In this document: positions 1-64,000 of the stretch, piece after piece
How the letters are laid out: each line of letters starts with the position of its first letter
Numbering within the stretch: position 1 is the stretch's first letter
Source of the DNA: Cyclobacteriaceae bacterium
GTDB taxonomy: Bacteria > Bacteroidota > Bacteroidia > Cytophagales > Cyclobacteriaceae
DNA: 64,000 nucleotides
Assembly: GCA_023151255.1 (NCBI GenBank)
Contig: JAKLJG010000004.1
Coordinates: 62,001 to 126,000, forward strand
Direction: 5' to 3'
Notes under the pieces: generated by a model
Told to the model about the DNA's origin: nothing
The model's input: the letters and a program-made list of their open reading frames with translations, nothing else
Database searches by the model: none
Program-made: the position numbers and the translations under genes

Positions 1-794
1 GAATTATTAAAGAAATGATACTGAAACGTTATATCACCATTTTCTCCTTTGTATAAAAACTGTCCATCTACATTCATCTTTCTACTGAATGAACAGTCTG
101 CTATGAATGCTTGATCAGGCCCCAGACGTTCTGGCCATTTCAATATTCCAAATTCCATTGTAAAGGATGGTGATTGGAAATAGTTTCGGACCTTAAAATT
201 CAGCAGCCCTTCTTTTTCAATTACTAAGAGAGCGCATCGTTTGGGAGATCGCTCAACGTACCTTCTTATTGTAGCGTGAACAGACCCACCGAATTGTTTA
301 GATAGAGCCAAAGGTGATCGAATTGTTAACTCTAATCGACTTGCTTCCTCATCAAACCTATCAAGTTGAAATAATGTACCAGATGCAAAAAAATTTGCTT
401 CGGCCTCAAAAGCAACTTGAGTGTCTGGGTCTAGCGTAGTGTCATCATCTTCATGGTGCTCGAATGTTTTCTGTTGCCACGGCAAGGCGTCATGGCCTAC
501 TTCATGTAACTGCACAAATCTTTGTCGATTTGCGTTTTGGCTCAAATCCAGATACACAACTTTCTCCCTGGTGTCAATAGCACCTCGAAGCTTTCTAAGT
601 GCGCTTTTCAGTGTTTCAGATGCCTTAGCTAGGTGGTTTTTTGGGATGTTACTTAAACAAGTTTCTCGATCAACTTTCAGTTCACAGTATTGCACAATCT
701 TATCCACCGGAGTGGGAAATACACCAAGTGACTTACTTTGTTTAAGAATGTCGAAGGATACATTTTCAATGTCCTTTATCGTTACCTTGTTCAT
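1..794 (-). CDS. ImmA/IrrE-type metallopeptidase, partial (runs off the left edge)
   Basis: Reading leftward from an ATG at 792-794, the frame stays open to base 3, so the C-terminus lies outside the window. A HExxH zinc motif (LHEVGHD, H97, E98, H101) is followed about 35 residues later by EAEANFFAS, the third-ligand region of ImmA/IrrE peptidases. Such peptidases cleave partner XRE repressors to relieve repression. The start lies inside the 3' end of the upstream XRE gene (29-base overlap), so the two are probably co-translated. Inference: the pair senses a stress and controls the divergent ubiquitin-like operon. Family assignment is firm; target and signal are unknown. Confidence 0.88.
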   Translation of the reverse strand, partial: MNKVTIKDIENVSFDILKQSKSLGVFPTPVDKIVQYCELKVDRETCLSNIPKNHLAKASETLKSALRKLRGAIDTREKVVYLDLSQNANRQRFVQLHEVGHDALPWQQKTFEHHEDDDTTLDPDTQVAFEAEANFFASGTLFQLDRFDEEASRLELTIRSPLALSKQFGGSVHATIRRYVERSPKRCALLVIEKEGLLNFKVRNYFQSPSFTMEFGILKWPERLGPDQAFIADCSFSRKMNVDGQFLYKGENGDITFQYHFFNN

Positions 795-1140
795 TCTTCT
801 TTTTAAATCTCAAGTATTTTAAATAACCCGCTAACTCGGATTCTTCTTCAGGAGTTAATCCTTCGGAAGACAGCGCAAATCCCGCTAATGTTTTTGGCCC
901 AGCTTGACCTTCCTTCTTCTCAACAATTCCTGCTTCACCAAGAAGAAATTCAAAAGCAATCCTGTACTGTTCGGCTAGCTTGTACAGAATGTTCGCTGAT
1001 GGCTTTTTGATCTTATTATTTTCAAGTTGACTTAAGTATGCGTTGGAAATTCCGGTTATCTCTTCTACCTGTCTTAGTGTTAGTCCCTGTGTTTCCCTAG
1101 CATCCTTTAGTTTTTCACCTAATGATTTCTGGGTTTCCAT
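766..1140 (-). CDS. XRE-family HTH repressor paired with ImmA/IrrE
   Basis: A 124-residue protein with an N-terminal helix-turn-helix (about residues 8-65: LKDARETQGLTLRQVEEITG and YLSQLENNK), the classical Cro/C1 pattern. The ATG at 1140 is chosen because the domain begins at once; an upstream in-frame extension to 1209 adds residues unlike the family and crosses the operator region. The charged, Lys-rich C-terminal tail may be the peptidase target. It is transcribed divergently from the operon at 1293, with repeated CTAAGT/ACTTAG sites between them. Likely role: autorepressor and repressor of the Ubl operon (inference). Confidence 0.9.
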   Translation of the reverse strand: METQKSLGEKLKDARETQGLTLRQVEEITGISNAYLSQLENNKIKKPSANILYKLAEQYRIAFEFLLGEAGIVEKKEGQAGPKTLAGFALSSEGLTPEEESELAGYLKYLRFKKKNEQGNDKGH

Positions 1141-1196
1141 ATATATGGTGGTTAATTTTTTCCGCCTGATTCCGCCTGCAAAGATACCCACCCATT

Positions 1197-1273
1197 CTAA
1201 GTAAAGCAAGCATTGCTAATTATAAATCTAAGTATAATTTTTCTTGCTAAGTGATTGCTTGATATACTTAGCA
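1197..1273. promoter_or_regulatory. Operator cluster between the XRE gene and the Ubl operon
   Basis: Four copies of the hexamer CTAAGT or its complement occur at 1197-1202, 1228-1233, 1247-1252 and 1266-1271. The last two form a perfect inverted repeat, TGCTAAGT (1245-1252) and ACTTAGCA (1266-1273). This is the expected layout for a dimeric XRE repressor. The binding protein is inferred from position, not shown. Confidence 0.6.
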
Positions 1274-1285
1274 TTGCTATATTTG
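1255..1285 (+). promoter_or_regulatory. Bacteroidota-type promoter of the Ubl operon
   Basis: TATATTTG at 1278-1285 fits the Bacteroidota -7 consensus TAnnTTTG. TTG at 1255-1257 is 20 bases upstream, within the usual spacing of the -33 element. The right arm of the operator lies between the two boxes, so a bound repressor would block polymerase. Transcription would begin within a few bases of the ATG at 1293, giving a nearly leaderless message. Confidence 0.55.
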
Positions 1286-1292
1286 AGCCGTT

Positions 1293-1799
1293 ATGAAAAA
1301 AGATAAACAAATCTACGTACACGGTGAAGGCCTCAAGGAGACCAAATTCATCGAAATTGACTCAGAAACAAAGATTTCTGAGATTATTAAGGAGTTTGAG
1401 GCAATCACCGGAGTTGCTTCAACTAAGGATGCCCCGGTAGAATGTTACGCGGATGATGATGACAACCCGTTAGACAGGTCATCAACTGCGGGTTCGAAAA
1501 AGATCGACAAGAGGTCGCACGTCCACTGCCACCGATGCAGGAAAGTAGAGGTAACTGTTACCTATAATGGTCGCGAAGAGAAATTCAGCTTCCCGCCACA
1601 AACCAAAGCCGAGAAGGTTTTTAAAAAGGCGATCAAGGAGTTCAAGATATCAGACTCTGATGCGAGCAATCTTGTCCTTCGTTCAGGCAATGGACAAGGG
1701 GAGATTCTTCAGGACGATGACCATATCGGTTCATTCGTGAATTATCCGGCTTGTCACCTCTCTCTTTACTTAACGCCAAAGAAACAAGTACAGGGATGA
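1293..1799 (+). CDS. Tandem ubiquitin-like protein (multiubiquitin family)
   Basis: A 168-residue protein with two consecutive ubiquitin-like beta-grasp units, about residues 4-75 and 84-165. Each has the strand-strand-helix pattern (KISEIIKEFEAITG and AEKVFKKAIKEFKI are the helices). The chain stops directly after a Gly (KKQVQG), so the terminal carboxyl needs no processing before activation. A Cys/His-rich stretch, HVHCHRC (76-82), joins the units. It is followed by E2, JAB and E1-like genes with 4-base or longer overlaps, the arrangement predicted for bacterial polyubiquitin-like conjugation operons. Inferred role: the modifier attached to targets. The multiubiquitin assignment rests on pattern and context. 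Confidence 0.85.
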   Translation: MKKDKQIYVHGEGLKETKFIEIDSETKISEIIKEFEAITGVASTKDAPVECYADDDDNPLDRSSTAGSKKIDKRSHVHCHRCRKVEVTVTYNGREEKFSFPPQTKAEKVFKKAIKEFKISDSDASNLVLRSGNGQGEILQDDDHIGSFVNYPACHLSLYLTPKKQVQG

Positions 1800-2269
1800 G
1801 TGTCGATAAGGGGATGTTCAAAAAACATGTGAGTGAAGCTCCGTTCCAAAATGGTGTTGACCAAGGCCGCTGGGAAATCCTGTCTAACGAGGATTTCCCG
1901 GAATGGCCAAAGGTCATCATCAGGATAAGAGCAAGGGCCAAAAAGGACAACCCAGATTTTTTCTCTTTTCGATTTGATCTCAACGACTATCCATCGACAC
2001 CTCCCACATGCTGTATTTGGGATGAGGAGAAGAAAGCAATACTGGAAGATTCTAAATGGCCCAAAGGGTCAACCTATGTTTCAAAAGTCTTTAATCCAGG
2101 ATGGAAGAAGGAGGCACTTTATTGTCCTTGTGACCGAATAGCAATAGCCGGTCACGACAATTGGAAGACTGACCACCCAGACTACTATTGGAAATCTGAT
2201 TTCACAATAGTTAAGTATCTCCTATTCATTTATGATCTTTTAAACTCAGATGATTATGCCAACAGTTAA
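1796..2269 (+). CDS. Prokaryotic E2 (ubiquitin-conjugating)-like protein
   Basis: A 157-residue protein. The start at 1796 forms an ATGA overlap with the Ubl stop; an alternative ATG at 1751 would overlap far more. The E2 core is recognisable: YPSTPP (65-70), where E2 proteins have YPxxPP, then an LYCPCDR segment with C110 and C112, then GHDNW and a C-terminal helix. C110 or C112 is the probable thioester cysteine. It would take the activated Ubl from the E1 encoded two genes downstream and pass it to a target or to itself. No separate E3 is seen. Confidence 0.82.
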   Translation: MSVDKGMFKKHVSEAPFQNGVDQGRWEILSNEDFPEWPKVIIRIRARAKKDNPDFFSFRFDLNDYPSTPPTCCIWDEEKKAILEDSKWPKGSTYVSKVFNPGWKKEALYCPCDRIAIAGHDNWKTDHPDYYWKSDFTIVKYLLFIYDLLNSDDYANS

Positions 2270-2729
2270 GGAGTTAATAATAGTGGATTCAGTGTGGGAG
2301 GAATTGATCCACGATCTGCGGAAAAGAGGAGATGGCGAGCGCGAGAGCGGTGCATTTCTTCTTGGAAAAGTTGGCGGAAATCTGATATCCGAATATGTAT
2401 GCTATGACGACCTTGATCCCAACTGTTTGGATCATGGAATAATCACGTTTGATGGGAGTGGCTACGTTCCTCTATGGCAATTGTGTAAAGAGAAGGGGCT
2501 AACTGTTCTTGCGGATGTCCATACTCATCCCGGTGAGTGGGTGGGTCAAAGTAGGTCAGATTCAAATCATCCAATGATCGCACAATCAGGACATATCGCA
2601 CTTATTCTTCCTGAATATGCTCAGGCTAAAAATTTGACCCTTATGGATGCTGGTATCTATGAGTATAAAGGTGACAAGAAATGGAAAACAATAAAACCTA
2701 AAGGAGGACGGGTGAGACTTTCAAAATGA
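2250..2729 (+). CDS. JAB/JAMM-domain isopeptidase (deubiquitinase-like)
   Basis: A 159-residue protein with the complete JAMM zinc-peptidase signature: Glu in GERESGAF (E32), then HTHP (H91, H93), S101 and D104 in the H-x-H-x7-S-x2-D spacing. Such enzymes remove ubiquitin-like modifiers or trim their C-termini. Because the Ubl already ends in Gly, removal from targets is the likelier job. The ATG at 2250 overlaps the E2 stop by 20 bases; an ATG at 2256 is equally possible. Its stop overlaps the E1 start (ATGA). Confidence 0.9.
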   Translation: MIMPTVKELIIVDSVWEELIHDLRKRGDGERESGAFLLGKVGGNLISEYVCYDDLDPNCLDHGIITFDGSGYVPLWQLCKEKGLTVLADVHTHPGEWVGQSRSDSNHPMIAQSGHIALILPEYAQAKNLTLMDAGIYEYKGDKKWKTIKPKGGRVRLSK

Positions 2730-4111
2730 ATACGAATTTAACGGAAGATAATCTTAACCGCCTTGCGTTGGGTATCATTGAAAAAAATAAATGCTCATAT
2801 CAGGAGGCTTTGAAAATCTTGGGGTCGCTCAAATTATATGTAAGGTGCGGAGAAGCAATCCGAAAGTCAGGAAGCCTGCAAGCTGCACTGCTTACCATTG
2901 TGAATACAGGGAAGCGAGCTTTTTTGGGTGGTGTAAATGTTGCCATGCCCAATAGTGTGGCTTTAAAATTACAGTGGCCATTTTCCGCTGACTTAAACAC
3001 AGCAGTAACAAATCTCGGAGCTACCGTTATTCCGGAAGCAGAAATTGGAAAGAATTTCTCAATCCATCTGGGTTTATCAGCATCAATCGATGATAACTCA
3101 ATTGAAGTAGTTTGCAACGGTTGGAGTGGAGGTATATCAAATGGAATTGACCGGATAAATTTAAATCAAGATGTTGACTTCGCACTGGGCGGAATTTTAG
3201 GAGGTGCTATTGCCGTCTCTGCCGTTTTCATGAAGCTGACTAATATCAATCCATCATCGTGTGATCATTCGAATGGGGTATCATTGTGGCGGCCAGACCT
3301 GAGTTGGACATCAGTGGAAGCACAAGGGCCGAAGCTTAAATATCTACCAAAAAGAGTTTGGCTTCTTGGTCTTGGTCACCTCGGACAAGCATACGCTTGG
3401 ACTCTTAGCATGCTGCCGTACGCTAAGCCAGAAGATTTCAATCTGCTTCTTCAAGACTTTGATCGAATAACAGATGGAAATTATTCTGCCGGGCTGCTAA
3501 CCGATAAACAAAATTTTACACCTCGGAAAACAAGACATTGTGCGAATTGGCTTGAGACCTCTGGTTTTGTGGCCACGATTACTGAACGTAAATATGATTC
3601 AAGCACAATACGAACTGACGAAGAACCATATCTTGCTCTGTGCGGCTTTGACAATGCCAAATCGAGATTACCGCTTGAAGGAAGTGGTTTTGATCTTGTT
3701 GTGGAATCGGCCATCGGCAGTGACGTGTCTGATTTTGACTCCATCATTACGCACACTTTTCCGGGTGCGAATAAAAAGCCATCGGATATCTGGAAAGATG
3801 AAACTGAGAACAACATAAGTGAGGCATTAATCGATGCTATGCAAAAGGAGGTGAAAAAAGAAGAATGTGGTGTTCTTGTAACTAACCTTGCTAACAAAGC
3901 AATGTCTGCTTCCTTTGTCGGAGCGGTTGCATCTGCGTTGGTAGTCAGTGAAGTATTAAGAGCCCTTCATGGTGGAATAAGATTTGAATCAATTGTAGTT
4001 CGACTTAGAAGTCTCAAAAATATACGGACATCTGCTATTGGCGAATATTCAACAGAATTGGGAAGGAATGGATTTACCATGGCCGCTCCGGTTGAACAAG
4101 TGCGACAATAA
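2726..4111 (+). CDS. E1/ThiF-like adenylyltransferase
   Basis: A 461-residue protein. The C-terminal half is a ThiF/E1 Rossmann domain: nucleotide loop GLGHLG (215-220), acidic ribose-binding segment LLLQDFDRI (D244/D246), then N252, R267 and R270 in the usual positions of the ATP site, and a conserved distal helix (residues 384-415). C306 (ALCGFDN) and C381 (EECGV) are candidate thioester cysteines. The N-terminal 200 residues form a poorly recognised domain that may bind the Ubl or E2. Expected reaction: ATP-dependent adenylation of the Ubl C-terminal Gly and transfer to the E2. The start overlaps the JAB stop by four bases. Confidence 0.85.
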   Translation: MNTNLTEDNLNRLALGIIEKNKCSYQEALKILGSLKLYVRCGEAIRKSGSLQAALLTIVNTGKRAFLGGVNVAMPNSVALKLQWPFSADLNTAVTNLGATVIPEAEIGKNFSIHLGLSASIDDNSIEVVCNGWSGGISNGIDRINLNQDVDFALGGILGGAIAVSAVFMKLTNINPSSCDHSNGVSLWRPDLSWTSVEAQGPKLKYLPKRVWLLGLGHLGQAYAWTLSMLPYAKPEDFNLLLQDFDRITDGNYSAGLLTDKQNFTPRKTRHCANWLETSGFVATITERKYDSSTIRTDEEPYLALCGFDNAKSRLPLEGSGFDLVVESAIGSDVSDFDSIITHTFPGANKKPSDIWKDETENNISEALIDAMQKEVKKEECGVLVTNLANKAMSASFVGAVASALVVSEVLRALHGGIRFESIVVRLRSLKNIRTSAIGEYSTELGRNGFTMAAPVEQVRQ

Positions 4112-4141
4112 ACCTAAATTGGTAAACCAAACCTAAATCAA

Positions 4142-5197
4142 ATGAAGGATAACGCAGCGCATAATCTACTTGGCCTAACTCTCAAATCAGGATGGAAGGT
4201 GGTCGAAAAAATTACTAAGACGGCTAATTCAACAGGTTCCTTTTTTTCCGTTTGCTATAAGGTTGAGAAAGATGGTGAGTTGTGTTTCCTGAAGGCTTTT
4301 GATTTTAACAGATTTTTGGGCCTTTCAAAAATGGAAGACCCAACGCGTTCAGTGGTTGATATAATCAGTGAAATGACGAGTGCTTATAAATATGAACGAG
4401 ACCTGTCAAACCACTGTAAGAACCAGCATGTTACTAAGATCGCTTTTGTAAGAGAGGCCAGCGAGGAACACGTAGAAGGTTTCACATATTCGTTCGTTCC
4501 GTATTTAATTTTTGATCTTGCTGATGGTGATGTTCGAATGCAGTTGGCTTTCTCTGACCAACTGGACTTTGCTTGGAAACTTGGCTCACTACACGACATC
4601 GCTGTGGGGCTTAGACAATTGCATCAGATCGAGGTCTCACATCAGGACATAAAACCTTCCAATATTTTGTTGTTCAATCGTAAATCAAAACTTGGTGATA
4701 TCGGAAGGTCCCTTTGCAAAACTTTGAATAGTCCATACAGCGACTATACATTCACTGGTGATGCTAACTATGCTCCGCCCGAAATCATGTACGCCTATTA
4801 CGAAAATGATTGGCATAAACGAGTTTTTGCAACTGACTGTTACCTACTTGGAAGTATGGTTGTATTCTACTTTAGCGGAATTAGCATGTCTGCATTATTG
4901 ATGAAAAATCTTGAACCAAATTTTCGACCTGAAAGTTGGCAAGGTGACTTCGCACAAATAAAACCGTATTTAGCTGACGCATTCTCTAAAGCCTTATCTG
5001 AATTTGGTCAATGTATAGAGAATGAGTTTTTCAGATCAGAACTCACGCAAACAATTGAATACCTCTGCTTTCCATTCCCAGAGAAAAGAGGCCATCCAAT
5101 TGACATTTCACAAAGAGGCAACGGATATAGCCTAGAACGGTTTGTCTCAAAATTTGATTTGCTCTTCAGAAGAGCAGAACTTAATATAATGAAATAA
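4142..5197 (+). CDS. Ser/Thr protein kinase in the Ubl operon
   Basis: A 351-residue eukaryotic-type kinase domain with no membrane segment. Seen: the ATP-site Lys in CFLKAF (K51), the catalytic loop HQDIKPSN (167-174; D169, K171, N174), a metal-binding DIG (186-188) in place of DFG, and PPE (212-214) in place of APE. The Gly-rich loop is weak (TANSTGSFFSV). All three catalytic residues are present, so activity is plausible. It begins 30 bases after the E1 gene with no terminator between and ends one base before the next start. A kinase in a Ubl-conjugation operon is unusual; it could mark targets, regulate the E1/E2, or act as an effector (inference). Confidence 0.82.
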   Translation: MKDNAAHNLLGLTLKSGWKVVEKITKTANSTGSFFSVCYKVEKDGELCFLKAFDFNRFLGLSKMEDPTRSVVDIISEMTSAYKYERDLSNHCKNQHVTKIAFVREASEEHVEGFTYSFVPYLIFDLADGDVRMQLAFSDQLDFAWKLGSLHDIAVGLRQLHQIEVSHQDIKPSNILLFNRKSKLGDIGRSLCKTLNSPYSDYTFTGDANYAPPEIMYAYYENDWHKRVFATDCYLLGSMVVFYFSGISMSALLMKNLEPNFRPESWQGDFAQIKPYLADAFSKALSEFGQCIENEFFRSELTQTIEYLCFPFPEKRGHPIDISQRGNGYSLERFVSKFDLLFRRAELNIMK

Positions 5198-5198
5198 C

Positions 5199-6758
5199 GT
5201 GGCAAATATTTTTGAAAATAAGGATCGAAGAGTCATTCCAAACTGGCGCAGTTTCAAGAAAACTGCGGTGTTGGGTGAGCTTGATAATAATATTGGCCGC
5301 GTCAACAAACAGCCAATCCGGAGCCTCATATCTATTGATGAATACATTGAAGATTGGTCCCATAATAAAACAATTCCTCATGCCGGAGACTTACTGAGTT
5401 CTGCAATAGTGAATGGTATAGCCAATAACGAACATGTATTGGAGGCAGCTCAGTATATTCTTGGTAACAGCGCTAGTTCAACATTGCCGCAGATATCGCT
5501 GGCAAAAAGATTTGTAACCAGCAATGACAAACTATTAACCGACAAACTAGAAAACATAACTATCAGTGAATTTGCAAGTTTGGTTGATCCAAAACTGATA
5601 TGGAATAAAATTAAAGAAATAAAGGCTGCTATCATTGGATTCCCATATAATCCCATTTTCTATGTGGAATTGGCAAGAAATTATTCAATAGTAGGGCAAG
5701 AAAAAAAAGCTCTACGTGCAATGCATATCGCTTTAAATTTATCACCAGACAATCGATTCATACTCCGGTGTGGGTCCCGGCTCTTTGCACACTATGATGA
5801 AATTGGTATCGCTCATGATATCTTGCGTAAAACTTCACTTGCCGGTATAGACCCTTGGATTACATCTGCGGAGATTTCGCTAGCGACTTTAAGAGGACGG
5901 TCGTCAAGGTTTTTGAAAAAAGGGTTTGAAATGATTGACTCAAACAACTTTTCATCCTCTAACATTACGGAACTTGCAAGCGCCATCGGCACAGTAGAAC
6001 TCATTGATGGCAGTCTTAAGAAAAGCAAGCAATTCTTTAAGAAGTCTTTATTGGCTCCTAACGACAATTCACTTGCCCAAATCGAATGGGCTTCATCCAA
6101 GGAGCCGTCATTGAGAATTGACATCAATGAATTTCACGTAAAGCATAATTTTGAGGCTCAAGCTCTTGAGAATTTTCATAGTAATCATTTAACTGAATGT
6201 ATTGATAATACTTTCAGATGGTTTTTGGATATGCCTTTTTCCAAAAGGCCTGTAATGCTGGGAGCCCACATTGCGAACTCTTTCTTAAATGATCAAGAAA
6301 CGTCTCGTGGCTTTCTCAAAGCAGGGTTAATTTCTCATCCAAATGATCCTCAAATAATCAACAACCTAGTTTATTCGCTGGCTCTTGAAAACAAAATAGA
6401 GGAGGCAATGAAATTTATGAATCTCCTTACCGATAACCCAACGGGTGCTGCTGACATAACAAAAATTTGTCTAAAGGCAACAAGAGGGTTACTTTGTTTT
6501 CGTAGTGGTGTCCCTGAAATAGGAAGAAGCTTATACCTAGAAGCAATCGAAAAAGCGAAGGACATTAAAAATCAGTATTACAATTGGCTTGCAATATTGA
6601 ACTATGCCAGAGAAGAAATTCTTGTAAAATCAAATGAAATAGAAACTATTATGGAAACAGTTGCTCGTATTCCGGACAATACCTCGGCTGGAGATGTGAA
6701 TAAACTTAAGAAAGAAGTGGTGGAGCTTCATGCCAAGTCCAAAGTAGCGGTGAGTTAA
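5199..6758 (+). CDS. Helical (TPR-like) repeat protein, last gene of the Ubl operon
   Basis: A 519-residue soluble protein of alternating amphipathic helices. TPR-like units are seen around residues 150-220 (NPIFYVELARNYS followed by ALRAMHIALNLSPDN) and 375-410 (NDPQIINNLVYSLALE). There is no signal peptide or catalytic motif. A GTG start at 5199 is one base from the kinase stop; no better ATG precedes the conserved-looking N-terminus. The stop overlaps by four bases the stop of the convergent methylase-helicase gene, marking the operon end. Probable role: scaffold or substrate recruitment for the kinase/Ubl enzymes (inference). Not recognised as a named family. Confidence 0.7.
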   Translation: MANIFENKDRRVIPNWRSFKKTAVLGELDNNIGRVNKQPIRSLISIDEYIEDWSHNKTIPHAGDLLSSAIVNGIANNEHVLEAAQYILGNSASSTLPQISLAKRFVTSNDKLLTDKLENITISEFASLVDPKLIWNKIKEIKAAIIGFPYNPIFYVELARNYSIVGQEKKALRAMHIALNLSPDNRFILRCGSRLFAHYDEIGIAHDILRKTSLAGIDPWITSAEISLATLRGRSSRFLKKGFEMIDSNNFSSSNITELASAIGTVELIDGSLKKSKQFFKKSLLAPNDNSLAQIEWASSKEPSLRIDINEFHVKHNFEAQALENFHSNHLTECIDNTFRWFLDMPFSKRPVMLGAHIANSFLNDQETSRGFLKAGLISHPNDPQIINNLVYSLALENKIEEAMKFMNLLTDNPTGAADITKICLKATRGLLCFRSGVPEIGRSLYLEAIEKAKDIKNQYYNWLAILNYAREEILVKSNEIETIMETVARIPDNTSAGDVNKLKKEVVELHAKSKVAVS

Positions 6759-9700
6759 ATTCTGATTTTTCGCTTCGGCCTCATAAAAGTCTTTTCAGAT
6801 TCAGGTGCACCATCTTCGACAACTGAAGGACTTAGCTCTGGCTCCCGCGAAAAGGCCTTCTCCAATCTCGCAGTGAGCTGGTCAATCTGATGTTTCAAAT
6901 CCTGGATGAGGGATTTCTCCTTGAAGTCAAGCGTTAGTTCGTGCTTGTACGTATCGATCTTTTTTTGAAAGGTTTGGATCGATTCTTTGGTGTTGTCGAT
7001 CACTTTTGGAATCCGTTTGATGGAGTCTGTCATGTAACGACCTGCCAGGGCAGGATTCTCATTGAGCTTTCCATCGGCATAATTGTAGATCATCCCGGAT
7101 GGACCGGAAACGTAGACTTTCGACAGAACCGGATTGTAAAGGAGTTTGAAATCCAACAGCCCCGCTATTTCCGTTTCCTTGGCAACTCCTTTCTGTCTTA
7201 ACTGCGCAATAGTTGCATGTAATTGCTCACCGGCCACTTTTTTATCTTCAATTTCTTTTCCACCAATAAGTACTGGTACCTTTTCAATATCGATGGATTT
7301 AATCGGTTTCCAGTCGGACTCCAGTTTCATCCATGCGGACTCTTTATGTTTTAGGTCGCGAGTGTTCATATCAACGTAGAACGATGCTTCCGATTTTCGC
7401 TTCAGAAAGACCTGGTAGCTGCGCTCAAGGTCGTATAGTTTCTTTTCCAGCTTCACCTTCTCCAGCAGATCAGTATTGCCACTGAGAAGGGCAACGTATT
7501 CTCCGAAGTTCATACCACCCTCCTGATCGAGCGCACCTTCATCGATCTTACGCTGGTCGATAGAACTGTTCTTAATCTGGCTGATGAATTTCTGCTTGTT
7601 GGAAAGTATGTTGAACTGGTAGGCATCCAGTGTACGATTGACAGCATAGACATAGTTCCGGACCGTATTTTCCCGAAACTCCTTCGCTGTCCTGTTGCCC
7701 TGTCTACCACCACGACCAACGCGTTGTTCAAAATCACTCGGCCGCCAGGGAATGTCGAGATGGTGCATAGCGATCACTCTTTCCTGCACGTTAACACCTG
7801 TACCCAATTTCTTAGTGCTGCCGATCAGCACCCGTACATTGCCGTTGTTGACATCTTTGAATAACTTTTCCTTTTTGGTTTTGGAGTCATGATCGTGAAT
7901 GAACTGAATATCCTCCGGTCGTAGGCCGTGCTGTTCCACCAGTACGCGTTTGATTTCAGCATACAAGTTAAAACCGCTCCCATCCGGTGTGCCAATGTCG
8001 CTAAAGATGAGTTGTGTTCCCTTGTAACGCTCGCTATCCTTGTATTCTGAAGCAACCGTTTCGCACATCTTTGCCATTTTCCCATCAGGCTCGAAAGCAT
8101 ATTTGAGTGGATCGATCAGGCGCATATCAATGCTCATCTTGCGGGCCAGGTTGGTGGCAATGAGCATAAACGCATTCTTTTCATTTTCACCTAATATAAG
8201 ATCAACGTAGACGGGATTTTTTGTCTTGGTAAAATTGATGAGCTTTTGTGTGTACTCTTGCTGGTCTTCAGTGGGATCAATATTAACCACGATATTTTCA
8301 ACACGTGGCTTTTCGATCTTCAGATTACCATCGGTTATGACGTGTGTTATTTCTGCATAAAACCTCGCCAACTCCGGAACTTTAATGAATTCCCGGTAGC
8401 GCTCCTTCAACTTTAATTCGTTCGTCACGGTGAATTCATAAGTGGAGCTTTTCCTGGCATACATCTTTGCCCACGCATCAAATGAATTGATGCTCAGCTC
8501 GTTTAATTTATCCGGTCGTAAATATTTGAAGAGCAGATACAATTCAACAAGACTGTTGCTGATCGTAGTACCTGACAAGAACGTGGCGCCTTTGTCTCCG
8601 CCTTTTTTCTCCTGGATGGTACGGATCGCCAGTTCAAGATTAAGTGCCCGTTGACTGCCGGTAGGATCGCCTAACCCTGCAACTTGCTGATGGCGAGTAG
8701 TGAAGTGAAGATTCTTAAACGCCTGGCTCTCATCGACAAAAATGTGATCGAAGCCCATCTTTTCGAAGTCCAGTATGTTCTCATCCCGGCTGATCGCTGC
8801 ATTGGCGATCTCAAGCCTCACTTTTAAATTTTGCTTTCGCCCCTCAAGTCCTTTCAATACTCGTTTCGACAATGAACGATCTTCCGATACTGCTTTCAGA
8901 TCATCTTCAAGGTTTTTCAACTCCTGTTCCAGTATTTCTTTCTTCACGCGCGGTGACTGGGGGATTGCCTGAAACATTTCGTGGGTCATGATCACGGCAT
9001 CCCAGTCGTTAGAGGCAATGCTGGCGAAGAGCCGCTGCCGTTTCTGTTTTGTGAAATCCTTCTGAGGGTCAGGCGCAAGGACTTTGGCTGAAGGATAGGC
9101 TTTTAGGAAATCTTTAGCTACATCGATTACATTAGACCTCATGCAAATGATCATCGGCTTTTGTGCAATGCCGAGCCTGCGCATTTCCATTGCGGCCGCG
9201 ACCATGACCAATGTTTTCCCGGCACCGACCTTGTGGTCAACAATGCCGCCATCCTGCTGTAGCAGCATCCAGATGGCATCTTTCTGATGCGCGCGCAGCG
9301 CAAAGTGTTTCAGTCCGGTCAGTTGGAGGTGTGAGCCGTCATAGTTACGCCTTACTGCGTTATTGATGTTCCGGTTGTACAGTTCTTCAATACGGCCTGC
9401 AATGTCCTGTCGTGTACTTAAGAAATTCTCAAACTCATCCTTCACCTCTTTGATCTTCATTTCCACGTTCTTAATTCCATCCTGATCGGGTTTGTATTGT
9501 GGAGGATTGGTTCCGTCAATTCTGATCTGAAGGTAAGGCTGGGTATCAGCCATGGCATACTCCATGATCTTGCTGCCGGAAATCCTCCCGTTATGGATGG
9601 TGGCTGCGTACGTGATGCTCTCTTCGTTGCTGTACCTTGATACATTCACAAGATATTGATCTGCTGATTCCAAATATTTGAGTTGCGTTTTCTCTTTGAA

Positions 9701-11701
9701 CAAGTGTTCAGCAAAGCTTTCATAGATGTCACTGGGTATCCATCGTTCGCCCAGGTTGATGTCGATAAGTTCGCGCTTCAGGAATACGGGCCGTACTTCT
9801 TTTAACCGTTCCAGGTGTGTGTCAATATCCTTGTCTGTCAGTTCCGGGAATGCATTCCTCTGTTCCGAGTCCTTTATCCTTTCCCAAGCTTCGATCTTTT
9901 GCACAATGTTGCCGCTGAGAAACTCATCTTTGGTAACGTATGGGTTTGCTCGGCTTTCGATGTTGCGGAATAATAGTTCCTGATCGAAACCCTCGCGGAT
10001 GGTATCATCCGTACTCCTCTGCATCAACGAAGAAATGAATGCCACATTGACACCGTTATGCGCATTCAGCGAAAGTAGGACAGCGTCTTTAAGCGATTCC
10101 GGTTTTGAAAATGTTTTCTGAACGTTGTTAACCTGCTTTGAAAATATATCGGCTTTGACATAGCGGTTGTTCTCCAACCGTTCGAGGGATAGTACTTTAA
10201 ATCCTTCCGCATCGAACAGGATCAGTTTTTTGTTCGATGGGTGATTCAGGTTTCCATACCGGAAGGTGAACAGGTCGTACTGATTGTTCAACTCTGCACG
10301 ATGTGCTTTCATCTTTGGCTCATCACCATCCAGTTCGGATTGAACGAGCTGCACGAGACTGTTTCGCAGTCCTGTAAAATGAAAGGCATGGTCGATGTCC
10401 TTAATAACTGGTTCAGGATTGACGATTTTTTCCGTTTTGAAGTAGTCGATGATACCCACCTTTCCCTGATGGATAACCAGATTTCCTCGTTTCAGAATGT
10501 CGTAATCGGAGTGATTGCGCGGCAAAACAAGGGCTGACGAAATAGTCGATTCTTCTTCGGCTACTTTCTTGGCAACGACTTTATGTTCCAACTGGCGGAA
10601 ACCATCATTGATTAGCTGAGCGATAGAATCGCGGAAATCATTCTCACCAAACCCTTCTCTCCGAAGCACGTTGAGCGAGTCGCGCTGGTACTGTCCACCT
10701 GCTGTGAATGTACCGAGGGCATTCCCGCTGTTGGATTTGTAGTAGGCATTGATGTTGACTTCAACTGATAATCCCTTGTCATCGGGCACATTGATTTTCT
10801 CCGACTCAATGAAAAGTTTTTCCGAAGGCGATGTATTTCGCTTTTGCGCGTTCCTTCGAAGCAGGATAATGTCTGTGACCGGAAATGTTCCTGATTCTGC
10901 AAAGGTGTCATTGGGCAGCCGGATGGCCGTGACTAAATCGGCATTCTTCATCAGATGCTCCCTTATCTCGCGATTACCCGGACTATCCATCAGGCCATTG
11001 GTGGAAACGAAGGCGAGTATTCCGCCATTCTTTAAATTATCGAGCGACTTGACGAAGTAATAGTTGTGAATGCGCGTAGTGGCTTTTATCTTCACCGTGA
11101 TGGCTTCGCGGAAGATCTGATCGTCATACACGCTGGTACTTCCGAATGGAATGTTGCTGACCACCAGATCAAAGTTCCTGTTCTTAAAATTTTCATATCC
11201 TGAATGAATGACTTCAATGTCCGGGTGTAGCTTTTTCAATGCCTCAGAAGCCAAGAGGTCTTTTTCGATTGCCGTGATGGAGCTTTGTGGAAAATACTTC
11301 TTCAGCGCATTTACAAAATTTCCAGTCCCTGCGGCAGGTTCGAGGATAGAGTCAATAGATTCGCTGTTACGTTGGGTGGCTTCAACAATAGGCTCTGTTA
11401 TAAATGCCGGAGTATAAAAGGATGTGAGTATACTGTTCTTCAGGGAAGACACCGCTTCATCATAGCGGTTGCCAAAACCATTTCTCAAAAGTTCGTGGAA
11501 TTTTGTGACCTCCGGCTCATACCGTAAATCTTCCGCACCCCAGGCAGACCGGTTGTCCAATGGCAACAGTAATTCCTTCAATGCGCCAAATCCATTGAAC
11601 TGCATATCCGTGAATCTGCCATCTGATCGATTTGCTGTAAGCAATTCTTCCAACAGCACCAGACCTTTTTCGTACGCCTGCCGTTTCGAGAACTTATTCA
11701 T
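6755..11701 (-). CDS. N6-adenine DNA methylase-SF2 helicase fusion of a mobile element
   Basis: A 1648-residue cytoplasmic protein. The N-terminal half has an adenine methyltransferase: SAM motif EPAAGTGNF (121-129) and catalytic SNIPFG (182-187), an NPPF variant. The C-terminal half is an SNF2-like helicase: Walker A GAGKT (about 826-830), Walker B DESQ (about 990-993), and motif VI QRVGRGGRQGN (about 1326-1336). The C-terminus is coiled-coil-like. The layout is shared with large methylase-helicases of Bacteroidetes conjugative elements and recalls phage P1 DarB, an anti-restriction protein. Expected role: protect incoming element DNA from host restriction (inference). Its start overlaps the upstream 84-residue gene by 8 bases. 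Confidence 0.88.
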   Translation of the reverse strand: MNKFSKRQAYEKGLVLLEELLTANRSDGRFTDMQFNGFGALKELLLPLDNRSAWGAEDLRYEPEVTKFHELLRNGFGNRYDEAVSSLKNSILTSFYTPAFITEPIVEATQRNSESIDSILEPAAGTGNFVNALKKYFPQSSITAIEKDLLASEALKKLHPDIEVIHSGYENFKNRNFDLVVSNIPFGSTSVYDDQIFREAITVKIKATTRIHNYYFVKSLDNLKNGGILAFVSTNGLMDSPGNREIREHLMKNADLVTAIRLPNDTFAESGTFPVTDIILLRRNAQKRNTSPSEKLFIESEKINVPDDKGLSVEVNINAYYKSNSGNALGTFTAGGQYQRDSLNVLRREGFGENDFRDSIAQLINDGFRQLEHKVVAKKVAEEESTISSALVLPRNHSDYDILKRGNLVIHQGKVGIIDYFKTEKIVNPEPVIKDIDHAFHFTGLRNSLVQLVQSELDGDEPKMKAHRAELNNQYDLFTFRYGNLNHPSNKKLILFDAEGFKVLSLERLENNRYVKADIFSKQVNNVQKTFSKPESLKDAVLLSLNAHNGVNVAFISSLMQRSTDDTIREGFDQELLFRNIESRANPYVTKDEFLSGNIVQKIEAWERIKDSEQRNAFPELTDKDIDTHLERLKEVRPVFLKRELIDINLGERWIPSDIYESFAEHLFKEKTQLKYLESADQYLVNVSRYSNEESITYAATIHNGRISGSKIMEYAMADTQPYLQIRIDGTNPPQYKPDQDGIKNVEMKIKEVKDEFENFLSTRQDIAGRIEELYNRNINNAVRRNYDGSHLQLTGLKHFALRAHQKDAIWMLLQQDGGIVDHKVGAGKTLVMVAAAMEMRRLGIAQKPMIICMRSNVIDVAKDFLKAYPSAKVLAPDPQKDFTKQKRQRLFASIASNDWDAVIMTHEMFQAIPQSPRVKKEILEQELKNLEDDLKAVSEDRSLSKRVLKGLEGRKQNLKVRLEIANAAISRDENILDFEKMGFDHIFVDESQAFKNLHFTTRHQQVAGLGDPTGSQRALNLELAIRTIQEKKGGDKGATFLSGTTISNSLVELYLLFKYLRPDKLNELSINSFDAWAKMYARKSSTYEFTVTNELKLKERYREFIKVPELARFYAEITHVITDGNLKIEKPRVENIVVNIDPTEDQQEYTQKLINFTKTKNPVYVDLILGENEKNAFMLIATNLARKMSIDMRLIDPLKYAFEPDGKMAKMCETVASEYKDSERYKGTQLIFSDIGTPDGSGFNLYAEIKRVLVEQHGLRPEDIQFIHDHDSKTKKEKLFKDVNNGNVRVLIGSTKKLGTGVNVQERVIAMHHLDIPWRPSDFEQRVGRGGRQGNRTAKEFRENTVRNYVYAVNRTLDAYQFNILSNKQKFISQIKNSSIDQRKIDEGALDQEGGMNFGEYVALLSGNTDLLEKVKLEKKLYDLERSYQVFLKRKSEASFYVDMNTRDLKHKESAWMKLESDWKPIKSIDIEKVPVLIGGKEIEDKKVAGEQLHATIAQLRQKGVAKETEIAGLLDFKLLYNPVLSKVYVSGPSGMIYNYADGKLNENPALAGRYMTDSIKRIPKVIDNTKESIQTFQKKIDTYKHELTLDFKEKSLIQDLKHQIDQLTARLEKAFSREPELSPSVVEDGAPESEKTFMRPKRKIRI

Positions 11702-11948
11702 CGCCTTCGCTGATTCCGGCCAGGCATTCTTTCAAGGCTATTTCTTTTGCACCGGCTTCATCGTAGCCGTTGTGCATCGCGGTCTCAAGCGATTGGACGT
11801 AAACGTCAACACGGTGACTGACCAACTCATCTTCCGTTATCCGGCCGAGGATGGTTTTCTGTTGTTCTTCCGGCAAATCGTGCAGGGCCGCACGGATGGT
11901 ATGACCTACCGGAAAATCAAGATTGGATATTTCGTTTGCGTTGTTCAT
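11694..11948 (-). CDS. Small acidic protein upstream of the methylase-helicase
   Basis: An 84-residue acidic helical protein starting at the ATG at 11948. There is no recognised domain; a LKECLAGISEGDE tail suggests a short helical partner. Its stop overlaps the next start by 8 bases, so it is translationally coupled to the methylase-helicase. Small accessory genes often precede this enzyme in Bacteroidetes elements. It shares an upstream sequence with the HTH gene at 55.5 kb, which supports its being real and regulated. Confidence 0.65.
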   Translation of the reverse strand: MNNANEISNLDFPVGHTIRAALHDLPEEQQKTILGRITEDELVSHRVDVYVQSLETAMHNGYDEAGAKEIALKECLAGISEGDE

Positions 11949-12005
11949 AGTCAAAAGAATAATAACTGAAGATCAGATCAGGAAAGAACTGTCTTAAACT
12001 ACCAA

Positions 12006-12053
12006 AGCGAAGATGGGATTCTACCAATTCTGAAATTCACAAGTTGGTACCAA
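12006..12053 (-). promoter_or_regulatory. Operator/promoter-like element, copy 1
   Basis: AGCGAAGATG (12006-12015), 16 unrelated bases, then a 22-base block at 12032-12053 containing CACAAGTTGGTACCAA. The same two blocks with the same 16-base spacing occur at 55528-55575. This copy lies 58-105 bases upstream of the 84-residue gene start. The palindromic half is imperfect here. Likely a binding site for a shared regulator. Confidence 0.55.
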
Positions 12054-12148
12054 GGTGGGGGATTTAATTGGTGAGCTTCCGATATTGCATGAAGTGATAG
12101 ATTGCTACAATATCCAATGAGCTTTCGTAAATTGATGAGTGTTAGGAA

Positions 12149-12805
12149 ATGTCATTAGAGATGCATTTAAAGAGAATTAATCTTCTGCCCGAACTTAATG
12201 ACATCGATGTTAAGACTGTGATAAAAATGTTGTGCATTGAAAATGAACCTTTTTACCTGGATGTTATACCAGATAAAAACGCTGAGTATGGCAATTGTTT
12301 TCTTAATGTCTTTGCGAAAATTGCCAGAGAAAAAGGTGCTGTAATTTGCGGTTGGCATTTTTGCAAACATGAGTACATGGTTGAGGCGGAGTTTCACGGA
12401 ATTTGGAAATCCCCACAAGGACAATTAATTGATATAACTCCTTCCATAAATCCAAACCTTAACAAGTCGCTATTTGTCATCGATGAGGCAAGAATATTCG
12501 AAGGAAAGCAAGTGGATAATTTTAGATTGAATATCACGAACAATGAATTAGTAGATGACCTTATTGAGGTTGAACAAGCCCGATTCCGTTTCCTAAACAA
12601 GGACAGTCGTGCTAACATTCTAGGACGATTAGATTTAAGTGAAAGCGAGCAGAGAATTTGGGAATTGATCGAGTTTTACGCTGCCTCACTTGAACAACTG
12701 TATTTCAATGGGTGGACGATAGGAACCAAATGCTTTTGTGGGACTGACCTTTCCTACAATGAATGCCATCGTAGGATTTTTAAGCAAGTCATGCTATCAA
12801 TCTAA
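12149..12805 (+). CDS. SEC-C motif protein of unknown function
   Basis: A 218-residue protein. The C-terminus carries a SEC-C zinc motif: C195, C197-G, C206-H207 (CFCGTDLSYNECH). The N-terminal domain has GNCFLN (C50), EAEFHGIW (H83) and LIDITP (D95), a conserved-looking Cys-His-Asp set that could be a papain-like active site (inference). It is the only + strand gene within the mobilisation module and stands alone, so it is probably cargo. The ATG at 12149 is the first in frame. Often annotated as a SecC-like zinc-binding protein without known function. Confidence 0.7.
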   Translation: MSLEMHLKRINLLPELNDIDVKTVIKMLCIENEPFYLDVIPDKNAEYGNCFLNVFAKIAREKGAVICGWHFCKHEYMVEAEFHGIWKSPQGQLIDITPSINPNLNKSLFVIDEARIFEGKQVDNFRLNITNNELVDDLIEVEQARFRFLNKDSRANILGRLDLSESEQRIWELIEFYAASLEQLYFNGWTIGTKCFCGTDLSYNECHRRIFKQVMLSI

Positions 12806-12898
12806 TGGACTAATAAAATAAGTATTGTTGTAAACTTCTTAGCTGATCAGAACTAAGTTTCAAAATCAGTTAGCAGAAGAACCCAATTGGATACTTGC

Positions 12899-13705
12899 CT
12901 ATTCGCTGCTTAGTCTATTTGTAAACCTTTCTTTAAGGATGTCCAAAAATGGCGTCTGACTCCTCTTTCGGATGCGCATATCCTGAAATGTTCTGTAGTA
13001 ATCCCCAAGACTTATATTGAACACATCTTCAAATGCAGAGGCAATCACTTTGATGTTAGCCGTTCCATTGTTGAAAACGTCAACACTATGCAATGCATAA
13101 ATCAATTCAATGAGGTCGGTTTTTGAACCCGTCCACGTCAGGGTTGAAGAGGTATCAGTCGAACGATCAGCTTGTGACTTTTTGAGTTGATCAAGAATGT
13201 ATTTTTTTAATAGCTCGTTGGCGAGAATTTTAGCGAGCTTCGTGTCGTAGCCCGTTGAAAACTTTTCGTCCCTGTCAATCGATTTGTGGTTTTGCCGGTT
13301 GCGCGTGAAATAATGCTTATCGAGATACGTGGTGTTGGTCATGCAATACTCATAGAACTCAAGATTCTTCTGAACGAACCGCTCAAGTTGTTGAAGAATT
13401 TTGTAGTAATTCGCTTGTCTTGTCTTCAAATCTTTGAATGAGTCAAACAGCCTGAGTGCGAATACTTTTTTATAGTAAAAGAACTGGCTCAGGAAGACAG
13501 GTTTTATCTCCTTAAAAAATCTGATTTCCTCCGGCTCATCGGTGAATTTGTAAGTACTCGCGAATTGCTTCAGTTCAGCGATGATCTCACGGATAAAGGT
13601 CAGGGCGTGACCGGTTTTTAAAATCTCATCCTGATCTGGGTTGAAGTTCTCCAGCCGCTCCTTCATCCGGCTTTCAAGTTGTTTTGAGTATGTCAGTATA
13701 TCCAT
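12899..13705 (-). CDS. rteC: RteC-family regulator of element transfer
   Basis: A 268-residue all-helical protein matching the RteC pattern: an FFKEIKPVF...YYKKVF segment, NLEFYEYCMTNTTYLDKHYF, a central TGYDTKLAKILANELL, then WTGSKTDLIELIYALH and LGDYYRTFQDMRIRKR near the C-terminus. RteC controls excision of CTnDOT-type conjugative transposons. It lies 17 bases after the coupling-protein gene, in the same transcript as the relaxase genes. It probably regulates excision or transfer of this element, although no excision genes are visible nearby. Confidence 0.85.
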   Translation of the reverse strand: MDILTYSKQLESRMKERLENFNPDQDEILKTGHALTFIREIIAELKQFASTYKFTDEPEEIRFFKEIKPVFLSQFFYYKKVFALRLFDSFKDLKTRQANYYKILQQLERFVQKNLEFYEYCMTNTTYLDKHYFTRNRQNHKSIDRDEKFSTGYDTKLAKILANELLKKYILDQLKKSQADRSTDTSSTLTWTGSKTDLIELIYALHSVDVFNNGTANIKVIASAFEDVFNISLGDYYRTFQDMRIRKRSQTPFLDILKERFTNRLSSE

Positions 13706-13722
13706 ATCGATACGGTTTTCAT

Positions 13723-15666
13723 CTATTTGACATTGAGTTTATCTTCTACGATCTGGGCGATCTCCTTCTTGATCCTGAAATAATTCTCCTGTATTTCGTA
13801 AGGGGTGATCTTCCGTATGGCAGGGATAGGTTGGTAATTTTCCTCCTCCTTCCGAATTGCCGCGTGATCATTCAATATTTCGGCATGAAATACTTTCAGG
13901 TCGATCTTTTGGTCGGGGTCATCGGCCACTGTGCCTACAAACTCACCCGATGAAAGTGTGGCAATCTTGGAGGGGGGAATCGCTGCATCCAATTGGGTAG
14001 ACCTGCTGATGGAAGTATCGGAAGCATTGATTGAAATGCTTTCCCTTTCCTGCACGATCTTACCAAAGCGCTCCGACAGGAGTTTGGCCGTTTCACCGAC
14101 TACCTGCCCGCTGATCACGTTGCCCACGATGTTCATGATCACCTCGGCCTGGTCGCGGCCATAGTCTTTCTTGAGCTGGCTGTAGTCTTGTACCGCCAGG
14201 CACGTAGCCACTTTGTTGGCCCGTGCCGTAGCAATCAAGCCATCAATGCCGTTGAAATAGATCGTTGGAAACTCATCGAAGATCAGGCTGCACTTTTGCT
14301 GGTGCTTTTTGTTGACCAGTTTAATCACCCGCGAGATGTAGAGTGAAAGCACAGCGCCATAGATCTGCTGCTTCTGGGGGTTGTTGCCCATGCACACAAT
14401 CTTTGGTTCTTGGGGATTATTAATGTCAAGTGTGAAGTCGTTGCCGGAGAGCACGTAATAAAGCTGTGGTGAAGACAGTCGCGCCATCCCGATCTTGGCG
14501 CTGGCGATCTGGCCTTCCAACTGCTCCATCGCTTCGTTCCTGAATGCCGATTCAAATGGATTGATTAATACTTCTATCTCCGGTTCTGTTCTAAGAAGCT
14601 TGAACAGCTTGGGATAGTCAAGTTGCATGAGTTCGATAACGTGTGGCAGCGTGCAGTACTTACCCTCTTCATATTTTCTCAAAAACCAGATGATGGCGGT
14701 TACAAAGTTGATGGGAGATTCGACAAAGAAGTCGCCCTGCTTTTTGATCCAGTCGCGGTTGAGTCCCAGCATGATGGTGCGGGAAGATTCTGTGGCATCT
14801 GTAATGTCTTCCATGGTGGCCGGATCGAGCGGATTGCACCTGTGCGACCGCGAGAGGTCTTCGAAATTGATGACGTAAAATTTAGGCAAGACAGGATAGC
14901 TTCGCGCATTACGCAGGAGTGTGTTGTATGCAATCCGCGACAAGTCATCGTACTTGAAATCGTAAATGAACATGGTGAACGCTTTTTTGATGTGTTGCGT
15001 GATGATATGCCGGACAACGAAGTACGACTTACCGGCACCGGGTGTACCGATGACGAGCAGCGAACGGAACGGGTTGATCACATTGATCCAACTGGTTCGT
15101 CTCTTGCCTCTCAGATGATAGGCAGCGGGAAGATTGATGGAGTACTGGTTTTCCAGTAACCGCTCTTCCTGCGGGAAGGATTCATTCATCCGGTTGAAAA
15201 TATCCTTTCTGAAATTCACGTTGATCAGGCGCGACAACCAGGTGCCACCGGTGAGCATCAACAGGTAGCCAAGCGAAGTGAGGCCCAGATATAATCCAAT
15301 GAAGACTGCATACTCCAACGGAGTCAGGAGAATGAAGTGACAGCAAAAGAAAATGATCATACCCGATACAATGTAGAACGCTGCCATTCGTATGTTAATC
15401 TTTTCATCTTTCTTGCCCTTCGCCCCGATCAAGGAAACGATCAACAATCCGAACGCGATCAACTTGGCATGATAGACACTTTTGAATATCCCGGTGTTCC
15501 GCAGCCCGTAGATAATCCGGTCAACAAACTCCGATGTGAGTCCCCAACTTTCAAAAGCGCGGTAGCAAAAGAAATAGAAATGAAATAAGAGCACGACTAT
15601 ACTCAACAATCTGATAAAGTCGATGATCTTCCGTAACGCCTGTTCGTTCTCGCCCGTGTTTGCCAT
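13723..15666 (-). CDS. TraG/VirD4-type conjugative coupling ATPase
   Basis: A 647-residue protein with four predicted N-terminal membrane segments (about 18-36, 66-82, 96-116 and 118-142), then an ATPase domain with Walker A GTPGAGKS (207-214) and Walker B IFDEFPT near residue 465. These couple the relaxase-DNA complex to a type IV secretion channel at the inner membrane. The start lies 11 bases from the relaxase stop. No channel genes occur in the window, so a helper element may supply the pore. Confidence 0.9.
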   Translation of the reverse strand: MANTGENEQALRKIIDFIRLLSIVVLLFHFYFFCYRAFESWGLTSEFVDRIIYGLRNTGIFKSVYHAKLIAFGLLIVSLIGAKGKKDEKINIRMAAFYIVSGMIIFFCCHFILLTPLEYAVFIGLYLGLTSLGYLLMLTGGTWLSRLINVNFRKDIFNRMNESFPQEERLLENQYSINLPAAYHLRGKRRTSWINVINPFRSLLVIGTPGAGKSYFVVRHIITQHIKKAFTMFIYDFKYDDLSRIAYNTLLRNARSYPVLPKFYVINFEDLSRSHRCNPLDPATMEDITDATESSRTIMLGLNRDWIKKQGDFFVESPINFVTAIIWFLRKYEEGKYCTLPHVIELMQLDYPKLFKLLRTEPEIEVLINPFESAFRNEAMEQLEGQIASAKIGMARLSSPQLYYVLSGNDFTLDINNPQEPKIVCMGNNPQKQQIYGAVLSLYISRVIKLVNKKHQQKCSLIFDEFPTIYFNGIDGLIATARANKVATCLAVQDYSQLKKDYGRDQAEVIMNIVGNVISGQVVGETAKLLSERFGKIVQERESISINASDTSISRSTQLDAAIPPSKIATLSSGEFVGTVADDPDQKIDLKVFHAEILNDHAAIRKEEENYQPIPAIRKITPYEIQENYFRIKKEIAQIVEDKLNVK

Positions 15667-15676
15667 GATCGGTTAG

Positions 15677-16909
15677 TTATAGTGAACGCCCTTTTCTTTT
15701 CCGTTTCTTCCTTCGTTTTTTCATCGCTGCCTCTGGTGATGTGAAGTCGTAGGCCTGTGCAGTGGTCAACTCTTTCAGGAACTGGTTCACTTGAAGGTCG
15801 AGTTCATCAGTATCCATTTCAGCAGAATGGTTATGTGACCGCACACCAGATGCTGGCACATCTGGAGTTCGAGACAATTGTTCAAGAATCGCCCTGGCAC
15901 CGTAAGCTTTGCCCAGGTCGCTGCCGTTGAAGACTACCTTGTTTTGGTTGTCCACGAAGGTGACGCCATATACCCGGCCTTCTTCATTTTCCCGGAACAA
16001 CACAAACACGCCTTTATCCGCAAGGGCTTTGATGAAGGCCTCTTTCGACAGCCGTCTTCTCAGCGTGTAGTCAATCACGGATTTCAATTTCTCCCGGTAG
16101 GGCTTACGCAACGCCTCGTTCAGTTTGAACTGCTTTTCCAAATTGGCCAGAATGGGTTTGCCATAAATGGAACTGGCCCGGATGGGCACCCCGATCTTGT
16201 TACCCATTTCATCGAGCAGACTGTACAGCAACCCCTTCTTGTTGTGCATCTGCGTTCCCTCTGCGCCCCGGTCTGCGACTACATTGAATTGCCTTAGTAT
16301 TGCATTCAGTTCGGGCAATGAGGTGAATTTATAGGAGCGCGTAACCATCCTAACCACGTTGGCGATACTGCGCTTGGTTTCCGATTTGCCATAGATGGCC
16401 TTCTCTACCTTTACAGGTTCCATCTCCCGCTTTTTGCCCCGTCCTTCCGCGCGAACCAACCCATAAGCCAACTCTATCTCCTTCCTCGCTTTCTCCGATT
16501 GGTTCCTTCCGATATTGTGAATATCGATCCGCTGACCATTGGCCTTGACGTTGGTTGTAATGATATGGACATGGGGGTGTGCAGCATCGGTATGGCGGTA
16601 GACCAGGTAAGGTTGTTCCCCAAACCCGATCCGGGTCATGTAATCGGAGGCAATTCCCTGAAGCTGTTCGTTGGTAAGCTTTTCGCTGACATCAAAGTTC
16701 AGGGAGACGTGGATAGCATTGGTGCGCACCTTTTGATTCAAAGCGGTGACCTTGCGGAAGCGGTTAAGTTTGTCAGAGAAGGTCAGCCCCTGTGGATCAC
16801 AACCAAACCCACTGGCGGCAATGCATTGCGCTACACCTTCGCCCACCTTGTTCTCGTTGTAGTTGAGCAATCCCCGTATGTTCTTTCCGCTGATCACTTT
16901 TGCAACCAT
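15677..16909 (-). CDS. Relaxase/mobilisation nuclease
   Basis: A 410-residue protein with the relaxase histidine triad HTDAAHPHVHI (H106, H111, H113, H115) and a candidate nicking tyrosine Y17 (LLNYNENK). The C-terminus is very basic (KKRRKKRKRKG). It nicks oriT and leads the strand into the recipient. It overlaps the mobC gene by 16 bases, a standard mobB/mobC arrangement in Bacteroidetes. MOB class is not certain from sequence reading alone. Confidence 0.92.
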   Translation of the reverse strand: MVAKVISGKNIRGLLNYNENKVGEGVAQCIAASGFGCDPQGLTFSDKLNRFRKVTALNQKVRTNAIHVSLNFDVSEKLTNEQLQGIASDYMTRIGFGEQPYLVYRHTDAAHPHVHIITTNVKANGQRIDIHNIGRNQSEKARKEIELAYGLVRAEGRGKKREMEPVKVEKAIYGKSETKRSIANVVRMVTRSYKFTSLPELNAILRQFNVVADRGAEGTQMHNKKGLLYSLLDEMGNKIGVPIRASSIYGKPILANLEKQFKLNEALRKPYREKLKSVIDYTLRRRLSKEAFIKALADKGVFVLFRENEEGRVYGVTFVDNQNKVVFNGSDLGKAYGARAILEQLSRTPDVPASGVRSHNHSAEMDTDELDLQVNQFLKELTTAQAYDFTSPEAAMKKRRKKRKRKGRSL

Positions 16910-17301
16910 TGTTTAGCCAGTACTGAAATCCTGTTAAGCAGCAACTCCACCTGGTCGCCTACCTTGTTGTATTGTTCCGCCACCTTCAGTGCATGGAATA
17001 TGCGTTGATCCGGTGTGGATGCCTGGTGAAAGTGGCGTGTGAGTTGGTTGATGTTCACCCCGATGGCATGAAGTTCCTTCCGGATGGCGATTAATTCCTC
17101 CATCGCAGCGTCCATCGAGCCATCTCGTAGGACATATAGAATCTTTTCCCGCGACAACACCCTTCTGGCCACTTCACCAATGGAATGGCAGTCTCCATTG
17201 CCAACAAAAGCGTTGAGCCGGTTGTAAACCGATTCGGTCACCCTCGTCCGGACAGGGTGTGTATATAATGTAGTCTGATCTTTGGCTTTCCTCCGCGACA
17301 T
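16894..17301 (-). CDS. mobC: MobC-type relaxosome accessory protein
   Basis: A 135-residue basic protein. The N-terminal part resembles a ribbon-helix-helix (TRVTESVYNRLNAFV), followed by a helical MobC segment (IRKELHAIGVNINQLTRHFHQ), typical of plasmid-mobilisation MobC. It binds oriT and helps the relaxase melt and nick DNA. It is first gene of the mobilisation transcript, with a stem-loop-rich region immediately upstream. Confidence 0.88.
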   Translation of the reverse strand: MSRRKAKDQTTLYTHPVRTRVTESVYNRLNAFVGNGDCHSIGEVARRVLSREKILYVLRDGSMDAAMEELIAIRKELHAIGVNINQLTRHFHQASTPDQRIFHALKVAEQYNKVGDQVELLLNRISVLAKQWLQK

Positions 17302-17842
17302 ACACGTGCAGGTTTAAGATTGACTGGATGGTGTATGCAAATCTGTTGGCTCAAGAAAGCCGAGTTCCGAGGCTTTCTCTTCCGAATGGCCATGAGGAAC
17401 CTGCCTGCATGAGAATTTCGGCAGGCAGGCAAGATTATTTTTGTGGACAAAAATACATCTTGCTGATACTGCAAAGCCGGTATCGATGTTGGCAAATCCA
17501 ACTTCAAGAATCGTGAAAGGAGACCTCATGCTCCTGATAGGATTTCTGAGAAACATGAATTCTTTTGTGCTGTGTACCGCTGTCATAGATGTTGTGCGAT
17601 GATGATGGCACAAAGGAGCGGCACGTGACACTTCCAAAACAGTCACAGGGGTACTGGTACCCCGGTTAACGTTTTCATTTTCAGGAGGAAAAAATTTTGG
17701 CCCGCCCTCACTTTCTCCGGGCGGAGGCAAATTTTCCCGGTCGGGAGCGTAGGAAAACTCATGCAAATCCGGAGTATATCTGTAGAGGCCATTTCAACGG
17801 AGAACCATTCGCGGTGAATGTTGGCGCGCAACGTCATGAGCC
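17302..17842. other. Gene-free stretch with candidate oriT
   Basis: No convincing gene. Two perfect stem-loops lie close together upstream of mobC: AGAAAGCC (17354-17361) with GGCTTTCT (17371-17378), and CCTGCCTGC (17400-17408) with GCAGGCAGG (17421-17429). Farther up are the near-palindrome GGGGTAC-TG-GTACCCC (17648-17663) and CCGCCC/GGGCGG (17702-17707, 17719-17724). Position and structure suit an origin of transfer plus mobC control sites. No nick site can be assigned. Confidence 0.5.
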
Positions 17843-18421
17843 ATGAAAACTGAAAAATTGTTCTCCGTTCTGTCCTCGATTCACCCCATCAGTTCCGATT
17901 TTCGGAAAGCTGTTGAACGTGTCATCACCCCCTTGTCATTACCCCGGTATCACCTGCTGCTGGAAGCCACACGCATTGCGGAATGCGCCTATTTCCTTGA
18001 TGAAGGATTTGCCATGGCCTACACGTTTGTAAAAGGCAAGAAACAGGTGGATTGGTTCTGGAACTCCGGACAGATCATGGTGTCGGCCAGGAGTTTCTTC
18101 GAGCAAGTGCCTTCCCAGGAATTCATCCAACTTCGAACATCCTCCGAATTGTTTTGTGTCACCCATGACAGCGTGCTTCATCTGTTCCAAACTTTTCCGG
18201 AAGCACATTTCATCTACCGCGTCATTATGAACCAATACTATGAACACAGCCGTGAGCGCACTCGTGACCTTCAACACCTGACTGCGGTAGAGCGATACGA
18301 GAAACTGATCCGGTATTTTCCCGATGTTGAGCAGCATGTTACACAGAAACATATTGCTTCTTACCTGGGCATTGCACCACAGTCGTTCAGCAGGATAAAA
18401 AGGCACAACACCAGGCGTTAA
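17843..18421 (+). CDS. Crp/Fnr-family transcription regulator
   Basis: A 192-residue protein with an N-terminal cyclic-nucleotide-binding-like beta barrel (ECAYFLDEGFAMAYTF, WFWNSGQIM) and a short C-terminal winged helix (TQKHIASYLGIAPQSFSRIKR). Typical of the single-domain Crp/Fnr regulators common in Bacteroidetes; there is no Fe-S cysteine cluster. It stands alone on the + strand, about 100 bases before the MauE-like gene, which may be its target (inference). Confidence 0.85.
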   Translation: MKTEKLFSVLSSIHPISSDFRKAVERVITPLSLPRYHLLLEATRIAECAYFLDEGFAMAYTFVKGKKQVDWFWNSGQIMVSARSFFEQVPSQEFIQLRTSSELFCVTHDSVLHLFQTFPEAHFIYRVIMNQYYEHSRERTRDLQHLTAVERYEKLIRYFPDVEQHVTQKHIASYLGIAPQSFSRIKRHNTRR

Positions 18422-18530
18422 CATTTGTTAACTACAGGTGTGAACCTTTGTTGCTGCAAGTCTGAACAATGGTCAATGGATTTTTTTTGAAGGCTGATTT
18501 ACTTTTATCCTATCATTCAGCCTCTCGAAA

Positions 18531-18968
18531 ATGACCCGCAAGATTGCCGTTGATATTGTAGTTTTCTCATACATCCTGTTGTTTGTGTATGCTGCACTTA
18601 CCAAACTGCTGGACTATCAAAAGTTCGTGGTTCAACTCGGGCAATCACCCATCCTCACAAACTATGCCCAGGTACTTGCTGTGGTGATTCCGTTTATTGA
18701 ACTGGGCATCTCCCTGATGCTGATCTTCCCGAAGACCCGACTTAAAGGCTTGTATGCAGCATTCGGCTTAATGGTGATGTTCACCACCTATATTGTTCTT
18801 GCTTCACGGTTTAGTGATTATGTGCCTTGCTCTTGTGGGGGAGTGCTTGAAGGAATGACATGGACGCAGCATCTCATCTTTAATACTGTCTTTGTACTCC
18901 TTGCGTTGATTGGCATCCTGCTTCAACCGAACATTAGCAGTGTTGATTCTTCAACTTCACTCTCATGA
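18531..18968 (+). CDS. MauE/DoxX-like membrane protein
   Basis: A 145-residue protein with four transmembrane helices (about 9-26, 45-65, 76-92, 112-132) and a CSCGG cysteine pair (C100, C102) in a loop. MauE-type proteins are linked to disulfide chemistry of secreted proteins. The next gene encodes a small secreted peptide with two cysteines and a TlpA-type thioredoxin is nearby, so a role in its oxidation is plausible. A terminator follows at 19018. Confidence 0.8.
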   Translation: MTRKIAVDIVVFSYILLFVYAALTKLLDYQKFVVQLGQSPILTNYAQVLAVVIPFIELGISLMLIFPKTRLKGLYAAFGLMVMFTTYIVLASRFSDYVPCSCGGVLEGMTWTQHLIFNTVFVLLALIGILLQPNISSVDSSTSLS

Positions 18969-19017
18969 TTCGGTCAATCAGCCATATCGATCAATCGCTT
19001 AATGCCCCTAAAACACT

Positions 19018-19049
19018 GACGGGTACTGCAACTACCTGTCGGCTTTTTT
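19018..19049 (+). terminator. Intrinsic terminator after the MauE-like gene
   Basis: GACGGGTA (19018-19025) pairs with TACCTGTC (19033-19040) through eight pairs including one G-U, followed by a six-T run. Confidence 0.7.
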
Positions 19050-19141
19050 GTACACCCAGGTTGCAGCGGGTGTTGCTTTAAATTAATGTTCAACCCTAAA
19101 GTTTTTCAATTGCTTTTTGAATTATAAAAGCAGTAACATTT

Positions 19142-19411
19142 ATGAAGAACAAATTTTTGTTACCGCTATTGGCGGTTGTGTTTGCGGTGGTTGGCGCTTT
19201 GGCGACCCCACTAACAGGACAGATGGCGTGGTTTAAGCCGGTTGTGGGTTCTGCTGAACAAGGAATTATCGACAGCCCGGACACCAGTGATCCGTCTGTA
19301 CGCTGCACGCTTTCGGGAGCCACTCAGTGTTTCATCGGAAGTCGGCAAGCGTACAACAGCCAGCAAGGCGCCAACACGCAGAATCCTGCGGACTTGCTGA
19401 AGTACGATTGA
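19142..19411 (+). CDS. Small secreted protein (DUF6520-like)
   Basis: An 89-residue protein with a signal peptide (KNKFLLPLLAVVFAVVGALA) and a mature part carrying two cysteines (RCTLSGATQCFIG). It resembles the DUF6520 peptides encoded next to MauE-like genes in Bacteroidetes. It is framed by terminators on both sides, suggesting its own abundant transcript. Function unknown. Confidence 0.75.
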   Translation: MKNKFLLPLLAVVFAVVGALATPLTGQMAWFKPVVGSAEQGIIDSPDTSDPSVRCTLSGATQCFIGSRQAYNSQQGANTQNPADLLKYD

Positions 19412-19417
19412 TTCTCA

Positions 19418-19447
19418 TTAAGGGGCTAACCTCGGTTAGCCCCTTAA
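19418..19447 (+). terminator. Strong hairpin after the small secreted protein
   Basis: Perfect 14-base arms TTAAGGGGCTAACC and GGTTAGCCCCTTAA separated by two bases. The T content after it is modest, so it may act as terminator or as attenuator before the gene at 19461. Confidence 0.7.
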
Positions 19448-19460
19448 TATCTTCCTCATC

Positions 19461-20504
19461 ATGAAAAAGTTCATCCTCCTGATCATTGCCTGCAGTAGTG
19501 TAGTTGTTGTAGTTATCCCGTATTGGCTTTCGAATCGTAAGCCAAACGAAAAAAACGGTTTTGTCAGAAGAATTATATCAGACAAACTCACGCATATCAA
19601 CACCACTACCGTTCAGTCCGCGCATCTGTACTTTGCCGGAAGCAATCGTCATTACGTGTACCTCGCGAAATCAACGGCCCCACTTCAACTAATTGAGTTG
19701 AATCAAAGTGACTATCGGGTAATTCATCTGCAAAATCCTTTTGATCCGATTTTGAGTGAAAGTGAAATACAACTGGATTCACCCTACGTTTATGTTTCAG
19801 ATCTAAAACGACACAAGATTTTCAAAGGAGGTATTGACACCTGGCAATTAACCGAAGAGGTTGTGCAGAATGGTTTTTACTCGGCCTATGTCCCGATCAG
19901 CAATGGGTCGCTGGCGCTGCGTGTTTTTTCGGATGATTCATCCCAATATGTTTTAGCAAAGCGAAACCACCAGTCCACTTTCACACCAAACAGCACTTCG
20001 TTACTGGAGAAACAGATTGACGGCTTCTTTTGTACTGATGGAATGCTTCGCTACGACAACAGCAGGAAACTACTTGCCTACATATATTTTTACCGCAATC
20101 AATTTATCTGCGCTGATACCAATCTTAATCTGGTCTACCGTGGAAAAACGATTGACACCACGCACTATGCCAGAATAAAAGTAGGAAAACTTAAAAACGC
20201 GTCTATGCTTGCATCTCCTCCTTTCATCGTGAACAGAAGGGCCATTGTTGAGCGCGGTCGGCTTTACATCAATTCAACATTAAAGGGTGACAATGAAAAC
20301 ATTACCACATTCAATGCCTCAGATGTTATTGACGTGTACGATTTGTCAACAGGCACATACGAGTATAGCTTTTATATACCTCGATTTCAAAACACTAGGT
20401 TACGCCACTTCACGGTTAATGGAGATAATCTTTATGCATTGCATGACGCATTCTTAAATGTCTATTCACTCAAACCCGATGCCGCATTGTTCTCAATGGA
20501 GTGA
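19461..20504 (+). CDS. Secreted, probably beta-propeller protein
   Basis: A 347-residue protein with an N-terminal signal anchor (KKFILLIIACSSVVVVVIPYW) followed by beta-rich sequence with repeated patterns such as SPYVYVSDLKRHKIFKG and NGDNLYALHDAFLNVYSL, as in blades of a 6-bladed propeller. No catalytic motif. It lies 50 bases downstream of the small secreted peptide and may form a cluster with it. Its stop overlaps the convergent TlpA-like gene by 12 bases. Confidence 0.65.
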   Translation: MKKFILLIIACSSVVVVVIPYWLSNRKPNEKNGFVRRIISDKLTHINTTTVQSAHLYFAGSNRHYVYLAKSTAPLQLIELNQSDYRVIHLQNPFDPILSESEIQLDSPYVYVSDLKRHKIFKGGIDTWQLTEEVVQNGFYSAYVPISNGSLALRVFSDDSSQYVLAKRNHQSTFTPNSTSLLEKQIDGFFCTDGMLRYDNSRKLLAYIYFYRNQFICADTNLNLVYRGKTIDTTHYARIKVGKLKNASMLASPPFIVNRRAIVERGRLYINSTLKGDNENITTFNASDVIDVYDLSTGTYEYSFYIPRFQNTRLRHFTVNGDNLYALHDAFLNVYSLKPDAALFSME

Positions 20505-21962
20505 GGTTTCTTGCGGATCACGGATCACCACGACCCTGAACGGCTTATATGCCTTGGTTAGTTCAAGCCCGAATGTTTTGAGATGCATTCTAATTTCCTC
20601 AAACGACATTCTACGGTCTAATGTGAAATCAATTCTATCTGTAATTCCCGTTTCATCAATAAAGGCACTCTGCTCTGATTTTGGGAGCTTTCCAAAATCC
20701 ATTGAGCCGTACCCATAAAATCCACCAAGAAAGGTTATCACATCCTGCATGACTGCGTTCTGATATTCGAAAGGATAATCCATATCCCGGATATTCAACT
20801 TCTTTGATTGATCAAGAGATTTCAGTTTTTGCAACGCACCTTTCTTATCGGGAGCAGATAGCCGCCAATACGGCATCAGACGGCTTTCCACAGCCACAGA
20901 ATAACCAAAATAGGTGTCCAGGTCATTTCGCATGGCGGCCTGCAGGTACCATGCATGGCCGGTGCCTTCGGGCACTTTTAGACTATAGTTGAACCGATTT
21001 ACCGGGCTAGTCTTACTCCATTTGAAAGGCGCATGGTCGGTTACTTCCAAAATAGGCTCATGCCATAATTTTCCGTAGGAGGTTTTCAGGTGGGGGTGCT
21101 TTATCGTGTCTGGAAACTCCCAGTTGATGTTACGGAAATGCACAGCATTTTGTACGGTGTCACCATAAGCGAGGTAGTAGAGTTGGGCGATGTTTGCTCC
21201 GATCACTTGTACTCTGTTTTTGTATTTGTTATACTCTGAGGTTGAATCTACCCAACTAAAACTATGAATGAATCCCGGATTTCCCGCCTTAATTTTTCCG
21301 TCATAGCGTGTAAGAATGGAACGAAACAGAAAGTCCGACTCGTTACCTCCGTTACCTTCGATGAGCAGCAATTTAAAATGATCAAACGAAGGATTAACTT
21401 CTGCTTGCATATCAGGATTTACCTTGTGTCCATCTGATTGGAGGCGTTCAATAATGCCAGAAACCTTATTAGGATCGCTTCCTATCCAAGCTATGCGGCC
21501 TGTCTTATCAATCACAAAAATGTGAGGTATCCCACTTAGTCCTGCCGCACTAAGCCAGGTACGTTCTAACGCACCATCGGGTGTGTCAACGGCAACTCTG
21601 TAGTTTATTGCTGCTGATTTCTTGGCAACATATCGTTCTACCTTTCCGACATAGGCTGTGCTGTTTTTCGGGAGTCCCTGGCTTTCCATTACAAATAAGC
21701 TCACCACATCAATGCTGCTGCCGTGCTTCTTGGCCAAGGAAGACAATACCGGAATTGCTGCAGCACATGGTGCACACCACGTTGCACCAAATTCAACAAC
21801 GTATATTTTGCCTTTCTGAAATCCGACAAGGGAATCGCCCTTGATCCACTTCAACGGGCAGAGCGCTGGTGCAAGGTCGCCAACCCGTAAGGCAGGTTCA
21901 TGCTGGGCAGTTGTACTGAGGTTATAGAATGCTACTATGATCAATATTATTAATTTCTTCAT
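20493..21962 (-). CDS. TlpA-like thioredoxin protein with C-terminal extension
   Basis: A 489-residue secreted protein with an N-terminal signal peptide. The thioredoxin domain (about 25-180) has the active site WCAPC (C63, C66) and a cis-Pro loop SGIPHIF. The C-terminal 300 residues are beta-rich and end in a segment like DUF3738 (RMSFEEIRMHLKTFGLELTKAYKPF). The family reduces or shuffles disulfides in the periplasm. It lies after susD on the same strand (124-base gap), so it may be the last gene of that uptake locus. Confidence 0.85.
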   Translation of the reverse strand: MKKLIILIIVAFYNLSTTAQHEPALRVGDLAPALCPLKWIKGDSLVGFQKGKIYVVEFGATWCAPCAAAIPVLSSLAKKHGSSIDVVSLFVMESQGLPKNSTAYVGKVERYVAKKSAAINYRVAVDTPDGALERTWLSAAGLSGIPHIFVIDKTGRIAWIGSDPNKVSGIIERLQSDGHKVNPDMQAEVNPSFDHFKLLLIEGNGGNESDFLFRSILTRYDGKIKAGNPGFIHSFSWVDSTSEYNKYKNRVQVIGANIAQLYYLAYGDTVQNAVHFRNINWEFPDTIKHPHLKTSYGKLWHEPILEVTDHAPFKWSKTSPVNRFNYSLKVPEGTGHAWYLQAAMRNDLDTYFGYSVAVESRLMPYWRLSAPDKKGALQKLKSLDQSKKLNIRDMDYPFEYQNAVMQDVITFLGGFYGYGSMDFGKLPKSEQSAFIDETGITDRIDFTLDRRMSFEEIRMHLKTFGLELTKAYKPFRVVVIRDPQETSLH

Positions 21963-22086
21963 GATCTTTGAGTTTGAGGTATTATTGAAAACAAAGGCAT
22001 TTCAACTCAGGCCTTTATCAAGCCTGAACCTTGTTTGATAATTTGACTAATGATTAATGAATTACTGTTGCATCGATACCGTATGG

Positions 22087-23487
22087 TCAGTAGCCGTCAT
22101 TCTGCGAAAGACCGGGATTCAATAATCGTTCGGATTCCGGTATTGGAAACAGTACATCCGTAGCTTGCCAATCTGTTTTGAGTAGAGACAGTATTTCGTT
22201 TGCGCGGTTTGTTCTTTTGATGTCAAGCCAGCGGTGGCCCCATTCTGCGAACAACTCCACTCTTCTCTCTTGCTCTATTGCTGCTAATAATGTCGGCTGA
22301 TCGAAAGCGGATGTATTCTCAAGGCCGGATCGGTTTCTTATTGCATTGAGGTCTTCCTGTGCGCCCGCTACGTCATTCAGTCGCGCACGCGCTTCGGCAC
22401 GAATAAGGTATTGTTCGGCCAATCGTAAAACAGTGGCATACTCTGAAAGCACAGGATTAAGTCCGACCTTGTACTTGTACGGATAATGCCATGTGCCGGA
22501 GGCATTGGTAAACGTACCAACCCATTTAGCCCTGCGCTCATCATCAACTTCAAATGCATTTACCAAATGAGGTGTCAATGACACTCTGCGGGAAGTGGCA
22601 TTGGGAGCACCGATGAGAATGAACAGTTGTCCCTGAGGTGTATTGGAGCCGGGGATCACAGGCCTGAGTTGCCAGATTGATTCAGCGCTGTTTGGCAAGA
22701 AAACACGATTCAAGTCCGATTCCAGGGAGTAAAGGGGATTGCCAATTACCTGTGTTGCGTAGGTTTCAGCCTTTTCCCATTCACCGAGGTATAAATACAA
22801 CCGCGCCAGTAAGGCTATTGCAGCGCCTTTGTTCGGCTGAATTCTTTCACCTGCCGAAAATTTATAATCTTCCGATAATTGTGAGACTGCTTCCAGCAGG
22901 TCCATTTCCATATTCTCATAGATCTGGGCTGTTGGTATCCTCACGGCCTTTGCATTCATGCGGTAATCTGTTGAAGTCAAATAAGGCACATCACCAAACA
23001 GATTTACCAGATAGAAGTGACAGAATGCACGGATAAATTTTGCTTCTCCGGCCAGTTGGTTTCTCATGGCTGATGAAATGCCGGTTGACTTTGACAATCC
23101 TTCCAACACCGCATTGGCGTTGTTGATGTACCGGTACGCTTCACGCCAGAATACGCCAAGCACATCATTGTTCGTTGCTGCCAACGAGTTGTTATAAAAT
23201 TGAACAACATCCGCACGGGTGGCATAACTAATCAATTCATCCGAGGCAATTCCCGTATACTCTTCCATGCCGGCTCTTGTGAAGCCCGGATTGGTCATCA
23301 TCAAACTGTAAATGCCTCGCACCGCAGAAGCTGCCGATGCATCATTATTAAACACATTCTCATTAGATATCTCCGTCTTCGGAGGATCTATCTCAATGAA
23401 ATCATTGCAAGCCGTGCATAACAACAACGCAATGACCATATGTTTGAACCGATTATATTGAGTTGTAACTATATTTTTCATCTTCAT
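22087..23487 (-). CDS. SusD/RagB-family outer-membrane lipoprotein
   Basis: A 466-residue lipoprotein with a lipobox near C27 (LLLCTAC), TPR-like helices and the SusD C-terminal pattern (AEQYLIRAEARARLND, ELFAEWGHRWLDIKR, LFPIPESERLLNPGLSQN). It caps the SusC channel and binds the nutrient at the cell surface. It begins 7 bases after the SusC stop. The substrate cannot be told; there are no glycoside hydrolases or peptidases adjacent, only a TlpA-like protein. Confidence 0.93.
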   Translation of the reverse strand: MKMKNIVTTQYNRFKHMVIALLLCTACNDFIEIDPPKTEISNENVFNNDASAASAVRGIYSLMMTNPGFTRAGMEEYTGIASDELISYATRADVVQFYNNSLAATNNDVLGVFWREAYRYINNANAVLEGLSKSTGISSAMRNQLAGEAKFIRAFCHFYLVNLFGDVPYLTSTDYRMNAKAVRIPTAQIYENMEMDLLEAVSQLSEDYKFSAGERIQPNKGAAIALLARLYLYLGEWEKAETYATQVIGNPLYSLESDLNRVFLPNSAESIWQLRPVIPGSNTPQGQLFILIGAPNATSRRVSLTPHLVNAFEVDDERRAKWVGTFTNASGTWHYPYKYKVGLNPVLSEYATVLRLAEQYLIRAEARARLNDVAGAQEDLNAIRNRSGLENTSAFDQPTLLAAIEQERRVELFAEWGHRWLDIKRTNRANEILSLLKTDWQATDVLFPIPESERLLNPGLSQNDGY

Positions 23488-23494
23488 CCTGCTT

Positions 23495-26400
23495 TTAAAG
23501 TGAGACTTGTAAACCTGCGGTTATCATTCGCAACGGAGGTAACGACATAGACATCTGGTTTTCCGGATCAAGTCCGATATAACGTGTAATCGTAAACAGG
23601 TTCTGCCCCTGGATATAAATTTTACCTGAAGAAAGTTTCACTTTCTGACACCAGGCCGTTGGTAGCGTCCATGATACCGATGCGTTTTTCAACCGCATAA
23701 AGGAGGCATCTGTAACAGCATTATTTGACAACCGGTTTCTGTTGAAGGCTAAACCAACCGATCCGTCTGGATCAAATGCGGTGAACCGTTGAATCCCCGA
23801 ATCGTCCCCCGGTTGCTGCCAACGCGCCATTACTTGCGCGGGTTGATTGGAGAGATCACCGGGGAATGTGAACGACCGGATGTAACTAAAGCCTGATTGC
23901 TTCACAAACTGAAAAAGGAAGTCGAATTGAAAATTCCCGAGCTTAAGCGTGTTATTTATCCCACCATAAAATTGCTGGGCTACGCTTTCAATGCCCACAT
24001 AATCGTCAGGGCTCGATATTGTCCCATCGTTATTACGATCTGCAAAGGTGTACAATCCTGTCTGGGGGTCGACCTGTAGATACTCATATCCCTTCAAAAC
24101 GAAGACAGGTTTACCGATATCAAAACGGTTGGCGTAAGCTCTGAATTTCTCAAGATCCGGAAACTCCCTTAGCACGTTAGCGGGTATGGTGACATTAACA
24201 TCCGCAGTCCACTGGATGACCTTGGTTTTAACCAAGGTTGAAGAAAGCAGGAATTCCCAACCGGTGTTTTCTACCGTAGCCGGAAGATTGAATTGAACGG
24301 TTGATTGACCCGTCATAACCGGCAACGGGAGCCCGACCAATTGGCCTGTTGACCGATTAAGGTAGTATGCAGAAGAGAGTGAAATCCGATCACCCCAGAA
24401 TCCCAGGTCTACTGCTGCTTCAAACTTTCTGTTTGTTTCCCAGGAGTACTCCGGATTGGCGAGCCGCGATACATACACGCCTGAGTTGTTGTTGTACGGA
24501 TAGGTAGTTGGTGAATACGTATTCAGGTATTGATAGTTGCCAATGGCATCACTTCCCGTGGAGCCAAAACTTGATCTGACTTTTCCGAAGCTTAACCACG
24601 ACAAGTTTTTCATCCATTTCTCATCCGAGAATATCCAGGCAATTCCTGCTGCACCAAAATTGGCAAACCTGTTCCCCGGACCGAAACGGCTCGATCCATC
24701 TCTGCGGCCGGTCAGGTTAATGATGTACCTCTTCTTCCAGGCATAGTTTAGCCGGGCAAAGAGTGCCGCATAGCGATACTGTGAGTAGGAAGCATCGGTG
24801 ATATTAATGGTGGTGGCTGCATCGATGTTCTCCAAAAAAGCATCATTCGTGTATCCACCGGCTTCAATTGTTTTTCCTGATTGCACATTCTCTTGAAATG
24901 TTCCGCCAATAAGGGCTGTAAGGGTTCCGTCTCCGATATCCCGAGTGTAGTCCAATTGAGGCTCTGCAATCCACGTATTGATATAACTATCTCCGAAATT
25001 GGAACTACCCGTAACGCCCCACGAGATAACCTCCGGGCTATAGGAACTTAGCGAGTTGGTGACAATTTCATTCACATTCATGCTTGTATAACCGAGCGAA
25101 GTTTTCAGGTTTAACCCCGGCAGCACTTCGTAACTCAATCCAACATTTCCGACAAAATTTTCAATATCACTTTCGTATTTTCTGCGCAGAACTGCCAACG
25201 GGTTCGACCAGGTGTTATCTTCCCAATTCAGGTTTCCCTGATCATCATACAACGCAGGCGCATTCGGAGGCAAGCTCATGGCCATCGCGGTAAGGTCGGC
25301 ACTGATGATGTTGTTTATGCTCGCGCTGTAGTTCACCGAGGCAGAAGCCTTGAAGCGGTTATCTTCCGAACGGTGATTGATGTTGAATCTGCCAGTTCCG
25401 CGATGAAATGCGTTGCTACCGGGGAAAACAGTCGATTCCCGGTAGTAGCTTCCCCCGATGAGGAACTGTGTATGCGATGTTCCACCCGCAATTGACAACT
25501 GTGCATTGGTAAGGTGGGCTGAACCTCCGATGAGTTTTTCCTGCCAGTCGGTATATCGATCGTTGTTCCACATTTTAAGATCTGGCCAGTACACATCATA
25601 GGCAGGATCTTCCAGCATGGTGGCGTATCCATCATTCTCAATTGCCTCTTGGCGCATCTGGAGATATTGGTTTGTGTTCAACAGGTCAACCTTTCTGGAA
25701 ACATCACCAACGCCTTGCGTCATATCCAATGTTACTCGCGTTTTGCCAGCCTTGCCTTTCTTCGTTGTGATCAATACAACACCATTTGCCCCTCTTGAAC
25801 CATAGATGGCCGTTGCATCTGCATCCTTGAGTACTTCAATGCTTTCGATGTCATTAGGGTTAATCAGACTCAAAGGGTTGCCTCCACGAAGGTTGCTGCT
25901 GCTCATGATTGAAGATGTCAGCGAGGAAGACGTGAAGGGGACTCCGTCAATCAGGTAAAGCGGTAAGTTCCCATTGATTGTTCCACCCGCTCCGTTACGT
26001 AAACTATTCTGGCCTCTGATTTGAATGTCGAAGCCGCCCCCTGGCATACCTGTGTTTTGCTGAATGTACACGCCCGTCATTCTCCCTTGAAGCGCCTGCA
26101 AGGGATTACTAACAGGTTGCTTTTCAATTGCCTCTGCCGTTACCCTGCTAATATTTCCCGTTTGTTCACGTTCTTTCACCTCCCAATAGCCCGCGTTAAC
26201 CACTACTTCGCTTAAACTCGTCACATCTTCGCGCATGGCCACGTCAATGACGGTGCGGCCGCCAACAGGTATCTCTAACGAGGTGTATCCGATAAATGAG
26301 AAGACCAGTACATCCTTATCATCCGTCATGATGGCGTACTTCCCATTCACATCGGTGGTGGTGCCGTTGGTGGTTCCCTTGATCAACACGTTTACACCAG

Positions 26401-26878
26401 CCATGGGCGTTTGTGTGGAACCCTCGGTTACGGTACCGGTTACCTGGATCAACGTGTGATGCAATGAGGCACCATTGGAACCTCCGTGCGTGGATGACTG
26501 ATCATCGGTACTTTCGGCAGCCACCTTTTTGAGTGTGATCGCTGCTTCTTTTTCATGCACGTTGTACCGGATCTTTCGGGGAGTCAACAGTTCCTCCAAC
26601 AGCGCGCGCAGTGTTTTCTTCTCGATGGAAAGTGACACGTTCGGCTCTTCGTGAAACTGGTTGATGCTGTACGCAAACTTCACCTGCGCTACAGCTTCAA
26701 TTTCGTGCAAGGCTTTTTCGAAAGGCAAATCGGTTATGGTGATGGATATTTCTCTATCCAACACTTGTGCGTAGTTCGGATGGGCTAACGTTACTCCGCA
26801 TAGGGTAATGGCTATTACTGCCTGTACCGCACATATTCTCATAACCTTCCAAAGTTTTGCGGTAAAACTTTTTTTCAT
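23495..26878 (-). CDS. SusC/RagA-family TonB-dependent transporter with STN domain
   Basis: A 1127-residue protein counted from the ATG at 26878; an upstream ATG at 26980 adds residues that do not look like a signal peptide. Order: signal peptide, STN domain (about 55-110, PFEKALHEIEAVAQVKFAYS), carboxypeptidase-like beta-sandwich, TonB plug (SNPLQALQGRMTGVYIQQN and LIDGVPFTSS), and a 22-strand barrel ending in aromatic ITAGLQVSL. The STN domain signals to FecR, which fits the upstream FecR/sigma genes. Confidence 0.94.
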   Translation of the reverse strand: MKKSFTAKLWKVMRICAVQAVIAITLCGVTLAHPNYAQVLDREISITITDLPFEKALHEIEAVAQVKFAYSINQFHEEPNVSLSIEKKTLRALLEELLTPRKIRYNVHEKEAAITLKKVAAESTDDQSSTHGGSNGASLHHTLIQVTGTVTEGSTQTPMAGVNVLIKGTTNGTTTDVNGKYAIMTDDKDVLVFSFIGYTSLEIPVGGRTVIDVAMREDVTSLSEVVVNAGYWEVKEREQTGNISRVTAEAIEKQPVSNPLQALQGRMTGVYIQQNTGMPGGGFDIQIRGQNSLRNGAGGTINGNLPLYLIDGVPFTSSSLTSSIMSSSNLRGGNPLSLINPNDIESIEVLKDADATAIYGSRGANGVVLITTKKGKAGKTRVTLDMTQGVGDVSRKVDLLNTNQYLQMRQEAIENDGYATMLEDPAYDVYWPDLKMWNNDRYTDWQEKLIGGSAHLTNAQLSIAGGTSHTQFLIGGSYYRESTVFPGSNAFHRGTGRFNINHRSEDNRFKASASVNYSASINNIISADLTAMAMSLPPNAPALYDDQGNLNWEDNTWSNPLAVLRRKYESDIENFVGNVGLSYEVLPGLNLKTSLGYTSMNVNEIVTNSLSSYSPEVISWGVTGSSNFGDSYINTWIAEPQLDYTRDIGDGTLTALIGGTFQENVQSGKTIEAGGYTNDAFLENIDAATTINITDASYSQYRYAALFARLNYAWKKRYIINLTGRRDGSSRFGPGNRFANFGAAGIAWIFSDEKWMKNLSWLSFGKVRSSFGSTGSDAIGNYQYLNTYSPTTYPYNNNSGVYVSRLANPEYSWETNRKFEAAVDLGFWGDRISLSSAYYLNRSTGQLVGLPLPVMTGQSTVQFNLPATVENTGWEFLLSSTLVKTKVIQWTADVNVTIPANVLREFPDLEKFRAYANRFDIGKPVFVLKGYEYLQVDPQTGLYTFADRNNDGTISSPDDYVGIESVAQQFYGGINNTLKLGNFQFDFLFQFVKQSGFSYIRSFTFPGDLSNQPAQVMARWQQPGDDSGIQRFTAFDPDGSVGLAFNRNRLSNNAVTDASFMRLKNASVSWTLPTAWCQKVKLSSGKIYIQGQNLFTITRYIGLDPENQMSMSLPPLRMITAGLQVSL

Positions 26879-26989
26879 AACTTGAATTGGTTTTGTTCTT
26901 ATTCTGTATTTGAAATGGGACAAAGCTTCCCCGCTTCCATCCAAGGATGGAAATTTCAACACCCGGTAGGGGTTTGACATTGGGGAATT

Positions 26990-27052
26990 CTTGACAAAGG
27001 TGAATCAGACCCTTGTCAAGGGGGACAAGCAGGAGTGATCGCATCACTCCTG
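26990..27052 (-). promoter_or_regulatory. Two stem-loops in the susC leader
   Basis: CAGGAGTGAT (27030-27039) pairs perfectly with ATCACTCCTG (27043-27052) over a 3-base loop. CTTGACAAAGG (26990-27000) pairs with CCCTTGTCAAG (27010-27020) with one mismatch. Both lie between fecR and susC in the direction of transcription. They may be terminator/attenuator or message-stabilising structures. Confidence 0.55.
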
Positions 27053-27117
27053 TTTTGTTTTAGGTGGAATCGAATAGAATGGCGTGGCTCGGTTTCATGG
27101 TTGGCAGGTTTAGGTTC

Positions 27118-28083
27118 TTACTTACATCCTTTACCGGTAAGAGTTACCGTTTTATCCTGGATACTGTAGGTCACATCCAGTACTTCCGAAATCAACCGCA
27201 ACGATTTTTCCAGTGATTGATCCGTGAAATCCATGGTGATCTTGCAGTTCCGGATACGTTTGTCGGAAAGTTTTACCGACACGTTGAATTTACTTTCCAG
27301 CCGGTTCACCACCTCATCCATACTCGTATTGGTGAATTGCATGTTGTAGTCAGTGTTCACCGTAAGGGACGTAATTTCCTGCGGGCTGGTGGAGAGCTTC
27401 TCAAACTCCCCGTTGCTTTTATAAATAATCTTTTCCTGCGGTAGCACGTCTACGCCTGCTGTATTGGCGGCCGATGAAAGGTTCACTTTGCCCGTAAGCA
27501 CCGTTAGCTCCACCTGGTCAACACCTGTTTTAATGTTGAAGCTTGTGCCGAGCACGCTCACTTTTACCTCCCCGCATTGCACAATGAATGGGTGGCTTGC
27601 ATCCTTCGCTACTTCGAATAATGCTTCGCCCTGAAATGTGGTATAGCGTGCACCCTCATCCGGTTTTTCGTAATACAATACTTTGCTTTCCCCTCTTAAC
27701 CAGACGAGCGATCCATCGTTCAGGATGATTTTTTCAACTCCATTTTTTGCCACTACTTCAAGTTGGTACTTGCTGGACGTGGTGAAATACCACACGGCAT
27801 ACGACACCAGCGACACGATCACCAGCGATGCCGCAATGCGGATCATCCATTGGTCGGGGCGCGTCTTTCTTTTGGGTTTCAGCGCCACAACCTCTTCCAC
27901 ACTGGTCAGGCTATCTGTCAACTTCTGGAAGATGCGGTCTTCCTCTTCTTTACTTAATTCCAGGTCGGTATTGTCCTCAGCGCCCATGGCGTCCAGCCAT
28001 GCCTCTATCTTTACGCGTTCCTGTTCGGATACTTTCCCCGTAACATAGCGCTCCATGAGCAGGTCAAAATCTGATTTTTCCAT
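27118..28083 (-). CDS. FecR-family anti-sigma factor
   Basis: A 321-residue inner-membrane protein. A cytoplasmic sigma-binding segment (1-75) precedes one membrane helix (about 81-100), then the FecR beta domain (about 110-220; EKIILNDGSLVWL, FEVAKDASHPF) and a C-terminal DUF4974 domain (SMDEVVNRLESKFNVSVKLSD). It holds the ECF sigma factor and releases or activates it when the SusC STN domain reports substrate. The upstream sigma gene is 118 bases away. Confidence 0.92.
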   Translation of the reverse strand: MEKSDFDLLMERYVTGKVSEQERVKIEAWLDAMGAEDNTDLELSKEEEDRIFQKLTDSLTSVEEVVALKPKRKTRPDQWMIRIAASLVIVSLVSYAVWYFTTSSKYQLEVVAKNGVEKIILNDGSLVWLRGESKVLYYEKPDEGARYTTFQGEALFEVAKDASHPFIVQCGEVKVSVLGTSFNIKTGVDQVELTVLTGKVNLSSAANTAGVDVLPQEKIIYKSNGEFEKLSTSPQEITSLTVNTDYNMQFTNTSMDEVVNRLESKFNVSVKLSDKRIRNCKITMDFTDQSLEKSLRLISEVLDVTYSIQDKTVTLTGKGCK

Positions 28084-28201
28084 GGCTCCCGTGGTTTTGT
28101 AACGTGTCTACTAATTTAAGCAAACGGATTGCCTCTTTATATTACAAAGTGACGGGATTGCGGGGTTCATATAGTCGGGCGGAACCCGATACGCAAAAAT
28201 G

Positions 28202-28768
28202 CTATTCCGCAGGCTTAAAAATCTTATCGTAAGAGCCGCGCAGGTGGGCAAAGGCCTTGGAGATGTACAGTTGAACCGTGCCCTTGTTGATGTTCATGCG
28301 CGTGGCGATTTCCCCGTTGGACAGGTTCTCGGTGATGCGCAAACGGATGGCCTCGCGGCAACGGTCGGGCAGGTCGTGTATGTGTTGCAGGAGTGAGGCA
28401 TGGATGGCCTGCGGATCGCGCTGCTGCTCCTCGTCTATTGTTTCATACACGGCTTCGAACAATTGGTAATGCTCGGCAAATTTGCGTTTCACCTCGCGGT
28501 GGCTGAAATACCGGATCACCATGTAGCGCACCGATGTAAACAGGTAGTGCCTGAGTGAGGTGATCATCAGTTCCTCCCTGCGCTTCCACAGCGACTCAAA
28601 CACATCGTGCATCAGTTCCTCGCAGTCTTCGCGCACCTTTATTTTTCGCAGCGCATAGCCAAAGAGTTCTTTGGCATACCTGCGGTAGATTACCTCAAAG
28701 GCCTGGCGGTTGCCCTGCCTGAGCAGGTCTACCAACTCCGTATCCATATGGTTGTGGTACGGATTCAT
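28202..28768 (-). CDS. ECF RNA polymerase sigma factor of the SusC/D locus
   Basis: A 188-residue (or 181 from M8) sigma-70 ECF protein: region 2 (FEVIYRRYAKELFGYALR, EELMHDVFESLWKRRE) and region 4 HTH (NLSNGEIATRMNINKGTVQLYISKAFAHLR). It belongs to the Bacteroidetes family whose genes precede fecR and susC. It is predicted to direct transcription of the transporter genes once FecR is triggered. Confidence 0.92.
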   Translation of the reverse strand: MNPYHNHMDTELVDLLRQGNRQAFEVIYRRYAKELFGYALRKIKVREDCEELMHDVFESLWKRREELMITSLRHYLFTSVRYMVIRYFSHREVKRKFAEHYQLFEAVYETIDEEQQRDPQAIHASLLQHIHDLPDRCREAIRLRITENLSNGEIATRMNINKGTVQLYISKAFAHLRGSYDKIFKPAE

Positions 28769-28922
28769 GCTATCGAAGAAGGCCAGCGTTTCTCATCGTT
28801 GATTTTTGGCAAGGTGCCAATCAAATTTCAACGGGAGTATTGGCCTAAACAACCGAATTTTGGCATAGTTTAGGTGATTTTGTGTACTTTTAGGATAAGA
28901 AATCCGCTAAACCGATAATGGT

Positions 28923-29300
28923 ATGTCACACTTGAAAGTACTTCGAGAGGTTAATAATTACACGCAGGAATACGTTGCCTCCAAAATTGGTGTTGATCAA
29001 AGCACCTATTCAAAAATTGAACGCAATCCAAAAAACCTTAAGGCCGAACAAGTTGAAAAGTTGGCCGAGCTTTATGATGTAGGAGTGGCCGATATTTTAT
29101 CCTCTGATGGACTAACTATCCACTTCTCTGGTCACATTGAGAAGAACAATGGCTACGTAAATAACAACTATGAAATGCAAAAGGAGGTATTGGATAAGAT
29201 ATATGCCGTTAAGGACGATGAGATTAAGACCTTGAAGGAGCAGGTCGAATATCTACGAAAACAGAATGATCAGCTATTGAAGATGCTGGAATCAAAATAG
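28923..29300 (+). CDS. XRE-family HTH protein with coiled-coil tail
   Basis: A 125-residue protein: HTH (LKVLREVNNYTQEYVASKIG, STYSKIERN) at residues 4-60, a linker, then a C-terminal coiled coil (KDDEIKTLKEQVEYLRKQNDQLL). The tail is typical of Bacteroidetes single-gene XRE regulators. It stands at the edge of the defence island with its own promoter region; no paired peptidase is present. Its target is unknown. Confidence 0.85.
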   Translation: MSHLKVLREVNNYTQEYVASKIGVDQSTYSKIERNPKNLKAEQVEKLAELYDVGVADILSSDGLTIHFSGHIEKNNGYVNNNYEMQKEVLDKIYAVKDDEIKTLKEQVEYLRKQNDQLLKMLESK

Positions 29301-29418
29301 CCGCTTCAAATCAAGAATTAGAAACAAAGCAAATCTAACGTTCATCAAATGGTAGCCTGAGTACATTCTTTGGATGCGTGGTTAGGCCAATGTGTATGTG
29401 TACGGATTTTAAGTCACA

Positions 29419-30945
29419 CTATCCCTCATTTTTTAAAATTGTCATAAATATCTCCGTTAGGTTTTTAGTTATTCTCTTTTGTTGATTAACAAATACCTTA
29501 AACTTTTCTAATGCTACAGGTTTGAGATTTTTTGATGCCTCAATAATCAACGTCTCCTTGTTATCGGTTGATAAACTAAATTCGTCCTTACTTTCAAGGT
29601 TAAGTAGTTTTGATACAATGATTGTCTGGCCTATATTTAGTTTTGCTTCGATTATCAAATTAAACTTACCCTTCGTTAAAGTTGGCTGCCTTTCAACTCT
29701 TATAATCTTACCAACTCCAAGTGGTTTGAATTCTATTTGTTCGTTGATAATAAAGTCATCTGCTTTTGGGTTATTCAGAATCTTAACGTTAGAAATTGCA
29801 GCTTCTGGTTCATCTGACAATTTATCCTCTGATATATTTAGCAACCTTTCGGCCATATAGTCTAGGTATTCAACATCTTGAACTGATTTCCATTTGTCTG
29901 GAATGATGCCATGCCCATGCAATGCTCCAATAAGTCCACCAGTGAAGGCGGCAATACTGTCAGTGTCTGCACCAAGTGCATTTACAGACTCTGTGATTGC
30001 TTTTAGTGGTTTGTCGTGAAATTTTGTGGCTAAATAGATACCAGCTATTACGGTGGCAATACCTGAACCTTTTGTTGTTTTGTCGAAACAACCTAGTCTT
30101 CTTAAAGTTTCTGAAACTGATAAATTCTGTTTAATACTTTGATAAACTAACCTTAACTGTCCTTGTGTTTCTGTAACTGTTTCGTGGTAAACTTTTTGAA
30201 AGTCATCCGTTTTATATTTGTTCCATTCGTTTAACCATTCTCGTATCTCAATTCTATTTTTAAAGGTAAGTTCAAACTTAGCTGGAAAATCTTGGCCAAT
30301 TTGAGTGAGATAATGCTCCCAGTTAAAATCTTCAGGTCTATATATTATAACCTGGTTTACCGCATATCCATAAAGCATTGCTCCTAAAATTGCTCGAGGA
30401 TGACCATGGGTAGCAATACTGTTGCAAAATATTTCTTCTTTAATTTTCTCGATGTTGCCAATATTAGCTAAAGCTATCGGCAAAATGCGCATTGCCGCTC
30501 CGTTAGCTCCGCTTTGTCGGTAGTCGTAATTCTCTCCGTTAATTTTAAAGTTGTAGAAATTACTAAACCACTTTGCTGATTTTCTAGAAATTTTGTCTGC
30601 TGCTGTTTTTACGGTGCGCCCACCGCCACGAGCGTAATCTAACCAATTCGGGAGTTCGACTTTTGCGAAATAGTCATGGTCAATGGAACCGTCCCTTTTG
30701 ATACTCCTTGCCACTGCCAATAGTAATTGCGTGTCATCAGAATACGAGCCAGCTTTGATATTATCGATGTAGCCGAGAAACCTGCCGCCAACTGTTTTTG
30801 TCCAATCATAAAATTGTTCAATTTTTTCTGTTCCGAATTTTTGCCGTACGCTTTCAGTTGATTTCTCAAATTCTGTTATCCAACCTAGGGCGTCTCCTAT
30901 AGCTGATAATTTGATACTTCCTTTATATTTTGTTTCAGGTTTCAT
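29419..30945 (-). CDS. ADP-ribosylglycohydrolase with extra C-terminal domain
   Basis: A 508-residue protein. Residues 1-370 form a DraG/ARH-type hydrolase with both metal motifs intact: SDDT (69-72) and GADTDS (325-330), plus GANGAAMRI and HGHP. It removes ADP-ribose from targets. The last 130 residues form a separate beta-rich domain (FKPLGVGKIIRVERQPTLTK) not usual in the family. Its start overlaps the stop of the DarT-like gene by one base. By context it is the antidote that reverses DarT-like modification (inference), filling the place of DarG's macrodomain. Confidence 0.88.
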   Translation of the reverse strand: MKPETKYKGSIKLSAIGDALGWITEFEKSTESVRQKFGTEKIEQFYDWTKTVGGRFLGYIDNIKAGSYSDDTQLLLAVARSIKRDGSIDHDYFAKVELPNWLDYARGGGRTVKTAADKISRKSAKWFSNFYNFKINGENYDYRQSGANGAAMRILPIALANIGNIEKIKEEIFCNSIATHGHPRAILGAMLYGYAVNQVIIYRPEDFNWEHYLTQIGQDFPAKFELTFKNRIEIREWLNEWNKYKTDDFQKVYHETVTETQGQLRLVYQSIKQNLSVSETLRRLGCFDKTTKGSGIATVIAGIYLATKFHDKPLKAITESVNALGADTDSIAAFTGGLIGALHGHGIIPDKWKSVQDVEYLDYMAERLLNISEDKLSDEPEAAISNVKILNNPKADDFIINEQIEFKPLGVGKIIRVERQPTLTKGKFNLIIEAKLNIGQTIIVSKLLNLESKDEFSLSTDNKETLIIEASKNLKPVALEKFKVFVNQQKRITKNLTEIFMTILKNEG

Positions 30946-31625
30946 TATAGTCTTGAATTTGAAAATACCGTTTCGTCTACAACAAACTTACTTGTATCAT
31001 AATCAATTAAAGCCGCTTTACCTGATGCCAAATCGGCACTGTTCTTAAAACAAACTTGTAAGATGTCATTAATTGGAATATTATCTTTTACTAATACCTC
31101 TGCCTGTTCATCAGTTGGATATTTATCTTTCAGGTTTTGCCTATTGAATACTTTTGAACCATAAGACGTAATTACTTGTAAAGTTGGCGAAAACATCATT
31201 CGGAATTTATTGATGTCATCAGTAACCCCAATATTTCGTTTATTGTGACTGTTTGCAGCATTTGTTATAGAAAATAGAGTATCCCTGTGAAAAATGTATT
31301 TCGGGTCGATTTTAAGAACGCACCATGTTATGTGTGAGTGTTGTGCTGTCCTTTGTTGAAAGCGACTAAACAAAATAGAATTAGGATGTTGAACAGATAG
31401 ATTAATGTACCGTTTATCATCAAACCTTATCTCATCAGTGAATTCTATATAATCGAAAATATCAAACTGTTCTCTATCAAAGGACTCAAGCAATGTTCTT
31501 GACAGCAGTTGCTTTTGCTCGTAAATACTTAACAGGTTTATTGTTGGCGTAAAGTGAATCAATTGAGTTATTCCCCTTGCATTTATTTCGCTTTGAAATT
31601 CGATATAATTGAGTTTTTTCTCCAT
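30945..31625 (-). CDS. DarT-like (DUF4433) ADP-ribosyltransferase, probable toxin
   Basis: A 226-residue protein matching the DarT pattern: an N-terminal HFTPTINLLSI (H24) NAD-binding strand, RYINLSVQHPNSILF, WCVLKIDPKYIF, and the catalytic-Glu region PTDEQAEVLV (E176). DarT enzymes use NAD to modify thymidine bases of single-stranded DNA and arrest growth or phage replication. It is placed between a helicase and an ADP-ribosylglycohydrolase with one-base overlaps to both. The substrate here could differ from DNA; that is not visible. Confidence 0.8.
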   Translation of the reverse strand: MEKKLNYIEFQSEINARGITQLIHFTPTINLLSIYEQKQLLSRTLLESFDREQFDIFDYIEFTDEIRFDDKRYINLSVQHPNSILFSRFQQRTAQHSHITWCVLKIDPKYIFHRDTLFSITNAANSHNKRNIGVTDDINKFRMMFSPTLQVITSYGSKVFNRQNLKDKYPTDEQAEVLVKDNIPINDILQVCFKNSADLASGKAALIDYDTSKFVVDETVFSNSRL

Positions 31626-33151
31626 CAGAATGGCAAGTCGTCAACTATTGATTTTGAAACAATTGAAGTACCAACCTTTTCAATCAGCGTCTCATCGATT
31701 TCAGCTAAGTATCTCGAAGGTTTACCGCTTGTTAAAAGGAATAAATTTTCTCTTGCTCTTGTCATTGACGTGTAGAGTAGTCTCCTTTCAGTTGAAATAT
31801 GAAAATCGTCATTAGAATCATTAAAGCCCGCAGGATAGGGTATAACATCGTCATTTAGGTCAATAATAAATACCTTATCAAATTCAAGGCCTTTTACTGA
31901 TGAGAGTGTACATACTTTTATTGAATCACTTTCAAAGTCAATGTCCTCTGCCTTCAATAATTCTTGAACGATAAAATTATTGGTTTCTAATACGTATTTA
32001 ATGTTACGTATTCCATTGTGATTTCTGTGCAGAATAACCGTTGAGTAAATATTGTTTTCACCCTTTAGCTTTTGTAATTCCTTAAGTAAGAAAGCGCATT
32101 GCTCATTCCAGTTAGAGAAGTAACCAATTACGGGTTTAGTTTTTCCTTCTCTCACAGGCTCAATCTCGGTAAAATCTTCATTATCGGTCTCTTTGTCCAA
32201 AAGAGACTTTGCAGCATATGCAATTTGTTTTGTATTACGATAATTTTTCTTGAATGCTATTGTTCTACCACCCCTAACATTTAAACCAACCTCACCCCAA
32301 GTAAAGCCACTCTTGTATATCCTTTGCGCAGCATCAGCAATTATTGAGATGCTTTTTGTTTCATCTGAAACAAGTTGTGAAAGAACTAAAATTTGGGCTT
32401 TACTTAAGTCTTGGGCTTCATCAATAATCAAATGTGTAAATGGACGTGAAATACTAGTTTTTTCGTTCAGTATCTTTAAGCTTTCCAAAGCATAATCAGC
32501 AAAATCAAACAGTTGTCTTTCCTCTAGTAACTTGTTGTAGCTAGTATATATGTTCCATATTACTTCCTTATCTATTCTTGAAACTCTGTCACTTGTTCCT
32601 CTTCCTGTCCTTTTTGCGTCCAAGTATTCTTCTTTATTTTTATACACTTTACCTTTCATCCATATGATTTCTTCCAAAAAGAAATCAGGACTTTTATTTA
32701 GTACTATCTTCTCATTCTTATAGGCTGATATTGCTGAAAGTAAAATATTCATTTGATTTGAGCCTGTAACTGTCTTTTGAAACAGAGGTCTTAAATGTGG
32801 TCTATGTGTTTCAATAAATTGATATGCCCATTTGTCAAAGTTTATCACGTTAACACCCATAATACCGATTGGGCGACTAGGAATTATTTCATCACTATCT
32901 TCCTTATAACCTCCTGAGACATATGGCTTAATGGCTGATATATATTTCACCAAAGTTTTATTGTAGGTAAATATTGCAACTTTAGCTTCTTGAAAAAGAT
33001 TTGATTGTGTGTCTAATAAGTGCTTCGCTCTATACAATGCAACGGTAGTCTTACCACTTCCAGCTACTCCTTTAATTTGAATTGGTTCTGTTACTTGTAA
33101 GAATAAAACTCTTTTTTGCTCGCCTTGTAAAATGATTGGTTTTAACGGCAT
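31625..33151 (-). CDS. UvrD/Rep-like SF1 helicase of the DarT unit
   Basis: A 508-residue cytoplasmic protein with the SF1A motif set: Walker A GVAGSGKT (28-35), Walker B DEAQD (244-248), the YRNTKQI motif, motif V TLSSVKGLEFDKVFII and motif VI LYTSMTRAREN. It is shorter than UvrD (about 720), so the 1B/2B insertions are reduced. It is the first gene of the unit. It may expose single-stranded DNA for the DarT-like enzyme or sense damage (inference). Confidence 0.85.
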   Translation of the reverse strand: MPLKPIILQGEQKRVLFLQVTEPIQIKGVAGSGKTTVALYRAKHLLDTQSNLFQEAKVAIFTYNKTLVKYISAIKPYVSGGYKEDSDEIIPSRPIGIMGVNVINFDKWAYQFIETHRPHLRPLFQKTVTGSNQMNILLSAISAYKNEKIVLNKSPDFFLEEIIWMKGKVYKNKEEYLDAKRTGRGTSDRVSRIDKEVIWNIYTSYNKLLEERQLFDFADYALESLKILNEKTSISRPFTHLIIDEAQDLSKAQILVLSQLVSDETKSISIIADAAQRIYKSGFTWGEVGLNVRGGRTIAFKKNYRNTKQIAYAAKSLLDKETDNEDFTEIEPVREGKTKPVIGYFSNWNEQCAFLLKELQKLKGENNIYSTVILHRNHNGIRNIKYVLETNNFIVQELLKAEDIDFESDSIKVCTLSSVKGLEFDKVFIIDLNDDVIPYPAGFNDSNDDFHISTERRLLYTSMTRARENLFLLTSGKPSRYLAEIDETLIEKVGTSIVSKSIVDDLPF

Positions 33152-33265
33152 GATTCACATTTTTAAACTTCAGACCAATATACATATAAGCGTTGGAAAT
33201 TTGGCTAGCTTTAGTGTTGCGGTGGGGTTGCGCGTCCATCTGGGAATTTCCTTAACACTTATAAT

Positions 33266-33991
33266 ATGTCAACGAAAGAGAAATCAGATATTCAAGAACT
33301 TATCACCACACTTTATCTAAGGCTAAATGGATATTTAACGACAGGTTTCATTTTTCAGTCATCGGAAGAAAAAATAGCAGGAGAGGTTGACATGGTCGCT
33401 GTTAGATTTCCGCTTCATCGTCAGGATGAAACAGAACACAACGCGTCAGAATTCCTTGAGCCTACCAACGATATTGATGTAATTTTGGGAGAAGTCAAAA
33501 GCAATGGAATGAGACTTCAGTTTAACAATTCAATCAGAAGCAAGCAGAACATTGAAAAACTCTTGAAGTGGGTCGGGCTTTTCGATGATGACACTCTTAG
33601 CAAATTGGCTGATGAAATAGTTAACCTGGTTGTACCAAAACAGAATTCTAACCGCAAAAACCTCCTGGCGACATCAACTTTGACTTCATTCGGACAAGTA
33701 AGAATTCGACCTATTTTATTCAGTCCGGAAAGAGTTGATCTTAACAACGCTGATAAGTTTGTAAACTGGAAAGAAATAAACGACTTCCTCTGGACATGCT
33801 TGTGTCCACCAGAGAAAAGGATGGAATGCGGAACACGGTATGACTTCAATGCATGGGGACACGGGCTAAATGAAATTGTTAAATTTTATAAGACTCGTCA
33901 AAAAACCAATCAGAAACCAGAATCGATTAACGAGATCTACTCGGCCTTTGAAAAACGTCTTGTCGCAAAGAGCGTTGAGGCGAAAGATTGA
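33266..33991 (+). CDS. PD-(D/E)XK nuclease-like protein
   Basis: A 241-residue protein with a possible PD-(D/E)XK core: IAGEVDMVAVRF (D42), a loop, then DVILGEVKSN with E76-x-K78. A helix before the core (DIQELITTLYLRLNGYL) also fits. The remainder is unrecognised. It is divergent from the helicase gene with 114 bases between, so a shared regulatory region is possible. Role: probable DNA-cutting defence component, unproven. No signal or membrane segment. Confidence 0.55.
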   Translation: MSTKEKSDIQELITTLYLRLNGYLTTGFIFQSSEEKIAGEVDMVAVRFPLHRQDETEHNASEFLEPTNDIDVILGEVKSNGMRLQFNNSIRSKQNIEKLLKWVGLFDDDTLSKLADEIVNLVVPKQNSNRKNLLATSTLTSFGQVRIRPILFSPERVDLNNADKFVNWKEINDFLWTCLCPPEKRMECGTRYDFNAWGHGLNEIVKFYKTRQKTNQKPESINEIYSAFEKRLVAKSVEAKD

Positions 33992-34021
33992 GTCAAATGA
34001 TGAAACGGCTCTATTAATCAA

Positions 34022-34531
34022 TCACTTCGACCACGCCCTTACTCTTTTCTCCACCTCCTTGATCATATCCGCATTGCCCTTGTAGATCATATTACCAAAT
34101 ACTAGCTTTTGCAGTTTCGCGATCGCATCCGGTTTGGTTAGCAATCCTTGTGCTACCAGTTGATCAAACACCCAAATCATTCCATGATAATGTATGGCTT
34201 TCTTTTTAGCATAGTTCCGAACCGGCTTGTCGCTGCTTAGCACAATGGCATTTAGCTTATGCGCCATATAGATAACTGAGCAATCTTCTGGAGAGAGTGA
34301 TGCCGGAAAATCTGCTTCCAGAATTTCTTGCTGTTCTTCACTTGAAAGAATGTGAATGATTAGCTTTTCTGATTGTTGATAGGCCTGCAGAATTTGCTGC
34401 TGATTGGGGTACAGCTCATTGAATACATCCACCGTTGTATGAATCTCCAACTCAAGACCAAAAAACTTGGCGGTGAGTTGGAGATCAATAACATCGATGA
34501 ATATACAGGCATCGGTTACAACAATCCGCAT
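34022..34531 (-). CDS. PIN-domain-like nuclease
   Basis: A 169-residue protein with the PIN acidic pattern: D7 (VVTDACIFID), E39 (VFNELYP), the ED pair in SPEDCSVIYMAH and a late Asp in LSSDKPVRNYA. PIN proteins are usually RNases of toxin-antitoxin pairs. Its start overlaps the stop of the XRE-ImmA gene by one base, so the two are co-transcribed, with the XRE protein as regulator/antidote (inference). Confidence 0.82.
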   Translation of the reverse strand: MRIVVTDACIFIDVIDLQLTAKFFGLELEIHTTVDVFNELYPNQQQILQAYQQSEKLIIHILSSEEQQEILEADFPASLSPEDCSVIYMAHKLNAIVLSSDKPVRNYAKKKAIHYHGMIWVFDQLVAQGLLTKPDAIAKLQKLVFGNMIYKGNADMIKEVEKRVRAWSK

Positions 34532-35586
34532 CAGGCGATCATGAGATTTTTTTCGCGAAACTCGGCAAGCTTCTGGTTGTTCAGGGAAGCAGCCTTACTC
34601 ATAGAAATCAACTCTTCACCCAGCGCCCGGAACAGCAACTGATTGAACCTCCTGGATTCTTCTTGCCCTTCATATAAAAAAGGCTCCTCAATCTTGAATC
34701 CGGATTGATTGATGAAGAACATGAACTGTTTGAAATAACTCAGGGTAATGATACCCAAGTCCTTCATACGGTATGCGATGGCTTGAATCGAGATGCCATA
34801 CTGTTTCTTGATTGCGCCCAATTCCGGCAGCAATAGCTTCGTACGCGAATTACCAACTTCCTTCCTGAGGGTATCTTCCGGTAGCAGCATAGCCCCCGCG
34901 AAGTAGTTGCAGAATTTCTCTTTCTGTTTTTCGGTATACTCGTCCAGTTCCAGAACCAGGTGAGCCAATTCGTGCAGGGCGGTGAATCGTTTACGGTCAA
35001 GTGATTTGATATTGCTGTTATTCAATACAATCACCGGAATGGTTCCGTCATTTGCCCATGCAGAAAGTCCATCAAACGTATCGGCTGATTCAATCTCAAT
35101 AACTTTTATTTTATTGTCTTCCAACAGCTCGATTAGATTAAAGATCGGATCATTGCCCAGTTTCCAGGCTTTCCGAAGATCACTGGCTACCTTTTCAACA
35201 TCCTCATTGGACTTAATCGGTCGGTCTTTGAAATTCAGTGAAAAATCAGTCGAAATATTCAGAATCTTTTCCAATTCAAGATAACGTTCCAATTTATCTT
35301 TTGCCCGCTCCTCTAATCCCTTTCTGTCCTTTACCGGAAAGCTTTGGCGCTTCCGGAAAGATATTTCGCCCATTTTCACCTCGGTCTTGCGGTAAAAATA
35401 ATCGGGGCGTACGCCTAAGGCATCGCACAATAATCCCAGCATCTCACTATCGGGCATAAACTCACCTTTTTCATATTTATGAAGCGCTTGCCGGGTCACG
35501 CGGTTCTTGAGTTTGTCTGCCAAGTCCTGTAGCGAAAGTCCGGCCATTACACGGGCCGACTTTAGCCGATCAGCAAATTGTTCCAT
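34531..35586 (-). CDS. XRE-ImmA/IrrE fusion regulator
   Basis: A 351-residue protein starting at the ATG at 35586 (MEQFADRLKS); a GTG at 35604 is less likely. The N-terminal HTH (ADRLKSARVMAGLSLQDLAD, RQALHKYEKGE) is followed by a metallopeptidase domain with HELAH and the downstream FCNYFAGAMLLP ligand segment. This COG2856-type arrangement often partners a PIN or other toxin. A perfect palindrome lies just upstream of the start, suggesting autoregulation. Confidence 0.9.
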   Translation of the reverse strand: MEQFADRLKSARVMAGLSLQDLADKLKNRVTRQALHKYEKGEFMPDSEMLGLLCDALGVRPDYFYRKTEVKMGEISFRKRQSFPVKDRKGLEERAKDKLERYLELEKILNISTDFSLNFKDRPIKSNEDVEKVASDLRKAWKLGNDPIFNLIELLEDNKIKVIEIESADTFDGLSAWANDGTIPVIVLNNSNIKSLDRKRFTALHELAHLVLELDEYTEKQKEKFCNYFAGAMLLPEDTLRKEVGNSRTKLLLPELGAIKKQYGISIQAIAYRMKDLGIITLSYFKQFMFFINQSGFKIEEPFLYEGQEESRRFNQLLFRALGEELISMSKAASLNNQKLAEFREKNLMIA

Positions 35587-35609
35587 AATTGATTGGTTTA
35601 GCACTTGTT

Positions 35610-35624
35610 CTGTTCATAGAACAG
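35610..35624. promoter_or_regulatory. Operator candidate of the XRE-ImmA gene
   Basis: Perfect inverted repeat CTGTTC-ATA-GAACAG, centred 31 bases upstream of the start codon of the divergent-facing XRE-ImmA gene. Autoregulation is inferred from position. Confidence 0.6.
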
Positions 35625-35830
35625 GCCTGGAGGTTAATTGGTTTACAAAATTAATATAATTAAGTTGTTTTGTCAATTTTATCTGTTAATCTGTCATAAG
35701 CCCTGACAAGTGGCAGATTTAGGCTATTAATAATCACCTTTTAGCAAGCAAAAAGGGGTATTTGTGACAAAATGACCTCGAAATTTTAGTTTACGGGAAC
35801 TGGCAAGCGGCTTGCTATGTTTTACGATTA

Positions 35831-35871
35831 TGTCAAATAAAAAGGGGTATTGCGAGTACCCCTATTTGACA
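35831..35871. promoter_or_regulatory. Compound inverted repeat upstream of the HNH/Pycsar unit
   Basis: TGTCAAATA (35831-35839) with TATTTGACA (35863-35871), enclosing GGGGTA (35844-35849) with TACCCC (35857-35862). A partial copy, AAAAGGGGTATTTGTGAC, starts at 35751. The rest of 35625-36024 shows no gene. It could be an operator, a terminator-like hairpin or a small RNA. Confidence 0.5.
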
Positions 35872-36024
35872 AAACTTGTGTTTGAAAATTGGCATCCCCA
35901 ACCGGGATGACCGCGTTTTGTTTTGCAAATGTAGCCTCCGGCTGCTGATTTCAAAGCCTTTCGCCTACCTATCTCCGGTTTCTGGTTGCTTGAATTATTG
36001 TTTAACAACTAAACCATTGAAACC

Positions 36025-36444
36025 ATGGCGAAAGATTTACACAATCTCAGGAGAATTTACGATCGTACCGATGGCAGGTGTCACCTCTGCCATTGCAAAC
36101 TCAGCTTCAAAAATCACGGTATGCGTGGTATGCGCGGGGCATGGCACATTGAACATTCCAAAGCCCGTGCAAATGGGGGTACAGATCATGGCAATAACCT
36201 GCTTCCGGCCTGTATCGACTGCAACCTCAACAAAGGTGTACTAAAGAGTCGCGCTGTACGCAAACAATACGGAACGACACGTGCCCCATACAGCAAGTCA
36301 AGGAAGGAAAAGATTCGTGAGAACAACACCACCGCAGGGGCTGTGATTGGCGGAATCATTGGTGCTGTTGGCGGTCCCGTTGGATTTTTTGTATGCGCCA
36401 CGATTGGCGCGATTATCGGCAATGAAACTTCACCCCGTGTTTGA
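36025..36444 (+). CDS. HNH nuclease with C-terminal glycine zipper
   Basis: A 139-residue protein. The HNH domain has zinc pairs C19-x2-C22 and C63-x2-C66, HIEH (H41, H44) and N57/N58, then N67. The C-terminal part, after a basic linker (SKSRKEKIREN), is a glycine-zipper membrane segment (residues 103-132, AGAVIGGIIGAVGG and AIIG). Nuclease plus membrane-inserting motif is unusual. Its stop lies 2 bases before the start of the Pycsar-type effector, so it is likely first gene of that unit. Start: ATG at 36025. Confidence 0.8.
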   Translation: MAKDLHNLRRIYDRTDGRCHLCHCKLSFKNHGMRGMRGAWHIEHSKARANGGTDHGNNLLPACIDCNLNKGVLKSRAVRKQYGTTRAPYSKSRKEKIRENNTTAGAVIGGIIGAVGGPVGFFVCATIGAIIGNETSPRV

Positions 36445-36446
36445 CT

Positions 36447-36944
36447 ATGGAAACGCATGAGCATCTAAAATTCTGTATTGAAAGATTCGATCACTACTAT
36501 GACAGTGTTAACAACAAAAGTGCATTGTTCCTAGCTGTCAATACATTCATAGTTGGTGGCCTTATGGCGATTTATCCTAGCATTCAGACTGCATTTGATT
36601 GTGGATTCTGGATAAATGGAAACTTCACTGCTATCGTTTTCTCGGGGCTTATTTCAATTCTATTCACATTAAGTGCAGGAATACCCTTTTTAGCAAAGCC
36701 GGGTAACTCTCACTTGTACTTTGAGTCAATAGCCCGTTTTTCTTTGGCGGACTTCAAGGCTTCTGTTTCAGCGTTGAATGCGCAAGAGTTACAGAATGAC
36801 TATACAGAGCAAATTCATCAGCTATCATTAGGGCTCCGGAGCAAATTCAGGAGACTTCGGTGGGCAGGCTACCTAATCTTTTTAGAGTTTATTCTGTCAA
36901 TCCCCTTTATCATCCTATTAATGAATAACATAAAATCAATATGA
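36447..36944 (+). CDS. Pycsar-type membrane effector (PycTM-like)
   Basis: A 165-residue protein with three predicted hydrophobic segments (about residues 22-43, 57-82 and 142-161) and charged loops; a TTG-initiated extension by two residues is less likely. The pattern HEHLKFCIERFDHYYDSVNNKS then TM matches Pycsar TM effectors, which respond to cCMP or cUMP by damaging the membrane. It ends by overlapping the cyclase start (ATGA), the standard effector-cyclase pairing. Confidence 0.82.
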   Translation: METHEHLKFCIERFDHYYDSVNNKSALFLAVNTFIVGGLMAIYPSIQTAFDCGFWINGNFTAIVFSGLISILFTLSAGIPFLAKPGNSHLYFESIARFSLADFKASVSALNAQELQNDYTEQIHQLSLGLRSKFRRLRWAGYLIFLEFILSIPFIILLMNNIKSI

Positions 36945-38023
36945 ATATTTACGACAATTATTTATCCACGATCCGCGAGGCGATCGATCGTGACAAGAAA
37001 AGTAAATCCTTCAGCAAAGGACTATCTGGATTAGAACGACCTCTTACAGAAGGAGTTGATACGCGTGCATTTTTCGACAAGAAAATTGACATGACACCAC
37101 TACCCAGTTTTCTTAATCTGGTGAACACGGCAGGCTTGAAGGCAAATGTTAATCAGAAGCTAGGAGAACACCCTGATTTCAGGTACCTGAAAGAAACGAA
37201 TCAAACGGAAAAGCACTACATCGTGTCCGTGTTCATCGATATCAAAGGCTCTACGAACCTCTTCCGGGAGTATGACCTCGAAACAATTACCGTCATTACC
37301 AATACTATTCAGCGTGCGGCCATCCACACTTGTGTAGCATTAGGCGGGTATATACACAGGCTACAAGGGGACGGAGTTTTCGTTTATTTCGGAGGGAAGG
37401 GTATAGACAAGAAGGATGCAAATATTAAGGCGATAACCGCAACCAGTATGTTCTCTTACTTTGTGAAAAATGATTTGAAAAAAATATTTGACCAGGATGG
37501 GATTGAGGATATATCGACTCGCATTGGAATAGATTTCGGAGACGATGAAAACGTAATTTGGGCCAAAGCAGGTATTGGTGATTGTAGTGAGATTACTACA
37601 TATAGTTTGCACACCAACCTCGCCAGCAAAATGCAGGGTCACGCCAAATCAAACGGTATAGTCGTTGGTGAGTACGTTAAGAGTAAGACGCAACTCAGCG
37701 AAGAGCTTTTTAGCCTTGTTACTGACTCTTATGGTAATGTAACCAAACGCTATATTTTTGAAAATCGAAAGAGCGGCTTCCTTTATACTCAATATGAATT
37801 CAATTGGCTGAAATACCTAAAGAGTTTGCCATACTTGCGAGAAGACGTTGACGGGCTTGTTCCAGTTTCTAAGGACGATGCTGAACGGGAACGCTTGAAT
37901 AGACTTCGTCAGACTGCCGGAATTATCACGGGAGGAAATGCATTCACTGATTCCGAGGGGAACATTTCTTCTAGTAGTGTCGGTGTAAAAAATCAGCCGC
38001 ACCGCTTCCACTATGAGGGCTAA
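36941..38023 (+). CDS. Pycsar-type class III nucleotide cyclase (PycC-like)
   Basis: A 360-residue protein with a class III cyclase domain: metal Asp D100 (FIDIKGSTNLF), D144 (LQGDGVFVYF), then the GIDFG and YSLHTNLASKMQ segments. In Pycsar systems such enzymes make cCMP or cUMP on phage infection; substrate choice is not readable here. The last 40 residues are polar and flexible and end in FHYEG with a terminal Gly, like the tails of CBASS cyclases that E2 proteins modify. Overlaps effector and E2-like genes at both ends. Confidence 0.85.
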   Translation: MNIYDNYLSTIREAIDRDKKSKSFSKGLSGLERPLTEGVDTRAFFDKKIDMTPLPSFLNLVNTAGLKANVNQKLGEHPDFRYLKETNQTEKHYIVSVFIDIKGSTNLFREYDLETITVITNTIQRAAIHTCVALGGYIHRLQGDGVFVYFGGKGIDKKDANIKAITATSMFSYFVKNDLKKIFDQDGIEDISTRIGIDFGDDENVIWAKAGIGDCSEITTYSLHTNLASKMQGHAKSNGIVVGEYVKSKTQLSEELFSLVTDSYGNVTKRYIFENRKSGFLYTQYEFNWLKYLKSLPYLREDVDGLVPVSKDDAERERLNRLRQTAGIITGGNAFTDSEGNISSSSVGVKNQPHRFHYEG

Positions 38024-38480
38024 GGTTTTTCCCAAAGGAAAGCACTATCAATCAAAAAAGTATGCTTTTCTCTATCACCAGAAGTTACTGATTGAACAGA
38101 CATTTAGCTATTTAAAATGTGATATAAAAAATAATGTTCTCGTTTGCATAGGGTGGCTACAACCACAAGACTGTAAAGATCAATACAAGGTAAAGATTGA
38201 GTATGTGGTGGGCTACGAGCCGAAGACAACAATACTTAAACCATTCATTCTCCCAAGCAAGCACATTCATATGTATAAAGATCACAGCGTATGCTTGCAC
38301 TATCCTCCGGACATGCGTTGGAATGAAAAGATCAAAATTTGTGAATACACCATTCCTTGGGTTAGTGAATGGATTGTTTTCTATGAAATTTACCAAATTA
38401 CAGGTAAATGGGAAGGCAGGGAGTCACCTGTACATATTCGCGAGAGCGACAAAAACATAAGCGTTGATATCAATGACTAA
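38013..38480 (+). CDS. E2-like protein (CBASS E2-only type) next to the cyclase
   Basis: A 155-residue protein whose core resembles the E2-only proteins of short CBASS operons: KHIHMYKDHSVCLHYPPDMRW with H91 and candidate catalytic C94, then IPWVSEWIVFYEIYQITGKW, the characteristic helix. No E1 partner is encoded beside it. It starts 11 bases inside the cyclase gene, so the two are co-translated. Established for CBASS: such E2 proteins form a thioester with the C-terminal Gly of the cyclase and control its activity. The same role here is inferred. Confidence 0.7.
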   Translation: MRAKVFPKGKHYQSKKYAFLYHQKLLIEQTFSYLKCDIKNNVLVCIGWLQPQDCKDQYKVKIEYVVGYEPKTTILKPFILPSKHIHMYKDHSVCLHYPPDMRWNEKIKICEYTIPWVSEWIVFYEIYQITGKWEGRESPVHIRESDKNISVDIND

Positions 38481-38910
38481 ATAACTTTTAAGAGTTGGCC
38501 ACCCTTATCATTAATTGTAATAGCTGAATGGAGTGCCTCATTTCTGAGACATTATTTAGCTTTTGCTTCAATATGATTTGTTATTCATTGGTGCCTTACA
38601 CTTACTCTTTGCTATTCAAAGAAAATCGAAAACCGGTAGCAAACCCAAAATTCCTAGGCAGTAGCAGGTGACCATTCCGAGCACTCTATTGTTACTTTTT
38701 TATCACTTTTTGGTAACAAAGCCGACTTACAACTTTGCCTTGACTATACGTTTTACAAAATCGCGTCACTTAGTAAATGTAAACAACCCATAGCGCAACA
38801 TTCAGGGCCGGATACTCCGGAGAGCATCCGGCTATTCTTCATATGTTTAGGTTAAGGAAAGGCGTCCGGCTCCTGTTTGTTGGCTATCACAAACGTATTG
38901 TTCTTCACCC
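38481..38910. other. Gene-free stretch after the Pycsar-like unit
   Basis: No coding region is recognised. GCCGGAT (38807-38813) pairs with ATCCGGC (38826-38832), a seven-base stem with no T run. Nothing else stands out. Confidence 0.5.
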
Positions 38911-39204
38911 ATGACCTCATGCGAAAAGCCAACCAAACTGATCGACCGGATGCAACGGCTTGTTACTTATCTCAACGAGCGGAACAACCTGATTCTCCAT
39001 CAGCAGGTAAATCAATTCTTCTACATGCAGAAGATTGAAGAGTTGAAAATGCTTTTAAGGCAATTGGAGGAAATCAATAAAAGCCTGGATGCGGTGACCT
39101 TGCGTATTCATGAGCACTACAGCCTGTGCTTTGCGCAATGGAGTAAAGATGCCCGGTGGGTTAACCTGCAGCAATTCCCGGAGAGGCCTAAATCGATACT
39201 TTGA
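38911..39204 (+). CDS. Small helical protein of unknown function
   Basis: A 97-residue protein that is almost all helix (LVTYLNERNNLILHQQVNQFFYMQKIEELKMLL in outline), coiled-coil-like with no recognised motif. The coding pattern and codon use look real. It stands alone between the defence island and the serine hydrolase gene. Confidence 0.45.
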   Translation: MTSCEKPTKLIDRMQRLVTYLNERNNLILHQQVNQFFYMQKIEELKMLLRQLEEINKSLDAVTLRIHEHYSLCFAQWSKDARWVNLQQFPERPKSIL

Positions 39205-39240
39205 TGAACTCACACCAAGCGATAGCTTTGAGTAATTTAT

Positions 39241-40623
39241 CTATTTCCCGGCCAATGATGATTTAGCCCTTTTGCCATTGGCTTCTACAATTCGGTTCTT
39301 AAAAACAACACTTGAAACCTTACCTCGTTCTAGTATAAAATGAAGAGAGGTCAACCCCGATTCAAAAGTGAATGCATTCTTATCCTGCGGGAATATTTTC
39401 AATTTGCTACTTCCTGTGCGCTGGCTGTAGAATTGACCATCTTCCAATGTTATTTCTCTAACAGATCCGTCATCAAAATTATAAACACCCACTAATGATT
39501 TCGCATACTTTTCATCGAGCTTAATTTTTGCTGTAGGTTCTGGGAATGGTTTACCTATCGCTACAGCAGCCATTCGAATTGACACCTCTACCGGTGAATT
39601 ACAATTGCAGTTTGACAGAACAACAATGTATACATCTTCTTTAGGCAAATGTATGGCGTTGCTTGAGTATCCAAAAATGCCACCTGAATGCTCGTGTGTT
39701 AAACTTCCATTAACCTCATCCAGCATCCAGCCATAGCCGTAGTACGTGGGTTTGCCATTTTTAAGCGGATGATTTGTAAATGCCTTTGCTATTGTTTCAC
39801 TTTTAACCAGAATATTGTTTTGAATTGCTACCTGCCACTTCCAAAGATCATCGACCGTTGACATAATTGCACCTGCTGAAAAGGGCTGGGTATGGCTTAA
39901 ATACTCTGCGTTTCTATATTCTCTGCCAAATTGATACCCCATGGCGCGATTGGGAATAATGCGCGAACGACTCCCATAGTATGTATTCTTCATGTCAAGC
40001 GGTTCAAAAATCTTCCTCTCAACAAACTCTCCATAGCTCATCCTAGCTACCTTTTCTATAATAACACCTAATAAAAAATATCCCGAATTACTGTAGTGCC
40101 AGGCCTCTCCAGGAGCAAAATCCATAGGTTCATCTTTGAAAACGTCTATCATCTCCTGCGTAGTAAGATCATTGCGCCAAATCTTCCGCCATTTCTCCAG
40201 TTCGGTATAACTCTTCACTCCTGAAGTGTGCGTGAGCAAATGATGAATCGTAATGGTGTGACCCTTCGTAGGGTAATCGGTGATGAACTTTGTAATAGAA
40301 TCTTGCAATGAAAGGCTACCCTGCTCCACCAACATCAAAATAGCAACGGCAGTAAATTGTTTGGTCATTGATCCAATACCAAAAACATGTTCTGGCGTCA
40401 TCTGAATGGTGTGTTCCAAATCAGCCATTCCAAAAGCTTTCCTATAAATGGGTGTGCCGTTTTTTACAACAAGCGCCACGGCACCAGGCTCATTTTCTTT
40501 GAACTGCTTATTCATTAGTGCATCCAACTCACTTGTGATATCCTGCGCATTTGAGAGCGTTGAAATTAAAAAGAGAAAAGCAAACCAAGCCCATGCTTTT
40601 CCTTTAAGACTAAAATGTATCAT
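39241..40623 (-). CDS. Beta-lactamase-family serine hydrolase
   Basis: A 460-residue protein with a signal peptide (about residues 1-26), SxxK in GSMTKQFTAVA, YxN in WHYSNSGYF and HSGG near residue 310, the full class C/penicillin-binding-like set. C-terminal about 90 residues are a beta domain. A secreted esterase or peptidase of the PF00144 family; substrate unknown. It stands at the 3' end of a run of minus-strand genes. Confidence 0.9.
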   Translation of the reverse strand: MIHFSLKGKAWAWFAFLFLISTLSNAQDITSELDALMNKQFKENEPGAVALVVKNGTPIYRKAFGMADLEHTIQMTPEHVFGIGSMTKQFTAVAILMLVEQGSLSLQDSITKFITDYPTKGHTITIHHLLTHTSGVKSYTELEKWRKIWRNDLTTQEMIDVFKDEPMDFAPGEAWHYSNSGYFLLGVIIEKVARMSYGEFVERKIFEPLDMKNTYYGSRSRIIPNRAMGYQFGREYRNAEYLSHTQPFSAGAIMSTVDDLWKWQVAIQNNILVKSETIAKAFTNHPLKNGKPTYYGYGWMLDEVNGSLTHEHSGGIFGYSSNAIHLPKEDVYIVVLSNCNCNSPVEVSIRMAAVAIGKPFPEPTAKIKLDEKYAKSLVGVYNFDDGSVREITLEDGQFYSQRTGSSKLKIFPQDKNAFTFESGLTSLHFILERGKVSSVVFKNRIVEANGKRAKSSLAGK

Positions 40624-40685
40624 ACCTTATTAATTAATTACTTATTTCACTTACTGCTTTCCTTCTGAAATTCATTCGAAATGTT

Positions 40686-41219
40686 TCATGCTAACAGACC
40701 ATTCCCGATTTCCCTGAGCATTACATAATCCTTAACTGTGTATCCATTGCCTATCTCAGTAACTACTTCACCAATGGAATGAAACCCCAGATGCTGATAA
40801 AAACGAATGGCATTCTGATTTCTAACAAAGACTTTTAGCGTCAATTCACTGTGTCCTGTTTGTGTTGCCAGGTTTGTCAAATAATTCAGGAATATTCTTC
40901 CAATTCCATTTCCCTGAAATGCCGGCAGAATATATAATTTATGAATCATCATACTAGATGAAGATTTAAATTGTTTCTCGATAGATGCAAACCCAAGTGG
41001 CTCGTTAGAAGAATAACCAATAATAAATTGTTGCGCTAGATTCATCTGTTGCTTGATTGCTTCCTCATTGTAAATCAAATCAAGCATATACTCAAGCTGC
41101 CCGGCAGGTAATAATTGTCCATAGGTAACAGGCCACGTTGCGTGTGCTATGGTTTGGATGATTTTCCACTCACCTGGTCTAGCGTGTTGGAATTCAATAT
41201 GTATGGATGACTTTTGCAC
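40686..41219 (-). CDS. GNAT acetyltransferase
   Basis: A 177-residue protein with the GNAT pattern: LYILPAFQGNGIGRIFLNYL (acetyl-CoA loop QGNGIG) and LKVFVRNQNAIRFYQHLGF near the end. GTG start at 41219, two bases from the upstream TPR gene stop; no better ATG. Substrate unknown; such proteins acetylate small amines or protein N-termini. Confidence 0.88.
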   Translation of the reverse strand: MQKSSIHIEFQHARPGEWKIIQTIAHATWPVTYGQLLPAGQLEYMLDLIYNEEAIKQQMNLAQQFIIGYSSNEPLGFASIEKQFKSSSSMMIHKLYILPAFQGNGIGRIFLNYLTNLATQTGHSELTLKVFVRNQNAIRFYQHLGFHSIGEVVTEIGNGYTVKDYVMLREIGNGLLA

Positions 41220-41221
41220 CG

Positions 41222-42013
41222 CTACTTTGAAACACGCTCCAATCCCTTTTGTGCACCTTCAAGTTTACTATCCAACTTCAACGCTGCTTCATAGTATCGC
41301 TTTGCCTCCGCTTTATTTCCTTGCTTTTCTCTGATTTGACCCAACCGCATGTTGGCGCCTGCATGGGAGGGTTCTTCTTTGGTGGGTGTATGTTCCAAGT
41401 AACTCAAAAGAAACGTTTCACCTCGCTCCATATTTATACCTGTAAGGGCAGTAATTTTTCCGTACCAATATTGATGCAGAAAATTCTCAGGATTACTTTT
41501 AATTGATTCGTCCAATAATGGCAAAACTTCCTTCGCCATGGCTTTCGCCTTGCTCTCACCACCTCCCATAAATTCAGGAGCCACAACATATGAGTCTACT
41601 AAGGAAACACGCGCATTAATAATTTTGGGATTCAACTGGGCAGCTTTCTCCCAGGCTCTTAGAGCTTTAGGCCCAACGGACATCTGCGTGAAAATGCCTG
41701 ATTCACTGCCAACTCCTGAATAGGCATCACCTAACCAATTAAAGTATTCACCATTTGTCGGACTCCTTTCAGTAGCCACTTTAAAGTAATCAACAGCATC
41801 ATCATACTCCTTTTTGTCGTAAGCGATTCTACCCAAATAATACAGAGCGGAACCATAATCAGCGGAGTTCTTCTCAATTACTCTAAATAATTTGGTCGCT
41901 TCATCGAGTCTTTTGGATTGGTAGAGGGAAATACCTTGTTGAAGATTACTCTGCCCCGATGACAGCAAGGAAACGAACAATAAACAGGCTATTAAGTAAA
42001 ACGATAATCTCAT
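41222..42013 (-). CDS. Secreted TPR-repeat protein
   Basis: A 263-residue protein with a signal peptide (MRLSFYLIACLLFVSLLSSG) and TPR units across the mature part (ADYGSALYYLGRIAYDKKEY, NGEYFNWLGDAYSG, NKAEAKRYYEAALKLDSK). Likely an envelope scaffold. It is directly followed by the GNAT gene, suggesting co-transcription. No enzymatic motif. Confidence 0.82.
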   Translation of the reverse strand: MRLSFYLIACLLFVSLLSSGQSNLQQGISLYQSKRLDEATKLFRVIEKNSADYGSALYYLGRIAYDKKEYDDAVDYFKVATERSPTNGEYFNWLGDAYSGVGSESGIFTQMSVGPKALRAWEKAAQLNPKIINARVSLVDSYVVAPEFMGGGESKAKAMAKEVLPLLDESIKSNPENFLHQYWYGKITALTGINMERGETFLLSYLEHTPTKEEPSHAGANMRLGQIREKQGNKAEAKRYYEAALKLDSKLEGAQKGLERVSK

Positions 42014-42070
42014 AAAAGTTGCTTTAATAATTAATTAAAAATGTTGGATTCGCTAACGGAAGGCTCTAAC

Positions 42071-43501
42071 TCACTTGTAAATCATCACCAACTGTTCAAA
42101 CGTTTTTTCCTTCTCTATATGCGTAACGTACCTTGTTGTAAAGAACCAATCATTAAAAAAAGTTGTCAGGTCTCTGCCGGATGTAAGCTTAGTAATCCGA
42201 ACAAAATCTTCTGTGGTTGCCTCTTTCATGGAGTAATCTTGATAAAATATTTTTAGTGATTGATTAAAATCTTTTTCACCTAAAATTTCATAAAGAATTC
42301 TGAAGGCAATCATACCTAATGAATAAGAGTAATCCGTCATTCCATGCTTTCCAAAATCTACCATGGGCATGGTTTTCAACCGGGTGTCATTCGTAACTTC
42401 ACGCCTAACCACTTGTAGCACCCAATTTGTTACATACTCCAAGTATTCACGATGTTCAAGCTTTTCAATTGTTAAATATTCAATGAACGTTGCTAGTCCC
42501 TCTTCCCATCTGGGCGATGGGGCTTTCAGGTTAACATTCCATAGATGTGAGATTTCGTGATACGCTTGATGCATCTCCGTAGAATCTTTAAAAGCGGATG
42601 CTGCTTGAAGTATGGATGTCACATCTGCTTGGGAGCCATAACCATCGGGGATTTCTATTATTGAAAAACCTTTAAAGTTGTTAAGTGGCCCCCACCAATT
42701 TGAGTAGAGGTTTGTGGTTTTTCGAAGAGCTTCCAGTACTTTCTTTGCGCCTAAGGAATCCTGCTTGAAATAATAAACTAACAATCCGTTATCTGTTAAC
42801 TTTCTATAATTTGAAATAGCAATATCCATTCGCCATGCCTTTTCCGTATTTTCAAATTCGAATGTAGTGTGCCCATTCGTGGAGTTAGTCGTAACAAGAC
42901 TGCCTCCATTCACAGCTACTAAGGAATCAGGAATTGTTACGCTGACACGATAATCAAAACTTGCCTTAGAAAATTGCTTGTTAATCTTATGTGACGGATA
43001 GCCAAGCTCAGGATACGCCATGCAATCAGGCCGTAGGATGGTGAAGTTTGGATCAATCTTATCTCTCACATAATTCCAACCAACCTCCGTATATCCATAT
43101 AATGTTCCATCATACTTCAACTCTAGTGTGATAGATTGGTTGGGACGTAAGGGTTTATTCAATTCAACAGTAATGAAATTCGATTGCAACCTTGCATGAT
43201 CTTCAAAGCTTTTGATGTTTTGTGTAAATGACAAAGAGGTCCCCTCAGATTTAATCTCCCTTACAGTTAACAGTCTATACAATACAAACGGCACTTTTTT
43301 CACACTTCTATTCGAGTTATTTACTATTTCAACTTTACAGATCGCTTCCATTAGTTTATTGTCGAAATCCAATTTGACATTCCAGTCATATCGATTGATT
43401 GCTAACAATGTGTTGTAATCATCCTTCTGTTGAGCTATGGCTGCCATTGTTACAATTGAAAAAGCTACTGACGCAATTAGAAGGTTTACTCTGAAATTCA
43501 T
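42071..43501 (-). CDS. M1-like secreted zinc peptidase
   Basis: A 476-residue protein with signal peptide, beta-rich N-terminal half and a gluzincin domain: HEISHLW (H315, E316, H319) with the third-ligand Glu in WEEGLATF downstream. The M1 aminopeptidase layout is recognisable, although the GAMEN exopeptidase motif is not seen, so substrate trimming may differ. It is surrounded by envelope proteins. Confidence 0.82.
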   Translation of the reverse strand: MNFRVNLLIASVAFSIVTMAAIAQQKDDYNTLLAINRYDWNVKLDFDNKLMEAICKVEIVNNSNRSVKKVPFVLYRLLTVREIKSEGTSLSFTQNIKSFEDHARLQSNFITVELNKPLRPNQSITLELKYDGTLYGYTEVGWNYVRDKIDPNFTILRPDCMAYPELGYPSHKINKQFSKASFDYRVSVTIPDSLVAVNGGSLVTTNSTNGHTTFEFENTEKAWRMDIAISNYRKLTDNGLLVYYFKQDSLGAKKVLEALRKTTNLYSNWWGPLNNFKGFSIIEIPDGYGSQADVTSILQAASAFKDSTEMHQAYHEISHLWNVNLKAPSPRWEEGLATFIEYLTIEKLEHREYLEYVTNWVLQVVRREVTNDTRLKTMPMVDFGKHGMTDYSYSLGMIAFRILYEILGEKDFNQSLKIFYQDYSMKEATTEDFVRITKLTSGRDLTTFFNDWFFTTRYVTHIEKEKTFEQLVMIYK

Positions 43502-43525
43502 ACCTGTTTAAAATTATAGACCATG

Positions 43526-43693
43526 TTAGTCACTCTCAGTTTTAGATTTAGGCTTAATATTGTCAGCCAGAAGAAACACCACTCCTATTGCAACCCACAA
43601 CGCAGCTTTTATCCAATTTCCTTCCTGGAACGCTTCCAGCAATGCCATTCCAAAAAACAAGACAAAGACTGTAGCATTTGTGCCAACTTTCAT
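43526..43693 (-). CDS. Small two-helix membrane protein
   Basis: A 55-residue protein counted from the ATG at 43693, with two hydrophobic segments (TVFVLFFGMALLEAF and IKAALWVAIGVVFLLAD) and a charged tail. The reading frame is clean and placed between DUF4386 and peptidase genes on the same strand. Unknown function. Confidence 0.5.
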   Translation of the reverse strand: MKVGTNATVFVLFFGMALLEAFQEGNWIKAALWVAIGVVFLLADNIKPKSKTESD

Positions 43694-43721
43694 CAGCTTG
43701 TTATTATGCAAAAACAACTAA

Positions 43722-44420
43722 TTATGTTGCCGTAACACTCTTATCACGTGTACCCTTTATCAGCAGCCAAAGCATGAACACCAATTCACCAAACATGGCA
43801 GGCATACCAACCGTAAATACAATGTCTCTGTATTCAGGAAGCACAATACCGACAAAACTTAACAGGACATAAACAACTCCATTTAAGATTAGCCAGATGC
43901 CAAAAAAACGAGGAATGAAAACAGACTGATAAACCAGTATCGCTAATGGAAAGAGCCACAGACCATAAAATAATACCAATGCTAAAACACTATACTCATT
44001 AATTTTAAGAAACGCCATGGCAATGTCTTGACGTTGCACCAATTCAAACGACTTCAGCATTTCTCCTTTTAGCGTAATAACAGCTGCGATACTAAGTCCA
44101 GCATTCACAAATGCCACAGGTACCTGCACCACTACAGAGGCCACTAAAAGCTTCGCGTACCGTTCATTGACTGACCTAAACAGCTGATAAAAGACCCACA
44201 CCAACAATACCCAGATAGTATTCGTTACCAGCCCTGAAAAAATGCCCGTTCTAAACAAGGTTTCATACTTCAGAATATTTTGAGCAGAAGCTACTGGATC
44301 ACCACTTACAAATATTTTGGGTGATACATAGAACATGTCGTAAAAGCCTGAAACGATCCAAAGTAGAAATAACAGACCGGCAAGTCTTGCTGTTTTTTTG
44401 AGCTCTTGTTTAGTATTCAT
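43722..44420 (-). CDS. DUF4386-family membrane protein (second copy)
   Basis: A 232-residue protein with about six membrane helices and the start pattern KKTARLAGLLFLLWIVSGF, typical of DUF4386. The ATG at 44420 is chosen; an upstream TTG would add three residues. Paralogue of the gene at 44433-45197, 12 bases away. Function unknown; the family is common near permeases in Bacteroidetes. Confidence 0.78.
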   Translation of the reverse strand: MNTKQELKKTARLAGLLFLLWIVSGFYDMFYVSPKIFVSGDPVASAQNILKYETLFRTGIFSGLVTNTIWVLLVWVFYQLFRSVNERYAKLLVASVVVQVPVAFVNAGLSIAAVITLKGEMLKSFELVQRQDIAMAFLKINEYSVLALVLFYGLWLFPLAILVYQSVFIPRFFGIWLILNGVVYVLLSFVGIVLPEYRDIVFTVGMPAMFGELVFMLWLLIKGTRDKSVTAT

Positions 44421-44432
44421 AATGCTCAAGGT

Positions 44433-45197
44433 TTATGGATTAGTCTGACCCACAGCGGAACTATACTTATTCCACTCCTCCTCATTAACACCTTTAATTA
44501 ATAAGCTTAGTGATAATGATATTTCGCCAATAAATACGGGGAGAACGATGACCATAAAGACCATTCCGGAAAACTGAGGAGCCAGGATTAAGATGACGCT
44601 ATTGATGAGATAGCCCGCTCCGCTAATGATATATAATATACCAACGAACCTGGGAAGGTAGACTGACTTATAAATTAAGTAACCCGTTAACAAAAAATAA
44701 GGAGCAAACATGAGCAGGGCAATACCAAAACCAAACACGTGACTTTTTGTACTCAGGCTTATCATGGCACTGAGCTGTTCAGGAGTAAATGCCTGTAAGT
44801 AAGATGATGCACCAATCGGAAATAATGCTTCAACGAGTTGAACAATGTACACTGTCTGAATAGTGACACCCACCAGGTTAAAGAAAGCAGCCAACATCGC
44901 AAGGTCTTTGTTAACCAGTTGGGTGAGTCGATACATGATTAGGACAAGTCCAATGCTAATAATTGACGACAAGAATTCAGCAATAATACCCAGCCTCCAT
45001 AGGAATTCATTTTGTTTGAGACTTGCCATGGTAGCCATTGAATCTCCGGGAACCAGGATACTGTCTCGTACAATCATTTCGTAAAATATTCCCAACACAA
45101 TAATCAGGAGATAAAATATTCCGCCAATTCTGGCATAGGTTTGTGGTGACGTTTCGTTGTTTTGGGTTATTGAAGTCATAGTCTTTCCTCTTAACAT
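44433..45197 (-). CDS. DUF4386-family membrane protein (first copy)
   Basis: A 254-residue protein with six membrane helices, opening TYARIGGIFYLLIIVLGIFYE as in DUF4386. Start at 45197 abuts the stop of the permease gene; an ATG at 45179 is equally possible. It forms a tandem pair with the next gene and may serve the permease locus (inference). Confidence 0.8.
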   Translation of the reverse strand: MLRGKTMTSITQNNETSPQTYARIGGIFYLLIIVLGIFYEMIVRDSILVPGDSMATMASLKQNEFLWRLGIIAEFLSSIISIGLVLIMYRLTQLVNKDLAMLAAFFNLVGVTIQTVYIVQLVEALFPIGASSYLQAFTPEQLSAMISLSTKSHVFGFGIALLMFAPYFLLTGYLIYKSVYLPRFVGILYIISGAGYLINSVILILAPQFSGMVFMVIVLPVFIGEISLSLSLLIKGVNEEEWNKYSSAVGQTNP

Positions 45198-47807
45198 TTA
45201 TTCAGTTTTTAAACCCTCCACCGGATTTGCTTTAAATACTTTTATTATTTGTGTTGCCACCGTTGCAATAACAACTGCTATCAAAAGTGAAGCCGCCATC
45301 ATGACTACCCAAATGGTAACAGGCATGTGATAATCATAGGCGAAGTCAAGTACTGACTTTATGAAAATGAAACTAAGTGGTACACTAACGAATAATGATC
45401 CTATAATCAACACATAGTATTGTTTGAAGATGTTGTTGGTGATGTTTTTATAGTTAGCTCCAAGAATTTTTCGTATGCTAAATTCCTTAACTCTGCCAGA
45501 GATGTTAATCGCCACTAATCCATACAATCCAAGCATAGCTAGAATAACTGCTACCGAGGCAAACACCCTCCACACATGCCCGTGTATGCCCATTTGTTCG
45601 TAATAATTTCCCCATACATTTTCCTGATAACCGCCATTAAATGGAATTTCGGGGTAGAGTGTTGCCCAAGCCTTTTTTAAATCTTCGAATGCGGATTGTT
45701 CCTGTTCGCGGCTTACTTTTAATGCGAGAAATCTGAAATCATTTTTATCGGCCACGGTAAAAAATGTAGGTCTGAGCAAAGAGAAAAAACTATAGCTATG
45801 AAAATCTTTTGCCACGCCAACCACCTCATAGGTAATACTGTCAATTTTGAATTGCTGTCCGATCGGATTAACCCAACTCAGGTTTTTAGCCATCGTTTCA
45901 TTTACTATTACCGCATTTCTATCGCTGCCTTCGAAGTCTTTGAATGCCCTCCCGCTCACTAACTCAATTCCCATGGTATTGAAATAGGTTGGGCCTACCG
46001 ACAAACGGTCTGCCTCAAATTCTTTATCAGGGAAATGTAAAATTGTAGTTTGATGATTTTTGCCAATGTGCTGAGCCGAACCTGAAATGGAAAGGACTTT
46101 CGGATTACGTTGCATGACATCATTTAATTGCTGAAAGACCGATTCACTTTCAACCGCTGTGTAAATCACATCCCGGTTGCTGTAACCCCAACTTCTGTTG
46201 GCGAGGTAATCGCCATTCATGGTAAACACGATGGCACTGGTGATGAACATGCAGGCCAGCACCAATTGAAAGCCCAGGAAAATTTTTGTGATTGGATTCT
46301 TCTGCCCAAACTTCACCGAGCCTTTTAGAATGGTAACGGTTTGAAAGCGCGAAATATAAATGGCCGGATAAATGCCTGAGGCAATGGCTGTGATAAGCAT
46401 GATAATAGGTAGATACACCCACAAGCGTGGGTCGTTAAGACTGAACTCCATGCTGAAGTGCCACAATCCTTCGAACCACGGAATCACCACCAGCCAACCG
46501 AGAAGAATGCCAAATATCATGGCGAAGAAAGTGACCACAATGTTTTCTGACAAAAACTGAACAATGACCAATTTCCGTGTAGCCCCAATGGTTTTTCGCA
46601 CACCTAATTCTTTCAGGCGTTTCACGGAAGTTGAAATGGCAATGTTGATATAATTGAAACAGGCCAGCAACATCATGAGGATGCAAACACCCGTCAGAAA
46701 TTTAATGGATGTGATGTTGCTGTGTGTGCCTTCGCGAAAAACGTCTTCGCGTATTTCATCTGTCTTGATATGTGCAGTTGCCAGCGGTTCAAACTGGAAA
46801 GCAGCGATGGCCCATTCTTTTTCCACAGATTCGTTTTGTGTGCGCTTATATTTGTCCATGCCGGCTTCAATAATTTTTATATCGGATGGCTGTGCTACCT
46901 GAATAAACGTTGCCTGGTGAAAGGCCGACCAATCGTGCAAATCGAAACCGGGTTGAGCCGTTCGGAGATTTTCGAAATTGATAAGGAAATGGAAATCAAA
47001 ACTTCGAGAAGATGGAAATTTATTGGCAACACCTGTTATTTTAAACTCTTTGCCATTCTCTGCGCTGAATTTCACAAGGAGGCTTTGGCCAATGGGGTTT
47101 TCATCACCAAAATACTTTTCCGCCATCGGCTCACTGATCACTATACTATTCACATCGGAAAGTGAAGCAGATACGCCCCACTTCAGTGGGAACGTAAACA
47201 TATCGAGGAAAGCAGGATCGACAAACCGGATGCGTTCATTGAAAATGTTATCTCCGTGTTTCACAATAACATTCCGGTCTTCCACTCTACAAATGTTTGT
47301 CACTTGCGGAAAATCCTGTTTCAATAGTTCGCCCAATGGCCTGGGTGACAGGCCATATTGCCGCAATGCACCTTCGCGTGAAGCGGTAAATGTAGAGAGG
47401 AACACCACATCCTTATTTTCATGGAATTGGTCGCGTTTGTATGTATACACTACAAACGCATAAAAGAATATACAAAAGCCGATAGCGGCCGCTAATCCGA
47501 AAATATTAATGAATGAATTGACAGGGCTTTTTAACAAACCACGAACGGAGACTTTAAAATAATTTTTTAACATGCTGTATTGAAGTAGTTGATTCACAAA
47601 CTCAAAATTTCTAATCAGGTTGGGGCGAAGGAGTTTGATAATTTCCCAAGCGTAGATTCGTTTCGCTTTGCGAACCGAGAACCGTTCCACATTCTCATAG
47701 AATATCTCTTCCATGTCACCCTCAATTTCTTCCAGGTATTCTTCTTTCAGGAAGAACCGGAGAAACTTTAACGGCCACTTTGGTGGGTGTAATGCTTGTG
47801 GTTTCAT
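45198..47807 (-). CDS. FtsX/MacB-type ABC permease with prefix domain
   Basis: An 869-residue protein. The N-terminal 80 residues match the permease prefix domain (EEYLEEIEGDMEEIFYENVERFS), then a MacB periplasmic domain and two sets of FtsX membrane helices, with VRKTIGATRKLVIVQFL and IRKILGANYKNI as coupling-helix motifs. Its ATP-binding partner is not encoded here. Start overlaps the PadR stop by one base (TAATG), so PadR controls it. Confidence 0.9.
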   Translation of the reverse strand: MKPQALHPPKWPLKFLRFFLKEEYLEEIEGDMEEIFYENVERFSVRKAKRIYAWEIIKLLRPNLIRNFEFVNQLLQYSMLKNYFKVSVRGLLKSPVNSFINIFGLAAAIGFCIFFYAFVVYTYKRDQFHENKDVVFLSTFTASREGALRQYGLSPRPLGELLKQDFPQVTNICRVEDRNVIVKHGDNIFNERIRFVDPAFLDMFTFPLKWGVSASLSDVNSIVISEPMAEKYFGDENPIGQSLLVKFSAENGKEFKITGVANKFPSSRSFDFHFLINFENLRTAQPGFDLHDWSAFHQATFIQVAQPSDIKIIEAGMDKYKRTQNESVEKEWAIAAFQFEPLATAHIKTDEIREDVFREGTHSNITSIKFLTGVCILMMLLACFNYINIAISTSVKRLKELGVRKTIGATRKLVIVQFLSENIVVTFFAMIFGILLGWLVVIPWFEGLWHFSMEFSLNDPRLWVYLPIIMLITAIASGIYPAIYISRFQTVTILKGSVKFGQKNPITKIFLGFQLVLACMFITSAIVFTMNGDYLANRSWGYSNRDVIYTAVESESVFQQLNDVMQRNPKVLSISGSAQHIGKNHQTTILHFPDKEFEADRLSVGPTYFNTMGIELVSGRAFKDFEGSDRNAVIVNETMAKNLSWVNPIGQQFKIDSITYEVVGVAKDFHSYSFFSLLRPTFFTVADKNDFRFLALKVSREQEQSAFEDLKKAWATLYPEIPFNGGYQENVWGNYYEQMGIHGHVWRVFASVAVILAMLGLYGLVAINISGRVKEFSIRKILGANYKNITNNIFKQYYVLIIGSLFVSVPLSFIFIKSVLDFAYDYHMPVTIWVVMMAASLLIAVVIATVATQIIKVFKANPVEGLKTE

Positions 47808-48145
47808 TAGATGGCCTTAAGTTCAAACGCCAGTTTGGGTATGGCGCTCCAGAGTTGGGTGCGTATATCTTTCATCTCTTCGAGCACTTTGCGGCCATGT
47901 GAGGTTGTGGCATAAATGCGTTTACGTTTACCACCACGCTTGGCGGTGGCTTCCCCAAATTGCGAGGTAAGAAACCCCTTGTCCTCCATCCTCTTGAGAG
48001 CGGACTGAATAGAGCCCACACTGAGTTTTTCTTTCAGGCGTGATTCCAGTTCGCGTTTGATTTCAACACCATACGCATCTTGTTGGAGTGCCGCCACCGT
48101 GAGGAGCACCAATTCTTCAAATTCACCGAGTTTGGTTTTCTTCAT
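47807..48145 (-). CDS. PadR-family transcription regulator
   Basis: A 112-residue winged-helix protein with the PadR pattern: ELVLLTVAALQQDAYGVEIKREL, GSIQSALKRMEDKGFL and KRKRIYATTSHGRKVLEEM. In Bacteroidetes such genes precede prefix-domain permeases and repress them until a membrane stress or drug appears. It is co-translated with the permease. Confidence 0.93.
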   Translation of the reverse strand: MKKTKLGEFEELVLLTVAALQQDAYGVEIKRELESRLKEKLSVGSIQSALKRMEDKGFLTSQFGEATAKRGGKRKRIYATTSHGRKVLEEMKDIRTQLWSAIPKLAFELKAI

Positions 48146-48234
48146 ACTATATTATTCGTAATTGCAGTAAATATAGTTACACTATTTTAATCGTAATTGC
48201 AGTTTTTATTAAAAAAATTTAAAAAGATGCCCTT

Positions 48235-50646
48235 TTAGTCATTTCTAAGCCACTTGGTTGGGTTAGAAGTGGCAACTTTTATAGTTTGGGACCAAACAAT
48301 CACTAAGCCTAAACCAGCGATCAAAACAATTGCCATTGCAAGAAGCGTAGGCGTGATTTCAATCTTGTAGGCAAAGCCTTCCAGAAATGCCGTTCCTGCA
48401 AAATAACTCACAGGAACACCAATGAGAATCGCAATTCCGATCAATATCATGAACGATTTACTGAGCAACAGTACTACATCCATTACCGATGCACCCATCA
48501 CCTTGCGAATGCCCACTTCCTTCACACGCACCTGGGCAGCGTACATGGCCATACCCAACATGCCCAGACAAGAAAGTGAAATGATTAAAAATGTGATGTA
48601 TCCCAAAATCACCAACACATCGCTCATACCGGATTGGCGGTAGGCATCATCAATTTCATCTTCCATCATTGCATATTCCATAGGATGAACAGCATCAAAT
48701 TTTTTCCAAATCGTCTGCATAGATTGAATGATGGATTCCTTCTGCGAGGACTCAATATGCGCGCTCAGGTAGTTAATAGCATTGGTATTATACCGTAATG
48801 CCATTGGCCCTATTTTGTTATTCATCGGCCTAAAGTGAAAATCTTTCACTACACCAATTACTCGTAATAAAAGTGTATCACCGGCATAAATAGTCTCACC
48901 CAGTGCATCAACCGGCTGCTCAAATCCAAGTTGTGCTAATGCTGTCTCGTTAAGAATAACTTCTCGCTCCCGACCAGTTTGTTCCTCTTCAAGAAAATTA
49001 TGACCTGCTAAAAAATTGAGAGCCAAGTTATCGATGTAATGATTATCAACCATAAAATGACGAACGACAATTGTCTTATCGTCCTTGCTCCGCTTATAAT
49101 CATCGGAGCCATCAGCAAAGGTTCCCAATTTATGAGACACACCTCCCACCCGAACCACTCCCGGAATATTTCTGATTTCATTCGCAATCTTTTCGAAGGG
49201 TACTCCTTTTAAACTAAGGTTGAGATTGTTCTTTTGTTGAATGCCATAATCTGAAGAGACCATATAGTCTATTTGCTGATACACTACTGATACAACAATC
49301 ACAAAAATGACTGTCAATGTAAACTGCACCACCATCAGCACCTTTCGAAAGGTAAGTCTGGAGTAGACCTTCAAATTCTGTACATCCTTTAATACTTTCG
49401 ATGGCTTGAATGCAGATAGGTAGATAGCCGGCAAAACACCTGCCAAAATGCCAACAATTACTGCTAAAAATGTGAATGCTACATACAACGAAATGTTTTC
49501 ACTTAAGGAAATAAAGAAGTCCTCCTGTAACGACAAATCAAGGAATGCGCCCTTTAAAAATTGCAATAGAATATATGAAAAGACCAACGCTATCAATGAA
49601 AATACAACAGCCTCTCCGATAAATTGAAAAAACACTTGATATCGGTTAGCTCCAACCACTTTGCGCACTCCTATTTCACGAGCGCGTGACAATGATTTAG
49701 CGATGGTTAGGTTGGTGAAATTAAAAATGGACATCAGCAGCACAACAATTCCTAACACACTAAGAAAGAGAAGGAAGAAAGCGGGCAACCCGCGACCCAT
49801 TTGGCCTGACAGCTCGGGGCCTGGTGTTATTTTATCTAATGGTTGTACATAAAACGAATACGAAATTTGCTTTCCATCCGATTGCAGCCCCACACAATAC
49901 TTTTTGTTGATTTCTGAAAGTGCCTTTTCAACTTCCGAAAGTTCACTTCCATCTTTCAATTTTATGTAAACATAATTATTATAATAGGCACTCCAGTTAT
50001 CAATAGTACTACTCACTACTTTACTTTTTTCCAAGCTCTGAAGAGCTTCTGTTGAGCATAAGACTTCAAACTCAAAATGGGTTTTGCCAGGCAATTCTTG
50101 TAATACCCCGGTTACGGTGAAGATTCCAAGCTTTCCAATGGTAAGAGTTTGCCCTATAGGATCAATTGGACCAAATACTTTTTCAGCACTTTGTTGGGTG
50201 AGTATCAAACTATTTGGCCCTTGTAAAGCTGTTGTTGAACTCCCTTGCTCAAGTGGAAAATTGAACACTTCCAGAAAAGAAGGATCAACAAACAATCCTC
50301 GCACAGGTACCGTGATATTTTTATAAGTCACATCACCATACAATTCACTATTAATACGTACCGTGTTTTCCGTAAGTGAATAATCATTTTTCAAAACCTC
50401 GCCCAGTGGGAGTGGTGTCGAAGCAAAATCAATATTACCCCAATCAGGGTGGAGAAGTTGAGTATTGATTCTGTAAACCCTGTCAGAGTCTTTATGAAAA
50501 CTATCAAAAGAAAGTTGATCCTGTATGATCATGATGATGAGCATACCTAATGACATACTTACCGAAAGACCAATAAGATTGATAAGAGAGAAACTTTTGT
50601 TACGGAAAAAATTTCGTAGCGAAGTGATGATTATGTTTTTAAGCAT
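48235..50646 (-). CDS. FtsX/MacB-type ABC permease
   Basis: An 803-residue permease without the prefix domain: an N-terminal membrane helix (SFSLINLIGLSVSMSLGMLII), MacB periplasmic domains and two FtsX cores (REIGVRKVVGANRYQVFFQF and KEVGIRKVMGASVMDVVLLL). It stands 89 bases upstream of the PadR gene on the same strand, so the two permeases may form one efflux locus. Substrate unknown; no ATPase gene nearby. Confidence 0.9.
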   Translation of the reverse strand: MLKNIIITSLRNFFRNKSFSLINLIGLSVSMSLGMLIIMIIQDQLSFDSFHKDSDRVYRINTQLLHPDWGNIDFASTPLPLGEVLKNDYSLTENTVRINSELYGDVTYKNITVPVRGLFVDPSFLEVFNFPLEQGSSTTALQGPNSLILTQQSAEKVFGPIDPIGQTLTIGKLGIFTVTGVLQELPGKTHFEFEVLCSTEALQSLEKSKVVSSTIDNWSAYYNNYVYIKLKDGSELSEVEKALSEINKKYCVGLQSDGKQISYSFYVQPLDKITPGPELSGQMGRGLPAFFLLFLSVLGIVVLLMSIFNFTNLTIAKSLSRAREIGVRKVVGANRYQVFFQFIGEAVVFSLIALVFSYILLQFLKGAFLDLSLQEDFFISLSENISLYVAFTFLAVIVGILAGVLPAIYLSAFKPSKVLKDVQNLKVYSRLTFRKVLMVVQFTLTVIFVIVVSVVYQQIDYMVSSDYGIQQKNNLNLSLKGVPFEKIANEIRNIPGVVRVGGVSHKLGTFADGSDDYKRSKDDKTIVVRHFMVDNHYIDNLALNFLAGHNFLEEEQTGREREVILNETALAQLGFEQPVDALGETIYAGDTLLLRVIGVVKDFHFRPMNNKIGPMALRYNTNAINYLSAHIESSQKESIIQSMQTIWKKFDAVHPMEYAMMEDEIDDAYRQSGMSDVLVILGYITFLIISLSCLGMLGMAMYAAQVRVKEVGIRKVMGASVMDVVLLLSKSFMILIGIAILIGVPVSYFAGTAFLEGFAYKIEITPTLLAMAIVLIAGLGLVIVWSQTIKVATSNPTKWLRND

Positions 50647-50843
50647 ATTGAAAAATTATGTGTTCAATGAAATACAATTCCTCCTATCAATAGCACCAGT
50701 ATATAATATTCCTAATTGCAGTTAAAATTGTGCCAGTTCAGAAAAAACTCTTTTCCCTATTCAATTCAAAGGATTATTCATAGCTACATGTTCAGCAATG
50801 ATAATGAGTTGTCCATAAGCGAACACACGAAAACTCAAAGACC

Positions 50844-52019
50844 TTATCCTCGGTCGATATAGTTGATCATCGTAACCAACATACTTCGCACTGATTCCTT
50901 TGTACCTGTTTCCACGCTGTAGAATTTGGACCGGAAACTGCCATACGATATAGTTTCAGATCGTTTCGTGATTACAAATCGTACCAGAAAATGAAGCACC
51001 TGACTCAGGTTATTGTTGAGGATGATTTTTGTCTCCATAAAAATGCGTAACAAATAGGCCAGTTGTGAGACCGATGCTTCGAACTTGAGCTTAAAGCCAG
51101 GAAGGAAGGAATCGGGTGACCGGTCTGGAGCGCTGTTGCTTAACTGCTGCAATCGCTCCTGGTAATCAATTTCCTCTGTGATGTAAATATTCAATTGATC
51201 CTTAAGCGCACTTCCATTTTGGTTGTACCGTATCCCGGGCTTCACCTGCGACTGATTGATTTTCTTCAACACAAAAGAGAGCTTTTCAATTTTTTCCGCC
51301 CGCGTTTCCGATTGATCCAAAAGGGAGGAAATGTAATGTGCATGGTAGGTGAGCACTTTCACTGAATTATAGTTCAGGTAATACATGATCTGGCGCAATT
51401 CATCATCCCAATCCTGCACCCCGGATTCCCTTTCCGCCAGTCGCGACAACTCCTTCTGAACCTCTTTTGCATACATTACCTTCCGGTATGTAATCCCCTG
51501 ATCCGGTTTACTCTCTACAATCTTCTTGAGAATGTGCAGTAACAAATCAACCAAACGCTGATCGGTTGCTTTCTGCGCCAAGGCCTTTTGCAGTTTTTTG
51601 ATATTGGCTCGTGCGTCCTTGCGTGCAATGTCAATGTATCCCTCAGGCGCTTTGGCATCCTGATCAAAATATTTAGTGAAATGACGTTCAATAAACAAAA
51701 GGAGTTCTTCCAGACCCGGGTAGAATAGCGCATAGAATTGCTTGCGCTTTTGGTCTTCCGGATTGTCGCTGTTGATGAACAAGGCCGCTTTGTCCATCAG
51801 CCGGATCAGGGCTTGTTGATGGTATTGAATGTAGCGCTCCAGGTGACGTTCGTCTTCGAACGTGAATACCTCGTGAATAAACGTCTGCTTAATTCTTTCG
51901 ACTTCCTGCCTTACCGCATCTTTGAGCGCATTACTTTGCTTCTCATCACGGATCGTTTGATCGCCTGACGAAATGAGTTTTTCCAACTCTTGCAATTCAT
52001 ATCTGACTCCCGGATGCAT
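50844..52019 (-). CDS. Helical protein of unknown function
   Basis: A 391-residue all-helical protein without signal or membrane segment. The last 80 residues (SVSQLAYLLRIFMETKIIL, VRFVITKRSETISYGSFRSKFYS) resemble the C-termini of helical regulators encoded in Bacteroidetes mobile elements. It follows the FecR-like gene by 69 bases. I do not recognise a named family. Confidence 0.6.
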   Translation of the reverse strand: MHPGVRYELQELEKLISSGDQTIRDEKQSNALKDAVRQEVERIKQTFIHEVFTFEDERHLERYIQYHQQALIRLMDKAALFINSDNPEDQKRKQFYALFYPGLEELLLFIERHFTKYFDQDAKAPEGYIDIARKDARANIKKLQKALAQKATDQRLVDLLLHILKKIVESKPDQGITYRKVMYAKEVQKELSRLAERESGVQDWDDELRQIMYYLNYNSVKVLTYHAHYISSLLDQSETRAEKIEKLSFVLKKINQSQVKPGIRYNQNGSALKDQLNIYITEEIDYQERLQQLSNSAPDRSPDSFLPGFKLKFEASVSQLAYLLRIFMETKIILNNNLSQVLHFLVRFVITKRSETISYGSFRSKFYSVETGTKESVRSMLVTMINYIDRG

Positions 52020-52088
52020 GGCCAGCGTAACCGGAATGAACCGGTATGTTTATTCATATTACGTACTGCGTAAAAAAAACTCTTGCTC

Positions 52089-52649
52089 CTATAAATCCAG
52101 GCACGCACTTCCTCGTAAATTATACTTGCGCTTACCTGACATGATGAACTCCACATTCAGGGCTTGCTCAATCGCTTTTAGTGTCAATTGTTCGTCATCC
52201 ACCTTATAGAACGTTGCAGTAAGCCGGCACCTTTGTATCCCTGGATTACTCACGTCAATTTGTATGCTGTAATTTTTTTCAAGTTCCTTTATTATTTCGT
52301 TTAGTCCTGTTCGATTAAACTGCACACTATCCAAATCCGAAAACCACGTCCACTTGGTGACCAGTACTAGTATAAGTATGGCAACGGCCAAGGCTATCGT
52401 ATATAATGCATGCTTCAGCCTTGCCTTCGCTTTTAATCGCTGCATTACCTGTTGCTTGATTTTTTCGAAACCACGATCATCCACCTGACCGTGATCGGGA
52501 GTCGTTTCAGAAAATTCCCAAAGAAGTTTGATGTCTTCAAACTCTTCGCGATTGGCTTCACTTTTGGCGATCCAATCGTCTAACTCCTTTTTCTCCGTGG
52601 GGTCAGCCTCACCGGCAAGCACCCTGTAAATGAGCGATACTCTGTCCAT
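52089..52649 (-). CDS. Shortened FecR-like anti-sigma protein
   Basis: A 186-residue protein: cytoplasmic part (1-78), one membrane helix (about 80-98, YTIALAVAILILVLVTKW), then directly a DUF4974-like domain (LNEIIKELEKNYSIQIDVS, CRLTATFYKVDDEQLTLKAIEQAL). The central FecR beta domain found in the family, about 100 residues, is missing. It lies 69 bases after an ECF sigma gene, but no SusC/SusD is nearby. It is probably an anti-sigma with altered sensing. Confidence 0.75.
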   Translation of the reverse strand: MDRVSLIYRVLAGEADPTEKKELDDWIAKSEANREEFEDIKLLWEFSETTPDHGQVDDRGFEKIKQQVMQRLKAKARLKHALYTIALAVAILILVLVTKWTWFSDLDSVQFNRTGLNEIIKELEKNYSIQIDVSNPGIQRCRLTATFYKVDDEQLTLKAIEQALNVEFIMSGKRKYNLRGSACLDL

Positions 52650-52718
52650 AGTTGTGGTCTTCTATTTATTTACTCCGAAAACGGATTCGATTTCCTACGT
52701 GAGAGGACAACTAATTTT

Positions 52719-53279
52719 TTAGGATTTAGCCTGCAGGCGGCTGCGGAGCCGTTTCTTGGCGCTGGTAAGGCTTTTCTCCACCGCCTTTACACCCACACCC
52801 AGGCGCAGGGCGATTTCTTCGTTGTGTAATTCTTCCTCTATTTTCATCATCAGGCACTCGCGTTCCCTTTTCGGGAATCGTGCAATGATTTGAAGTATTT
52901 CTTCCGTAATCTCAACCTGAATAATCCTGGCTTCAATAGACTGCTCGGCTAAGCCAAAAGTGTGGCCATTCATCAGTCGTATTTTTCGCTGACCGAGTGC
53001 AACGTTCTCATTGTAGTAGTTTACCGACTTGTTTCGGACGATCCTGACCAGGTAATGCTGAATAGACCGTTCGTGATGATTCCCCAGTTCGCGAGCGTTC
53101 TTCCATACATGAGCGAATGCTTCTTGCACAATGTCCTTGGATGCATCGTGGTCGTGCGTCAGTCTGTAGGCTATCTTCAAGAGGCTTTTGCAATACTGAT
53201 CGTACAGAATCTTTATAGCCTTCCCAGGACAGGAAAGCAGTAACTTTCGAATCTCATGGTTATGAACATGGTCAGGCAT
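52719..53279 (-). CDS. ECF RNA polymerase sigma factor
   Basis: A 186-residue ECF sigma: region 2 (LLKIAYRLTHDHDASKDIVQEAFAHVWKNA) in outline and region 4 HTH (LHNEEIALRLGVGVKAVEKSLTSAKKRLR). It is paired with the shortened FecR-like protein. Its regulon is unknown since no transporter follows. Confidence 0.9.
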   Translation of the reverse strand: MPDHVHNHEIRKLLLSCPGKAIKILYDQYCKSLLKIAYRLTHDHDASKDIVQEAFAHVWKNARELGNHHERSIQHYLVRIVRNKSVNYYNENVALGQRKIRLMNGHTFGLAEQSIEARIIQVEITEEILQIIARFPKRERECLMMKIEEELHNEEIALRLGVGVKAVEKSLTSAKKRLRSRLQAKS

Positions 53280-53462
53280 CTCACTATACGATTTCTATCT
53301 AACGGGTGAAAAGCTATTAACTGAAGCACCCGTTGGCGTTTAAATCCACACGTAAAACCGAAAAAATACGAGCTTGCTACCAAAAACTCCTTAAAAAATA
53401 CCTTGCGTTAATTTAAGGGTTCGGAGAAAAAAAATAAACCCCTTGGTTTTGGGCAACCGAGT

Positions 53463-53483
53463 AAAAAAAGGGGATTTACCCCC
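53463..53483 (-). terminator. Terminator of the 53.5-kb small gene
   Basis: Read on the minus strand, GGGG-TAAAT-CCCC is followed by seven T, directly after the stop of the gene at 53484. Confidence 0.65.
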
Positions 53484-53867
53484 TTACCCTTGATGATTAA
53501 CGGCCTCGACTCCCTTGGGGGAGTAGCCCAGTTCACGCAATTCCTCTTTAGCTTGGCTATCCCATTTGTTACAGCCTGACTCAACCTGCAACATATATTT
53601 CACGTGTGCCTGATCTTCATCGTCATAGTAAAATCGTATGTCAAGGTATGTTCCGAAATCATGCGGACAACGTACCACTTTGAAAAATGATCCTTCCGGA
53701 TTATTTCCAAAAGTTCGTTTCAGTTGATCCATGTACACACGTGCCTCCATACGCGCGCGTTGCATGTAGTCATCGCTCCCCACTTGCGCGCAAGGTTCAT
53801 CACAAGGTGTAGTTTGCGAAAGGAAGATGTAGTCTAACATAGTTGTAGTATTTAAGTTGAACATCAT
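53484..53867 (-). CDS. Small conserved-looking protein of unknown function
   Basis: A 127-residue protein (start ATG 53867, or 53840 for a shorter form). It has paired Cys (TPCDEPCAQVG), then RMEARVYMDQLKRTFG and FKVVRCPHDFGTYLDIRFYYDD, an alpha/beta arrangement. It occurs next to small HTH genes as seen in Bacteroidetes mobile elements. Function unknown. The region upstream to 54130 holds no gene but carries a stem-loop. Confidence 0.6.
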   Translation of the reverse strand: MMFNLNTTTMLDYIFLSQTTPCDEPCAQVGSDDYMQRARMEARVYMDQLKRTFGNNPEGSFFKVVRCPHDFGTYLDIRFYYDDEDQAHVKYMLQVESGCNKWDSQAKEELRELGYSPKGVEAVNHQG

Positions 53868-53925
53868 TTTTATGATCAACTCACCGGATTTTTCCGGAAC
53901 TGCTTATGCGAGGGACGATGCGCAA

Positions 53926-54014
53926 GCCAAGAGGAATCGGAATAAATGGAACGCGGGGAGAATGGTGGGTTTATGCCGAAGTCTCTTGGCGGAGTTCCGG
54001 AATAAATCCGAACG
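53926..54014. repeat. Stem-loop and near-direct repeat in the 53.9-54.1 kb gap
   Basis: GCCAAGAG (53926-53933) pairs with CTCTTGGC (53983-53990). CGGAATAAATGGAACG (53938) recurs 60 bases on as CGGAATAAATCCGAACG (53998). Possibly a small RNA or regulator binding sites. Confidence 0.4.
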
Positions 54015-54130
54015 TGGATAAAAATGATGAGGTAGTGGCTTAGCTGCAGGCATTGTTTGCATCGGCACTATATGATTTTTGATCGTAGGTCACATATATA
54101 AAGAGTTTATATGCTTTACCTAAACACCCT

Positions 54131-54424
54131 ATGCCTGCAACAATCGTTACACCGGAGGACCTTCAAAACCTGAAAAAAGAACTCATTGAGGAGATAGAAA
54201 AGCTGCTTGCAAAACGGGCCAGTATGCCAATCAAGAAATGGCTCAAGTCTCATGAGGTAAGAAAGATGTTAAGTATTTCCCCAGGTACGCTCCAAAATTT
54301 ACGCATCAATGGAATGCTGCCCTTTACTAAAATCGGAGGCGTCATCTTCTATGAATACGAAGACGTAAAAAAGATGCTGGAAGACCATAAGCACGTATCT
54401 TACTCTAATTCATTCCACCGCTAG
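54131..54424 (+). CDS. Excisionase-like HTH protein, copy A
   Basis: A 97-residue protein with a C-terminal winged HTH of the helix_turn_helix_17/excisionase type (KKWLKSHEVRKMLSISPGTL and LPFTKIGGVIFYEYEDV). N-terminal helix LKKELIEEIEKLLAKR. Paralogue of the gene at 55217-55510 (shared pattern W-L-x5-VRKMLx-S-x-GTLQNLR-NG). Such proteins regulate or direct excision of Bacteroidetes mobile elements; no integrase is visible. Confidence 0.78.
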   Translation: MPATIVTPEDLQNLKKELIEEIEKLLAKRASMPIKKWLKSHEVRKMLSISPGTLQNLRINGMLPFTKIGGVIFYEYEDVKKMLEDHKHVSYSNSFHR

Positions 54425-54486
54425 ACTACCTGCCTACCTTGCCACGCGCAATGGATCTACTCTAATTAATATTGCAAGGTATCGCC

Positions 54487-54792
54487 TCACCCGCGACAAG
54501 GTGTTGTAGGCGGAATTAACCTGATCGTACTCCCACGTAGCGGGTGGTAACTGGGATAATATTGAATATACCCTAAGTCTTTAAGGTCATTGATGACCCG
54601 GTGGTAGGTGGAACTTGATTTGATTTTAGCCAAAGCCATTACCTTTCTACGCGAAATAAAAAGGCATTCTTCTGATTGTCCTGAAAGCCATAGGTAGCAT
54701 AATGCCAGATAGACACTGACGTGCGAAGTACCAAGGTTGGTATCAAACGCTACCCGGTTAAGGAATGTTTTGAGTTTATCAAGTGAATCCAT
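54487..54792 (-). CDS. Small replication/HTH-type protein, copy A
   Basis: A 101-residue protein from the ATG at 54792 (MDSLDKLKTF); a longer frame to 54879 is rejected because the paralogue at 54911 has the same 101-residue length. Pattern: SVYLALCYLW, SRRKVMALAKIKSSSTYHRVINDL and YIQYYPSYHPLRGSTI, a winged helix with a basic recognition helix. Convergent with the excisionase-like gene. Likely DNA-binding; family unnamed. Confidence 0.68.
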   Translation of the reverse strand: MDSLDKLKTFLNRVAFDTNLGTSHVSVYLALCYLWLSGQSEECLFISRRKVMALAKIKSSSTYHRVINDLKDLGYIQYYPSYHPLRGSTIRLIPPTTPCRG

Positions 54793-54910
54793 ACCCGTGA
54801 TAATACCAAATCGTTTTGATGTCCGATAGTGTCTCATATCGAATGCACGTGAATGTAATTTTTTGTTACTGAGGTACACACTCCTTTCAGTTCATTTCGA
54901 TCAACTGCAG

Positions 54911-55216
54911 TCAATTGAAAACCTGATGCTGATAGATTGAGAGTTCTATTGCGCTACCTTTCACCGGATGATAAGAGGGTTGATATTTCAAGTATCCGAA
55001 AAATTGTAGTTCGCGGATTACCTTGTGGTAGGTAGCCTTCGACCTAATGCGCGATGCGCTCATTAGCCGCCTTCGTGAAATATGGTAGGGACGCTGAAAG
55101 TTGCTGGTGATCCAGGCATGGCACAATGCCATGAACAATGAGATGTGCACTGGTTTCAAGCGATTATCCGAAGCCGCTCTGTTAAAATAGTCGGTAAGTT
55201 GCTGCAACCTATCCAT
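54911..55216 (-). CDS. Small replication/HTH-type protein, copy B
   Basis: A 101-residue paralogue of the protein at 54487-54792 (ISRRRLMSASRIRSKATYHKVIREL, YLKYQPSYHPVKGSAIEL). It follows the excisionase-like copy B immediately (start two bases from the stop), so the two share a transcript. DNA-binding winged helix inferred. Confidence 0.7.
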   Translation of the reverse strand: MDRLQQLTDYFNRAASDNRLKPVHISLFMALCHAWITSNFQRPYHISRRRLMSASRIRSKATYHKVIRELQFFGYLKYQPSYHPVKGSAIELSIYQHQVFN

Positions 55217-55510
55217 CTATCGTGGAGCCATGTTCTTTTCCAGCAGGTTTACAATCTCATCGTACTTGTAGAAGACAATGCTCCCCACTTTGGAATATGA
55301 AAGGGTGCCGTTTACCCGGAGGTTCTGCAAGGTTCCGGCTGAAACACCCAACATTTTACGCACTTCCGCGGAGCGGAGCCATTCTCTGACGGGCTGTCCT
55401 TTTTGTTCGGATATAAGTATTCTGAGTTCCGCTAACAGTTCGGTCTTGAATTTTTCCAGATCTCCAACAGTGAGTAACTGGTCCCTGTGGATAGCATTTC
55501 TTTCTTCCAT
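55217..55510 (-). CDS. Excisionase-like HTH protein, copy B
   Basis: A 97-residue paralogue of copy A with the same layout (VREWLRSAEVRKMLGVSAGTL, YSKVGSIVFYKYDEI). Its upstream region carries the palindrome CAAGTTGGTACCAACTTG, shared with the mobilisation module at 12.0 kb. Probably regulates excision or transfer genes. Confidence 0.8.
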   Translation of the reverse strand: MEERNAIHRDQLLTVGDLEKFKTELLAELRILISEQKGQPVREWLRSAEVRKMLGVSAGTLQNLRVNGTLSYSKVGSIVFYKYDEIVNLLEKNMAPR

Positions 55511-55527
55511 TGGATTTGATATTGCAT

Positions 55528-55575
55528 AGCGAAGATGTTAGAGGTTGACGGAAGAAATTCACAAGTTGGTACCAA
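55528..55575 (-). promoter_or_regulatory. Operator/promoter-like element, copy 2
   Basis: AGCGAAGATG (55528-55537), 16 bases, then the 22-base block 55554-55575. Here the core is a perfect 18-base palindrome, CAAGTTGGTACCAACTTG (55562-55579). Lies 18 to 69 bases upstream of the excisionase-like gene. Same spacing as the copy at 12006-12053. Confidence 0.65.
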
Positions 55576-55850
55576 CTTGGTATTAAAAAAGTGAGCACCC
55601 AGGTTCACTTTACACAGCATCAAAAAATATGAACACCTGTTTCGTGGTATTCGATGACAAACGATTTGAATTGTTGTTAAGGTTCAAAGTTCTTCTAGGG
55701 AAAAATTGCCCAAGTCGGACAAAGATGTTATATTTGATATGAATTTGCAGTCACCCGAGATCGTTAATTCGTTGGTGAGTCATCTGGTGAGTACCCGATT
55801 TTATCACCTTTAAAATACTGAAAATCAAGCATTGTGAGTCAGGGTTCATT

Positions 55851-55868
55851 TCCCTCCTCCTCTGCAAA
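55851..55868 (+). repeat. Att-like direct repeat, left copy
   Basis: TCCCTCCTCCTCTGCAAA, identical to 56023-56040. Preceded by AGGGTTCATT, which resembles the T arm of a tRNA-Ser-like gene, and followed by a terminator. It could be the 3' end of a tRNA copied by integration; no complete tRNA is present. Confidence 0.5.
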
Positions 55869-55880
55869 ACCAATCACAAG

Positions 55881-55904
55881 GCCCGACTACAGTCGGGCTT
55901 TTTT
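55881..55904 (+). terminator. Intrinsic terminator after the att-like repeat
   Basis: GCCCGACT-AC-AGTCGGGC followed by six T. Its position fits the end of a tRNA-type transcript on the plus strand. Confidence 0.75.
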
Positions 55905-56022
55905 GTGATCTCCAGGAGCGAATGAAACGAAGTTTCAAATGAATGCATGGAGTTTGTAAAAAAAGGGAAGCAAACTTGTGGTTGCATTTGACACCGCCCG
56001 CCAAGGGGATCACCTCATGTAA

Positions 56023-56040
56023 TCCCTCCTCCTCTGCAAA
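56023..56040 (+). repeat. Att-like direct repeat, right copy
   Basis: Second copy of TCCCTCCTCCTCTGCAAA, 172 bases after the first and in the same orientation. The core chromosome begins at once after it. The 155 bases between the copies hold only the terminator and no gene. Confidence 0.5.
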
Positions 56041-56084
56041 CCAAAGTCAATGGGTACTTTGGACAACGAAAGTTTTTTCATTAC

Positions 56085-57224
56085 TCAGGCTATAACTTCA
56101 TCGAATGCTTTGGTAAACGCCTTCATCTCATCCAGTGTGCCAATGCTTACCCGGCACCATTCTTTGCCCTGATAATCCCAAACGCGTATCTGGAAGCCTC
56201 GCTTTTCGGTTTCCTCCAATATGGTTTTTCCATCCTTAGGCGCAGGAAACAATACCACGTTGGCGTGTGATTTCCCATAGAACCATTTCTTGCTGTCGAG
56301 GTACTTACAGAAATAATCGCGAGCCTCGGCATTTTTTTTCCGGGTGTAGTTCATAAACTCGTTATCGCCCAGGCTGGCCTTAGCTGCTGCAATAACAGCC
56401 TGATTAATAATAGTGCCTGGCTGGTATTTGGCTATCTTCTGAAGAATTTCCGGTTTGGCAATAATGTATCCCAGCCGCAAACCGGCCAGTCCGTAAACCT
56501 TAGAAAACGTACGCGAAACAATTACGTTATGTCCCTGCCGCACCAGTTCCACCATTGAGTGCTGTTGATTCGGCTCGAGAAATTCCAGGTAAGCCTCATC
56601 GGAATACACAATTGTTTTGCGTGACATTTCTTCACAAAAACTTTTAAGTTTTGCCGGATCAAGTACAGTACCGGTTGGATTATTCGGGTTAACAACAAAA
56701 ATAATTTTTGTATCCGGCTTAACGGCTGCAGCCATCGCCTCAAGGTTATGTGTAAGCGTTTCATCCAAGTCAACCTTATCCCAACGCGCATTAAACTTCA
56801 CGGCAAACTCCATCAGGGCGCGGAATGTTGGAAATGCCGAAAGCACCGAGCCACCCTCAATACCCAGGCTCATACCAGCCAAGGCCAGCAGTTCACCTGA
56901 CCCTGCGCCTAACAGAATGTAATCGGGCGATACGCCTTCCTTTTCGGCCAGCACTTTTTTAAACTCCTGCGACTCGGCAAACGAGTAGCGGTTATGCTCC
57001 GTAATTGATGCTGTTATCGCTTCGCGGGCCTTAGCCGAAGGACCATACGGATTTTCATTAGACCCAAGCCTGATAAGTTTGCCGGGGCGGAATACACCGT
57101 GCAGTTTTTCAGCATGGCTTACAGGCGCAGCCATCAGTTCTTCTGTAAGCGAAATACTTAATGGTATACCGGCACCTAGTGCCACGGCTGATTTAAGCCA
57201 ACTCCTGCGAGATACTATTTCCAT
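56085..57224 (-). CDS. HisC-like aminotransferase with Tat-type signal
   Basis: A 379-residue fold-type-I PLP enzyme: substrate/cofactor segments SNENPYGPS, NPNNPTG, YSDEAYLEF and a PLP-Lys region SRTFSKVYGLAGLRLG. The N-terminus has a twin-arginine signal (SRRSWLKSAVALGAGIPLSIS). Cytoplasmic HisC has no signal, so this one may be exported and act on another amino acid. It is downstream of no other his gene. Confidence 0.85.
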   Translation of the reverse strand: MEIVSRRSWLKSAVALGAGIPLSISLTEELMAAPVSHAEKLHGVFRPGKLIRLGSNENPYGPSAKAREAITASITEHNRYSFAESQEFKKVLAEKEGVSPDYILLGAGSGELLALAGMSLGIEGGSVLSAFPTFRALMEFAVKFNARWDKVDLDETLTHNLEAMAAAVKPDTKIIFVVNPNNPTGTVLDPAKLKSFCEEMSRKTIVYSDEAYLEFLEPNQQHSMVELVRQGHNVIVSRTFSKVYGLAGLRLGYIIAKPEILQKIAKYQPGTIINQAVIAAAKASLGDNEFMNYTRKKNAEARDYFCKYLDSKKWFYGKSHANVVLFPAPKDGKTILEETEKRGFQIRVWDYQGKEWCRVSIGTLDEMKAFTKAFDEVIA

Positions 57225-57301
57225 AAATAAGGGATTAACAAAAATGAAAGTAACACTTTTGCCTTACTTATCATACAGGAATTACGGGATTGGCGGGCTG
57301 C

Positions 57302-57784
57302 CTATAACTTTTGCTCAATCAGGCGCATTATTTCACCGAGTGCGTTCTCATCAACGGCATCGTAATCATCCAGCTTATCACTGTCAACATCCAGTATAAG
57401 CTTCACCTCATCGTTCTTAAATGCAGGTAATACAATTTCTGATTTTGAAGCCGAACTGCAGGCAATATGACCGGGAAATTCATCCACATTTGGTACAATG
57501 ACGGTTCGCTTTTCCTTCCAGGCTGCTCCGCAAACACCTTTACCAAAATCAATACGGGTACAGGCGATTGGTCCCTGAAACGGCCCGAGCACCAACTGAT
57601 CATCTTTTACGAGGTAAAAGCCTACCCAGAAAAAATCCATGGTTTGTTTTAATGCTGCGGCAATGTTTGAGAGGTTGGCGATGAGATCGGACTCTCCGGC
57701 AATTAATGATTCAACCTGCGGAATAAGGGTTTGATATTTTTCTTTTTTACTGGTTGATGTTGAGATGATCAGTTCTTCGGCCAT
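57302..57784 (-). CDS. msrC: Free methionine-(R)-sulfoxide reductase (GAF domain)
   Basis: A 160-residue GAF-domain protein with the three fRMsr cysteines: C75 (GPIACTRI), C85 (GKGVCG) and C109 (HIACSS). It reduces free Met-R-sulfoxide in the cytoplasm. Placed 2 bases after the cupin gene and in line with ribD on the same strand, so the three genes share a transcript. Confidence 0.9.
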   Translation of the reverse strand: MAEELIISTSTSKKEKYQTLIPQVESLIAGESDLIANLSNIAAALKQTMDFFWVGFYLVKDDQLVLGPFQGPIACTRIDFGKGVCGAAWKEKRTVIVPNVDEFPGHIACSSASKSEIVLPAFKNDEVKLILDVDSDKLDDYDAVDENALGEIMRLIEQKL

Positions 57785-57786
57785 GA

Positions 57787-58146
57787 CTAAATTCTTTTCA
57801 ACTCTTTCATTGTTCTTTCATTTTCAATATTGCCTGTATTTAGTGTAGAGGCAGGTTCAAACAACAACAATTCAACTTCTTCATCGGCAACTGGTTTATG
57901 CTCCACCCCTCTCGGTACAATAATAAATTCGCCTTCACCAATTTCAACGGTCTTATCCCTGAACTCCATTTTCAATTTTCCTTTTGTAATCAAAAACAAT
58001 TCATCTTCGTGTTCATGGTGATGCCAGATGAACTCGCCTTTAAGCCGGGCTGCTTTCACCTGCTGGCCATTCAGTTCTCCAATAATCCGTGGATTCCAGT
58101 AATCACTGAACTGGCTGAACTTTTCGCTGATATTAACTTTTTCCAT
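57787..58146 (-). CDS. Cupin-domain protein
   Basis: A 119-residue single cupin: the histidine-rich strand IWHHHEHEDELFLITKGKL followed by GEFIIVPRGVEHKPVAD, the two conserved motifs. Metal binding is likely; substrate unknown. It begins inside the end of ribD (14-base overlap), showing co-translation. Confidence 0.9.
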   Translation of the reverse strand: MEKVNISEKFSQFSDYWNPRIIGELNGQQVKAARLKGEFIWHHHEHEDELFLITKGKLKMEFRDKTVEIGEGEFIIVPRGVEHKPVADEEVELLLFEPASTLNTGNIENERTMKELKRI

Positions 58147-59185
58147 GAACCAGGTGATACGTTGAAAGTATATCGGATAGTACGGATTCAGAAGAAATTA
58201 AGTTCCCATGAACTTGTGGCGAACGAATTCCCCTGCCAAATGTATGCCCCGATGTAAATACGCGGGCTTCATCCCACAGGCCCGCATCAATAAAATACTG
58301 AAGGGTTTGCGCACCTCCTTCCACCAGCACCGATTGAATACTTCGCTTGTTCAGATCTGAAACCAGTTCATTCAAAAAATCGCGCTCATCCACCCGTGCA
58401 AGAACCAAATCAGGATGCTCTTCATGCTTCAATACGTTATAAACCAGCGTTGGCTGCGACCGATCAAATACATGAAGTTTGGGGCTGAGTTTTAAAAACC
58501 TATCGATAACAATGCGGGTTGGATTACGGCCGGTCCATTCCCGCACGTTTAATTTCGGATTATCATGAAAAGCTGTTTTTGTACCCACCAGCACGGCATC
58601 TTCTTCGCTGCGCCATTTGTGCACCAACTGGCGCGAATGGGCATTGCTTATCCACTTCGAATCGTAATTTTCTTTAGCCATAAAGCCATCGGCAGTCTGG
58701 GCCCATTTCAGAATAATATACGAACGGTTTTGTTCCATCCGGGTAAAAAACCGCTTATTCAGTTCACGACCTTCCTTTTCAAGGATGCCGGTAATCACCT
58801 CTATCCCCGCTTCACGCAGCTTCCGGATACCCCCCTCATTAACCTGCGGGTTCGGATCAACATTGCTAATGACAACTTTTCGCACCCTATACTTTATCAG
58901 CATATCCGCACATGGTGGTGTTTTGCCAAAGTGAGCGCAAGGCTCCAGGTTTACATAAACAGTGCTTTCGGGCAGCAAGGATTTATCGGTTACTGAGTTA
59001 ATGGCATTTACTTCGGCATGTGCCTGACCATATTGGGCATGCCACCCTTCACCGATAATCCGGTTGTTGTGAACGATCACACAACCCACCAGCGGATTTG
59101 GGCTTACATAACCGCAGCCCATCAGCGCAAGCTCATGCGCGCGCCTCATAAACAACTCATCCTGGTGGTGATCGTGCCGGTTCAT
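58133..59185 (-). CDS. ribD: Riboflavin biosynthesis protein RibD
   Basis: A 350-residue bifunctional enzyme. The deaminase domain has HAEVNAI (H56, E58) and PCAHFGKTPPC (C83, C92) as zinc-site residues; the C-terminal reductase domain follows. It deaminates and reduces the pyrimidine intermediate of riboflavin synthesis. The ATG at 59185 matches the usual start; an open frame upstream to 59434 is not coding. Divergent from prmC with 28 bases between. Confidence 0.92.
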   Translation of the reverse strand: MNRHDHHQDELFMRRAHELALMGCGYVSPNPLVGCVIVHNNRIIGEGWHAQYGQAHAEVNAINSVTDKSLLPESTVYVNLEPCAHFGKTPPCADMLIKYRVRKVVISNVDPNPQVNEGGIRKLREAGIEVITGILEKEGRELNKRFFTRMEQNRSYIILKWAQTADGFMAKENYDSKWISNAHSRQLVHKWRSEEDAVLVGTKTAFHDNPKLNVREWTGRNPTRIVIDRFLKLSPKLHVFDRSQPTLVYNVLKHEEHPDLVLARVDERDFLNELVSDLNKRSIQSVLVEGGAQTLQYFIDAGLWDEARVFTSGHTFGRGIRSPQVHGNLISSESVLSDILSTYHLVHGKS

Positions 59186-59213
59186 AAGTACCTTTGCAAA
59201 GATTGACAAAAGC

Positions 59214-60065
59214 GTGAATTCCCGAAAACTCTTTACCGAACTGGTGCTGCAAGTTAACCTGAATGAACCTGCTTCAGAAATCAGGGAGAAAGTATTGCTG
59301 TTGATGGAACAGGTACCGGGCTTAACGAAGCCAAAAATCCTTACAGGTACATCAATTAACCTTACGCCAGAACTAAACTCCTGGTTGAGGGAGTCGGTTA
59401 GCCGTATAAATAACCACGAGCCTATCCAGTACATCGTGGGAGAAACTGAATTCTATAGAAGAAAATTTAAGGTAAATTCATCCGTACTTATCCCGCGACC
59501 TGAAACCGAAGAACTGGTCCAACAAGCTATTTCATTAATCGAATCAAAAAGTAATCCTGCCCTACTTGACATCGGTACCGGCAGCGGATGTATTGCCATC
59601 ACACTAAACCTGGAGTTGCCAACGGCTATTGTATACGCTACCGATGTAAGTACCCGCGCTTTGGAGGTAGCGCATGAAAATGCCAATCGCCTGGATGCCC
59701 GTGTTACTTTCCTTCACCACAATATCTTGATCTCTGAAATCCCTTTTAAAAGCCTGGATTTGATTATCAGCAACCCTCCGTATGTTGATGAAAGCGAAAA
59801 AGAAACTCTGGATACGAACGTTGTAAAGTACGAACCACATGAAGCCTTGTTTGCCCCGGGCAACCCGCTGATTTTTTATCAGGCCATTGCATCGAAAGGC
59901 GGGCGGGCATTAAAGCCGGGCGGATTACTGATGGTTGAAATTAACGAACGCTTTGGCACCGAAACAGCAGCCATTTTTTCTCAAGAAGGGTACTCCACCG
60001 TGCGCATCATAAAAGATATTTCCGGAAAAGACCGCTTTGTAACGGCTATTAAACCCGGAGCTTGA
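59214..60065 (+). CDS. prmC: Release factor glutamine methyltransferase PrmC
   Basis: A 283-residue SAM enzyme: LIPRPETEELVQQA, SAM site DIGTGSGCIAITLNLELP and catalytic NPPY (187-190). It methylates Gln of the GGQ motif of peptide release factors. Start is GTG at 59214 because a stop precedes it in frame. Confidence 0.92.
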   Translation: MNSRKLFTELVLQVNLNEPASEIREKVLLLMEQVPGLTKPKILTGTSINLTPELNSWLRESVSRINNHEPIQYIVGETEFYRRKFKVNSSVLIPRPETEELVQQAISLIESKSNPALLDIGTGSGCIAITLNLELPTAIVYATDVSTRALEVAHENANRLDARVTFLHHNILISEIPFKSLDLIISNPPYVDESEKETLDTNVVKYEPHEALFAPGNPLIFYQAIASKGGRALKPGGLLMVEINERFGTETAAIFSQEGYSTVRIIKDISGKDRFVTAIKPGA

Positions 60066-60148
60066 GTCTTTTCAAATATGCTATCGTATCAAAAAAATAA
60101 ATTAGGCTCATCCTTTACACGCGAAGGCTGAGCCTAAATGCTGTCTGA

Positions 60149-60556
60149 TTACTCCGTTACTTCACCCTTTACGGTGAGAATCACCTTTCCTTCAGCAGTA
60201 TTGGCGTGCACAGTTACGGTCTTTGAAAACACACCAGGCTTCGCAGCTCTGTAGGTGGCTTTTACATATCCTTTACCGCCCGAAGGTATAGGATCCTTTG
60301 AGTAGTCTGTAATCGTACAGCCACAAGAAGGCACCACAGAGGTGATCAACAATACATCATCACCCGTATTACTGAAGGTGAAGTTATAGGAGACCTCTAC
60401 ACCTGCCTTTATCTTTCCAAAGTCATGTGTGGTTTCAGTCCAACTGAATACTGATCCATGTTTTGATGAACCAGCAGCCTCTACGCTAGCTAGCTGTTGC
60501 GCTACCGAAACAACAGCTACTACTAATGCAAATAACAAGGTGATTGATTTTTCCAT
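60149..60556 (-). CDS. Secreted DUF1573 protein
   Basis: A 135-residue protein with a signal peptide (EKSITLLFALVVAVVSVA) and one DUF1573 domain (THDFGKIKAGVEVSYNFTFSN, VVPSCGCTITDYSK). This Ig-like domain is common in Bacteroidetes envelopes; the CGC motif is characteristic. Start at 60556 gives a good signal peptide. Confidence 0.92.
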   Translation of the reverse strand: MEKSITLLFALVVAVVSVAQQLASVEAAGSSKHGSVFSWTETTHDFGKIKAGVEVSYNFTFSNTGDDVLLITSVVPSCGCTITDYSKDPIPSGGKGYVKATYRAAKPGVFSKTVTVHANTAEGKVILTVKGEVTE

Positions 60557-60712
60557 AGTGGATAATTGGTTAAAGTTAAACATGATTTTTCCGTTATTCG
60601 GTAAATCAAAATTCGGAAGATCAGTTAAAGCAGAGTGTTAAAGGATTGCCAACAATTGTTAATGAGTTGTTAATAATGATAAGACAGGCCGGAATTAGTG
60701 TATTTTCGTATT

Positions 60713-61981
60713 ATGAAGAACTCCACAATCCGCATTATTGTGATACTTGCCATCCTTAGTATAATGGGGATCACCATTACCCAGATTTACTGGGTAAAAA
60801 GAGCTTTTGATCTGAAAGAGGCAGAATTTGACCGCAATGTTAATACCGCCTTGTTTAATGTGGCCCAGCAAATCTTTTCCATTAATAATGCACCCTCACC
60901 AGGCCATAACCCGGTAAAACAACTTTCCACCAATTATTATATCGTATTGGTTAATAGCGACATCGATGCAAACTTTTTAGAATTCCTGCTTCGCTCGGAG
61001 TTTGAAAAAAGAAATATACTGGTTGACTTCGAATACGGAATTTACGATTGCGACAATGAAAAGATGGTGTATGGTAACTATGTGAGACTAGGTGAAACAA
61101 AAGGCAGACAGGATCGTAATACTTCACTGCCCAAATGGACCGACACTGGTTACTACTTTGGGGTACAGTTCCCCTCCAGGGAGGCCCAGATAATGAACCA
61201 GATGGGGATTTGGTTATTCTCATCCGCGGTACTGCTGGTGGTTATTATATTTTTTGGCTACAGTTTGTTCGTTATTTTGAAGCAGAAGAGGTTGAGCGAA
61301 GTGCAGAAAAACTTCATCAACAACATGACACACGAGTTTAAGACACCAATTTCAACCATTGCGGTATCAACAGAGGTACTCAAAAGCCCGGATATCATCC
61401 ATCAGCCCGAAAGACTATTTAAGTATGCAGGCATTATTGAAAACGAAAACAAGCGACTCAGGCAACATGTGGAGCGGGTTCTTCAGATTGCACAACTGGA
61501 CAGAGAGGAAGCGGGTTTGAAAAAAGAAACCTTCGATCTTCATGAACTGATTGAGGAAATTGCAGACAACATTCAGGTTCAACTGAGGGAAAGTAAGGGT
61601 GAAATTGCTTTGCATCTCAATGCTTCTCCTTCTAAAATTAAGGCCGACAGGCATCACCTTGCCAACGTTATCTACAATCTTCTTGACAATGCCATCAAGT
61701 ACTGCCAGAAACAACCTAGTATTTCGATTACGACCGGTTTACAGGCAAATGAGCTCTTGTTGACGGTAGCGGACAACGGAATTGGCGTTAGTGAAGAAAA
61801 CAAGAAGCGCATTTTCCAAAGGTTCTTCCGGGTACCAACCGGAAACATCCATGACGTGAAGGGTTTCGGCTTAGGACTTCACTATGTGAAGCAAATTGTA
61901 GAAGTTCATCGTGGTAAAATTGTGGTCGAAAGCGAGCTAAACAAAGGTTGCCTATTTACCATAACTTTGCCAGCTGTATGA
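60713..61981 (+). CDS. Sensor histidine kinase
   Basis: A 422-residue protein: membrane helices at about 3-24 and 164-188 enclose a periplasmic sensor, then HisKA with H207 (THEFKTP), N box (NVIYNLLDNAIKYC), G1 DNGIGV and G2 GFGLGLHYV. Start at 60713; an upstream GTG adds five residues. The stop overlaps the response regulator start (ATGA). Stimulus unknown. Confidence 0.93.
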   Translation: MKNSTIRIIVILAILSIMGITITQIYWVKRAFDLKEAEFDRNVNTALFNVAQQIFSINNAPSPGHNPVKQLSTNYYIVLVNSDIDANFLEFLLRSEFEKRNILVDFEYGIYDCDNEKMVYGNYVRLGETKGRQDRNTSLPKWTDTGYYFGVQFPSREAQIMNQMGIWLFSSAVLLVVIIFFGYSLFVILKQKRLSEVQKNFINNMTHEFKTPISTIAVSTEVLKSPDIIHQPERLFKYAGIIENENKRLRQHVERVLQIAQLDREEAGLKKETFDLHELIEEIADNIQVQLRESKGEIALHLNASPSKIKADRHHLANVIYNLLDNAIKYCQKQPSISITTGLQANELLLTVADNGIGVSEENKKRIFQRFFRVPTGNIHDVKGFGLGLHYVKQIVEVHRGKIVVESELNKGCLFTITLPAV

Positions 61982-62664
61982 CCAGGCTTTCTATTCTGGT
62001 AGTTGAAGATGACCCGGGACTGGGGTTTGTAATTCAAGACAACCTTAAGCAAAGAGGTTATGATGTATGCCTGGGTCGCGATGGTGAAGAAGGATTAGAA
62101 TATTTCCGCGGCCGAGAGTTTCAGCTATGTATTGTTGATATAATGATGCCAAAGAAAGATGGATTTACGCTTGCCCGGGAAATCCGGGTACTTAACCACG
62201 AGGTACCTATCTTGTTTCTAACCGCGAAATCCATGCACGAGGACAAACTTGAGGGGTTCCGGACCGGGGCAGACGACTACATTACAAAACCTTTCAGTTT
62301 GGAAGAGCTCTTCTTTCGCATTGAAGTGTTCATGAGGCGTAGAAAGCCTGTTTTACCATCAGAAAAGGTGATTCAACTAGGAGGCTACCAGTTTGATCCT
62401 ACTAATTTCAAACTGGTAGGGTTAGGAAGCACCCTAACGTTAACATCACGTGAGGCTGCCATATTGCGATTGCTCTTTCAACATCGCGACCGGGTACTTA
62501 AGCGCGATGAAATCCTGAAGGAAATCTGGGGCGATGATGACTACTTCATGGGCAGGAGTATGGACGTGTTCATATCCCGACTTCGTAAGCACCTTAAAGA
62601 CGACCCCTCCGTGCAAATCATTAATTACCACGGTATAGGTTTCAAACTGCAATTGGCGACCTAG
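61978..62664 (+). CDS. OmpR-type response regulator
   Basis: A 228-residue protein with receiver domain (VVEDDPG, D54 in VDIMMPKKDG, TAKS, ADDYITKPF) and a C-terminal winged helix (LTLTSREAAILRLLF, SMDVFISRLRKHL). The cognate partner of the kinase by overlap. Target genes not visible. Confidence 0.94.
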   Translation: MTRLSILVVEDDPGLGFVIQDNLKQRGYDVCLGRDGEEGLEYFRGREFQLCIVDIMMPKKDGFTLAREIRVLNHEVPILFLTAKSMHEDKLEGFRTGADDYITKPFSLEELFFRIEVFMRRRKPVLPSEKVIQLGGYQFDPTNFKLVGLGSTLTLTSREAAILRLLFQHRDRVLKRDEILKEIWGDDDYFMGRSMDVFISRLRKHLKDDPSVQIINYHGIGFKLQLAT

Positions 62665-62885
62665 CACTTTTTTTTGCAATACAGCACCATTCAGTCAGGA
62701 AAGGACATCAAATTGGCTGTTCTCTCTACAAACTGTTGGATCAGCGAAAACGGAACCGCATGAAAATCGGCAACTACCAGAGTCGGCTCCTGATTGGTAC
62801 GAACGACACGGTGGCATGACATGGCTTTTAACCGTCTTTCCGGTGGATAAAATAACTAAATTTGCATGCATTCTGAATTAATTCT

Positions 62886-63491
62886 ATGCTTAACGCCTCG
62901 GCCTGTTACGCCATATTTCAACAAAGCATTGACGACTATCATAGGAATGATAATGTTGATGCCCCGATTGGTAATCCGTATAAAGACGACTCGTTTGAGT
63001 ACCTGCTTTACCTGAAAAACTGGATTGATACCGTGCAATGGCATCTGGAAGACATTATTCGGCTGCCGGATATAGACCCAAAAGTAGCTCTGCAAATTAA
63101 AAGGCGAATAGATAAGTCGAACCAGGACAGGACCGATACGGTTGAACGCCTGGATGACTACTTCATGGAAGCGTTTAAGCATGTTTCTTACAAACCAACC
63201 GCCAGGATTAACTCTGAAACACCGGCCTGGCTGTTGGATCGCATGAGCATCCTGCTGTTAAAGATTTACCATATGAAGGAGCAGACCGAACGCTCCGATG
63301 CCACAGCCGACCATATTGCCCGGTGCCAAGATAAGTTGAAGGTTTTGCTGGAACAGAAAATGGATATGCACCTGGCATTTGACCAACTGATAGAGGACAT
63401 CCGCAATGGCGACAGAAAAATGAAAGTATACCGCCAGATGAAAATGTACAACGATGCATCACTTAACCCGGTGCTGTACAGCAAAAAATGA
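62886..63491 (+). CDS. DUF4254 protein
   Basis: A 201-residue helical protein of DUF4254 (NPYKDDSFEYLLYLKNWID, DTVQWHLEDIIRLPDID). It sits directly upstream of a GT9 glycosyltransferase with an ATGA overlap; such pairs occur in Bacteroidetes lipopolysaccharide loci. Biochemical role unknown. Confidence 0.88.
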   Translation: MLNASACYAIFQQSIDDYHRNDNVDAPIGNPYKDDSFEYLLYLKNWIDTVQWHLEDIIRLPDIDPKVALQIKRRIDKSNQDRTDTVERLDDYFMEAFKHVSYKPTARINSETPAWLLDRMSILLLKIYHMKEQTERSDATADHIARCQDKLKVLLEQKMDMHLAFDQLIEDIRNGDRKMKVYRQMKMYNDASLNPVLYSKK

Positions 63492-64000
63492 CCAAAATCC
63501 TGATACTCCGTTTTTCGGCCATGGGCGATGTGCTGTTGCTCGTGCCGGTGCTTCGCTCACTGGTGGCCGCACATGCTGACGTGGAGGTTGTTGTTGCCAC
63601 GCGACCACGTTTTGCCGCATTCTTTACAGGCATTGAGCGGGTAAAGGTTTTCGAAGCGGATGTGGACACGCGCTTCACCGGATTCTTTGGCGTGCGCAAA
63701 CTTTTCTTCGCCCTGCTGGTAAAAGAAGACTTTGACCTGGTTGTGGATATGCACGACCATCTTCGTACCCTAATCCTGCGCAACTTGTTTGTGCTGTTTG
63801 GTAAAAAGGTAATCGTGTTTAATAAAGGCCGTAAAGAAAAAAAGGCCTTTACCCGCAGAGAAAATAAGGTAACTACACCGCTGCCCCATACCATTCAGCG
63901 GTATAAGCAGGCATTTGAAAAAGCAGGCTATTCGTTTCCAATTCTGCCGGGGCCCTATTTGGTTGCCAACGATACAGCCAAAAACCACCTTCAAAAGTGG
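63488..64000 (+). CDS. GT9 glycosyltransferase (heptosyltransferase-like), partial
   Basis: The first 171 residues of a GT9 enzyme: ILRFSAMGDVLLLVPVLRSL is the signature N-terminal motif, and FDLVVDMHDHLRT follows. The rest lies beyond the window. Expected role: heptose or sugar transfer in lipopolysaccharide core synthesis. Confidence 0.9.
   Translation, partial: MTKILILRFSAMGDVLLLVPVLRSLVAAHADVEVVVATRPRFAAFFTGIERVKVFEADVDTRFTGFFGVRKLFFALLVKEDFDLVVDMHDHLRTLILRNLFVLFGKKVIVFNKGRKEKKAFTRRENKVTTPLPHTIQRYKQAFEKAGYSFPILPGPYLVANDTAKNHLQKW

What the first reader, a model, noticed from the sequence alone, without database searches (positions are those of the whole stretch)
1197..1285. Ubl operon promoter embedded in XRE operators, with an adjacent ImmA/IrrE protease
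A perfect TGCTAAGT/ACTTAGCA inverted repeat overlaps a TAnnTTTG promoter whose start is almost at the ATG. A repressor-peptidase pair faces it. This suggests protease-triggered derepression of a Ubl system, with a near-leaderless message.
Basis: partly seen in the sequence, partly recalled or inferred. Interest (0 to 1): 0.6.

Follow-up and report, generated by a model that had tools for sequence, protein, structure and literature searches.

The report
Damage-triggered switch of bacterial ubiquitin-like operon
A small gene pair, a DNA-binding repressor and a protease, faces a ubiquitin-like (Bil) antiviral operon on what looks like a mobile element, and a repressor-binding site that is conserved between distant bacteria sits on the operon's promoter; this looks like a new case of a known DNA-damage-triggered on-switch for bacterial defence.

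Summary
Upstream of a complete Bil (bacterial ISG15-like) operon, bilABCD at 1293-4111 plus a kinase pair, lies a divergent XRE/ImmA-IrrE pair whose best PDB relatives are CapH and CapP, a repressor and protease known from CBASS. The convincing element overlaps it: an 18-bp imperfect palindrome, TGCTTGATATACTTAGCA, at 1256-1273. A motif learned from nine alphaproteobacterial CapH loci, eight of them annotated multi-ubiquitin operons, ranks it first in the 64-kb window (29.0 bits; next 12.7). The second-ranked site, 1195-1212, covers capH's own promoter. In six divergent Bacteroidota CapH loci a TAnnTTTG box follows the best forward site by 4 or 8 nt in 6 of 6. The predicted start is 1290-1291, 2-3 nt before the ATG (0-1 nt in one close relative), but two more distant relatives have leaders of about 34-38 nt. 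Most likely CapH represses bil and itself, and ssDNA-activated CapP cuts CapH. CapH/CapP beside ubiquitin-like (Bub) operons is already in print, so this is a new member of a known kind. Binding, cleavage and transcription start are untested.

The parts
1..794 (-). CapP-like ImmA/IrrE (M78) metallopeptidase; 264 of 289 residues lie in the window, the C-terminus continues upstream of the window
   Evidence: Pfam PF06114 8.3e-08; PADLOC capP 5e-20; best PDB hit CapP 7t5t 8.4e-08; HEVGH motif and full ORF in L002 5925-6794
766..1140 (-). CapH-like XRE repressor, 124 aa
   Evidence: HTH_19 3.1e-13; PADLOC capH 3.1e-15; best PDB hit 7t5u 3.3e-10; helix segment ISNAYLSQLE shared with relatives
1179..1186 (-). 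-7 box TATCTTTG of the capH promoter; 38 nt between box and ATG
1195..1212 (-). Operator O2, TGCTTGCTTTACTTAGAA, 8 nt before the capH -7 box; predicted autoregulation
   Evidence: second-best site of the window, 12.7 bits; the third, elsewhere in the window, scores 12.6, so O2 is weak on score alone
1228..1236 (.). Possible extra half-site CTAAGTATA between O2 and O1
   Evidence: perfect 9-bp complement of 1263-1271; no PWM support (not listed)
1245..1252 (.).
   Evidence: no PWM support
1256..1273 (+). Operator O1, TGCTTGATATACTTAGCA, about -34 to -17 of the predicted bil start
   Evidence: best of 64 kb at 29.0 bits with a motif trained on alphaproteobacterial loci; 0 of 1000 shuffles reach it; only exact match to TGCTTGNNATACTTAGCA in the 3.17-Mb genome
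1255..1257 (+). TTG, candidate -33 element (20 nt before the -7 box)
   Evidence: the -33 motif is weak in F. johnsoniae (PMC6847099)
1278..1285 (+). -7 box TATATTTG of the bil promoter
1290..1291 (+). Predicted transcription start; leader of 2-3 nt
   Evidence: 4-5 nt from -7 box to start in F. johnsoniae (PMC6847099); inference
1293..1799 (+). bilA, tandem ubiquitin-like protein, 168 aa, ends in a Gly that is invariant in 25 aligned sequences
   Evidence: PADLOC BilA 1.5e-41; model pLDDT 93.3; ISG15 and di-ubiquitin among top folds; alignment
1796..2269 (+). bilB, E2-like (DUF7665)
   Evidence: PADLOC 6.7e-51, Pfam PF24702 1.5e-42
2250..2729 (+). bilC, JAB peptidase (HTHP...S..D visible in sequence)
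   Evidence: PADLOC 5.1e-59; Pfam Prok-JAB only 0.0052, below its cut-off
2726..4111 (+). bilD, E1-like
   Evidence: PADLOC 9.5e-135; GLGHLGQAY loop invariant in 5 sequences; no Pfam family
4142..5197 (+). Protein kinase PDC-M71A, 30 nt after bilD, probably same transcript
   Evidence: PADLOC 1.7e-153, Pkinase 2.5e-12
5199..6758 (+). PDC-M71B partner of the kinase (called TPR in my notes; no Pfam match), 1 nt after the kinase gene
   Evidence: PADLOC 1.2e-189; no Pfam family

Best explanation
1195-1285 is the control region of a Bil antiphage operon run by a CapH/CapP-type switch. A CapH dimer binds the 18-bp palindrome O1 (1256-1273), between the -33 and -7 elements of the bil promoter, and blocks it; it binds O2 (1195-1212) at the capH promoter and limits its own synthesis. 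When infection or DNA damage yields single-stranded DNA, the CapP metalloprotease is activated and cuts CapH; both promoters open and bilABCD plus the kinase pair are made from an mRNA that starts about 2-3 nt before the bilA ATG. Shown here: genes, layout, conserved sites, fixed site-to-box spacing. Inferred from family knowledge: binding, ssDNA activation, cleavage, induction. Predicted only: start site.
For: Families: CapP and 7t5u (which I recall as CapH) are the best PDB hits, PADLOC capP/capH and BilA-D, ISG15-like fold of BilA. Operator: a motif found by EM in nine alphaproteobacterial CapH loci (log-likelihood 117.7; 20 mononucleotide-shuffled sets, with fewer restarts, at most 52.4) ranks O1 first and O2 second in the 64-kb window. 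Of 15 loci not used for training, 12 have a best site reached by at most 4 of 1000 shuffles (window and L038 are near-identical). Geometry: a TAnnTTTG box lies 4 or 8 nt after the best + strand site in 6 of 6 divergent Bacteroidota CapH loci, against 34 of 2944 positions overall in eight loci, true ones included. In 6 of the 9 training loci the best + strand site contains an exact TTGACA, in the others TTGATA, TTGACG, TTGTAA. The helix segment SNAYLSQ is shared by the loci with good sites except L141 (SNGYLSQ); L135 and L142, which lack it, have poor sites. O1 is conserved in L038 and L039 and is the only exact match in the genome. Of 15 CapH relatives opened on plasmids, 9 face ThiF/ubiquitin-like operons. 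Mechanism of the family: PMC13373217, PMC10904395, passages read.
Against: L125, a Bil locus with a good CapH/CapP pair and the SNAYLSQ segment, scores only 5.3 and 5.7 bits (99 of 1000 shuffles do as well). L043 has CapH but no detectable CapP. O2 hardly stands out on score alone. The motif was learned after I had seen the shared sequence by eye. My CapP model failed (mean pLDDT 36.6), so the ssDNA-sensing domain is not shown. The near-leaderless start is not conserved in L043 or L125. A weaker TAnnTTTT box at 1235 could give a longer leader. Most Bil loci examined lack this regulator pair. L126 has a CapH/CapP pair and the site, but I see no ubiquitin-like operon in front of it (by eye, not scanned).
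Confidence: 0.82

Rival explanations
1. The XRE/peptidase pair belongs to the conjugative element (ImmR/ImmA-like) and controls transfer genes; its place next to bil is incidental.
For: The region lies among transfer-like genes (recognised by eye from the translations, not scanned); the XRE protein also matches the ICEBs1 regulator 7t8i (3.1e-06); ImmR/ImmA pairs control ICEs (recalled; PMC10233336 seen as a search listing).
Against: Best PDB hits are CapP and 7t5u. The pair faces Bil operons in L038, L050, L115 and L125 and ubiquitin-like operons on unrelated plasmids. The exact operator occurs once in the genome, at the bil promoter.
Confidence: 0.08
2. CapH is the regulator, but the trigger is not ssDNA: CapP answers another signal, or CapH is removed in another way.
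For: L043 has CapH without a detectable CapP; CapH-like repressors in Argonaute/Piwi loci L124 and L136 have no CapP beside them; CapP is a distant relative of the solved one (E 8.4e-08) and could not be modelled.
Against: CapP and PprI are both reported to be ssDNA-activated (PMC10904395; PMC13373217).
Confidence: 0.2
3. The operator is genuine but the mRNA is not near-leaderless; transcription starts further upstream.
For: TAnnTTTT at 1235; leaders below 10 nt are only about 3.7% in B. thetaiotaomicron (PMC7366714), leaderless mRNAs 5.5% in F. psychrophilum (PMC9723704); related loci L043 and L125 have 42 and 39 nt between box and ATG.
Against: TATATTTG fits TAHHTTTG exactly, lies 4 nt after the operator as in L038 and L126 (8 nt in L043, L125, L127), and stays in L038 and L039.
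Confidence: 0.2
4. The repeats are chance in an AT-rich intergenic region.
Against: 0 of 1000 shuffles reach O1's score with a motif trained on alphaproteobacterial loci; genome-wide uniqueness.
Confidence: 0.02

Closest known systems
CapH+CapP regulator (CBASS and other defence operons; Lau et al. 2022, recalled; described in PMC13373217 and PMC10904395)
   Same: HTH repressor followed by an M78 protease, divergent from a defence operon; closest solved relatives by sequence
   Different: Here it faces a Bil operon; CapH differs from a CBASS-linked one (L142) in the helix segment (SNAYLSQ against SKSYLWE)
Bub operons with CapH+CapP or CapW (219 of 544, PMC13373217)
   Same: Ubiquitin-like operon under this kind of regulator; most opened CapH relatives on plasmids (9 of 15) sit at ThiF/multi-ubiquitin operons, with the same operator in the eight used for training
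   Different: Target operon here is Bil (BilA-D); that the plasmid operons are Bub in the authors' sense was not tested
Bil / BilABCD (bacterial ISG15-like)
   Same: All four genes in order, tandem Ubl, E2, JAB, E1 (PMC11354881 passages)
   Different: Extra kinase/PDC-M71B pair downstream; CapH/CapP control
PprI/DdrO (IrrE) of Deinococcus
   Same: ssDNA-activated M78 protease cutting an XRE repressor (PMC10904395)
   Different: Damage regulon there (recalled), a single local operon here
CapK+CapS (PMC13373217)
   Same: Damage-responsive control of Bub and a few Bil operons (5 Bil cases)
   Different: Kinase and STAS repressor, not protease

Membership tests
Bil system | bilA-B-C-D gene set in order | tested here: met
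   PADLOC E 1.5e-41 to 9.5e-135
Bil system | BilA with two ubiquitin-like domains and a C-terminal Gly | tested here: met
   TM (by query length) only 0.35-0.43 over both domains in the 50 rows shown, so the relative orientation of the domains differs or is uncertain
Bil system | protection against phage, Ubl conjugation | not testable with these tools
   no experiment
CapH+CapP regulator | XRE repressor plus M78 protease with HExxH, adjacent and divergent from the operon | tested here: met
CapH+CapP regulator | CapP C-terminal GAF-like ssDNA-sensing domain | tested here: inconclusive
   length fits (289 aa, against 291), but the model failed
CapH+CapP regulator | CapH binds the operon promoter | tested here: inconclusive
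   conserved operator by comparison only
CapH+CapP regulator | ssDNA-stimulated cleavage of CapH | not testable with these tools
   needs purified proteins
Bacteroidota sigma-A promoter | TAnnTTTG -7 box | tested here: met
   fits the stricter TAHHTTTG (PMC6847099)
Bacteroidota sigma-A promoter | TTG/TTTG near -33 | tested here: inconclusive
   TTG at 1255-1257, TTTG in L038; the element is weak in F. johnsoniae
Leaderless mRNA | 5' end at or within a few nt of the start codon | not testable with these tools
   predicted only; box to ATG 7 nt (window, L039) and 5 nt (L038)

The most novel reading that the evidence does not exclude
One CapH lineage (helix segment SNAYLSQ) and its near-invariant 18-bp operator form a portable promoter switch that travels between phyla: the same site serves Bil, multi-ubiquitin (Bub-like) and Argonaute/Piwi loci. 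In alphaproteobacterial loci the operator carries a TTGACA-like -35 box; in Bacteroidota it sits 4 or 8 nt before TAnnTTTG, so the operator stays and the promoter type changes with the host. In this element the switch has also been merged with a near-leaderless start, which could favour translation of the defence message under stress.
Probability: 0.3. Interest if true: 0.6.

Novelty: new member of a known kind. Interest (0 to 1): 0.42.

Why it matters
It gives a concrete, testable operator for CapH-type repressors, with two predicted sites and a fixed register to the promoter, and it ties a Bil antiphage operon to a damage-sensing switch that is described in print next to CBASS and Bub operons. 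If right, ubiquitin-like antiphage conjugation in this host is induced, not constitutive, which matters for anyone who tests such systems from their native promoters. The pattern TGCTTGAyAwACTTAGCA (my summary of the sites) could also be used to find further defence operons under the same control.

Tried and rejected
Sigma-70 promoter scan of 700-7000: no hit in the capH-bilA intergenic region. Rfam (gathering thresholds) and tRNA scans of the window: nothing. Viral-contig scan with BilD: nothing confirmed; phages with CapH: no match; plasmids with the DNA of 1000-7000: no match. Searches of sampled genomes: BilD family 54 of 395 genomes of the phylum at E<=0.001, but only the own genome and G126 at E below 1e-100, the rest mostly weak matches over a part of the profile; BilD 5 of 245 in the family, own included, one of them at only 7.9e-4; CapH 2 of 395 at E<=1e-15; CapP 4 of 395 of the class at E<=1e-20. 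CapP structure: 4 sequences, mean pLDDT 36.6, not used. ICE-regulator reading: considered and ranked low. Kinase/PDC-M71B as a fixed part of Bil: rejected; the pair also stands without Bil matches within the 16 kb of L147 and L148 and without annotated Bil genes in L149 and L150, and among the 81 Bil loci (some cut soon after bilD) it was found only in window, L038 and L039.

Literature: Lau 2022 is not held, and searches for BilA-D, Bil system and Bub/CapH/Bil listed no primary Bil paper, so I cannot say whether CapH/CapP next to Bil is already in print. Searches did not show it, but 17, 51, 90 and 105 listed only a part of their hits. PMC13373217 (passages only) reports CapK+CapS for five Bil operons; in those passages I saw nothing on CapH+CapP at Bil.

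Choices that affect counts: the training set (9 loci) was picked after I had seen the common motif by eye; window and all Bacteroidota loci were left out of it. CapH starts for L134 and L124 were set only approximately. Only 80 of 149 Bil relatives were returned. Only 15 of 47 plasmid records with CapH relatives were opened; H38 (L134) bears no annotation. The classes rest on profiles grown from the window's proteins and on longest ORFs, and undercount HTH partners: L075 has a divergent HTH + M78 pair and L095 an HTH-M78 fusion, both filed there as 'M78 only'.

Full report
What is there. The window starts in a gene cluster on contig C39 of a 3.17-Mb genome. On the minus strand lie an ImmA/IrrE peptidase (M78; 289 aa, 264 of them inside the window) and, just upstream of it, a 124-aa XRE protein (766-1140). 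On the plus strand follow bilA, bilB, bilC and bilD (PADLOC E 1.5e-41, 6.7e-51, 5.1e-59, 9.5e-135), then a protein kinase and a partner protein (PDC-M71A/B). The gaps after bilD and after the kinase gene are 30 and 1 nt, and the terminator scan gives no + strand terminator at these junctions, so one transcript is likely. The best solved relatives of peptidase and XRE protein are CapP (7t5t, 8.4e-08) and the HTH protein 7t5u (3.3e-10), which I recall as CapH. BilA folds with high confidence (mean pLDDT 93.3) into two ubiquitin-like domains; linear di-ubiquitin and ISG15 dominate the 50 fold hits shown.

The repeat TGCTAAGT/ACTTAGCA and the box TATATTTG are where stated. By shuffling, such a repeat occurs in 147 of 2000 versions of the region and a box in its last 40 nt in 83 of 2000, so neither would convince alone.

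Relatives. A scan of genome contigs with an alignment of five BilD proteins gave 149 relatives, 80 of them returned. L038 and L039 (91% and 90% identical BilD; Cyclobacteriaceae and Flammeovirgaceae MAGs by title) share the cluster; L039 is cut 209 bases before bilA. L043 has CapH but no CapP that I could detect. Of 15 CapH relatives opened on plasmids, 9 face annotated ThiF/ubiquitin-like operons, one (L142) a CBASS operon, one (L136) stands on the same strand before a Piwi-domain gene, one (L134) has no annotation and three (L133, L135, L141) show no such operon by annotation.

The operator. An EM search for an 18-bp motif in the 220 bp upstream of capH in nine alphaproteobacterial loci gave TGCTTGACATACTTAGCA (log-likelihood 117.7; 20 shuffled sets, with fewer restarts, reached at most 52.4). 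Applied to the window, which was not in the training set, it puts 1256-1273 first (29.0 bits) and 1195-1212 second (12.7), with 12.6 next. Of 15 loci outside the training set, 12 have a best site reached by at most 4 of 1000 shuffles; L125 (99), L142 (43) and L135 (537) do not. L135 and L142 also lack the SNAYLSQ helix segment; L125 has it and is a real exception on score; L141 has SNGYLSQ and 12.7 bits. The exact pattern TGCTTGNNATACTTAGCA occurs once in the genome; with up to two mismatches six places match, O1 and O2 among them (the reversed control pattern: one). The target is therefore probably local.

Register. In the six divergent Bacteroidota loci (window, L038, L043, L125, L126, L127) the best + strand site is followed by TAnnTTTG after 4 or 8 nt in 6 of 6. 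On the capH side a site is followed by the box after 8 nt in 4 of 6 (weak sites of 5.7 and 6.0 bits in L125 and L127), after 9 in L043 (site -0.3 bits), and L126 has TACCTTTA instead. In the nine training loci the site holds TTGACA (6) or a near match (3) at the place of a -35 box; 17 nt on stand CATATT, CATCTT, TATCTT or TATCTA in 5 of 9 and nothing clear in the other 4. The operator thus seems to sit on the polymerase site in both promoter types.

Start site. In F. johnsoniae 4-5 nt separate the box from the start in the probable promoters (PMC6847099, passages). That gives 1290-1291, a leader of 2-3 nt, and 0-1 nt in L038. Short leaders are uncommon in the phylum: in F. johnsoniae 87% are longer than 10 nt, in B. 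thetaiotaomicron 3.7% are below 10 nt (PMC7366714, passages), in F. psychrophilum 5.5% of mRNAs are leaderless (PMC9723704, passages). L043 and L125 have 42 and 39 nt between box and ATG (counted in the sequences), so the trait is local. capH itself has 38 nt.

Mechanism. CapH+CapP pairs are reported to control neighbouring immune operons, CapP being activated by ssDNA to cut CapH (PMC13373217; PMC10904395; passages only). The same source reports CapW or CapH+CapP at 219 of 544 Bub operons. The parsimonious reading is the same switch on a Bil operon, with autoregulation through O2. Binding, cleavage and trigger are inferred.

Verdict. The finding is real and mostly right in its interpretation. 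It is a new member of a known kind; what it adds is an explicit operator, conserved between phyla, with a fixed register to two different promoter types.

Noticed in passing
L056 3001-6426 and 42 further loci among L054-L114: 43 of 81 Bil loci, none of them Bacteroidota by record title, have a same-strand ORF of more than 900 aa with an M78-like match just upstream of bilA; the one scanned against Pfam (L056) is an M78 + UvrD helicase + PD-(D/E)XK nuclease fusion. A possible fifth Bil gene that again brings an IrrE-type protease domain.
   Followed up: partly
window 12038-12059 and contig C39 61790-61811 (211 to 190 bases before the window's first base): The 22-bp direct repeat CACAAGTTGGTACCAAGGTGGG is found at just two places in the 3.17-Mb genome (up to 2 mismatches), bracketing the CapP-CapH-Bil-kinase cluster and the 1648-aa gene; a 3-mismatch copy lies at 55560; near copies in L038 and at the end of L039. 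Could be an insertion trace or a shared promoter element.
   Followed up: partly
L124, L136, L133: A class II Argonaute locus (L124) and a Piwi-domain locus (L136) carry a CapH-like XRE repressor with the same SNAYLSQ segment and a copy of the same operator (19.1 and 30.6 bits), with a Cas4-like or PD-(D/E)XK nuclease gene in place of CapP; L133 (15.1 bits) has the same gene order but no Piwi annotation.
   Followed up: partly
window 4142-6758; L147, L148, L149, L150: The kinase + PDC-M71B pair looks like an independent two-gene module that also stands elsewhere without Bil.
   Followed up: partly
L128, L132, L134, L137, L138, L139, L140: Sites in these alphaproteobacterial loci recur at 28-30 bp steps, mostly in opposite orientation, with a weaker third one (8.0-9.9 bits) in L134, L139 and L140, which suggests cooperative binding.
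   Followed up: no
L034, L035, L036: In some Bacteroidota Bil loci bilA and bilB are fused in one frame (L035, L036), or bilC and bilD (L034).
   Followed up: no
L040, L041, L042 (about 4690-6470): In Flavihumibacter, Limnovirga and one Bacteroidetes MAG two conserved genes (not scanned against families) and an M78 protease gene face bilA in place of CapH+CapP.
   Followed up: no
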